In this document: positions 1 through 37,449 of the stretch, one piece after another
Layout: every line of letters starts with the position of its first letter
How positions within the stretch are numbered: the first letter of the stretch is position 1
Source: Acidobacteriota bacterium
GTDB lineage: Bacteria; Acidobacteriota; Terriglobia; Acidiferrales; UBA7541
DNA length: 37,449 bases
Assembly: GCA_003223295.1 (NCBI GenBank)
Contig: QHYM01000117.1
Location: forward strand, 1-37,449
Direction of reading: 5' to 3'
The notes under the pieces: generated by a model
Seen by the model: only the letters and a program-made list of their open reading frames with translations
The model's database searches: none
Told to the model about the DNA's origin: nothing
Position numbers and translations under genes: made by a program

Positions 1-1
1 A

Positions 2-2533
2 GGGAAATTCATGTGGGAGAGCGGGAAGCAGTCTTCGGACGCGTCGATCCAGGTGGAGTACGGCGGGCCTGCGCCCGAAAGCGGCAGGATTTATTACTGG
101 CAGGTGCGCGTGGCCGACAATCATGGGCATTTGTCCGAGTGGAGCAAAGTCGCACATTGGGAAATGGGGATGCTCGAAACTGCGGACTGGAAAGCGAAAT
201 GGATTACGCCTGATCTCCTGGAGAATGAGACGAAGTCGAATCCGGCCCCCTTGCTGCGCAGAGAATTCTCCATGAACAAAAAAGTTGAGCGGGCACGCTT
301 ATATGCAACGGCCATGGGGTTGTATGAGATGTCAATGAATGGCAAGCGCGTCGGCGATGAATATTTCACGCCGGGCTGGACCTCTTACGATTTCCGCTTC
401 CAGTATCAGACCTTTGACGTAACGAGCTCTCTGAAGAATGGCGCGAACTGCCTTGCGGCAATGCTCGGCGATGGGTGGTTCCGCGGAAGGATGGCATGGA
501 ATCCGAAGAACAATCGGAATCGCTACGGCAAGAAGCTGGCGCTCCTAGCGCAACTGGTCATTACGTATAAGGATGGCACGCAGCAGATTGTCACCAGTGA
601 CGATCAATGGAAATCCTCGACCGGTGCGGTGCTGGAGTCCGACATTTATAACGGGGAGACCTACGACGCGCGGCTTGAGCAGGCAGGCTGGAATGAAGCA
701 GGATTCAACGACAAGAGTTGGAAACCGGCGACTGTTCTGGAAGCGCCGAAAGCGAAGTTGGTCGCTCCGGCGGGACCTCCGGTCAAAGCCATGGAAGAAA
801 TCACGCCGGTGAAAGTCTTGCATACGCCGGCGGGCGACACGGTCCTTGATATGGGACAGAACATGGTGGGCTGGGTCCGCTTTCGCGTCACGGCACCGGC
901 AGGAACAACCATTACGCTGCGCCATTTGGAAGTGCTCGACAAAGCTGGAAATTTCTACACGGACAATTTGCGTTCGGCGAAGCAGATGATTCGCTACACG
1001 ACAAAAGGGCAGGGAACCGAAACCTTCGAGCCGCATTTCACGTTTCAGGGATTTCGCTACGTCGCGGTCAGCGGTTGGCCGGGCGAATTGAAGCCGCAGG
1101 ACTTTGCGGGCGTGGTCGTGCATTCGGCGATTCGGAGGACTGGCTCATTCGAAACTTCAAATGCTCTTCTGAATCAGCTGCAGCACAACATTCTTTGGGG
1201 CCAGAAAGGAAATTTTCTCGACGTCCCCACGGACTGCCCGCAGCGCGACGAACGCTTGGGCTGGACTGGGGACGCACAAGTTTTCGCGCGAACCGCTTCG
1301 TTCAATCATGACACCGCTGCGTTTTACACCAAGTGGCTGAAGGATGTCGCGCTCGATCAGGAAGACGACGGCGCGGTGCCTTTCGTGATCCCCAACGTCT
1401 TGTCTCACGAAACACGGCAAGGGGAAGCGGCGTCGGCGGGATGGGCGGACGTGGCCTTGGTTGTGCCGTGGACCGTGTATCAGTCCTATGGGGACAAGAG
1501 AATCCTGGAAGAACAATATCCGAGCATGAAAGCCTGGGTTGAGTACATGCGCCGGCAGGCGGGAGAGAAGTATGTTTGGAGCAATGGATTCAGCTTCGGA
1601 GATTGGCTCGCGTTCGCCACCACGCGTTCGGACTATCCCGGCGCGACCACCGACAAGGATTTGATTCAGACCGCGTATTTCGCACGCTCGACAGCGCTGC
1701 TTGCAAAAACCGCCACCGTGCTCGGCAAAAAAGAGGACGCCGCCGAGTACGCTTCCTTGGAAGAAAAGATCAGGAGCGCCTTTCAGAAAGAATTCGTGGC
1801 GCCCAATGGCAGGCTCTCTTCGAACACGCAGACTGCTTATGCTCTCGCACTCGCGTTCGAATTGTTGCCGCAAGCGCAACGCGCAGCCGCTGCGGCGAGG
1901 CTCGCCGACGACGTCAAGAAATTCGGCCACCTCACAACGGGCTTCTTGGGCACACCATTTCTGTGTCAGACACTGAGCGATTACGGCTATCTCGACATCG
2001 CCTATATGTTGCTCAACCGGACCGAGTATCCTTCCTGGCTCTATCCGGTCACCAAAGGCGCGACCACGATTTGGGAGCGCTGGGACGGCATTAAGCCTGA
2101 TGGCACTTTTCAGGATCCTGGGATGAATTCCTTCAATCACTACGCCTACGGTGCGATCGGCGAATGGATGTACCGCATTGTCACGGGCATTGAGCTCGAC
2201 GAGGCCCACCCAGGTTACAAACACGTCTTGATCCAGCCACAGCCAGGTGGCGGCTTGACCTTCGCGAACGCCTCAGTCGAGAGCATTTATGGCCGGGTGG
2301 CGTCCGGCTGGAAAATCGCGGACGGCAGGTTCGCTTTGACGATTGAAGTTCCTGCGAATACGACGGCTACGGTGCGCTTGCCAAGAGCGAAACTCGAGCA
2401 AGTCACGGAAGGGCAGAAACCGCTCACCGGCCGCACGGATATTTTGGCGGCACGTCAGGCTGGCGATGCCGTGGTCATCGATGTTGGCTCGGGCAGCTAC
2501 GTTTTCGCAAGCATGCTTACTGGCGCGAACTAG
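2..2533 (+). CDS. alpha-L-rhamnosidase, GH78 family (5' end missing)
   Basis: Hydrolyses terminal alpha-L-rhamnose from plant or microbial glycans, probably outside the cytoplasm. The frame is open to the window edge and the visible protein begins inside an N-terminal fibronectin-like domain, so roughly the first 60-100 residues, including any signal peptide, lie outside. Numbering from the ATG at 11: end of the Fn3-like domain about 1-60, Bac_rhamnosid_N domain about 90-250, beta-sandwich about 260-365, (alpha/alpha)6 catalytic barrel about 370-720, C-terminal beta domain to 840. The GH78 signature CPQRDERLGW follows Asp408 and contains Glu414, the usual general-acid position. Glu689 in TIWERWDG matches the second catalytic Glu. 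The family is certain from these motifs; substrate fine specificity cannot be read. An imperfect hairpin follows the stop. Confidence 0.95.
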   Translation, partial: GKFMWESGKQSSDASIQVEYGGPAPESGRIYYWQVRVADNHGHLSEWSKVAHWEMGMLETADWKAKWITPDLLENETKSNPAPLLRREFSMNKKVERARLYATAMGLYEMSMNGKRVGDEYFTPGWTSYDFRFQYQTFDVTSSLKNGANCLAAMLGDGWFRGRMAWNPKNNRNRYGKKLALLAQLVITYKDGTQQIVTSDDQWKSSTGAVLESDIYNGETYDARLEQAGWNEAGFNDKSWKPATVLEAPKAKLVAPAGPPVKAMEEITPVKVLHTPAGDTVLDMGQNMVGWVRFRVTAPAGTTITLRHLEVLDKAGNFYTDNLRSAKQMIRYTTKGQGTETFEPHFTFQGFRYVAVSGWPGELKPQDFAGVVVHSAIRRTGSFETSNALLNQLQHNILWGQKGNFLDVPTDCPQRDERLGWTGDAQVFARTASFNHDTAAFYTKWLKDVALDQEDDGAVPFVIPNVLSHETRQGEAASAGWADVALVVPWTVYQSYGDKRILEEQYPSMKAWVEYMRRQAGEKYVWSNGFSFGDWLAFATTRSDYPGATTDKDLIQTAYFARSTALLAKTATVLGKKEDAAEYASLEEKIRSAFQKEFVAPNGRLSSNTQTAYALALAFELLPQAQRAAAAARLADDVKKFGHLTTGFLGTPFLCQTLSDYGYLDIAYMLLNRTEYPSWLYPVTKGATTIWERWDGIKPDGTFQDPGMNSFNHYAYGAIGEWMYRIVTGIELDEAHPGYKHVLIQPQPGGGLTFANASVESIYGRVASGWKIADGRFALTIEVPANTTATVRLPRAKLEQVTEGQKPLTGRTDILAARQAGDAVVIDVGSGSYVFASMLTGAN

Positions 2534-2548
2534 ATACCGCTTTGAAAG

Positions 2549-2564
2549 CAGCGGCTGACCGCTG
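2549..2564. other. 6-bp hairpin just after the rhamnosidase gene
   Basis: CAGCGG pairs perfectly with CCGCTG across a four-base CTGA loop, 15 bases after the rhamnosidase stop. No U-tract follows, so it is at best a weak terminator or an mRNA 3'-end stabiliser. Confidence 0.35.
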
Positions 2565-2582
2565 ACGCGTTAGAATATAGAA

Positions 2583-2726
2583 ATGCAGCGGAAAATCTTT
2601 TGGACGGTGTTCATCGCGCTGGGCCTGATCGCGGATTTTACGTTGCCGCTTTTGTGGGGCCTACTCGCTACTATTCCCATCGGCATTGTAAGTTGGTGGG
2701 TCGCCTATCGCAGCGAGTGGTTCTAG
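2583..2726 (+). CDS. possible 47-residue membrane peptide
   Basis: Starts MQRKIFWTVF and ends VAYRSEWF. Two charged residues are followed by two hydrophobic stretches (about residues 5-18 and 22-41) separated by an Asp and a Pro, then a short charged tail: the layout of a one- or two-pass inner-membrane peptide. It lies 49 bases after the rhamnosidase stop. No strong Shine-Dalgarno is visible before the ATG, which weakens the call. The composition (Trp-rich membrane interface, Arg/Lys at both ends) looks coding rather than random. I do not recognise a family and propose no function. Confidence 0.45.
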   Translation: MQRKIFWTVFIALGLIADFTLPLLWGLLATIPIGIVSWWVAYRSEWF

Positions 2727-2783
2727 TCATCATCATTTTCCATCTTTATTTTCCAATTTTCCACGGCTCCCGGAGCAGCGCTC

Positions 2784-3434
2784 CTATGGCACCGCCACCG
2801 TGATTTCAGTGGAGTTGGCGCTTTCCCGGCCGCCGGCGTCCACCGCCCGTGTCACGTAATAATAGGTCCTCCCGCCCGGCACATTCTGGTCTACATAAGT
2901 GAGTCCTGAGACAAGTTCGGAATTGATTTTTGAATAGGGTCCACCGGAACTGGTTCCCCGGTAGACGTTGTACCCGTTCACCGCAGATTTGCTGGCCTTC
3001 CACGTCAAGGTTACGGAATGGCCCTTGCTCTTTTGTCCGAAGGTGGGACGGGAAGTCATTCCGCTCGTTGCGCAAGCCCAGAGCACGCACAGTAGGATAG
3101 CCAAAGACGTGGCCACGCCTGTTCCCATTTTCTTGCTGGAGGGAATGCCGCGATCCAAAGCGACCAACACCTGCGCAACAATCAGCAGGAGACAAAATAT
3201 GGTGACAGCGAGCAAAGCCAGAAACCAGAGCCCGCTTAAGGCCTCAGGCGTCAGGCTCGGCGCGTGCGGCAACTTGTTCCTCAACCACGGATCGATCCAC
3301 AGATTTTCGGCCGCGAAGAGCACAAGTACCGACGCGACCACCCAGATGATCGATAGCACCCTGACTCGTGCAGCGCTATGCAGCATAGAACCCTCGTTCA
3401 AGAGGAATCCTGATTCAGTCCTGCTCGTTGTCAT
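2784..3434 (-). CDS. membrane protein with C-terminal fibronectin type III domain
   Basis: 216 residues. Three hydrophobic segments (about 25-45, 70-92 and 106-124) are followed by one fibronectin type III domain (about 138-216), recognisable by the Trp in VTLTWKAS, the Tyr pair in GYNVYRG and the later YYYVTRAVD strand. The Fn3 domain is predicted to be extracytoplasmic, attached to a membrane bundle. The first ATG has only a GAGA-like site; Met17 (ATG at 3386) is preceded by GAGGG at good spacing and may be the real start, giving 200 residues. The gene is reverse-oriented, convergent with the rhamnosidase region and divergent from the aldehyde dehydrogenase. Function unknown; adhesion or cell-surface binding is only a family-level guess. 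Confidence 0.75.
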   Translation of the reverse strand: MTTSRTESGFLLNEGSMLHSAARVRVLSIIWVVASVLVLFAAENLWIDPWLRNKLPHAPSLTPEALSGLWFLALLAVTIFCLLLIVAQVLVALDRGIPSSKKMGTGVATSLAILLCVLWACATSGMTSRPTFGQKSKGHSVTLTWKASKSAVNGYNVYRGTSSGGPYSKINSELVSGLTYVDQNVPGGRTYYYVTRAVDAGGRESANSTEITVAVP

Positions 3435-3653
3435 TCGTCTCTTTCAGGTCGCCCCTAGTTTAAAGCAATTACACCACATGCAGCCAGTTGTGCGTTTCTT
3501 CGCAACACGTGGGAATCGAATCACTTTGCTGCAGCTTATGCTCCAGCTAGGGATGATCACTTCGCCAGACTGCGAGGGCGAGGAGGATGGGCTACGGACT
3601 TGGTGTCCAACAAGGTAGACTACGCAGGTGGCGAATTCGGAGGAAGAAGAGAA

Positions 3654-5018
3654 ATGGCGATTGCAACCGTGAATCCAGCGACGGGGCAGGTGCTGAAGAC
3701 CTTTGAACCGTTGTCGGACGCTCAGCTAGAAATGAAACTCCAAAAAGCAGCGGACACGTTTTTGGGCTACCGCAGAGTGCCGTTTGCGGAGCGCGCGCGA
3801 ATGATGATGAATGCCGGGGTGGTCCTGGAAAGCGAGAAAGAGCATTGCGCCCGCGTGATGACGACGGAGATGGGCAAAACCTTTCGGTCTGCAGTGGATG
3901 AGGTCGCAAAGTGCGCGTGGGTCTGCCGTTATTATGCGGAAAATGCGGAGCGATTCCTGGCCGATGAAATCGTGGAAACGACGGCGAGCCGCAGCTACAT
4001 TCGCTACCTGCCGCTGGGGCCGGTGCTGGCGGTGATGCCGTGGAATTTCCCGTTCTGGCAAGTGCTGCGATTTGCGGCTCCTGCATTGATGGCGGGGAAT
4101 GTCGGTTTGCTGAAGCACGCTTCGATCGTGCCGCAATCGGCGCTGCTCATCGAAGAGATTTTTCAAAAGGCAGGTTTTCCCAACGGCGCGTTTCAGACAC
4201 TGCTGATTGGATCGCAAAAAGTGGACCGAGTGCTGGGGGACCCGCGCGTGCAAGCGGCGACGCTGACGGGAAGCGAGCGGGCGGGCGTAGAAGTGGGCAT
4301 TGGGGCGGCAAGGAGAATCAAGAAAGTCGTGCTGGAGCTGGGAGGCAGCGATCCGTTTATCGTGATGCCGAGCGCGAATCTGGAGGCTGCCACAACAACC
4401 GCCGTAAGGGCCCGGGTTGTAAACAACGGGCAATCCTGTATTGCGGCAAAGCGATTCATCGTTGCAGAGGCGATTGCGGACAAGTTCGAACAAATGCTTG
4501 CGGAAAAGATGGCGTTGTTGAGAGTGGGGGATCCATTTGACGAGACGACGGAGTTGGGACCGCTGTCGACGGCGGAAGGGTTGGCAGACCTGGATCGCGA
4601 CGTCAAAAAAACCATTGAGGCAGGCGCAAAGGTACTGACGGGCGGCAAACCGCTCGAGCGGCCGGGGAATTTCTATGCACCGACGGTGTTGACCAACATT
4701 CCGAAGGGTTCGCCGGCCCACAACGAGGAGCTGTTCGGGCCGGTGGCAAGCGTTTTTCGGGCGAAAGATGTGGACGATGCGATTCGCATCGCCAACGACA
4801 GCCGATTTGGATTGGGAGCGAGCGCGTGGACTAATGAGGACAAGGAGCGCGAGCGCTTTATCAACGAGCTTGAATCGGGGATGGTTTTCATCAACAAGAT
4901 GGTGGCGTCCGATCCCCGGCTTCCGTTCGGCGGCGTGAAGTGGTCGGGACATGGAAGGGAACTGGGAGTCCACGGGATAAGAGAGTTTACCAACATCAAG
5001 ACAGTATGGATTGCGTGA
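3654..5018 (+). CDS. NAD(P)-dependent succinate-semialdehyde dehydrogenase-type aldehyde dehydrogenase
   Basis: Oxidises an aldehyde, probably succinate semialdehyde or a related short-chain semialdehyde, to the acid with NAD(P)+; cytoplasmic. 454 residues, the usual length of the compact SSADH/YneI-like branch. The catalytic nucleophile is Cys262 in NNGQSCIAAKRF and the general base is Glu228 in VLELGGSDPF, spaced as in the family. The cofactor-site segment PWNFPFWQVLR is also present. The ATG at 3654 was chosen because a GGAGGAAGAAGAG purine-rich site lies just upstream and homologues of this branch begin similarly; an in-frame upstream start at 3600 would add 18 unconserved residues. The [2Fe-2S]/molybdopterin oxidoreductase genes follow after 100 bases in the same direction, suggesting shared aldehyde or N-heterocycle metabolism. 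Exact substrate uncertain. Confidence 0.92.
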   Translation: MAIATVNPATGQVLKTFEPLSDAQLEMKLQKAADTFLGYRRVPFAERARMMMNAGVVLESEKEHCARVMTTEMGKTFRSAVDEVAKCAWVCRYYAENAERFLADEIVETTASRSYIRYLPLGPVLAVMPWNFPFWQVLRFAAPALMAGNVGLLKHASIVPQSALLIEEIFQKAGFPNGAFQTLLIGSQKVDRVLGDPRVQAATLTGSERAGVEVGIGAARRIKKVVLELGGSDPFIVMPSANLEAATTTAVRARVVNNGQSCIAAKRFIVAEAIADKFEQMLAEKMALLRVGDPFDETTELGPLSTAEGLADLDRDVKKTIEAGAKVLTGGKPLERPGNFYAPTVLTNIPKGSPAHNEELFGPVASVFRAKDVDDAIRIANDSRFGLGASAWTNEDKERERFINELESGMVFINKMVASDPRLPFGGVKWSGHGRELGVHGIREFTNIKTVWIA

Positions 5019-5118
5019 TTGAGGAAGGTCGCAACGGAGAGGGGCGGTCAAGACGAATTGGAATGGACACTTGTCACAAACATTGATCGGGCGGAAAATT
5101 TATGAGTGAGGAGGATTC

Positions 5119-5598
5119 ATGGCAAAAGCAATGGAAATTGAAGTCAACGGCAAGCACTATGCCGTAAGCTACCCTGCGGACACGCCACTTTTGGATGTGC
5201 TACGCGATGAACTCAGCCTCACGGGCACCAAGTATGGCTGCGGAGAAGGGCAGTGCGGGGCTTGCACGGTACTGATCGGAGGGGCGCCAAAGCGCTCGTG
5301 CCAGATTCCTGTGAGTGCAGCCGTGGCAAAACCCGTTACGACAATTGAAGGTTTGGAGAAAGAAGCGAAGTTGCATCCAGTGCAGCAGGCATTTCTCGAC
5401 GCGGGCGCGTTTCAGTGTGCGTTCTGCACTTCAGGAATGCTCATGAGCTCTGTCGGTTTGCTGCAGAAGAACGCCAATCCAAAACGCGAAGAGATTGTGC
5501 AATCGCTCCAGGGCAATATCTGCCGGTGCGGAACGCACCCGCGCATCATCGAGGCAGTGCAACACGCAGCAAAGATGATGCAGGAGCGCGGGCGATGA
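5119..5598 (+). CDS. (2Fe-2S)-binding small subunit of a molybdenum hydroxylase (IorA-like)
   Basis: Electron-transfer subunit of a xanthine-oxidase-family enzyme, 159 residues. The N-terminal plant-ferredoxin-type domain binds one [2Fe-2S] through Cys41, Cys46, Cys49 and Cys61 (motif CGEGQCGACTVL). The C-terminal four-helix domain binds the second through Cys100, Cys103, Cys135 and Cys137 (CAFC and CRC motifs). All eight ligands are present. Start supported by GAGGAGG seven bases upstream. Its stop overlaps the ATG of the large subunit (ATGA), so the two are translationally coupled. The two-subunit make-up without an FAD subunit resembles isoquinoline 1-oxidoreductase and related aldehyde dehydrogenases, in which electrons pass to an external acceptor rather than NAD. 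Confidence 0.93.
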   Translation: MAKAMEIEVNGKHYAVSYPADTPLLDVLRDELSLTGTKYGCGEGQCGACTVLIGGAPKRSCQIPVSAAVAKPVTTIEGLEKEAKLHPVQQAFLDAGAFQCAFCTSGMLMSSVGLLQKNANPKREEIVQSLQGNICRCGTHPRIIEAVQHAAKMMQERGR

Positions 5599-7754
5599 GC
5601 ACCATGAAAGAGAGGTTCGCTCCTGAGCCGGAGCGTTACGAATTCAGTGCGGCGCCGATGCACCAATTTGAATTGGCGCGTCGCGACTTTTTCAAAGTTT
5701 TGGGAGCGGGCATCGCGGTGTTCGTCGTCGCGAAAGAGGCACTGCCGGCGCAAGAGACGGCTGCCGGATCGCGGTCGTTCCACAACGAGGAGCTGCCGAA
5801 GGAAATCACCTCGTGGCTGCACGTTGGAGAAGACGGCGTAGTGACCGGATTCACCGGCAAGGCTGAAATGGGACAGAACATTCGAACTTCCATTTCGCAA
5901 ACCATCGCTGACGAATTGCGAGTGCCGTTCGAGAGCGTACGCCTGGTGCTGGCGGATACGACTTTGACGCCGTTTGATGCGGGCACGTTTGGCAGCCGTA
6001 CGACGCCGACGATGACGCCGCAATTCCGCCGCGTTGCGGAAGCGGCGCGCAATCTGCTTATCGGTGTAGCGGCCAAGGAATGGAATGTCGCGCCCGAAGG
6101 ATTGGTCGCTGCGGACGCGAAAGTCACGGATCCTACTTCCAAACGGTCGCTGAGTTATGCGGAGCTCGCGCGCGGCAAAACGCTGGCGCAAAACCTGCCC
6201 GCAGAAGATCCCATCACGCCCGCGTCAGAATGGAAAATTGCAGGGAAACCGCTTCCCAAAGTTGACGGGCGCGCCTTTGTCACCGGGAGGCACCAGTACA
6301 CCAGCGATATCCGGCTCGACGGGATGCTCTATGGCAAAGTGCTGCGCCCGCCGTCGTTTGGCGCAACGTTGACTTCATACGATGACACCGCGGCAAAAGC
6401 TATGACGGGTGTCACGGTCGTGCGCGATGGAGACTTCATCGCGGTGGCGGCGCCGAGCGCACATGAAGCGCAGAAAGCTCTCGACGCCATTCACACGCAA
6501 TGGAAGGAAGTGCCGCAGGTACCCAGCAAGGAAATCTTTTCGCACCTCAAGAAGAACGCTGAGCCTTCTTCCAATGAGAGGTTTCGGAGGCAGAAAGGCT
6601 CCCTGGAAGAAGGACTTGCGGCTGCGGCGCACCGCATCGATGCAACCTACAACGTGGCATACATCGCGCATGCCCCGCTCGAGCCGCGCGCAGCCGTGGC
6701 GCAGTGGACCGATGGCAAGCTTGCGGTATGGACCGGAACGCAGCGGCCGTTCGCGAACCGTGACGAACTCGCCAGCGTTTTTCACATTCCAGAGAGCAAT
6801 GTTCGCGTGATCGTTCCGGATACCGGCGCCGCCTACGGAGGGAAGCACACCAGTGATGCGGCCATCGAAGCCGCGCGTTTGGCGCGCGCTACCGGAAAGC
6901 CTGTAAAAGTTGTCTGGACGCGCGAGGAAGAATTCACTTGGGCGTACTTCCGTCCGGCGGGCGTTATCGAAGTCAGCAGCGGGGTCACGGGCGATGGAAA
7001 ACTGACGGCGTGGGAATTTCACAACTACCATTCCGGCATGTCGGGGATCGAAACGCCGTACGATGTTGCGAATCAACTTACACAATACCATCAGGTGCCC
7101 CTGGTTTTGCGTAGTGGTTCCTACCGTGGTCTGGCTGCTACAGCAAACCATTTCGCGCGCGAGACCCACATGGATGCATTGGCGCGCGTCGCTAAAATGG
7201 ATTCGCTTGAGTTCCGTTTGAAGAACCTTTCTGACGTGCGGATGCGTGCTGTACTGGAAGCTGCCGCAAAATCCTGCGGCTGGCCGCGGAAGAAAACGCA
7301 AGAGGGACAGGGGTTCGGCTTGGCTTGTGGCGCCGAGAAAGGGAGCTACGTGGCCACGTGCGCCGAAGTTGCAGTGGACCGCGCATCCGGCAGTGTGCGC
7401 GTTGTGCGCGTTGTCGAAGCGTTCGAATGCGGAGCGATCGTCAATCCCGATGGGTTGCGCAATCAGGTGGTAGGCGCGATCATTCAGGGGCTGGGCGGAG
7501 CGCTCTTCGAAGCCGTCGAATTCGAGAATGGGCACATCAAGAACCCGCACTTTTCTGCGTACCGCGTGCCGCGCTTCCGCGATGTGCCGGAGATTGAAGC
7601 CGTTCTTCTCGATCGCAAGGACCTTCCATCGGCGGGCGCCGGCGAGACGCCCATCATGACCATTGCCCCGGCAGTAGGCAACGCCCTTTTTGACGCAACA
7701 GGGATCCGCCTCAATAATTTGCCGCTGGTTCCGAATGGGCTGCGAGCAGCTTGA
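5595..7754 (+). CDS. Tat-exported molybdopterin-binding large subunit (IorB-like)
   Basis: Catalytic subunit of a xanthine-dehydrogenase-family hydroxylase, 719 residues; hydroxylates an aldehyde or N-heterocycle using a molybdenum-cytosine-dinucleotide-type cofactor. A twin-arginine signal is visible (Arg29-Arg30 in RRDFFKVLGAG, then a hydrophobic stretch and APA/PAQ-type site), so the small subunit probably hitch-hikes to the periplasm with it. The catalytic base is Glu684 in the GAGETP motif near the C-terminus. Molybdopterin-contacting glycine-rich segments are seen around residues 85-140 and 400-430. ATG at 5595 overlaps the small-subunit stop; a longer in-frame open stretch from 5415 lies inside the upstream gene and is not used. 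No cytochrome subunit and no CoxF- or XdhC-type maturation gene is in the window, so these would have to be elsewhere. Substrate not determinable. Confidence 0.92.
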   Translation: MSTMKERFAPEPERYEFSAAPMHQFELARRDFFKVLGAGIAVFVVAKEALPAQETAAGSRSFHNEELPKEITSWLHVGEDGVVTGFTGKAEMGQNIRTSISQTIADELRVPFESVRLVLADTTLTPFDAGTFGSRTTPTMTPQFRRVAEAARNLLIGVAAKEWNVAPEGLVAADAKVTDPTSKRSLSYAELARGKTLAQNLPAEDPITPASEWKIAGKPLPKVDGRAFVTGRHQYTSDIRLDGMLYGKVLRPPSFGATLTSYDDTAAKAMTGVTVVRDGDFIAVAAPSAHEAQKALDAIHTQWKEVPQVPSKEIFSHLKKNAEPSSNERFRRQKGSLEEGLAAAAHRIDATYNVAYIAHAPLEPRAAVAQWTDGKLAVWTGTQRPFANRDELASVFHIPESNVRVIVPDTGAAYGGKHTSDAAIEAARLARATGKPVKVVWTREEEFTWAYFRPAGVIEVSSGVTGDGKLTAWEFHNYHSGMSGIETPYDVANQLTQYHQVPLVLRSGSYRGLAATANHFARETHMDALARVAKMDSLEFRLKNLSDVRMRAVLEAAAKSCGWPRKKTQEGQGFGLACGAEKGSYVATCAEVAVDRASGSVRVVRVVEAFECGAIVNPDGLRNQVVGAIIQGLGGALFEAVEFENGHIKNPHFSAYRVPRFRDVPEIEAVLLDRKDLPSAGAGETPIMTIAPAVGNALFDATGIRLNNLPLVPNGLRAA

Positions 7755-7807
7755 TCTTGATGAGGAAATCGTTGCGAGCGTTCAGGGATAAGATAAGGAC
7801 TCCCCGT

Positions 7808-8326
7808 ATGAAGCGCTTGGCACCGGCCCTGGGATTGACCGCTGCGCTCTTGGGCGCTAGCGCCTGCAAAAAGCAGGTCAATGAAAATGACGCCATCCGA
7901 GCCGGCATTTTGCAACACCTGACCGCGATTCGCACGCTCAATATGAGCGCCATGGACATGGATGTGCGCAGCGTTTCCATCAATGGCAATCAGGCTCACG
8001 CGGAAGTGGAGTTTCGCCCGAAAACCGGAGGCACGCCCGGCGCGGGCATGCACGTGGCTTACAATCTAGAAAAACGCGATGGCGCCTGGGTTGTCGCGAA
8101 ATCGCAATCGCTGGGCGGCATGATTCAGCATCCCGATCCCGGTCAGAATCCGCATACCAACCAGGACGTGCATTCCGGAGCGATGCCGAATTTCAATGAA
8201 ATCCTGAATCCGTCCCGTGCTCCGGCGCCGGGCACGCTTCCTCCGGGGCATCCACCGGTCACTTCGCAACCGCCGAATTCTAAGCCAAGTGGCAAAGACC
8301 AGACTTCCACTGACAAGCCTCACTAA
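7808..8326 (+). CDS. putative small lipoprotein
   Basis: 172 residues starting MKRLAPALGL with a lipoprotein-like signal peptide ending GASAC (Cys near residue 18), so probably lipid-anchored, though Ala rather than Leu at -3 is a weak lipobox. The middle (about 25-110) looks like a small alpha/beta domain with alternating strands (ATIR-, MDVRSVSINGNQAHAEVEF-type pattern), reminiscent of secreted NTF2/DUF-type folds. The C-terminal 60 residues are Pro/Ser/His-rich low complexity and probably disordered. ATG at 7808 is preceded by AAGGA at about 8 bases; an in-frame ATG at 7751, overlapping the oxidoreductase stop, would put a non-signal extension before the signal peptide. No confident family. 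It follows the oxidoreductase by 53 bases and may share its transcript. Confidence 0.75.
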   Translation: MKRLAPALGLTAALLGASACKKQVNENDAIRAGILQHLTAIRTLNMSAMDMDVRSVSINGNQAHAEVEFRPKTGGTPGAGMHVAYNLEKRDGAWVVAKSQSLGGMIQHPDPGQNPHTNQDVHSGAMPNFNEILNPSRAPAPGTLPPGHPPVTSQPPNSKPSGKDQTSTDKPH

Positions 8327-8364
8327 CTCCGCAGACAAGAATTCCAGACAGCTTCGTTGACGTC

Positions 8365-9126
8365 TCAGATCGTTTTGTCCTTCGCATAGCACAGCAATTC
8401 CAGATTGCACTCCACGCATTTTGGCTTGCGTGCCTGGCAAACCCTCCGCCCGTGCCAGATGATCTGGTGAGAAAAAAGAATCCATTTGTCTTTCGGAATC
8501 AATTGCATCAGGTCCTGTTCGATTTTTTTCGGGTCCTCGTTGCGCGTCAGGTCCAGGCGGTTGGCGATGCGTTGGACATGTGTATCCACGACGATCCCGC
8601 TGGAGATTCCGTAAGCGGTCCCTAGCACGACGTTCGCTGTTTTTCGCGCCACGCCAGGGAGCGTGAGGATTTCCTCCATCGTGCGAGGCACTTCTCCGCG
8701 AAAGTTCTCGATAATCCCCTTACTTGCGCCCATTACCGACTTGGTTTTGTTGCGAAAGAATCCTGTAGGGCGGATCTCCTGTTCAAGCTCGCCTGGGTTG
8801 GCATACGCGAATGCCTTTGCGTCGGGATATTTCTTGAACAGCGCCTGTGTAACTTGATTCACGCGCACATCCGTGCATTGCGCCGAAAGAATGGTGGCGA
8901 TCAGCAGTTCAAACGCGTTTTTGTGATTCAGCTCGCACGATGCCTGGGGGTAGGCTTCATCTAACTTCGCCAGAATGGCCGCCACGCGCTGCGGATCGGT
9001 CCCTGCCGCGCGAGCGGGCCTTGCCGCTTTGCCTGGCTTAGCTGGTTTTGCGCGCTTTGCTTTCGACCGCGCCGGTTTTCTGTTGCCGGATTTCTTTTTC
9101 TTCGGTTTCGCTGCCATGGGAACCAA
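8365..9126 (-). CDS. nth: endonuclease III, DNA glycosylase/AP lyase
   Basis: Base-excision-repair glycosylase removing oxidised pyrimidines and cleaving the abasic strand. 253 residues. The HhH-GPD core has the catalytic Lys162 in LPGVARKTANVV and Asp181 in VVDTHVQR, and a complete 4Fe-4S site of Cys230-x6-Cys237-x2-Cys240-x5-Cys246. The first 42 residues are an added Lys/Ala/Pro-rich tail (KKKK, KPAKPGKAARPARAA) absent from enterobacterial Nth; it is probably a flexible DNA-binding extension. Met4 (ATG at 9117) is an equally possible start. The gene is last in the amidase-GerMN-RNase PH-RdgB operon, two bases after the rdgB stop. Confidence 0.96.
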   Translation of the reverse strand: MVPMAAKPKKKKSGNRKPARSKAKRAKPAKPGKAARPARAAGTDPQRVAAILAKLDEAYPQASCELNHKNAFELLIATILSAQCTDVRVNQVTQALFKKYPDAKAFAYANPGELEQEIRPTGFFRNKTKSVMGASKGIIENFRGEVPRTMEEILTLPGVARKTANVVLGTAYGISSGIVVDTHVQRIANRLDLTRNEDPKKIEQDLMQLIPKDKWILFSHQIIWHGRRVCQARKPKCVECNLELLCYAKDKTI

Positions 9127-9128
9127 AA

Positions 9129-9743
9129 CTATAGCATGGAGGAAAGCGCTGCGAGCAGCTTGCGGAAGGCCTTCCCGCGGTGGCTATGCAAATTCTTCTC
9201 CTCAGGCAAGAGTTCGGCGAAGGTTTTCTTTAGCGCAGGGAAGTAAAACACTGGATCGTAGCCAAAACCCCCCGCGCCTCGTGGCGACTCCAGAATTTCA
9301 CCGTCCACGCGGTCCGTGACCACAGCCAGTGCTCGTCCCTTCCGCGCGAGCGCAGTGGCGCAAACGAAATACGCGGCTCGGTCTTGACCGCGCTTGTCGA
9401 GCATCTCGCGCAGGAGTTTTTCGATGCGCTCTGAGTTCGCAGCGTGTACGCCCGCGTATCTTGCAGAATGCACTCCGGGCGCACCTCCCAGTGCCGGGAC
9501 GACCAGCCCGGAATCGTCCGCGAACACCAGTCCCTCCTGCAATCGCGAATAATGAAGCGCCTTGCCTGCCGCATTTTCCGCAAACGTAGGGGCATTCTCT
9601 TCAAAGGCGGGAAGCGATTCGAACTCGGGCAGCAAGGCTAGTTCAATGGAAACGGAATTTGCGGCAGTGTCCGCCAGAAAGCGATATTCCTTCAGTTTTC
9701 CTGGATTCGAGGAGGTGAGAAACAATTTAACGAGCGCGGGCAC
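9129..9743 (-). CDS. rdgB: non-canonical purine NTP pyrophosphatase, RdgB/HAM1 family
   Basis: Hydrolyses dITP, ITP and XTP to monophosphates so that deaminated purines are not incorporated into DNA or RNA; cytoplasmic. 204 residues, the standard length. Family motifs are all visible: SSNPGKLKE near the N-terminus (substrate-binding S/TxxNxxK), FADDSGL around residue 75 (metal and base binding), GFGYDPVF and the terminal SHRGKAF. The start overlaps the end of rph by 17 bases, and the stop lies two bases before nth, so it is in the middle of a co-translated operon. Confidence 0.96.
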
Positions 9744-10497
9744 TGAATTTCACGGGCAGCACAGCGCGTTGTTCATCGGTGAGCCGGCGGATTCCCGCGG
9801 CCGCGAGCGCTAGCAAATCCTGCATTTCGCTCCCTGTGAACGCCCGGCCCTCCGCAGTCGCCTGGATTTCCACGAAATGGCCGCTGCCGGTCATGACCAC
9901 GTTCATATCCACTTCCGCGCGCGAATCCTCTTCATAAGCAAGGTCTAGCAACGCGCGGTCATTCAAGATACCGACGCTCGTGGCCGCCACTGAGTCAATC
10001 AGCGGCGAACTTTTCAGGATGCCCGCGGCCGCCAGCCGTTCGAATGCCAGCGCCAACGCCACGAACGCCCCGGTGATCGAAACGGTTCGCGTTCCGCCAT
10101 CGGCCTGAATCACGTCGCAATCCAGCCAAACGGTGCGTTCTCCCAGCGCTTCTTGGTCGGTCACCGCGCGCAGCGACCGGCCGATCAGTCGTTGAATCTC
10201 TTGCGTCCGCCCGGACTGCTTTCCCCGCGCGGCTTCACGCGGCGTCCGTTCTTCTGTCGCGCGCGGCAGCATGCCATATTCGCTGGTCACCCAGCCTTTG
10301 CCGCTTCCTTTCAAAAAGGTCGGCACCCCATCATCCACCGTAGCCGTACAAATCACACGCGTATTGCCCAGCTCGATCAGCACGCTGCCCTCCGCCGTTG
10401 AGATGAAATCCGGGGTGATTTTTAGCGAACGCATCTGGTCCGCGGCTCGGCCATCACTTCTCACTTGCCCTCCCGCCCTGGTTCCTTCACGCCCCAT
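9727..10497 (-). CDS. rph: ribonuclease PH
   Basis: Phosphorolytic 3'-5' exoribonuclease that trims tRNA and other RNA 3' ends, normally a hexameric cytoplasmic enzyme. 256 residues. The diagnostic N-terminal [11 protein letters not shown], the strand [14 protein letters not shown] and the phosphate-site segment [14 protein letters not shown] are present, followed by SITGAFVAL and the conserved C-terminal domain. The start at 10497 places about 12 residues before RSDGR, slightly longer than usual. It begins 15 bases after the GerMN-domain gene and overlaps rdgB. The order GerM-like, rph, rdgB is also found in Bacillus, which supports the assignment. Confidence 0.96.
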
Positions 10498-10512
10498 GCA
10501 TTCCCTCGGTTG

Positions 10513-11217
10513 TCACCGCTGCGCCAGTTTGACGGTGCTGCCGTTCAGTGTCAACGGAGGCAAAGTCAAAACCCCTACTTTGCCTGCGGCTGGTGCAGCC
10601 GCAGGTGTCGTCGGCGTCCGTCCCATCCCCGCATTCACGACAAATGTGCCCGTCAAATCGACATGTCCCGCAAGTGTCTCCACTTCCTGCCCATGAATCA
10701 GGATTTTCAGCCGCTTCACCTGTGGCACATTCGCTTCCAGGGTGCGCGCCATGGAATCAACAGCTAATTGTTCGCTGGCGATTCCCGATGGCGTGGAAGT
10801 TGCCACCGCTTCGGAAAAGTCGGCAATCGCTGTGCCGTCCGGCAAAATATAAAACGCCAGCAGCACAGCATCCGGCGGCAGCGTGCGCAACTCGGCGTCT
10901 ACGGGGCCGGCCAGCAGTGTGTTCAGCACCTGTTTCGAACGCAGCAGGGGGTCGCTCGAGAGAGGCAGCTCCACCACTGCGGGAGCCAGCATTGAATTGT
11001 CCGTACCGGAAAGCCAGAAGAGCCTCGCCTTTACGCGCGGATCGGCGGGGTTCATTGGAATCGGTTGCGACAATTCGCGGCGCGCTTGCTCTTCGCTCTG
11101 CTGCTGCAATCGCGCGGCGCGTTTCATGCGTCTGCGAAGAATCGGAACAAAAATCGCTGCTCCAATCACGGCAAACGCCAGCAGCGCGCTCAGCCAGAAT
11201 TTCCACCGCTCGTTCAC
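10513..11217 (-). CDS. membrane-anchored GerMN-domain protein
   Basis: 234 residues from a GTG start. An N-terminal anchor (about 7-27) is followed by a basic RRRMKRAARLQQQ stretch, then one GerMN domain (about 55-190) recognisable from the ILPDGTAIADFSEA segment and the QLAVDSMARTLEANVPQVKRLKILIHGQ region. The C-terminal tail is Ala/Pro/Thr-rich. The GTG overlaps the upstream amidase stop (GTGA) and has GGAG about eight bases before it, deciding this start over a long unconserved extension to 11508. GerMN domains occur in Bacillus GerM, a spore cortex/germination protein, and in many non-sporulating cell-envelope proteins. Coupling to an amidase points to a role in peptidoglycan remodelling; that is inference. 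Confidence 0.88.
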   Translation of the reverse strand: MNERWKFWLSALLAFAVIGAAIFVPILRRRMKRAARLQQQSEEQARRELSQPIPMNPADPRVKARLFWLSGTDNSMLAPAVVELPLSSDPLLRSKQVLNTLLAGPVDAELRTLPPDAVLLAFYILPDGTAIADFSEAVATSTPSGIASEQLAVDSMARTLEANVPQVKRLKILIHGQEVETLAGHVDLTGTFVVNAGMGRTPTTPAAAPAAGKVGVLTLPPLTLNGSTVKLAQR

Positions 11218-12101
11218 GGCAATGCTCCGCCCGTGCTTGCCATTACATACGACGGCTTGAAAGCCACGACTCCTCGCGCGACGGCGTCCGCAACTCCCGG
11301 CGCCATGTGGTCCAGGTCTGCGCGGTCGTTCACGACCACGCTTGAGACTTCCACGGCAATGGCAGGCGCAGCCGTTGTCCGAAGCTGTCGTATTGCCGCG
11401 GTTTGCGCCGTATCCGGCGATCCCTTGAACTGCTGTGTGAGCATGCCCTGCACCAAATCGCCAAGCTTCCGGCTCAATCCAAGAAACGGGGCCTGGGCCC
11501 GGTCCCACGGAATGAGCCCATTAGCCGTTGTCACCGTCGGAAGGTCCGCATTCACATATACGCGCACGGTTCCCGGCACGCCCGTCGAAGAAATGTGCAA
11601 CGAGATGAAAATCGCCCCACGCTGCGCATTCGCGATTGCCGAGCGGTCATCGAAAGACGGGTTATCGTTTCCTTGTCGCGTTTGCACCACCTGAAATCCC
11701 TGCTGCTCCAGAGCGCGGCGCATCTGGGCCGCGAATTCCATCACAATTTCGCTTTCTTGAATTCCGCCGGTTCCACGGGCGCCAAGGTCCGTCCCGCCGT
11801 GTGCGGGGTCTAGCGCCACAACACTCAGTCCTCCCTGTGTTGCTTGCGCGCCGGGCAGGGAGCCGGCTGGCGTTCCGCTCTGTGCCCCGGGCACAGCAGA
11901 AGTACTCGATGACGCGCTGGCGGCCACCGGTCGTTGCGTTTGTGAAGGAATTTGCAGGACGAGTGCCATCACCGCGCCTGCAAAAAGCAGGGATGTCATT
12001 CCGGAGATGATAAGGAATCTTAACCGCTTGGAGTTTCCCACATCGAGCAGCATAGCAAATCCAGCCACCAATTCGCGCCGTGCGATACGCGTGGCCGTCA
12101 T
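11214..12101 (-). CDS. N-acetylmuramoyl-L-alanine amidase, Amidase_3 family
   Basis: Zinc amidase that cuts the bond between N-acetylmuramic acid and the stem peptide, acting in the periplasm during septum splitting or wall remodelling. 295 residues: N-terminal membrane segment (about 28-50), a Ser/Ala/Pro/Gly-rich linker (55-90) and the catalytic domain (93-285). The zinc ligands are His101 in LDPAHGGTD, Glu116 and His169 in FISLHISS, and the catalytic Glu251 is in AIAVEVSSV. The linker replaces the AMIN domain found in AmiC. There is no clear Shine-Dalgarno before the ATG at 12101, and Met17 may be the start. It heads the operon continuing through GerMN, rph, rdgB and nth, 57 bases after the first BNR giant. 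Confidence 0.92.
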   Translation of the reverse strand: MTATRIARRELVAGFAMLLDVGNSKRLRFLIISGMTSLLFAGAVMALVLQIPSQTQRPVAASASSSTSAVPGAQSGTPAGSLPGAQATQGGLSVVALDPAHGGTDLGARGTGGIQESEIVMEFAAQMRRALEQQGFQVVQTRQGNDNPSFDDRSAIANAQRGAIFISLHISSTGVPGTVRVYVNADLPTVTTANGLIPWDRAQAPFLGLSRKLGDLVQGMLTQQFKGSPDTAQTAAIRQLRTTAAPAIAVEVSSVVVNDRADLDHMAPGVADAVARGVVAFKPSYVMASTGGALP

Positions 12102-12158
12102 GAATCAAGAATGGTCGCGGATAAGAGGCTCTTCCAACGGAAGACTCTTTCCGTGAAT

Positions 12159-15100
12159 TTAGTGAGCCGCGGTTTCCGTTGCAGCTACTGGCTTCAAATT
12201 GGCCTTCTGAAGTACCGCATTGGCATTTGCCAAATCCTTGTTTTGAAGCTCCGCCCAGCGCGCCAGCGTTGCTTCCGCGGCCTTGTCCCACTTTGCGCTT
12301 GCCGTGTTGGCATCCTCTGTGGGCGCCACATCGGCGCTCTCTACGATACTCATCAAGCTATTCAAAGCCGATGCTACTTTCGGCAGCGGCTCCTGTTCCT
12401 TGCTCGGAATCGCCAACCCGAACAGGCCGAACCCGCCATCGCGCTCCTGTGCGGTCATTGCTTCCAGTTTCTGACTGAGTTCTTCCAGAGCCTTGGCCAC
12501 ATCAGCTTTCTCGCTCGCTTCCTTCTTACGTGCGTCAATCTGCTTTCGCAGCTCTGCAATCTGTCGTAGCGCCATCGAAACTTCGCCCTCCCGTGCGGAA
12601 AGTTTCGTCGCCATCTCAAACTGTTGCATCAGTGCTTCCTGCGGCGTCTTCACGCGGGGATCCATTTTCACAGTCAGCGTTTGCGTGCTGTTCTTGCCGT
12701 GCGCGGTCAGTTGCACGGTGTAGTTTCCCGGTAGCGCCAGCGGCCCCGACGGCCTCCAAAACGACGCGCGCACGCCCTTCGGCAGCGGGTACCGCAGGTC
12801 CCACACAAATCGGTGCATTCCCGGCTCCGTGGAAAGCCTTTGTTGTTCACGGACCCAGGAAGCAGGGAAGGGCAGGTCGTCCGGGTTCACTTTGCGAACT
12901 TCGTCGTCACTGGAAAAGCGCCTCACCAGCCTCCCGTTGCTGTTAAAAATTTCCAGTTGAATCGGTCCTACTGTTTTTTCTTTCAGGTAGTAATCCAGAA
13001 TTGCGCCATTCGGCGGATTCTCCGCTAGCGCCTCGTCATCCGGCACAGGCGTGCCCTGATCGCTTCCTGACCGCACCCGATACGCTGTCGCTGGGCGGTA
13101 GAGCCATACGTCCGCCGCCGCTGCGCGCGCATCGATCTGCCTTAGTGGCGTCACGTCATCCAGCACCCAGAACGAGCGTCCAAACGTCGCAATCACCAAA
13201 TCGTCTTCATGCACCACCAAGTCGCGCACCGAAGTCACCGGCAGATTGAGTTGTAGGGATTGCCAGTCATCGCCATCATCAAACGAAACGTACACGCCCT
13301 TTTCCGTGCACGCATACAGTAGGCCTTTGCGAAAGGGATCCTCTCGTACGCAATTCAGAAAACTTCCATCTGGTATTCCGTTCGAAGCGCGCTGCCAGCT
13401 CTTCCCGAAATCCCGCGTGCGATAAAGATATGGCTGATAATCCTCCAGCCGGTGGCGGTCTACTGCAGCGTACGCCGTGCTTGCTTCCGAATGCGATGCC
13501 TCGATGTGCGTCACCTTGCTCCACGGGGTCAATTCCGGGGGCGTAACGTTTTGCCAGCTTTTCCCCTCATCCTGCGTCAGCTGGATTTGTCCGTCATCCG
13601 TTCCCGCCCAAATCTCGCCCTCTTTCACGTACGATGGCCCAATCGTGTAAATCACGCCGCGCCGTTTCCCCACTGGCGCATCCGCCGCTGTTGCCGGGTC
13701 CAAATTTGATGGCACGCCCGAGTCCTCGCGCGTCAAGTCCGGACTGATCTCCTGCCACGAACTTCCGCCATCTGCAGTTCGGAACAGAACTTGCGAACCG
13801 AAGTAGAGAACATGCGGATCGAGCGGAGAAAAAACCAGCGGCAGCGTCCACGTGCGACGGAAGGATCCGGATTGCGCAATCGTCGGCGGCATTTCCTGAT
13901 TCTGCTCCGTGCTGAGATCTTGCCGCGACACAAATCCACCAAAGATTACGCCCGGATTCAATGGATCGGGCGCAATGTATCCATTCTCATCGCCCGCTTC
14001 CAGCGGCCGCCAATCATGAAAATTCAGAAAACGGTATTTGCTCTGGCTCGGGGTCGCCGCCGGTCCGCTATCCTGCTGTGCTCCATACACCCAATACGGA
14101 AACTGGCTGTCGGTCGCTAGGTGATAGAACTGCGCGGTCGGCTGGTTGAACCATGAACTCCACGTCTCTCCGCCGTTGTGCGTCACCACTGCGCCCTGAT
14201 CGCAGCTCAAAATCATCCTTTTCGAATCGTCGGGATCAATCCACAATTCGTGGTAATCCGGGCCCGTCGGATCGCCCTTGAACACGCTGAAGCTCTTTCC
14301 ACCGTCCACTGAACGGTAGATTGAAGTGTTCGGCACGTACACAATGTCTGGATTCTTCGAATCGATAGTGACCTCGTTGAAATACCATCCTCGCCCCCAG
14401 ATGCGGTGGTCCTTGGAAACTTGCTGCCAGTTCTGCCCGCCATCCTCCGAGCGGTACAGTCCGCCTTCCTTGGCATCCACGATCAGATAAATCCGCTTGG
14501 CATTGCTCAGCGCGAATGCAATACCCATCCGTCCAAGCCCTTCCGACGGCAGTCCGTTTCCTTTCACGGCCTGCCAATGGTCTCCGCCGTCGGTCGAACG
14601 ATACAGGCCGCTGCCCGGCCCATTCGAAGGTGGGTATATGCTCCAGGGTGGCCTGCGGGTCTGCCACAGCGCGGCGTATATCGTCTTCGGATTTCCTGGT
14701 TCGAACGCCAGGTCAATTGCGCCCGTGTTTTCGTCATGGAACAGCACTTTCTGCCAGTGAGCCCCGCCGTCTTTCGAACGAAAAACGCCGCGCTCCTGGT
14801 TTGGTCCATACGCGTGCCCTAGCGCCGCCACAAAAACACGGTTCGCATCGCGCGGATCGACAAGAATCCTTGCAATCTGCCGCGAATCGCTCAATCCAAT
14901 CTGCTTCCACGTCTTTCCCGCGTCCGTGGACTTGTACATCCCATTCCCCACGGAAATGGACGACCGCATGTCGGCTTCGCCCGATCCCACGAAAATCACA
15001 TTCGCATCCGAAGGCGCCACCGCAATCGCGCCAATCGAGGCCACCGGCTGTGCATCGAAAATCGGCTTCCAGGTTCGCCCCGCATCATTGGTCTTCCAAA

Positions 15101-15344
15101 CGCCGCCACCGACGGCTCCGAAATAGTAAGTTTCCGGCTGCCCACGCACGCCGGTCACCGCCAACACGCGTCCTCCACGGAATGGCCCGATCGATCTCCA
15201 ACGCAGCTCTTGAAACAGTCTCTGGTCGATTTGTTTTGTCGTCTCCGGTCCGGCCAGCAGCCGGACGGACGTACTACCAAGAAGCAACAGAGACACAAGA
15301 GCAGCAATGGGGCGCAGTTTCAAAATCGTATCTCCCGAGGGCAT
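12159..15344 (-). CDS. giant secreted BNR/sortilin-like propeller protein (paralogue 1)
   Basis: 1061 residues. Signal peptide about 1-31 (LVSLLLLGSTSVRLLAG). Residues about 45-720 carry about eleven Asp-box/BNR motifs of the S-x-D-x-G-x-x-W type (KSTDAGKTW, RSKDGGAHW, RSTDGGDHW, RTADGGSSW and others), which build VPS10/sortilin-like beta-propellers. A FlgD-like Ig strand pattern follows (PGNYTVQLT, about 880-920), then a charged helical, probably coiled-coil tail rich in Glu/Lys/Ala. Such proteins are often auto-annotated as sialidase-like glycosyl hydrolases, but no sialidase catalytic set (Arg triad, FRIP motif) is seen, so enzymatic activity is unproven. Closely similar to the protein at 25059-28355 (shared RGGR near the N-terminus, NQPTAQFYH, WVYGAQQ). 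Reverse strand, upstream of the amidase operon. Role unknown; extracellular binding or peptide processing is speculative. Confidence 0.9.
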   Translation of the reverse strand: MPSGDTILKLRPIAALVSLLLLGSTSVRLLAGPETTKQIDQRLFQELRWRSIGPFRGGRVLAVTGVRGQPETYYFGAVGGGVWKTNDAGRTWKPIFDAQPVASIGAIAVAPSDANVIFVGSGEADMRSSISVGNGMYKSTDAGKTWKQIGLSDSRQIARILVDPRDANRVFVAALGHAYGPNQERGVFRSKDGGAHWQKVLFHDENTGAIDLAFEPGNPKTIYAALWQTRRPPWSIYPPSNGPGSGLYRSTDGGDHWQAVKGNGLPSEGLGRMGIAFALSNAKRIYLIVDAKEGGLYRSEDGGQNWQQVSKDHRIWGRGWYFNEVTIDSKNPDIVYVPNTSIYRSVDGGKSFSVFKGDPTGPDYHELWIDPDDSKRMILSCDQGAVVTHNGGETWSSWFNQPTAQFYHLATDSQFPYWVYGAQQDSGPAATPSQSKYRFLNFHDWRPLEAGDENGYIAPDPLNPGVIFGGFVSRQDLSTEQNQEMPPTIAQSGSFRRTWTLPLVFSPLDPHVLYFGSQVLFRTADGGSSWQEISPDLTREDSGVPSNLDPATAADAPVGKRRGVIYTIGPSYVKEGEIWAGTDDGQIQLTQDEGKSWQNVTPPELTPWSKVTHIEASHSEASTAYAAVDRHRLEDYQPYLYRTRDFGKSWQRASNGIPDGSFLNCVREDPFRKGLLYACTEKGVYVSFDDGDDWQSLQLNLPVTSVRDLVVHEDDLVIATFGRSFWVLDDVTPLRQIDARAAAADVWLYRPATAYRVRSGSDQGTPVPDDEALAENPPNGAILDYYLKEKTVGPIQLEIFNSNGRLVRRFSSDDEVRKVNPDDLPFPASWVREQQRLSTEPGMHRFVWDLRYPLPKGVRASFWRPSGPLALPGNYTVQLTAHGKNSTQTLTVKMDPRVKTPQEALMQQFEMATKLSAREGEVSMALRQIAELRKQIDARKKEASEKADVAKALEELSQKLEAMTAQERDGGFGLFGLAIPSKEQEPLPKVASALNSLMSIVESADVAPTEDANTASAKWDKAAEATLARWAELQNKDLANANAVLQKANLKPVAATETAAH

Positions 15345-15470
15345 TTAACGCCTTGGAACGAAGCGTCGAGTATATCTCATGGCCCCAGGAACAGAGCCGC
15401 AGCCTGGGTCTTCGGGTTTCGAAAGCCAGGGTTTTTGTGAGACGGTTATTGTCTAAAAGTGTTTTGCATA

Positions 15471-15502
15471 GCAAACTAGCTTGCCGCACAAGCTAGCTTG
15501 TG
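15471..15502. repeat. nested palindromes between the permease and BNR gene 1
   Basis: Positions 15487-15502 form a perfect 16-bp palindrome, CACAAGCTAGCTTGTG. An alternative 8-bp hairpin pairs CTAGCTTG (15476-15483) with CAAGCTAG (15489-15496) over a five-base loop. On the reverse strand the 8-bp stem is followed by TTTGC, so it may terminate the APC permease transcript about 80 bases after its stop. The perfect palindrome could also be an operator for the BNR gene, which starts at 15344. The sequence alone does not decide between these. Confidence 0.5.
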
Positions 15503-15580
15503 GGCGGCCATATTTCTTGTTCTTCGGACTTTCTCCTGTAAATCATTAAGAATGAATAAGATGCGGTTTAGTGCCCCGCT

Positions 15581-17005
15581 TTAAGCGGTTTCTAGTTCCT
15601 CGGCTTTCCCAGCCACCACCGGCTTTGCGCGCAGGATTCTCAGCTTGTTGCTTACCAAGTAGACCGCGAATCCAGCAAACATGATCAGCGCGCCGAACAG
15701 GAGCCCGTTCATTCCCAGCACCGTTTCGTGGTTGCTCTCCACGACCGCGAGCAGGAGCAAGAGCAACGGAAACACGCCAGTCAAAACCGCGCCAGTCATC
15801 CCGCCCGGAACTCGAAACCCGCGCTTCAACTCCGGCTCTTTGATTCGCAGCACCACGAGCGTCACGAACTCGAGCATCAAGCTCGCGCCATACAACATAA
15901 TGTCCAGCGTCACGAGCCGCTTGAAACCCAGCCCCAGACAGCAGGCCCAGCACGCCGCGCAAATGAGGATCGCCAGCCATGGCGCATTTGTCCGCCTGCT
16001 CGTCTTGCCGAACACTTTCGGCAGCATTCCATCCCGAGCCATCGCCAGCGGCAGCCTCGAGTAACTCATCACCAGCGCGTTGAACATGCCAAACGCGCTC
16101 ATCATGCCGCCGAGCACAATGAGGAATCGCAGCCATTCGAATCCCGCGATTTTTCCTCCCAGTGCTCCCGCGACCGTTGCCCACGACCCATCCTCACCGA
16201 ATAGGGCAGAAGGCGCCCCCGTCAAATACACTGCAGCAAATGGCAGCACGTAAGTCAGCGCAACCAGAATTACCGCCGCGATCATCGCCTGCGGATAGGT
16301 GCGCTGCGGACGCTCCACTTCTTGCGCGATGGTCGACGCGTTGTCCCATCCCATGTAGTTCCACATGGCCACCAGTACGCCACCAAGCAAGCCGAGCCCG
16401 GTTGCCGTAGGCACGGCGTGAGGATCTGCCATGGTACCTAGCTTAAATGGCGCCAGCACTACTACAAGGGCGAACGGCGCCGACAACAGAAAAAACAGCC
16501 ATAGCGAAGTGACACCTACGACCCGAATCCCCGCGAGATTCAGCGCCGCGCAAGTTACCACTACAAACAGGCCGGCATAGATTCCATGATTTGCCGTGCC
16601 GAACCAAGGCAACATTTGCTTCAAATAAAACACAAACAGTGTTGGGTAAATCGCCATGTCAAAAATGCTGGCAGCTAGTGACAGCCAGGCTTCTTGAAAT
16701 CCCCAGAAGTTCCCCAGGCCCCGCCGCACCCACGCGTAATACCCGCCCTCCTCAGGCAGCGCACTCGAGAGTTCGCCGATCATGAACGCGGTCGGCAAGC
16801 TCCACAGCACCGGTAGAAACAGCAGAATCAGGATTCCTCGGCCATACCCGGCGCCATGAATGATTTCCTCCGTGCCATACGTCCCTCCGGACACCATGAA
16901 GAAAGTAGCCGCAACAAGAGGCCAGAGTGTCAATTTCACAACTCTCTTTTTGGTGATGGAAACATCCCGGGAAGGGAACTGCGCGGGAACCGATATCGAA
17001 CTCAA
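15581..17005 (-). CDS. APC-superfamily amino-acid permease
   Basis: Inner-membrane amino-acid/polyamine transporter of the APC fold, 474 residues with about twelve hydrophobic segments. The first helix has the family's unwound-helix motif FFMVSGGTYGTEE (about residue 34-46), followed by PEEGGYYAWVRRGLG and, in the middle, WNYMGWDNASTIAQEVERPQRTYPQA, typical of LAT- and YfnA-like members. No ATG fits: the TTG at 17005 was chosen because an AGGAGG stands 12 bases upstream and the resulting tail (MSSISVPAQFPSR) is a plausible cytosolic N-terminus; a GTG at 16939 is the alternative. Divergent from the ADOP permease and upstream of BNR giant 1. Substrate unknown; the neighbouring secreted peptidase makes amino-acid uptake a reasonable idea. 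Confidence 0.88.
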   Translation of the reverse strand: MSSISVPAQFPSRDVSITKKRVVKLTLWPLVAATFFMVSGGTYGTEEIIHGAGYGRGILILLFLPVLWSLPTAFMIGELSSALPEEGGYYAWVRRGLGNFWGFQEAWLSLAASIFDMAIYPTLFVFYLKQMLPWFGTANHGIYAGLFVVVTCAALNLAGIRVVGVTSLWLFFLLSAPFALVVVLAPFKLGTMADPHAVPTATGLGLLGGVLVAMWNYMGWDNASTIAQEVERPQRTYPQAMIAAVILVALTYVLPFAAVYLTGAPSALFGEDGSWATVAGALGGKIAGFEWLRFLIVLGGMMSAFGMFNALVMSYSRLPLAMARDGMLPKVFGKTSRRTNAPWLAILICAACWACCLGLGFKRLVTLDIMLYGASLMLEFVTLVVLRIKEPELKRGFRVPGGMTGAVLTGVFPLLLLLLAVVESNHETVLGMNGLLFGALIMFAGFAVYLVSNKLRILRAKPVVAGKAEELETA

Positions 17006-17329
17006 TTTTACTCTCGTCCTCCTAAGGGAGACTCGCTCTCGTCGCTGCGGAAAAGCGAGTTCGCAGGTGCAGAATACAGGAGTCACTTCTGCATGCAAGA
17101 GAAAAATGCATCTCGTACGAGAATTTTCTCCGGCCTCGCTGAGCGTGCTTTCGTGCTTACTCGATCGCCTTCGCGCGGTTACTCTTGCCACTCCCGATTT
17201 CTTAGAGCAAGGCGCGCAACTTTGGTTGTCCTCCAAGCCCCCCGCCGTCCTCCAGGCGGGTATCTCGCGGCCCCACTTTCTCGCGTGACGTTTGACATTT
17301 CCGCTCGTCTTTATAGCCAGGAGGTTGAG
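17006..17329. other. 324-base divergent intergenic region
   Basis: Separates the reverse APC permease from the forward ADOP permease and should carry both promoters, which I cannot place with confidence. A 6-bp hairpin CCCGCC/GGCGGG (17241-17246 with 17255-17260) sits in the presumed leader of the forward gene. An open frame runs through it into the ADOP gene but has no domain and no start signal. No PadR-type regulator gene, often found beside ADOP genes, is present. Confidence 0.5.
17018..17023 (-). promoter_or_regulatory. AGGAGG ribosome-binding site for the APC permease
   Basis: A perfect AGGAGG on the reverse strand, 12 bases before an in-frame TTG at 17005. It decides a non-ATG start for the permease, although the spacing is longer than optimal. 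Confidence 0.5.
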
Positions 17330-19822
17330 ATGGTGTCATTTTTGCAAAACCTTCGCTACGCCTTTCGTCTTCTTCGCCTCAGTCCTGGCTTTACCATCAT
17401 CTCCATCCTTACCCTTGCGCTTGGCATCGGCGCCAACACCGCCATTTTCCAGCTCATTGACTCCATTCGCCTGCGCACGATTCCGGTCAAGAACCCCGAG
17501 GAGCTGGGAACCATCCGCATTGCCGACCGCCATTGGGGTTCCGGCCAGTTTTCGAGCCAGTATTCCCAGCTTACCTTCCCATTGTGGGAGCAGATTCGGG
17601 ACCGTCAACAAGGCTTTGCGCAAATTGCTGTCTGGAGCGGCCAGCAATTCAATCTGGCGACTGGCGGGGAGGTTCATTACGCCAAAGCCCTTCGCGTCAG
17701 CGGTGAGTTTTTTCAGGTGCTTGGCATTAGCCCGCTTTTGGGCCGCCTCCTTGGTCCGGCCGATGACCTGCCGGGCTGCGCCATCGGCGCGGCGAACATC
17801 AGCTTCGCCTTCTGGCAAGGGAATTTTGGCAGCGATCCCTCCATTGTGGGTAAGCGGCTCACTTTGGACGGGAATTCGTTTGAGATCGTCGGCGTTACCC
17901 CACCAGGCTTTAATGGGATTTCCGTGGGCGATACATTCGACGTAGCGGTGCCGATTTGCATCGAGCCCATTGTGAGCCCGCGGAATAACCGGCTCACGAT
18001 TCGTCATGCTTGGTGGCTTGCTTCCATCGGACGCTTGAAACCAGGCTGGACCATTGCGCGCGCCAATGCACAAATCAACGCGGTCACCCCCAGCATCCTG
18101 CAAGAAACGATTCCCCCGTTCTATGACTCCGAAAGGGTAAAGAAGTACCTCGAGTACAAATTGGGAGCGTTTTCAGCAAGCACGGGATTCTCATCATTGC
18201 GACAAGATTCCGAAACCCCACTTTGGCTGTTGCTGGGAATTTCCGGGCTGGTATTGCTGATTGCGTGCGCCAACCTGGCGAACTTGATGCTCGCCCGCGC
18301 CAGTGCCCGGGAACGCCAGATCACCATCCGCCGAGCGCTTGGAGCGTCGCGCTGGCGAATGATTCGCGAGCTGCTTTCCGAAAGTCTTCTGCTCGCGGTC
18401 GCCGGCACTGTTTTCGGATTGTTTCTGGCGTTTGCGGTGAGCCGCCTGCTTGTGACGTTCATCAGCACACCGCAAAGTCGAATCTTTCTGAACCTCGGGA
18501 TGGATTGGCGCGTGCTGTCTTTCACGACAGCGCTCGCGGTGCTGACAACCGTCTTCTTCGGATTGGCGCCGGCCGTGCGTGCTACGCGGGCAGAGCCTGC
18601 TACGTTGCTGCAATCGGGTAGCCGGGGAATGTCTGGAGGCCGGGAGCGGTTTAGTCTGCGGCGCACTCTGGTCGTTTCGCAGGTCGCACTTTCCGTGGTG
18701 CTGTTGATGGGAGCCCTGCTTTTTGCTCGCAGCTTGCGCAATTTGACCACACTCAACATAGGTTTCCAGCAGAATGGCATTCTAATCACCAGCGTCGATT
18801 TCAAACGCCTGCACATTCCCGAGGACCGATACGTGGAGTACAAACGCCAGTTGGTCAAGTCCGTTAGAGCCATACCCGGTGTGGAATTTTCCGCCAACTC
18901 GATCATGGTTCCCTTTGGGGGCGAAACGTGGAACGACGACGTACTCGCGGAAGGATCGGACGAACAGCTAGGTGTTGCCTGGGAAAATTTCCTAGGACCC
19001 GGCTATTTTCAAACTATTGGCACACCTATCCTCGCGGGCCGGGACTTCGATGACCGCGACACCGCCACATCAGTCAAGGTGGCCATCGTCAATCAAGCTT
19101 TTGTCCGCAAGATTCTCAAAGGCACAGATACGCTTGGCAAGAGGTTCCGAATACACGAACCGCCAGGGAAGCCTCGGCCTCTCTATGAGATTGTGGGAGT
19201 CACAGGGGATAACAAATTTCAGGACATGCATGAGGAATATTTGCCGTTCATGTATTTCCCCGCTACGCAGCAGGAGAAGCCGGCCCCGGACGATCAAATC
19301 CTCATTCGCTCATCGCTGCCCCTGACCAGCCTCATCGCCTCGCTGAAAGGAACGATTGCCGGTGTGAATCCCGGCATCGACCTTGAATTCAAGGCCTTGA
19401 AGACAAGAGTTCACGAATCGCTGCTGCAAGACGAACTCATGGCCACTCTCTCAGGTTTTTTTGGATTCTTGGCCGCGTTGCTCGCTGCCATCGGGCTCTA
19501 CGGGGTAATTTCCTATATGGTGGTGCAGCGGACCAAGGAAATTGGAATTCGCATGGCCATCGGCGCAAAGCGTGTGGACGTCGTGAAGATGATTCTGCGC
19601 GAAGCGGGCATGCTCACCATCGCGGGCTTGGTGATTGGCACAGGCTTGGCCTTGGGCGCCGCCCAAGCGGCCAAGTCATTGCTCTACGGTTTGAAGCCCC
19701 GCGATCCCTTGACGCTGGTCATGGCCGTTGTGCTGTTGAGCGCCGTCGCTACACTGGCGAGTTTCTTGCCGGCGCATCGCGCCTCCAAGCTTGATCCGCT
19801 GACAGCTTTGCGTTATGAATGA
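17330..19822 (+). CDS. ADOP-type ABC transporter permease (FtsX/MacB-like, duplicated)
   Basis: 830 residues with the two-module layout of acidobacterial duplicated orphan permeases. First module: N-terminal helix (about 13-45, LALGIGANTAIFQLIDSI), periplasmic MacB_PCD domain (about 50-280), then an FtsX three-helix block (about 296-410) containing ACANLANLMLARASARERQ. Second module: membrane helix about 445-470 (VVSQVALSVVLLMGALLFAR), second MacB_PCD domain (about 480-700), final FtsX block 707-830 with RTKEIGIRMAIGAKR and the terminal DPLTALRYE seen in most members. No ATP-binding subunit lies next to it, hence orphan. A strong AGGAGG five bases before ATG 17330 fixes the start. MacB relatives couple ATP hydrolysis to periplasmic efflux or envelope mechanics; the ADOP role is unknown. 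Confidence 0.95.
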   Translation: MVSFLQNLRYAFRLLRLSPGFTIISILTLALGIGANTAIFQLIDSIRLRTIPVKNPEELGTIRIADRHWGSGQFSSQYSQLTFPLWEQIRDRQQGFAQIAVWSGQQFNLATGGEVHYAKALRVSGEFFQVLGISPLLGRLLGPADDLPGCAIGAANISFAFWQGNFGSDPSIVGKRLTLDGNSFEIVGVTPPGFNGISVGDTFDVAVPICIEPIVSPRNNRLTIRHAWWLASIGRLKPGWTIARANAQINAVTPSILQETIPPFYDSERVKKYLEYKLGAFSASTGFSSLRQDSETPLWLLLGISGLVLLIACANLANLMLARASARERQITIRRALGASRWRMIRELLSESLLLAVAGTVFGLFLAFAVSRLLVTFISTPQSRIFLNLGMDWRVLSFTTALAVLTTVFFGLAPAVRATRAEPATLLQSGSRGMSGGRERFSLRRTLVVSQVALSVVLLMGALLFARSLRNLTTLNIGFQQNGILITSVDFKRLHIPEDRYVEYKRQLVKSVRAIPGVEFSANSIMVPFGGETWNDDVLAEGSDEQLGVAWENFLGPGYFQTIGTPILAGRDFDDRDTATSVKVAIVNQAFVRKILKGTDTLGKRFRIHEPPGKPRPLYEIVGVTGDNKFQDMHEEYLPFMYFPATQQEKPAPDDQILIRSSLPLTSLIASLKGTIAGVNPGIDLEFKALKTRVHESLLQDELMATLSGFFGFLAALLAAIGLYGVISYMVVQRTKEIGIRMAIGAKRVDVVKMILREAGMLTIAGLVIGTGLALGAAQAAKSLLYGLKPRDPLTLVMAVVLLSAVATLASFLPAHRASKLDPLTALRYE

Positions 19823-19961
19823 TTTTCTGAGCACGAGCTATTCACCTTGCTCGTAGCCCCTCGCAGGTTCACACACTGCATCTTTCGAACTACTCTCTGG
19901 CTATCGTTCTGCTAAACTACGCCACCGGTTTGCATTCCGTTCTCTTCCGAGGAGTTTGTGC

Positions 19962-22076
19962 ATGAAAACGATTCGCTGCCTTGCCTTCGCATCTCTTGTT
20001 CTGGTTCTCTGGCTGCCTATCCAGGCGCAGGAACCCGCGTCAAAACCGGCTCCGGCTCCTCCGCGCGCGATCACCATTGACGACTTTTTCCAGATTCGCG
20101 ACGTCTCGCAACCGGAGATCAGCCCGGACGGTCAATGGATTGCCTACGCAGTTCGCACGCGAATGCTGAAAGAAGACAAGAACGAACAGCGCCTCTGGAT
20201 GGTTTCAACGCACGGTGGCGACGCCATTCCTCTTAGCGCCGAAAGCGTGTCCTCGGGTCATGCCCGCTGGAGCCCCGACGGGAAATACATTTCGTTTCTC
20301 TCCGCGCGCGATGGCGGCAAGAGCCAGGTTTGGCTGCTTGACCGCCGTGGAGGCGAAGCCGTTAGGCTGACCGACGCCGCGCAAGGCGTGGACGACTTCG
20401 AGTGGTCGCCCGACAGCAAGCGCCTCGTGCTCATCCTTCGCGATCCCAAGCCCGAGGACCTCGAAGCGGCAAAGAATAAGGAAAAGCCTGCTCCTGCCAC
20501 TCCGCCCAAGCCGAAGACTCCGCCGCCCTTCGTCATCGACCGCCTGCAATTCAAACGCGACACCGTCGGCTACTTGGATCGTCGACGCACACACCTCTAC
20601 CTGTTGGACATTGCGGCGAAAAGCACGAGGCAAATCACTTCCGGGGATTTCGATGACAACGAGCCGGCGTGGTCGCCGGACGGCAAATCTCTTGCCTTCA
20701 GCAGCAACCGGACACCTGACCCTGATGTCAACTATGATGTCAACATCTGGGTGGTCGCTGCGGACAATACCGATAAGGGCGCGCACCTCACGCAAGTCAC
20801 GACCAATCCCGGCCCTGATACATCACCGGCATGGTCTCCCGACGGCCAATGGATCGCTTACGTCACCGAGCTCGACCTGCACCTTTTCTATTACAACACC
20901 CGGCACCTTGCCGTTGCTCCCGCGACGGGTGGCCCGGCAAAGGTCCTCACTCTGGCATTTGACCGCAGCATTCACCGCCCGCGTTTTTCTGCCGACGGAC
21001 ATTCCATCTACTTCGTTGCCGAAGATGACGGCATGCAGAGCCTGTGCCGCATCCCGGTGGCTGGCGGCGAAATGACGCGACCCATTGGTGGGCGCCTCGC
21101 AGTAGCAAGCTATTCGCTGGGCAAGGACGACGCAATCGCCGCGCAAATCAGTACCATCGACCGCCCCGAAGAAATATTCTATTTAGCCAATGGGGCCAAG
21201 GATCCCATGCGCCTCACAAAAACCAACGACGCGCTCTTCGCGCAGCTTCGCCTCGCACAAGCCGACTACGTCCACTTCAAGAGCAAGGACGGCACCGCCG
21301 TTGCTGGCTATCTGTACAAACCGCTCGATTACACACCGGGAAAGAAAGTCCCTACCCTGTTGAATCCACACGGCGGCCCGGTGGGGCAATACACCGCTTC
21401 CTTTTATCACTTGGCCCAGCTTTATGCCGCGAACGGCTATGCGGTTCTTCTTCCCAATCCTCGCGGCTCCTCCGGCTATGGCCAGAAATTCTGCGCTGCG
21501 ATTTACGCCGACTGGGGCAACAAGGACTACCAGGATGATGTCGCCATGGTGGATTACGCTGTCGCGCAAGGCATCGCCGATCCCGATAAGCTTGGCGTTG
21601 GCGGCTGGTCCTACGGCGGCATCTCCACCGACTTCATCATAGCCCAAACTAACCGCTTCAAGGCCGCCATCTCCGGCGCTGGAGTTGCCCTCATCGCCAG
21701 CTTCTACGGCCACGACCACTACCAGCGCGACTACGAAATCGAGCTCGGGCATCCCTGGGATCACAAAGAGGTCTGGGACAAAATCTCACCCTTCTACCGC
21801 GTCGCGAGCATCGCCACTCCCACTCTTTTCATGGGTGGCGACATCGACTGGAATGTTCCTATTCTCGGCAGCGAACAAATGTATCAGGCGATGAAAACGC
21901 TTGGCCGCACTACCGAACTCGTCGTCTATCCTGGCGAGTATCACGGCTTCACAGTGCCGTCGCATCTCAAGGACCGCATGGAGCGCTTCATGGCGTGGTA
22001 CAACCACTACGTCAAAGGCGACTCTGCGCCAGCGCGCCCGGCAGCTCCCGAGATCAAGACCGCGGGGGGCGAGTGA
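19962..22076 (+). CDS. secreted S9 family prolyl oligopeptidase-like serine peptidase
   Basis: 704 residues. Signal peptide about 1-23 (ending IQAQ), so exported. An N-terminal WD40-like/PD40 beta-propeller (about 40-420), with repeats such as WSPDGKYISFLSARDGG, WSPDGKSLAFSSNR and WSPDGQWIAYVTE, gates the C-terminal alpha/beta-hydrolase domain (about 450-690). The catalytic triad is Ser550 in GGWSYGG, Asp629 in GDIDWNVP and His661 in YHGF. This matches acylaminoacyl-peptidase and dipeptidyl-peptidase branches of S9; the exact specificity is not readable. GAGGAG seven bases before the ATG at 19962 supports the start over an in-frame TTG at 19956. Its stop overlaps the next gene's ATG (TGATG), so the two are co-translated. 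Confidence 0.95.
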   Translation: MKTIRCLAFASLVLVLWLPIQAQEPASKPAPAPPRAITIDDFFQIRDVSQPEISPDGQWIAYAVRTRMLKEDKNEQRLWMVSTHGGDAIPLSAESVSSGHARWSPDGKYISFLSARDGGKSQVWLLDRRGGEAVRLTDAAQGVDDFEWSPDSKRLVLILRDPKPEDLEAAKNKEKPAPATPPKPKTPPPFVIDRLQFKRDTVGYLDRRRTHLYLLDIAAKSTRQITSGDFDDNEPAWSPDGKSLAFSSNRTPDPDVNYDVNIWVVAADNTDKGAHLTQVTTNPGPDTSPAWSPDGQWIAYVTELDLHLFYYNTRHLAVAPATGGPAKVLTLAFDRSIHRPRFSADGHSIYFVAEDDGMQSLCRIPVAGGEMTRPIGGRLAVASYSLGKDDAIAAQISTIDRPEEIFYLANGAKDPMRLTKTNDALFAQLRLAQADYVHFKSKDGTAVAGYLYKPLDYTPGKKVPTLLNPHGGPVGQYTASFYHLAQLYAANGYAVLLPNPRGSSGYGQKFCAAIYADWGNKDYQDDVAMVDYAVAQGIADPDKLGVGGWSYGGISTDFIIAQTNRFKAAISGAGVALIASFYGHDHYQRDYEIELGHPWDHKEVWDKISPFYRVASIATPTLFMGGDIDWNVPILGSEQMYQAMKTLGRTTELVVYPGEYHGFTVPSHLKDRMERFMAWYNHYVKGDSAPARPAAPEIKTAGGE

Positions 22077-23137
22077 TGCGTTTTGCTGGGCGAATGCTTG
22101 CTGTTCCGCTGTTAGCGCTTGGGTTCTGTATTTCTACTCTCGCCCAATCTTCATTCAGCGTTGGCACGGCTTCGGCCGCGCCGGGGCAAAAAGCTACTGG
22201 CCATCTCGAAGTGCCCGCTGGCGTGGATGCGGCCACGAATATTCCCGTGGTCGTTGTAAACGGCGCCAAGCCCGGCAAAATCCTCGCGCTGGTTTCAGGA
22301 GCGCACGGCACAGAGTACGTTTCCATCATCGCCATCGAAAAATTGATCTCGCGGCTCGATCCCGCGCAACTTACTGGCACGGTCATCCTCGTTCCGCTCG
22401 TCAACATCGCGTCGTTCGAACAAAAAGTTCCCCACGTCAATCCCATGGACAACAAAAGCATGAACCGCTTCTACCCCGGTAAAGCGGATGGCACGCAAAC
22501 CGAGCGCGCGTCGTATCTAATTACAAAGCAAATCGTCGACCGCTGCGACTACCTCATTGACTACCACGGCGGCGACCTCGACGAAAGTCTCAGGCCATAT
22601 GCGTATTGGGGTCCTACGGGGCACGCGGAGCAGGACCGCATCTCGAAGGAGATGGTTCTCGCCTTTGGCCTTGACCACATCATTATCTGGAGCGAGCGCC
22701 CCACCGATCCGAACGCTACGCGCTATCTCGATAACACCGCCACCGTTCACGGCAAGCCCTCCATTGTTGTTGAAGCAGGGCACGCCGGAACGGTCGAGAC
22801 AGACGACGTCAACCTTCTCGTCAACGGCACCCTCAGCACTATGCGCGCTCTGAAAATGCTTCCGGGCGAGCCGCAGGTCATTGAGAATCCCGTGTGGATT
22901 GAGAAACTCTCCGACGTTCTCGCAGACGGTCCTGGCATCTGGTATCCGCTCGTCAAGCGTGGTACGTACGTTTCAGCGGGAATGAAGCTGGGCACCATCA
23001 CGGATTATTTCGGCAAGGTCATTGCCGAACCGCGCGCCCCGGTCACGGGCGTGGTGCTCCACGTCAACGCGGTTCCCTCTCTGAAGAAAGGCGACAACAT
23101 CGCCGACTTAGGCGTCATCGCTTCTCACGCCCCTTAA
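22076..23137 (+). CDS. secreted zinc hydrolase, succinylglutamate desuccinylase/aspartoacylase family
   Basis: 353 residues with a signal peptide (about 1-24, ending TLAQ). Belongs to the M14-like AstE/AspA fold: zinc ligands His77 and Glu80 in GAHGTEY and His164 in DYHGGD. The C-terminal lobe has the beta-rich domain with GIWYPLVKRGTYVSAGMKLG and APVTGVVL, like the lipoyl-like barrel in this family. Canonical members deacylate N-acyl amino acids in the cytoplasm; an exported form coupled to an S9 peptidase suggests processing of acylated amino acids or peptides outside the cytosol, which is inference. ATG at 22076 shares its A with the upstream TGA. A terminator follows 20 bases after the stop. 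Confidence 0.9.
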   Translation: MRFAGRMLAVPLLALGFCISTLAQSSFSVGTASAAPGQKATGHLEVPAGVDAATNIPVVVVNGAKPGKILALVSGAHGTEYVSIIAIEKLISRLDPAQLTGTVILVPLVNIASFEQKVPHVNPMDNKSMNRFYPGKADGTQTERASYLITKQIVDRCDYLIDYHGGDLDESLRPYAYWGPTGHAEQDRISKEMVLAFGLDHIIIWSERPTDPNATRYLDNTATVHGKPSIVVEAGHAGTVETDDVNLLVNGTLSTMRALKMLPGEPQVIENPVWIEKLSDVLADGPGIWYPLVKRGTYVSAGMKLGTITDYFGKVIAEPRAPVTGVVLHVNAVPSLKKGDNIADLGVIASHAP

Positions 23138-23158
23138 CCTTGAAAGAGCGCAAACAAA

Positions 23159-23195
23159 AACGGCGCTCGCACCCTCGCAAAGCGCCGTTCTCTTT
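23159..23195. terminator. bidirectional intrinsic terminator
   Basis: A perfect 9-bp stem, AACGGCGCT (23159-23167) with AGCGCCGTT (23181-23189), is followed by CTCTTTCC on the forward strand. On the reverse strand it is followed by a run from the upstream AAACAAAAA. It sits between convergent genes ending at 23137 and 23217 and can serve both. Confidence 0.85.
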
Positions 23196-23216
23196 CCACT
23201 TCAAGAATTCAAGGGC

Positions 23217-23642
23217 TTAATTCTTTGTTGCTACCGCCTCCCGGTGATCTTCCCGCGGGGTCATGGAGACAACCGTGTACTCGCGTTCTTTGCCGTCTCC
23301 TTCGGCAACTTTCAAGATCAGCTTGTCCTTATGCAGCCGGAACTGCGCCGTTTCTCCGATGGGGAGCAGCGCAGGATGCTTTTCGTCATTCGGCCTTATC
23401 CGGTAGGTGACTTTCTCTGTTTGCAGAACATATTCCTGGCACAGCACTTCCTTCGTTTTCTTGCTCTGCGAATCGGTTCCTAGAAGCTCGCCAGCCACAG
23501 ACTTCCCACCCTTTTCCTGGATACCGCAGGGCGCGGAGTCCATCCGCAGCAAAGCCCCTTTTTGATAGTCGTCGTGGTCTTTGGCCGCACAGACCCCGGC
23601 AAGCAATAGGCAGCCTGCGAGCGCACACAGCTTGGTGTTCAT
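23217..23642 (-). CDS. small secreted protein of unknown function
   Basis: 141 residues beginning MNTKLCALAGCLLLAGVCAAKD: a signal peptide with cleavage near AAKD, possibly with Cys17-type lipidation, although the AGVC context is only a partial lipobox. The mature part is charged and beta-rich, with two further Cys (APCGIQEKGGKS and VLCQEYVLQTEKVTYRIRP) that could form a disulfide, and ends KN. The ATG at 23642 is preceded by GGAAAGGGGACAAG. It looks like a real expressed secreted protein, but I do not recognise a family. Reverse strand, sharing a bidirectional terminator with the upstream hydrolase gene. Confidence 0.75.
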   Translation of the reverse strand: MNTKLCALAGCLLLAGVCAAKDHDDYQKGALLRMDSAPCGIQEKGGKSVAGELLGTDSQSKKTKEVLCQEYVLQTEKVTYRIRPNDEKHPALLPIGETAQFRLHKDKLILKVAEGDGKEREYTVVSMTPREDHREAVATKN

Positions 23643-23783
23643 AGGCTTGTCCCCTTTCCTCACAGAATAAGGGGACTGGCCCGCCCAGAAAATAGCCCGA
23701 GTGTCCCTCTGTGCTCAATTTATCAAGTCGGGCGGCGCGCGTTAGGGCAAATTCGATTACTCTTGGAGGACGGGAGGAACCTC

Positions 23784-24347
23784 ATGGCGGCATTGGCTTG
23801 GCTACTCGGCTTGTCGTTGCTTCTGATCGGCTTAGTCCTTTTGTTTCTATGGCATCCGAGGATGGGGGAGCTGTTCCACGAGCACGTGCGGGATCGCCCC
23901 AAGCGCCGCCTTTTCCTTGCTGCCGTTGGGTTTTTCCTGACCTTGGCCCTGGCGCGTTCCATGGCTTACGCGGCTGGGCGTGGGATCGGCCCATTCCACT
24001 ACATCTACATTCGCGGGACGCATGTCCATCACCTGGTTTGGGGGATCCTCCTTCTGCTCGTGGTTGGGTTTTGTTGGTTGATCGAGGTCGGAACAGGCAC
24101 GAAGGGTACGTCTCTTTTCGCCAGTCGGCTGATGTCTCTACTTTACGGGGTCGGCGCGGCCCTTACGCTGGACGAGTTTGCCCTCTGGCTCAATCTTGAA
24201 GAACGGGTCTACTGGACGCGCGATGGCCGCGCCAGCCTCGACGCTATCCTGCTCTTTGGGGCAGCCCTGCTCATCGGTATCTGGGGCAAGAACTTCCTCA
24301 AAGCCCTTCCTAAGGAACTCTTCCGACTTAAGCACAAAAGAACCTGA
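23784..24347 (+). CDS. integral membrane protein with HxHHL motif
   Basis: 187 residues with about five hydrophobic segments (about 3-24, 41-60, 83-103, 112-128 and 152-170). Conserved-looking polar features lie inside or beside helices: GTHVHHLVWG (about 77-86), and LTLDEFALWLNLEERVYW (about 130-147). His and acidic residues placed in this way suggest a metal- or proton-handling membrane protein, but the family and function are unknown to me. A GGGAGG site precedes the ATG at 23784; an in-frame TTG at 23763 overlaps that site and is rejected. The gene is convergent with the SnoaL-like gene, which ends eight bases beyond it. Confidence 0.8.
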   Translation: MAALAWLLGLSLLLIGLVLLFLWHPRMGELFHEHVRDRPKRRLFLAAVGFFLTLALARSMAYAAGRGIGPFHYIYIRGTHVHHLVWGILLLLVVGFCWLIEVGTGTKGTSLFASRLMSLLYGVGAALTLDEFALWLNLEERVYWTRDGRASLDAILLFGAALLIGIWGKNFLKALPKELFRLKHKRT

Positions 24348-24355
24348 GGCCTGCC

Positions 24356-24741
24356 TCAAGCTCGCTCTGTTTGATGCTTATGCCACCACTCCCTCAGCTG
24401 TGTGCACTTTCCTTGGCCATCGAGAGAGATGACGAAGATTCCATCCAGCTTGGTTGCAGTCCCGGCGGAACTCGCACAAACGAAGCCCACCATCGGGCAA
24501 TCCCTTGCTCTGGCGTCACGGCTAGAATCTCGTATTCGAAGTGAATGTCCTCTTCCGTTTGCGCCACATTCGTCCAATACTCGAGGATGGCCACCCGCCC
24601 CCGCATCGGCTCGACAAAGGGGGTGACTTGATACGTGCCATCTTCCGCGTAGAGCTCGGCTGCTGCCTTGGCATCGCGCGCCTCCCACGCCCGGCCATAT
24701 TTCTGCAGCCAATCCGCGAATGCTTCTCGTGTTGTGTCCAT
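24356..24741 (-). pseudogene. SnoaL/NTF2-like protein gene with a one-base frameshift
   Basis: Reads as a SnoaL-like (NTF2-fold) small protein from ATG 24741 (GGAG upstream) with residues TREAFADWLQKYGRAWE and AELYAEDGTYQVTPF, typical of the nuclear-transport-factor-2 superfamily. The first frame continues to ARWWASFVRVPPG, then changes to non-family residues and stops at 24394. The other frame supplies the expected ending TATKLDGIFVISLDG through REWWHKHQ, stopping at 24356. Restoring one base at the forward-strand CCC run at 24461-24463 joins both halves into one 128-residue protein. This is either a sequencing/assembly homopolymer error or a recent inactivation. If not repaired, the product is 115 residues with a scrambled C-terminus. 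Substrate unknown. Confidence 0.8.
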
Positions 24742-25058
24742 CGATTTCTCCGCCAGCCGCCTTAAGACTGCGCCACTTTTGCACAGTGGTGCACAGCTTT
24801 CCACAGCCAAAATTTCAAGTTTCTCTTGCCAAGAAAAGACGCCAGGTTTACTCTGCCGCACAGATTGAGCCGGGAAGCCTCAAAAACTTTGCGGCACAAT
24901 TGAAAGAGGGCGCAGCAGTCTAACGGCTGATGCGCCCTCAATCTTTTTGGCCCTCCGGTCGTGCTCGCCGATATTCGCCTTCCCGCCCCGGAGTGTTTCC
25001 AAATATTTGCTCCTACTTGCTTGGCAGAGTATCCTCTCCGATTTCGGGGAGGTGGCCT
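24742..25058. other. 317-base divergent intergenic region with structured leader
   Basis: Lies between the reverse SnoaL-like gene and forward BNR giant 2. It holds a 7-bp stem TGCCGCA/TGCGGCA (24854-24860 with 24890-24896) enclosing a 5-bp TTGAG/CTCAA stem, then a terminator-shaped hairpin (24906-24939) with a U-tract. The ribosome-binding site GGGGAGG for the BNR gene is at about 25046-25052. Promoters could not be placed. Confidence 0.55.
24906..24950 (+). terminator. terminator-shaped hairpin in the leader of BNR gene 2
   Basis: GAGGGCGCA (24906-24914) pairs perfectly with TGCGCCCTC (24931-24939), followed by AATCTTTTTGG. This is the form of a forward-strand intrinsic terminator, yet no forward-strand gene precedes it within 550 bases. 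It is 109 bases upstream of the BNR start, so it could be an attenuator or the end of an unannotated small RNA. Confidence 0.65.
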
Positions 25059-28000
25059 ATGCATTTGTTACGTCAGCGTCGTGCACGAGCGAACTGGTCC
25101 CATTGGGGAGCCGAAATCGGATTCATCCTTTGCTGGATTCTCACTGTTCCGGCGTTTGCGGACCATTCCAACAAAGAAGCAGTCACGTCCCCCGATCCGC
25201 AGGGCGGTCAATCCTTGGATCAGAAACTCTTTGGCGAGATGCGTTGGCGCTGCATCGGGCCTTTTCGCGGCGGCCGCACCGTGGCGATTTCCGGCGTGCC
25301 GCATCAGCCCAACGTTTTTTACATGGCCGCGGTCAACGGCGGAGTCTGGAAAACCACGGATTTTGGGAACACCTGGAATCCCATCTTTGACGATCAGCCT
25401 ACTGGTTCGGTGGGCGCGCTCGCCGTGGCGCCCTCCGATCCGGATGTAATCTACGTCGGCAGCGGAGAAGGCTTGCAGCGCCCGGATCTCGCTACTGGCG
25501 ATGGCATTTACAAATCCACCGACGCGGGAAAAACATGGACCCATCTAGGATTGCGCGATGCGCAGCAGATTGCCGCGATTCTTGTCGATCCCAAAGACCC
25601 GAATCGCGTCTTTGTCGCTGCGGTCGGACATCCCTATGGCCCGAACGCCGAACGCGGGGTTTTTCGCTCCACCGACGGCGGCCGGACATTCCAGAAAGTT
25701 CTCTATAAGGATGAAAACACCGGGGCCGCCGACTTGGCGTTCGATCCTTCGAACGCCCAAACCATTTACGCGACGCTCTGGGCTGCACGCGTTGCGCCAT
25801 GGGAGATTCGAAGCGGGGCTTCGTTCATTACAGCTGGCAGCGGAATTTTCAAGTCCACGGATGGGGGAACGAACTGGCGTCCGCTGACAAAAGGATTGCC
25901 CGGCGCTGAGGATGGATTGGGCCGTATCGGGATCGCTGTTGCGTCGAGCCAGCCCAGTCGCGTCTACGCTTCTGTGGAAGCGAACAAAGATGGAGGCGTA
26001 TACGCTTCCAATGACGCTGGGGAATCCTGGAAGTTGATCAATTCCGATCACCGAATCGGCGGGCGTGGGCCGGGAGCGATGGGAATTGCGGTAGCACCGG
26101 ACAATCCCGACGTTCTTTATGTCGCGAACACGACGACCTGGAAATCCACGGACAGCGGAAAAACATTTGTAGGCTTCAAGGGCGCTCCGGGCGGGGACGA
26201 TTACCAGCGCATCTGGATCAGCGGCGAAAACCCGCAGATTATCGCGCTTTCAAGCGATCAAGGCTCGGTAATCAGCGTAAATGGCGGTGCGACGTGGAGT
26301 ACTTGGTACAACCAGCCAACCGCGCAGTTTTATCACGTTACGACCGACAATCGCTTTCCTTATTGGGTTTATGGTGCACAGCAGGAAAGCGGCTCGGTCG
26401 CAACGTTGAGCCGCAGCGATTTTGGCGAAATTACGTTTCGCGATTGGCGCTTGCCGGGAATTTTTGAATACGGTTACATGGCTGTCGATCCGCTTGATCC
26501 AAACGTTCTTTACGGCGCATGGCTCACGCACACCAAACAGGATATCAGCGAATACGCGCAGGTCACGCCGGAGCCGATTCGCCGTGGAGAATATCGCTAC
26601 GCCCGGACGCTGCCGGTGGTTTTTTCGCCGCTCGAGCCGCACACCCTGTACTTTGCGGCGAATGTACTCTTCAAGACCACCGATGCGGGAAACAGTTGGC
26701 AGGTGATAAGCCCGGACCTGAACCGCGAAACGTACGAAACTCCGGCCAATCTGGGAGCCTTTGCGGCAAGCGATCCCGAAAAAGGAAAACACCGCGGCGT
26801 GATTTATGCGGTCGCGCCTTCGTTCAAGGAAGCGAATACGATTTGGGCGGGCACCGATGACGGCTTGATTCACATCACGCGGGACGGCGGAAAATCCTGG
26901 CAAAACGTAACGCCGCCGCAACTGAAACCGTGGAGCAAAGTCTCGATTATCGAGGCTTCCCACTTCGATGCAGGAACGGCATACGCGGCAATCAATTCTT
27001 TCCGGCTAGATGACTTGCGCGCGCACATTTACCGCACACGCGACTTTGGAAAAACGTGGGTGGAAATCACCAAGGGTATTCCTGAAGGCGCCGCCAGCAA
27101 CGTGGTGCGCGAAGATCCCATTCGAAAGGGGCTGCTGTTTGCGGGCACGGAAGGGTCGGTCTATGTTTCCTTCAATGACGGCGAGGACTGGCAGCCGTTG
27201 CAACTCAATCTTCCGCACACATCCATGCGCGATCTGGCGATTCACGGAGATGACTTGATCGTCGCCACGCACGGGCGTTCGTTTTGGATACTGGATAACA
27301 CCACGCCGTTGAGGCAACTGAATGCGGACGTTGCCAAGGAAAGCGCTCATCTCTTCGCGCCGCAAACCGCGATTCGTTTCCGCTGGAACCGCAATCCGGA
27401 CACGCCGCTGCCGCCAGAATTTCCTGCAGGGAAAAATCCGCCGGACGGTGCGATCTTTGATTACGTTCTTGGGGCGGCTTCAAAAAATCCAGTGACGCTG
27501 GAAATCCTTGATGAGCAGCAACACGTGGTGCGCCGCTACTCCAGCGCAGATAAGCCAGAGCCCATGGAACAAATCGCCAGCGAACATCCCATTCCTATGT
27601 ATTGGGTGCGGCCAACACAGATTTTGTCAGCCGAACCCGGGATGCACCGGTTTGTTTGGGATTTGCATTACCCGCCCCCGCAATCGCTTGAACATGAATT
27701 TCCAATCTCTGCGATCTATCGGGACACGCCCAAATATCCGCTGGGTGCTTGGGTACTGCCAGGAAATTACACGGCGAAGCTCACAGTGAACGGAAAAACC
27801 TACACCCAGCCGCTGGTTGTGAAAATGGATCCACGAATCACGACTTCCTCGGCGGATTTGCGAAAGCAATTCGAAATGGAGAGCGGTTCGGTGGAAGGGA
27901 TGAATCAAAGCTACGAAGCGCTCGCGCAGGTTCGGTCGTTGCGGGCGCAATTGAAAGAGCGTGCCGCGAAAGTGGGGAAGGGCCCAATCGCAGATGCGAT

Positions 28001-28355
28001 GGCAGCACTGGACAAAAAATTTGCAGAGTGGGAGGGTGCGGCGCAAAGCAGTTTCTTTGGCTTGCCGCCAAGCGAGAAGCGACCGGAGAACTTTTCAACG
28101 CTGAACCAGCACTTTGCGGGAATCCTTGGCGTTGCCGACAGTGCGGATGCTGCTCCGACAACCCAAGCCACCGCCGTGTTTAGGGAACTTAGAGCCGCGC
28201 TGGAGTCGCTCCAATCTCTTTGGAAAAAGATAAAAGAGGAGGACGTTTCCACGCTGAACAAGGAACTAAAGAAATCGAGGCTATCTGAAGTGGACACAAG
28301 CAAACCGCCATCGGAGAACCCTTCGGGCAGTCCCGATGGTGATGACCAACCATGA
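25059..28355 (+). CDS. giant secreted BNR/sortilin-like propeller protein (paralogue 2)
   Basis: 1098 residues. Basic N-terminus followed by a signal segment (about 20-36, IGFILCWILTVPAFA). About eleven Asp-box motifs between residues about 85 and 760 (KTTDFGNTW, KSTDAGKTW, RSTDGGRTF, KTTDAGNSW, ITRDGGKSW, RTRDFGKTW and others) indicate sortilin-type propellers. An Ig-like strand set (LPGNYTAKLTVNGKTY, about 905-920) and a charged helical tail ending in a Ser/Pro/Asp-rich segment follow. It aligns along its whole length with the reverse-strand protein at 12159-15344, including RCIGPFRGGRTVAISGV and NQPTAQFYH. ATG 25059 has GGGGAGGTGG just upstream; an open extension to 24930 lies across the terminator hairpin and is rejected. 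No sialidase active site is seen; function unknown. Confidence 0.92.
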   Translation: MHLLRQRRARANWSHWGAEIGFILCWILTVPAFADHSNKEAVTSPDPQGGQSLDQKLFGEMRWRCIGPFRGGRTVAISGVPHQPNVFYMAAVNGGVWKTTDFGNTWNPIFDDQPTGSVGALAVAPSDPDVIYVGSGEGLQRPDLATGDGIYKSTDAGKTWTHLGLRDAQQIAAILVDPKDPNRVFVAAVGHPYGPNAERGVFRSTDGGRTFQKVLYKDENTGAADLAFDPSNAQTIYATLWAARVAPWEIRSGASFITAGSGIFKSTDGGTNWRPLTKGLPGAEDGLGRIGIAVASSQPSRVYASVEANKDGGVYASNDAGESWKLINSDHRIGGRGPGAMGIAVAPDNPDVLYVANTTTWKSTDSGKTFVGFKGAPGGDDYQRIWISGENPQIIALSSDQGSVISVNGGATWSTWYNQPTAQFYHVTTDNRFPYWVYGAQQESGSVATLSRSDFGEITFRDWRLPGIFEYGYMAVDPLDPNVLYGAWLTHTKQDISEYAQVTPEPIRRGEYRYARTLPVVFSPLEPHTLYFAANVLFKTTDAGNSWQVISPDLNRETYETPANLGAFAASDPEKGKHRGVIYAVAPSFKEANTIWAGTDDGLIHITRDGGKSWQNVTPPQLKPWSKVSIIEASHFDAGTAYAAINSFRLDDLRAHIYRTRDFGKTWVEITKGIPEGAASNVVREDPIRKGLLFAGTEGSVYVSFNDGEDWQPLQLNLPHTSMRDLAIHGDDLIVATHGRSFWILDNTTPLRQLNADVAKESAHLFAPQTAIRFRWNRNPDTPLPPEFPAGKNPPDGAIFDYVLGAASKNPVTLEILDEQQHVVRRYSSADKPEPMEQIASEHPIPMYWVRPTQILSAEPGMHRFVWDLHYPPPQSLEHEFPISAIYRDTPKYPLGAWVLPGNYTAKLTVNGKTYTQPLVVKMDPRITTSSADLRKQFEMESGSVEGMNQSYEALAQVRSLRAQLKERAAKVGKGPIADAMAALDKKFAEWEGAAQSSFFGLPPSEKRPENFSTLNQHFAGILGVADSADAAPTTQATAVFRELRAALESLQSLWKKIKEEDVSTLNKELKKSRLSEVDTSKPPSENPSGSPDGDDQP

Positions 28356-28461
28356 GAGACGAGCGTGGAGAGGCGAGCAAGCCAATGAAGATCAAGAATG
28401 ACTTTTGAAATGCACCTTGTCCAGCGCTGCTGCCCTTTCATTGGCCTGCCCCAGAAACTAC

Positions 28462-29025
28462 CTAAGATTGCGGTGAGGGTTTTTGCAGTTCCGCCAAATC
28501 CGCCAACACTTCGGCACTGTGCCTTGAGGGATCAACCTTCAGATAAACCTTTCGAATGACGCCCGCGGGGTCGATGAGAAACGTATGGCGCGCGGAAAGT
28601 TTGGCCACGCCTAGATCGACCACAGAACCATACCGTGCGGAAAGTTCACAGTGCAGGTCAGCAAGCAGCTTGAAATGCAAGCCTTCGGCAGCGCAGAACT
28701 TTTCGTGTGACACTGCATCCTGGCCACTAACGCCGAGAATAACTGCATTTTTCTGCTCGTAGAGCGCGAGGTCATGCTGGAAATTACGCGCTTCTTTCGT
28801 GCAGCCGCTCGTGAAATCCTTGGGATAGAAATACAAAACTACCCATTGACCGCGAAAATCGCGCAAGCTCAGCGGTTTGCCGTCTTGCGCGTTCAACGTG
28901 AAGTCTGGCGCGGGCGCGCCGGCGACCGGTGCCTTCGCTGCGTTGTGCGCGGCGCGCACAGCAGCGATTCCCACAACTAGTATGACTCCCACAAGGAAAG
29001 CAATAATGATGGTCAGCATTCTCAT
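28462..29025 (-). CDS. membrane-anchored PrxQ/Bcp-type peroxiredoxin
   Basis: Thiol peroxidase reducing hydrogen peroxide and organic hydroperoxides. 187 residues: an N-terminal hydrophobic anchor (about 4-22) followed by the AhpC/TSA-type domain (about 37-180). The peroxidatic Cys75 lies in YPKDFTSGCTKEARNF, where Ser replaces the usual Pro before GCT. The Cys normally five residues later in E. coli Bcp is Arg80; Cys111 (HEKFCAAEG), 36 residues after Cys75, is placed like the alternative resolving Cys of alpha-3-type PrxQ. Arg146 in SARHTFLID is the conserved active-site Arg region. Follows the PagL-like gene by six bases, so the two are probably co-transcribed; the anchor implies a periplasmic enzyme guarding the envelope. 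Confidence 0.93.
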   Translation of the reverse strand: MRMLTIIIAFLVGVILVVGIAAVRAAHNAAKAPVAGAPAPDFTLNAQDGKPLSLRDFRGQWVVLYFYPKDFTSGCTKEARNFQHDLALYEQKNAVILGVSGQDAVSHEKFCAAEGLHFKLLADLHCELSARYGSVVDLGVAKLSARHTFLIDPAGVIRKVYLKVDPSRHSAEVLADLAELQKPSPQS

Positions 29026-29031
29026 CTCGCA

Positions 29032-29622
29032 CTATTCCTTTTGACTGAACCAGCCAAAGCCCAGACGTAGTTGAACTGTGTTAATGCCCGGATTGAGAGT
29101 CGTCAGGCCGGCATTCGAGATGTGCATGTAGCGGACCTCAGTGCTGAAGTTGCGCTTGGACCGCAGAAAATGCAGGCCAATGGCACCGCCGCTGGTGAAA
29201 TTAATCCGTGAAGTTCCCGCGGGCACTTGTGTATTTGTGAGGAGAGTACCGCCGCCGATCTCGAAATAAGGAACAACGCTGCCATGCGTATCGAACACCC
29301 ATTTGAACGCGAAAGGATTCACGCCCACGCCGTAAGCGGTGTTTTGCTTTTGAAAAACCAGGAAGGCCGGCACTGCTTCGATAGCATATTCCAAACGGCC
29401 ACGCAGAAAGCTAGGCCCATGAGGCTCCGTGAGAATCAAACCGTAACGCAGGCCAACATTCCACAGGCCATCGCTGGCCTGGCTGCCATTGGTGCCATGG
29501 CCTCCGCCGGTCCAAATCTGGACTTCATGCTCCCCATCGACAGGACCCGCCTGCGCGTGGGCCAAGGGAACACACAGGAAGAGCACAACAGGTAGCAGAG
29601 CTGAAATTGTTCTCCCCAACAA
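29032..29622 (-). CDS. PagL-like outer-membrane lipid A deacylase family protein
   Basis: 196 residues from a TTG start: signal peptide about 1-24 (LLPVVLFLCVPLAHAQ), then an eight-stranded-barrel-like series of alternating amphipathic strands ending in the outer-membrane C-terminal pattern LRLGFGWFSQKE. The PagL motif HISNAGL holds His167 and Ser169, matching the catalytic His and Ser of lipid A 3-O-deacylase. The position expected for the catalytic Glu, 14 residues after the His, is Asn181 here (NPGINT), so activity is uncertain. The start is set by AAGGAG at 29628-29633; TTG 29619 is the alternative, and a longer open frame upstream runs into the divergent gene. First gene of a likely two-gene unit with the PrxQ peroxiredoxin. 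Confidence 0.8.
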   Translation of the reverse strand: MLGRTISALLPVVLFLCVPLAHAQAGPVDGEHEVQIWTGGGHGTNGSQASDGLWNVGLRYGLILTEPHGPSFLRGRLEYAIEAVPAFLVFQKQNTAYGVGVNPFAFKWVFDTHGSVVPYFEIGGGTLLTNTQVPAGTSRINFTSGGAIGLHFLRSKRNFSTEVRYMHISNAGLTTLNPGINTVQLRLGFGWFSQKE

Positions 29623-29892
29623 AAAGTCTCCTTCAGGAGCTTCGATTCCGGGCTGCGAAATTGGATGCACAGAAGATATAGAAAAATACAGCCAAAGGCG
29701 AATCTCTTCTCGGGAAATCAAGGAGATTCCTGAGAGCGACGCCATCACGGCAGGCGGATGGAAAACTTCTTGGCACTGAGGCGAAAGTTTGCTAACTAAG
29801 TGGGGCAGTTTTCGTCCGAATACCAAAGGGTGTGGCGCCTGAGTCCTTTCCATCTGCTGTAGATTCACGTAGCGACCTTCTTGGGGGAACGC
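29623..29892. other. 270-base divergent intergenic region
   Basis: Between the PagL-like gene (reverse) and the LolA-like gene (forward). One 7-bp hairpin GAATCTC (29700-29706) / GAGATTC (29723-29729) lies in the presumed leader of the reverse gene. No gene and no recognised riboswitch seen. Confidence 0.4.
29628..29633 (-). promoter_or_regulatory. AAGGAG ribosome-binding site fixing a TTG start
   Basis: AAGGAG on the reverse strand, five bases before TTG 29622 and eight before TTG 29619. Either gives a clean signal peptide for the PagL-like protein, while no ATG does. Confidence 0.6.
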
Positions 29893-30696
29893 ATGACAAT
29901 ACATACGCGTCGGGCTCTTGCGGCGAAATTCGCCGAAGTTTATCCTTTTTTTCTGACGGCACTCGCCGTATTTCTGTCGCTCGCAAGTGGCGCGAATGGG
30001 CAGACCGTGGATGAAGTCATTGCCAAAAACATTCAAGCCCGCGGAGGGCTGGAAAAGCTGAAAACAATAAAGACCTTGCGTACGACCGTAAAGTTCAGCG
30101 ACGGCTCGTTTCGGGCGGAGTTTCGCCAGGAAAACAAGCGGCCAGGAAAAGTGCGCGAAGAGTTCATCGTCCAAGGTATGGCGCAGATTCAGGCGTACGA
30201 CGGGAAGACCGGCTGGCAGATTTCGCCATTCAGCGGGCGGAGAGATCCCGACCTGATGTCGCAAGACGACATGAAGAGCTTGGTCGTGGATGGAGACATC
30301 GACGGTCCTCTGGTTGATTACAAGGAGAAAGGGCACAAAGCGGAGCTGGTGGGGCACGATTCGATGGAAGGAACGGACTGCTACAAGATTAAACTCAGCA
30401 TGAAGAACGGAGACACTCGCTACTACTATCTTGATACGGATTCGTATCTCGAGCTGAAAGTAGAGGTTCAAACCACCATTCGCGGCGGACTCCAGGAATC
30501 GGAGCTCTATTACGGAGACTACGAGCAGGTGAATGGAATCTATTACCCGTTTGCCGTGGAGCAGGCGCAAAAGGGTAGTTCTTCGCGCGCGCAGTTCTCC
30601 GTCGATAAAATCGAACAGAATGTGGATCTGGACGACACACTCTTCGCCATGCCTGCCGCGAAAACGGAAGCGAAGAAGCCTTCAGCTGGGAAATAA
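29893..30696 (+). CDS. secreted LolA-fold-like protein, outer-membrane lipoprotein-sorting type
   Basis: 267 residues. N-terminal basic region and signal peptide (about 17-37, FFLTALAVFLSLASGANGQ). The mature part starts TVDEVIAKNIQARGGLEKLKTIKTLRTTVKF, the helix-then-strand entry common to the LolA/LppX-like half-barrel fold, followed by repeated antiparallel strands (FRAEFRQENKRPGKVREEF, GTDCYKIKLSMKNGDTRYYYLD, YYGDYEQVNGIYYPFAVEQ). Such proteins carry lipids or lipoproteins across the periplasm, but the annotation is fold-level. The start ATG at 29893 has GGGGGAAC before it. Located just upstream of BNR giant 3 (81 bases), in the same direction, so possibly co-transcribed. Confidence 0.75.
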   Translation: MTIHTRRALAAKFAEVYPFFLTALAVFLSLASGANGQTVDEVIAKNIQARGGLEKLKTIKTLRTTVKFSDGSFRAEFRQENKRPGKVREEFIVQGMAQIQAYDGKTGWQISPFSGRRDPDLMSQDDMKSLVVDGDIDGPLVDYKEKGHKAELVGHDSMEGTDCYKIKLSMKNGDTRYYYLDTDSYLELKVEVQTTIRGGLQESELYYGDYEQVNGIYYPFAVEQAQKGSSSRAQFSVDKIEQNVDLDDTLFAMPAAKTEAKKPSAGK

Positions 30697-30777
30697 TTCG
30701 CTGGAACAAGAATTACTTTGATTTTCCCAATAACAAAAATGTAGTTGTGTTACATGATCGCCAAGGACAACGCCGCC

Positions 30778-33700
30778 ATGCATAAATCGATTCGCTGTTT
30801 TGCCGCTGTGATGATGTTAGTTGCAGCTTCGCTGATTCTTGAGACAACCTCGCGCGCGCAAGATGCCAAATTTGATTCGGACACCATCTCCGGCCTCGGC
30901 GCGAGGAACATCGGCTCCGCGGCCATGAGCGGCCGCGTTGCGGCCGTCGCCGCGGTCAAAGAGAATGGCCGCCTCGCCGTCTATGTCGGAGCGGCCAGCG
31001 GCGGCGTCTGGAAATCGATTAATGGCGGCACGACCTTCAAGCCTATATTCGACAAAGAATCGGTGCAATCGATTGGTGCCATCACGATTGACCCGCACTC
31101 GTCCAAGACCATCTGGGTGGGCACCGGCGAGGCCTGGACGCGCAACAGCACTTCAGTTGGCAACGGCATCTACAAATCCACGGATGGCGGCGACAGTTGG
31201 CACAACATGGGATTGCCGAACTCGGAGCGTATTTCCAAGATTCTGGTGGATTCGAAAGATAGCAACACCGTTTATGCCTGCGTGCCGGGAAGGCTGTGGA
31301 GCGACAGCGAGGACCGCGGCGTCTACAAAACAACGGACGGCGGCAAGACCTGGGAGAAAATTCTCAAGGGCCCGAATCCGTCGACGGGCTGCTCGATGAT
31401 TTCGATGAACCCGCAAGACCCCAAGGTGCTTTTTGCAGCCATGTGGGATTTCCGCAGGAAAGGCTGGACTTTCCGCTCCGGAGGGGAAAGCCCGACAGCG
31501 CCGAGCGGCAGCGGCTTCTTCAAGACCACGGACGGTGGAGCAACTTGGCAAGACCTGGATGACAAGAGTGCCAAAGGATTGCCAGCCAAGCCATGGGGAC
31601 GCATCGCTGTCACGGTCGCTCCTTCGAAGCCCGACGTTGTCTACGCCATGATCGAATCCACGCGTAGCGCGCTGTTTCGCTCCGACGACGCCGGAAAGAC
31701 CTGGCAAGAGGCTGACCGCAGCAACTGGATGGTTTGGCGCCCATTTTATTTCGCGAATCTAATCGTCGATCCGAAAAACGAAAACAAGGTTTACAAGCCC
31801 GACCTCACCTTGATTATGAGCGAGGATGGCGGCAAAAGCTTTAGCGGTATTGGCAACGCTGCGCATGGGGATTTTCATACGGTTTGGGTAAATCCCGACA
31901 ATACCGATCATCTCATCGCCGGCGACGATGGCGGCGTCTGGTACTCCTACGACGGCGGCAACACCTGGTGGAAAGGCAACAATCTGCCGGTTTCGCAGTT
32001 TTATCACGTGAGCGTCGACAATGCCGATCCGTATCACGTTTTTGGAGGATTGCAGGACAACAGTGTTTGGATGGGGGATTCGCAGTACCCGGGAGGGATT
32101 TCCAATAGCCGCTGGGAAAACTTGTTTGGCGGAGACGGCTTCTGGGCGTTTCCCGATCCCGCAGACGCTACCTATGTCTATGTGGAATCGCAGGGCGGGT
32201 ATCTCGGCCGCGTAAACCTCAACACGCTGGAGGGTCGGCCGATTAAGCCGCAGCCCAATTATGGAGAAGGGAAGCTCAGATTCAATTGGAACACCCCCAT
32301 TCACATCAGTCCCAACGAAAAGGGCACAATTTATGTCGGAGCGCAATTTCTATTTCGTTCTCGCGATCACGGCCAAACGTGGGACCGCATCTCTACGGAC
32401 TTGACCACGAACGATCCTGAAAAGCAGAAGCAGGAAGAATCCGGCGGCGTCACCGTGGACAACTCCTACGCCGAGATGCACACCACCATCTATTCGATCA
32501 GCGAGTCGCCGCGCGGTGGACAAACCATCTGGGTAGGAACGGATGACGGCAATTTGCAGCTCACGCAGGATGGCGGAAAGTCATGGGCGAATGTCGTCGG
32601 CAATGTGCCGAACCTTCCGAGATTCTCTTGGGTTTCGTGGGTCGAGGCAGGACTTTATGACGCTGCTACGGCTTATGCGGCCTTTGACCGCCATACATTT
32701 GGAGACATGGAGCCGCACGTCTACAAAACCACAGACCACGGTAAGACCTGGACCTCCATTGTTGCACCCGACAGCGGCGTGCGCGGCTACGCCCACGTCA
32801 TCAAAGAGGATCCAGTTGCTCAGAACCTTCTGTATCTCGGCACGGAGTTTGGCCTGTGGATTTCCTTGGACAGCGGCAAGCATTGGGCGCAGTACAAAGG
32901 CCATGAATTTCCGAGCGTAGCCGTCCGCGACATTGTGGTGCATCCGCGCGAATCAGACCTCGTACTCGCCACCCATGGACGCGGCATCTGGATTGTGGAC
33001 GACATCACTCCGCTGCGAAAGCTGACCGCTGAGGTCATGGGCCAAGATGCCGTTTTCCTTTCCGCCAAGCCCGCGCAGCAAAGACTCGAAGCGAACGGCG
33101 GCTGGGCGGACGGAAGCGCGGTGTTCACGGGGCCGAATCCACCGGACGCGGCGCTCATCACCTACTACCAGAAGAAGCGTCATATTTTTGGGAAGATGAA
33201 ACTTGAAATCTTCGACGTGCAGGGGAAACTCGTGGACACGCTGTCGCCGAACAGCCGCCGCGGCGTCAGCCGCGTGGAATGGCCCATGCGGATCAAGGCG
33301 CCGCGGGTGCCGCCCGCAGCCACTGCGGCGTTTGAAGCCGCGCAGGGCCCGCGAGTTTTGCCGGGCACCTACACAGTAAAGATGACGAGAGGCACGGAGA
33401 CCTATACGACGCAGCTCGTGGTGACCCTCGATCCCCGCGCGAAATTCAGCCTCGAAGACCGCAAGATGGAACTGGAGGCGGCAATGCGCGTCTACAATTT
33501 GCTCGGCGACATGAGCTTTGATGTTGACCGCATCAACGGCGTTCGCGATGCTCTGGCCGATCGCAGCGGAAAGGTGAAAGGCGACGCGGCCTTCTCGAAG
33601 CGCCTTCAAGACCTCTCGCAGAAAGTCGATGAATTGCGCAAGAAAATTGTGGCCACCAAGGAAGGCGGGGCTATCACCGGCGAGGAGCGCATTCGCGAGA

Positions 33701-33975
33701 AGACCGCCGGCCTTTACGGCGACCTGATTTTTTACGAGGGGCGTCCCGCCGATTATCAAGTGGCGCGGATCGACTCGTTGCAGAAAGAATTGGGAGATGT
33801 CGAGAGCGAATTCGATGGCGTCATTGCGAAGGAATTGCCGGCGCTGAACAAATCGCTGGGCCAGAAAAAACTCCAGCCCATCCAGCAGTTGACCCGGAAA
33901 GCCTGGGACGCGGCGAACAGCGATTCCGGTAGCGCTGCCATAGCAGCAAGCGCCTCGCTGCGCGAACGGGATTAG
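30778..33975 (+). CDS. giant secreted BNR/sortilin-like propeller protein (paralogue 3, divergent)
   Basis: 1065 residues. Signal peptide about 1-28 (VMMLVAASLILETTSRAQ). About eleven Asp-box motifs between residues about 60 and 720 (KSTDGGDSW, KTTDGGKTW, KTTDGGATW, RSDDAGKTW, YSYDGGNTW, RSRDHGQTW, LTQDGGKSW, KTTDHGKTW). After the propellers comes GIWIVDDITPLRKL, equivalent to SFWILDNTTPLRQL in paralogue 2, then an Ig-like segment (LPGTYTVKMTRGTETY) and a helical tail. It is clearly related to the other two but lacks their RCIGPFRGGR opening (here ARNIGSAAMSGRVAAV), so it belongs to a different subgroup. ATG 30778 begins the signal peptide; an in-frame ATG at 30754 is possible. No catalytic set recognised. 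Confidence 0.92.
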   Translation: MHKSIRCFAAVMMLVAASLILETTSRAQDAKFDSDTISGLGARNIGSAAMSGRVAAVAAVKENGRLAVYVGAASGGVWKSINGGTTFKPIFDKESVQSIGAITIDPHSSKTIWVGTGEAWTRNSTSVGNGIYKSTDGGDSWHNMGLPNSERISKILVDSKDSNTVYACVPGRLWSDSEDRGVYKTTDGGKTWEKILKGPNPSTGCSMISMNPQDPKVLFAAMWDFRRKGWTFRSGGESPTAPSGSGFFKTTDGGATWQDLDDKSAKGLPAKPWGRIAVTVAPSKPDVVYAMIESTRSALFRSDDAGKTWQEADRSNWMVWRPFYFANLIVDPKNENKVYKPDLTLIMSEDGGKSFSGIGNAAHGDFHTVWVNPDNTDHLIAGDDGGVWYSYDGGNTWWKGNNLPVSQFYHVSVDNADPYHVFGGLQDNSVWMGDSQYPGGISNSRWENLFGGDGFWAFPDPADATYVYVESQGGYLGRVNLNTLEGRPIKPQPNYGEGKLRFNWNTPIHISPNEKGTIYVGAQFLFRSRDHGQTWDRISTDLTTNDPEKQKQEESGGVTVDNSYAEMHTTIYSISESPRGGQTIWVGTDDGNLQLTQDGGKSWANVVGNVPNLPRFSWVSWVEAGLYDAATAYAAFDRHTFGDMEPHVYKTTDHGKTWTSIVAPDSGVRGYAHVIKEDPVAQNLLYLGTEFGLWISLDSGKHWAQYKGHEFPSVAVRDIVVHPRESDLVLATHGRGIWIVDDITPLRKLTAEVMGQDAVFLSAKPAQQRLEANGGWADGSAVFTGPNPPDAALITYYQKKRHIFGKMKLEIFDVQGKLVDTLSPNSRRGVSRVEWPMRIKAPRVPPAATAAFEAAQGPRVLPGTYTVKMTRGTETYTTQLVVTLDPRAKFSLEDRKMELEAAMRVYNLLGDMSFDVDRINGVRDALADRSGKVKGDAAFSKRLQDLSQKVDELRKKIVATKEGGAITGEERIREKTAGLYGDLIFYEGRPADYQVARIDSLQKELGDVESEFDGVIAKELPALNKSLGQKKLQPIQQLTRKAWDAANSDSGSAAIAASASLRERD

Positions 33976-34123
33976 CTGGGTTGCCCAAATATCACACGCA
34001 TACCATCAATTGACCGGCAGTTTCCTCTTTCCGCTACGTCCTCAGTTCACCGTAGCGACCGGACTCTTCCAGTCCTGTTCGCGCATCCAGCGCGCCGCTC
34101 AAATGACTTGGACAACCCAACTA
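33973..34123. repeat. 151-bp inverted-repeat-bounded structured element
   Basis: Eighteen-base ends (33973-33990 and 34106-34123) are inverted copies with three differences, all transitions, which form G-U pairs in reverse-strand RNA, so that transcript could close a complete 18-bp stem. Inside lie GCTACG/CGTAGC (34033-34038 with 34051-34056) and GGACT/AGTCC (34061-34065 with 34071-34075). The left end overlaps the stop codon of BNR giant 3. Possible bidirectional terminator, MITE remnant or other structured element. Confidence 0.6.
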
Positions 34124-34131
34124 TAGGCCAG

Positions 34132-34758
34132 CTACAAGCCCGGGCACGAACCGCCGAACTCACCAGACGTCGATGGATTGGGCTTATGAAGCTGGATGTT
34201 ACCTCCGCCCCCGTCGCCAGCGGAACAGGGAGCGTATGAGCCTAGGTAGTGAGGAAAGCATTCCGTCGTGGTGTCATAAACGATGGCGCCTGTCGCCTGG
34301 CTTCTCATGCGGATGTCGAACTGATCGTTGACGCCCGGTTCGCCGAGGTCTTCGGCACGAATGGCAAAGTAAACGTCACCGAACTGATTCGTCCTGGCAT
34401 TCCCACAGATTAGACGCGTGCCAGTAGGTTGGTGCGTTTTCGGATCAGTCCCTGTGCCCTGGTCCACGAACTCATAAGCTGTAATTGCAGTCCAATGGGC
34501 ATTCAGGCCCGTGCCATGGTCCTGGTATTCGAGATGGCCCCAGGTTGGCGAACCATGTTTGCATCCGCCGCCGACGCCGAAGTTTGCCTTGGCGCCGTTA
34601 TGCACGATCCAGCCTCCGCCGGTTAGGAAATCGCATGGCGGTGTGGCCCAAGCTTTCACGGGGCTGGGCCTGACGAGCAACACCGCCGCTGCCAAGAGCA
34701 GCCCCGTTGTTAGAATTCCTGAAACAATTCCAAGTCTCGTTGTGCTTTTCTCATTCAT
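34132..34758 (-). CDS. secreted post-COAP-1 domain protein
   Basis: 208 residues. Signal peptide about 1-36 (ILTTGLLLAAAVLLVRPSPVKAWA). The mature part is the post-COAP-1 type domain: FLTGGGWIV, then KANFGVGGG, GHLEYQDHGTGLNAHWTAI, and later LGEPGVNDQFDIRM and the terminal GGGGNIQLHKPNP. These blocks are characteristic of the domain that in many bacteria follows the choice-of-anchor-P domain in the same polypeptide. Six Cys in the mature part (including PPCDFL, GGGCKHG, CGNART and CFPH) could form disulfides outside the cell. AAGGGA lies before the ATG. It lies 39 bases after the COAP gene, in the same direction. Molecular function of the domain is unknown. Confidence 0.88.
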   Translation of the reverse strand: MNEKSTTRLGIVSGILTTGLLLAAAVLLVRPSPVKAWATPPCDFLTGGGWIVHNGAKANFGVGGGCKHGSPTWGHLEYQDHGTGLNAHWTAITAYEFVDQGTGTDPKTHQPTGTRLICGNARTNQFGDVYFAIRAEDLGEPGVNDQFDIRMRSQATGAIVYDTTTECFPHYLGSYAPCSAGDGGGGNIQLHKPNPSTSGEFGGSCPGL

Positions 34759-34797
34759 TGTTTTTTATCCCTTCGATTCGAGGCCACTTGCGCGGCG

Positions 34798-35427
34798 TTA
34801 GGAGATGCCTGCTGTCGCGGAAGCGAGCACCAGATTGGCAACGCCATTCACAGTCACGTGAAGCGCGTTCACCACAAAGGCCCCAGTAGACGAAACAGTT
34901 TGTTCGTTGATGACCATCTGGCCGCCGGGAATCGAGACGGTCTGGTTCGGAGCGCCGCTTATGGCGATGGGAATTCCATTCACCACAAGATTATCGAGGC
35001 TTGAGCTTCCGCTAGCCGCAGCGCCCAGCACTTGCGTCGCTTGGGCCATAACGAGATCGGCGGAAATAGAGACTCCCACGAGGTTCATGCTTAAGCTGCC
35101 GAGCGAGGCCACAGAGTCCACTTGATCTGGGTAGCCGATTGTGGCTGCCGAGAGAGTCCCCGCACTCAACAGCGCAGGCACGCTTCCGGTCAATTGAGAC
35201 GCATCCTGCGCATCCGTGGTGCTTGCGAGAGGCGCCGTAGAGGCCAGCGTGGTTGTGGTGGCCGTTCCGAGAAGCCCGAGCACGGTAGCTTGTACTACTG
35301 TCGCTTGTCCCGTAACCGTGCTGGCAGTTGCGAGTTGCGCCAGCGCAGCCGTAGGCCAAGTCAGCAGGCCGGCCAGTAGCAGTGCGACGACTACCGGGCC
35401 CGACCTTGTGTGACGTTTTCGATGCAT
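34798..35427 (-). CDS. choice-of-anchor P (COAP) family secreted protein
   Basis: 209 residues. Signal peptide about 1-31 (VVVALLLAGLLTWPTAALAQ). An Ala/Thr/Ser-rich N-terminal mature region precedes the COAP-like beta-domain (about 90-207), with SSSLDNLVVNGIPI, GAPNQTVSIPGG, QMVINEQTVSSTGAF and VVNALHVTVNGVANLVLASATAGI, the recurrent pattern of this family. Family members usually end in a surface-sorting signal of varied type; here the protein ends right after the domain with no PEP-CTERM, LPXTG or helix-plus-Arg tail. The start is set by AAGGAGGAG four bases before ATG 35427. Paired with the post-COAP-1 gene downstream. Function unknown, presumably extracellular matrix or surface. Confidence 0.85.
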   Translation of the reverse strand: MHRKRHTRSGPVVVALLLAGLLTWPTAALAQLATASTVTGQATVVQATVLGLLGTATTTTLASTAPLASTTDAQDASQLTGSVPALLSAGTLSAATIGYPDQVDSVASLGSLSMNLVGVSISADLVMAQATQVLGAAASGSSSLDNLVVNGIPIAISGAPNQTVSIPGGQMVINEQTVSSTGAFVVNALHVTVNGVANLVLASATAGIS

Positions 35428-35553
35428 ACACTCCTCCTTATTTTGAGTTCCCTATTTCGCTACCTCGGGCTGGAGATTCCGATGGCTGGAAAGCAGGTGT
35501 CTCTTTCTTTGTGCGTGAATGGTCTAGTGCCACTTCCTGCCTCCGCGCGGACT

Positions 35554-35576
35554 CTCGGTCGCGCAACCGAGTTTTT
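35554..35576 (+). terminator. terminator-shaped hairpin with no forward gene upstream
   Basis: CTCGGT (35554-35559) pairs with ACCGAG (35566-35571) over a six-base loop, followed by TTTTT. Forward-strand intrinsic terminator form, but the only neighbouring gene to the left is on the reverse strand. May end an antisense or small RNA. Confidence 0.5.
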
Positions 35577-35621
35577 GAGTGATGGAGTCGATCTTACGGA
35601 CTTCATCCACTTGAGGAACTA

Positions 35622-35642
35622 CACAAGCTCTTGAGGCTTGTG
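35622..35642. repeat. 7-bp hairpin CACAAGC/GCTTGTG
   Basis: Perfect 7-bp arms around a TCTTGAG loop. The arms are the same as those of the 16-bp palindrome at 15487-15502, so the two may be related elements or bind the same factor. Confidence 0.4.
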
Positions 35643-35724
35643 CGCGTAGAGCTTAAGAACTCACGGGGGACTGCACAATCGGATATGGGCTTGAAAGAGG
35701 CCTGAAGAAATATTGATCGGAAGG

Positions 35725-35762
35725 TAAGTAACTTCCCCTAAGACTAAGTAACTTCCCGTAAG
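35725..35762. repeat. two 18-base direct repeats with 20-base period
   Basis: TAAGTAACTTCCCCTAAG (35725-35742) and TAAGTAACTTCCCGTAAG (35745-35762) differ at one base. A 20-base period is about two helical turns, as in tandem operator or response-regulator sites. They lie about 210 bases before the LamG-VanZ gene and about 300 before the COAP gene. Confidence 0.6.
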
Positions 35763-35971
35763 GCAAAGACCCGCTGGATTGCAATTAGGGTCCGGAATGA
35801 GGAAATAACTGACTCGTGTTTTCCTGTTGCGGCCCCGCTGGGCACAATTGATACTCTTTTCACTAGGGTCGCGACAAAGTAGCTCGCAAAGAAACCGTGA
35901 TGATAGGATGTGCGATGATTTGTGCGAGGCAATGGAAGATTAACTCGAAAACAATTTCAGATTTCTGACCA

Positions 35972-37141
35972 ATGAACCTCTCTGCATTCCCTGCAATAGG
36001 CGAGAAGAAAACCCTTGCCGCAATTTGTCTGCTTATTCTGAGCATCATGATCGTGGCCGCGTTCTGGCCCTTTACTCCGCATCCGGCGAATCATGTGGCT
36101 TGGCTGGGCGATGAGAATGGCCTCCGCTTCAGCGGACGTGGAATTATTTTGAGTTCCAGAGCTTTCGAGTTTCCGGGTTCCGGAACACCGGCCGGCGTAA
36201 GTCTGGAACTATGGCTCGAGCCATTTCAGGAAAGGTATTCCACCAGCCTGCTGGCATTCTCCTCACCCGCCAATCCGGAGCAATTCCGGCTGCGCCAATC
36301 CCAGAATTACTTGCTTGTTCTGCAAGAATCGTTGCCTACCAGCCGCCACTCTGCGATGACATCGCTGTGGGTCCCCCACGCATTTCAAGCCAGGAAGCGA
36401 AGGTTCATCGCCATCACTTCCGGCGCAGAGGGCACGACTGTCTACCTTGATGGAATTCCGGCAGAGAAGTCTTCCAACTTCAAAATCGCAGGCAGAGATT
36501 TCTCTGGCCAACTCATTGTGGGCGGCTCTCCGGTCGCATACGACACTTGGGGCGGAAAGTTGCTGGGAGTTGCGCTCTTCAGTCGCGAAATCACGCCTAC
36601 CCAAGTGTCGGAACACTACCAGGCTTGGCTCAAGGTGCAGCCGGAGGTAATTGAGAACGACGAGCCCATAGCCCTATACACCTTTGGGGAGAGAACCGGA
36701 GGCATCGTTCATGATCAGATCATTTCCGGTCCCGAGCTTGTGATTCCGGAAAGCTACTACATCCCCTACAAACCATTCTTGCAGGCTCCTTGGAAGGAGT
36801 TTTATCCCAATAGAGCTTATCTTCGAGGACTTATCATCAATATCGTTGGGTTTGTTCCTTTCGGCTTCTTCTTTTGCATGTTTCTTTCTTCGGGGCAGGC
36901 CAGCCGAAAGACGATGATTGCAACCATTGTTCTGGGAACGGCCTTTAGCTTAACGATCGAAGTTCTCCAAGTATACATTCCAATGCGTGATTCCGGCACC
37001 ACCGATATCTTGACGAACACGCTCGGAACAGCCATCGGAGCGATGCTGTGTCGCTGGGCATCGTCCTATGTGTTGCTGCCCGAAAGGAAATTGTGGCCCA
37101 ACTGCCCCCTCGCAGGGGAGGAGTCGAAGCGGAACCATTAG
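35972..37141 (+). CDS. LamG-VanZ fusion membrane protein
   Basis: 389 residues. N-terminal membrane helix (about 15-33), then a concanavalin A/LamG-like beta-sandwich (about 50-235) with VSLELWLEP, FIAITSGAEGTTVYLDGI and GGKLLGVALFSREITPTQV, the pattern of LamG_3-type domains. The C-terminal part (about 285-370) is VanZ-like: NIVGFVPFGFFF, AFSLTIEVLQVYIPMRDSGTTDILTNTLGTAIGAML. The Asp in DSGTTDILTN is the conserved VanZ polar patch between helices. The lectin-like domain sits between helices and is therefore probably periplasmic. VanZ proteins are implicated in glycopeptide tolerance and often lie near exopolysaccharide genes; the fusion suggests carbohydrate or wall binding. No clear Shine-Dalgarno is seen before ATG 35972. 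Confidence 0.88.
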   Translation: MNLSAFPAIGEKKTLAAICLLILSIMIVAAFWPFTPHPANHVAWLGDENGLRFSGRGIILSSRAFEFPGSGTPAGVSLELWLEPFQERYSTSLLAFSSPANPEQFRLRQSQNYLLVLQESLPTSRHSAMTSLWVPHAFQARKRRFIAITSGAEGTTVYLDGIPAEKSSNFKIAGRDFSGQLIVGGSPVAYDTWGGKLLGVALFSREITPTQVSEHYQAWLKVQPEVIENDEPIALYTFGERTGGIVHDQIISGPELVIPESYYIPYKPFLQAPWKEFYPNRAYLRGLIINIVGFVPFGFFFCMFLSSGQASRKTMIATIVLGTAFSLTIEVLQVYIPMRDSGTTDILTNTLGTAIGAMLCRWASSYVLLPERKLWPNCPLAGEESKRNH

Positions 37142-37320
37142 GTAAATTACTGTAAGCAATGCACCTACAGCGAGGACAATACTGGTACCTGACCTAAAAC
37201 TGAACTGCCCGATACTGGCTCATCGCCACTTTTCTGATTACGTTGGTTCGAGCGGGAGTTGGGTCATACGGCAGCCAGTTAGGTCAGCCCTCGATGCTGC
37301 CTTAGTGTTTAGGAAGATAA
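37142..37320. other. 179-base intergenic region
   Basis: Between the LamG-VanZ gene and the partial lipoprotein gene. I see no gene, terminator or recognised riboswitch in it; the promoter of the following gene may be here. Confidence 0.4.
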
Positions 37321-37449
37321 ATGGAATCAAAAAAGACGGGATTCACATACTCCCGGTCAGTTCAGATGCGTTTGCAGCTTTGCTTACCCGCACTTGTTCT
37401 GTCCCTGGCAGTCGTATTCGCAAGCCTCAGTCTATCTAGCTGTGCCGGG
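37321..37449 (+). CDS. start of a lipoprotein gene (3' end beyond window)
   Basis: Forty-three codons are visible and the frame is open at the window edge. The peptide starts MESKKTGFTYSRSVQMRL and continues with a hydrophobic stretch (LPALVLSLAVVFASLSL) ending in the lipobox LSSC followed by AG, so it is a signal-peptidase-II lipoprotein. AGGAAG four bases before ATG 37321 supports the start; Met16 (37366) would give a more typical signal peptide length. The mature domain is outside the window, so the function is unknown. Confidence 0.7.
   Translation, partial: MESKKTGFTYSRSVQMRLQLCLPALVLSLAVVFASLSLSSCAG

Follow-up and report, generated by a model that had tools for sequence, protein, structure and literature searches.

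COAP and post-COAP-1 as two adjacent genes in an Acidobacteriota bacterium: a secreted two-domain beta-protein possibly made as two subunits

To describe the locus, we analyzed a stretch of 37,449 nucleotides (hereafter the window) and confirmed in it two adjacent open reading frames on the minus strand, the first matching the COAP and the second the post-COAP-1 family (Table 1). Their order and spacing agree with the coordinates given in an earlier note on this DNA. Both frames open with a signal-peptide-like sequence (MHRKRHTRSGPVVVALLLAGLLTWPTAALA and MNEKSTTRLGIVSGILTTGLLLAAAVLLVRPSPVKAWA) according to a rule combining hydrophobicity, charge and an A-x-A motif, and each has a Shine-Dalgarno sequence of its own, so that the separate secretion and translation signals noted earlier are present, the ribosome-binding site of post-COAP-1 being the weaker one. 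The left neighbor, a sortilin/BNR type gene (30745-33975(+)), converges on the pair and the right neighbor, encoding LamG plus VanZ (35972-37141(+)), diverges from it. COAP and post-COAP-1 therefore likely form a two-gene operon of their own.

Table 1. Coordinates of the COAP and post-COAP-1 gene pair and its features in the window.
Feature	Position	Strand	Remarks
COAP (choice-of-anchor P) gene	34798..35427	-	209 aa; upstream of post-COAP-1; NF040603 match
post-COAP-1 gene	34132..34758	-	208 aa; downstream gene of the pair; NF041523 match
Intergenic stretch	34759..34797	-	39 bases between COAP and post-COAP-1
COAP signal-peptide-like start	35338..35427	-	residues 1-30, ...AALA followed by Q; rule-based
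post-COAP-1 signal-peptide-like start	34645..34758	-	residues 1-38, ...VKAWA followed by T; rule-based
COAP first beta-strand, motif TGQATVVQATV	35278..35316	-	DSSP strand 8-20 of the model and motif scan
COAP Shine-Dalgarno AAGGAGG	35433..35439	-	read from sequence; score 6
post-COAP-1 Shine-Dalgarno-like AAGGGA	34768..34773	-	read from sequence; score 4
Two 20-nt direct repeats in tandem, upstream of the COAP gene	35725..35764	.	possible regulator site

The repeats stand head to tail in the region from which COAP and VanZ diverge; their unit reads TAAGTAACTTCCC[C/G]TAAG[A/G]C, and they were not seen in the aligned upstream stretches of the loci L107-L109. The right neighbor combines a laminin-G-like (Laminin_G_3) and a VanZ domain in one protein. 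Three separate Sortilin-Vps10/BNR proteins are encoded inside one 22-kb part of the window (12162-15344(-), 24930-28352(+) and 30745-33972(+)), and the C-terminal end of a long open frame at 29035-30570(-) matches PagL (lipid A deacylase).

Both family assignments proposed earlier were borne out by profile searches, with scores far above the curated cut-offs. The COAP protein reached 93.8 bits against NCBIfam NF040603 (choice_anch_P; cut-off 27, E 1.2e-26), spanning positions 1-184 of 185 and thus matching the full-length profile, while the post-COAP-1 protein reached 87.4 bits against NF041523 (post_COAP_1; cut-off 40, E 8.8e-25, positions 1-99 of 115). The closing motif of the latter, GGGNIQLHK, sits beyond an insert and was aligned separately from the profile match. 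A Pfam search with both proteins returned nothing but one sub-threshold row at E 0.22. The COAP domain of 171 residues contains no Lys, Arg, Cys or Trp and has a pI of 4.1. Compared with the named families, the window COAP is a single secreted domain with nothing after it, and post-COAP-1 does follow COAP, but in the next gene, as a protein with its own signal-peptide-like start rather than as part of the COAP chain.

Choice-of-anchor P proteins presumably carry a variable C-terminal anchor, as the family name suggests, although the profile does not demand one. The window COAP stops one residue past the last aligned domain residue and hence has no space for a sorting tail, as the earlier note had observed. 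The C-terminal stretch of an Actinomycetota COAP member (L297) looks transmembrane by eye, and the COAPs of L132 and L136 have a proline-rich tail with a hydrophobic residue at its very end, which may be an unrecognized tether. With regard to PEP-CTERM/exosortase cargo, no exosortase was matched in the host genome, a result which is not absolute given an assembly completeness of 95.2%; the exosortase family was matched in one of 14 control genomes. Searches of one literature library by the names COAP and post-COAP-1 found no described function for either family, and no title dealing with COAP appeared among the papers listed for 'choice-of-anchor'.

To place the gene pair, both profiles were run against 787 genomes from three phyla, namely the host phylum (396 genomes), that of a Rokubacteria MAG (95) and that of an Actinomycetota MAG (296), and matches over the cut-offs were paired by contig, strand and distance. 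COAP and post-COAP-1 do co-occur, in one chain and as adjacent genes. The earlier note had held that the two domains usually share a chain; such one-chain homologues exist, with the same two domains in the same order as in the window (e.g., L153, L173 and G026:C343), but they are not the rule, with 21 one-chain proteins against 27 adjacent-gene pairs (8 vs 11 in the host phylum, 12 vs 16 in the Rokubacteria-MAG phylum and 1 vs 0 in the Actinomycetota-MAG phylum). Adjacent genes are hence no rarer than the one-chain form in the sampled genomes. The reverse order, with COAP downstream, was found twice, both times in the host phylum. Several adjacent pairs are degenerate or cut by contig ends (G128:C55, G341:C151, G773:C48, G758:C628), and 17 Actinomycetota contigs carry two or more unpaired COAP matches, mostly in one frame. 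A scan of GTDB genomes was seeded with post-COAP-1 domains, mostly of the split type, and is therefore biased toward the type of the window. Among the best 80 of its 91 loci, 24 were fused, 37 had separate COAP and post-COAP-1 frames (among these L106, whose COAP is broken, and L185, probably a fused gene with a frameshift), and 18 lacked a COAP match, some of these being cut by contig ends; in L128, the two matches overlap oddly in one frame.

In fused chains, a linker of 11-18 residues separates the domains in 40 of 44 cases. Of the 45 split-pair gaps, 40 measure 7 to 98 bases. Fused COAPs mostly bear cysteines, with two or more in 32 of 41, whereas 43 of 45 split COAPs have none; Post-COAP-1 is flanked by Cys on both sides in 36 of 45 split pairs and in 30 of 41 fused ones. 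A link between Cys loss and splitting was not significant, with 2-3 independent contrasts.

A split of this kind could be accidental if a fused gene had acquired a stop codon or a frameshift, or if the assembly were wrong, and degenerate-looking pairs do occur elsewhere, such as L281 (148-base overlap), L185, where the post-COAP-1 frame begins inside COAP, L106, L142, L150, G341:C151 and G773:C48. However, by our own rule (not SignalP), which picks the most favorable start and has no outside calibration, signal-peptide-like starts were present on 45 of 45 COAPs and 44 of 45 post-COAP-1 proteins of the complete split pairs, and so on both genes in 44 of 45, while none of the 44 fused chains has a signal-like hydrophobic stretch between the domains. 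A stricter version of the rule rejected a few frames that the final one passed, among them the post-COAP-1 of L130 and the COAP of L138. Since the window pair also belongs to a clade of 41 rows that are all split, and its near relatives L107-L109 are split and intact, we ruled out a frameshift or assembly artefact for the window and consider an accidental origin highly improbable.

The history of the pair was examined on a tree. From 111 pairs, 100 were kept after removal of copies (56 split, 44 fused), and the 86 with both domains nearly complete (45 split, 41 fused) were used for a quick, midpoint-rooted tree. The window pair and L107-L109, its nearest named relatives, which come from Acidobacteria MAGs (group 2 by label in two cases) and are in line with an acidobacterial host, lie inside the all-split clade (SH-aLRT 100). 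This clade crosses phyla, comprising Acidobacteriota, Pseudomonadota, Rokubacteria and Nitrospirota, but as many rows are soil MAGs from similar sampling, transfer and mis-binning are indistinguishable. Split versus fused architecture requires three changes on the tree (shuffled mean 29.1). Four split rows outside the main clade fall among fused rows, and a single origin of all splits was rejected on this quick tree (p-AU 4.8e-7). The simplest reading is that the fused form came first; because the tree is quick and midpoint-rooted, we give this direction with reserve. COAP and post-COAP-1 distances were correlated in split pairs (r 0.64), fused pairs (r 0.79) and the main split clade (r 0.41), with 0 of 2000 permutations as high in each of the three sets, a result that genetic linkage alone could produce.

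Among the most widely shared clusters of neighbor genes at 97 loci, none was common enough to point to a pathway. The largest of them (26 of 97 loci) combines long frames that differ in position and strand and was taken for a probable chaining artefact; the others comprise 3-6 loci each, among them the close-relative sets L107-L109 and L155, L169, L185. The fused protein of L153 had no match in phages and one weak match in plasmids, in its COAP region, to an Embleya record; no plasmid match was obtained for the window post-COAP-1, and PHROG returned none for the window COAP, the window post-COAP-1 or fused L153.

Structure prediction with AlphaFold2 gave a confident model of the window COAP alone (pLDDT 96.3, pTM 0.89) with 11 strands. 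In Foldseek, nothing in the PDB reached E 0.001, the best row being an outer-membrane barrel at E 0.014, and no viral structure was matched at E 0.001 either. A COAP barrel in the outer membrane was rejected given that the barrel rows, at E 0.014 and worse, reached Z 3.0-4.6 in VIA-align and that only 2 of 171 residues are aromatic (F, W, Y). The best VIA-align score was Z 5.1, and the top rows were von Willebrand D domains of mucins; those of MUC5B, MUC5AC and MUC2 aligned over 96-101 residues at Z 4.4-5.1, which is too weak to claim that fold. A PDB search by sequence found nothing convincing, a casein kinase row at E 0.0098 being regarded as chance. The COAP model is thus a confident prediction without a clear PDB match, which by itself does not prove a new fold.

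The fused homologue L153, modeled with 57 rows, reached a pLDDT of 94.5 and a pTM of 0.85. As this pTM exceeds what would be expected for two freely moving domains, a preferred packing of the two domains in the L153 model is likely. The only Foldseek row under E 0.001 for the fused model was 7a0q, a kievitone hydratase, which was unconvincing (TM 0.20, rmsd 16). The post-COAP-1 part of the fused model resembles small meander beta-barrels, including a Dot/Icm porin III chain (Z 8.0), a designed barrel (7.7) and OmpX (7.3). It also aligns with the eight-stranded barrels of fHbp (Z 6.1-6.6), HpuA (5.2-5.8) and TbpB (4.8-4.9), but the window post-COAP-1 has no Pfam match, and OmpX and the designed barrel score higher. 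The predicted likeness thus probably reflects a common arrangement and does not show kinship. fHbp and TbpB are grouped as Slam-dependent surface lipoprotein barrels; the SlipAM profile had no match in the host genome or in any control genome.

The first strand of COAP proved to be movable. In L117, L118 and L124, the NCBIfam profile independently begins at position 15-18, compared with position 1 in the window COAP, while L137 is irregular (profile 3-155). For a motif scan, 34 N-terminal strands from split COAPs served as the training set and permuted rows were excluded, so that the N-terminal counts are partly circular and the C-terminal counts are not. The scan covered 10 positions with a threshold of 8 picked after the scores were known; one over 12 positions had been too long for most of the permuted tails, which span 11 residues. 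In the set of 46 complete split COAPs, this motif was N-terminal only in 37, C-terminal only, and absent after the signal peptide, in six (L112, L117, L118, L124, L279, L137), at both ends in none and at neither end in three (L163, L122, L123). By eye, L122 and L123 and the partial L116 and L126 are permuted as well; the tails of L122 and L123 are similar in appearance, though they score no higher than shuffled ones. In the 41 fused COAPs, the motif was N-terminal in 31, undetected in 10 and C-terminal in none. Permutation requires two changes on the tree when L122 and L123 are counted as permuted.

In the simplest reading of this permutation, the first and last strands are neighbors in one sheet. 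The bolder reading is that strands are exchanged between COAP subunits, and COAP could then be the subunit of a polymer that donates its first strand to a neighbor (donor-strand exchange), and post-COAP-1 would cap or anchor it. The movable strand and the low-charge composition of COAP, rich in A, S, T, V and G, would fit such a polymer. However, the AlphaFold2 monomer places strand 1 in cis with high confidence, and a sheet with neighboring ends explains the permutation without polymers, which makes this reading unlikely. In its fullest version, COAP would be a self-assembling building block of a fiber or matrix and would have an undescribed fold; its first strand, swapped between subunits, could sit at either end of the chain, and the split post-COAP-1 barrel would be a separately secreted cap or anchor. 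This version strikes us as slightly more doubtful still.

Domain context offers a hint at the role of post-COAP-1. In seven of 10 chosen post-COAP-1 proteins without COAP, Pfam identified subtilases or PKD/Ig-like, BNR or ice-binding-like domains; two of the other three had no family and one had a row taken for chance. The post-COAP-1 domain is mostly C-terminal in these proteins and N-terminal in L083. Since it is attached elsewhere to secreted proteases and adhesin-like proteins, post-COAP-1 is most likely a binding or attachment module, as this analogy suggests. One ice-binding-like protein (PF11999; L096 1115-2239(-)) carries it at its C-terminus. The host genome itself encodes a post-COAP-1 paralogue without COAP (L084 7435-8130(-), G000:C127) near genes that look NusG-like and glycosyl-phosphotransferase-like, a neighborhood with the appearance of an exopolysaccharide cluster. 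A protein near this paralogue has a tail that is PEP-CTERM-like by eye, but without an NCBIfam match, and the exosortase search of the host genome was empty.

Whether the two proteins act together has to be weighed against the many lone copies. In the survey, 98 of 148 COAP matches lacked post-COAP-1 and 58 of 107 post-COAP-1 matches lacked COAP, some being cut by contig ends. L106, which holds the closest post-COAP-1 protein among the best 80 of 91 loci (82% identity), has a broken COAP and an intact post-COAP-1, and L119 has a close post-COAP-1, yet no COAP match in the 4.7 kb upstream. In the host genome, besides the lone post-COAP-1 on C127 there is a COAP without post-COAP-1 on C381, a contig ending 0.6 kb downstream. 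Such cases would fit two proteins that are secreted together but independent, acting on the same surface or matrix without ever forming a stable complex. Against such independence stand the recurrent order and adjacency across phyla, the pTM of 0.85 in the fused chain and tandem copies of the whole pair, with two pairs each in L125 and in L136, which belongs to the record that also holds L069; L116 has one pair plus a truncated COAP and a post-COAP-1. We regard independent action as a serious possibility that falls somewhat short of even odds.

The reading we favor, with a probability of roughly 0.5, is that the pair encodes, as two subunits, a secreted two-domain beta-protein serving as a surface or matrix module. 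The predicted packing in fused L153 together with the co-inheritance of the pair makes a physical assembly of the window proteins plausible; frequent lone domains and L106 are the strongest counter-evidence. According to this two-subunit model, both genes would be read from one short transcript, and the signal peptide of each product would direct it to the Sec pathway for export. COAP would fold as an acidic beta-domain free of Lys and Arg, whereas post-COAP-1 would form a small meander beta-barrel shut by a Cys close to either end, probably through a disulfide. The two would then associate outside the cytoplasm, roughly as the fused homologues are held covalently, post-COAP-1 most likely being the binding or attachment module and COAP its partner head.

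The one-chain relatives of the two secreted proteins in the window suggest that the halves work together outside the cell. With the split pairs, binding can be tested on two small secreted proteins that can be expressed separately, the natural fusions serving as covalent controls, and the natural strand permutants and splits mark where the COAP chain and the module can be cut. Because its model is confident and without a clear PDB match, COAP is a sensible structure target.
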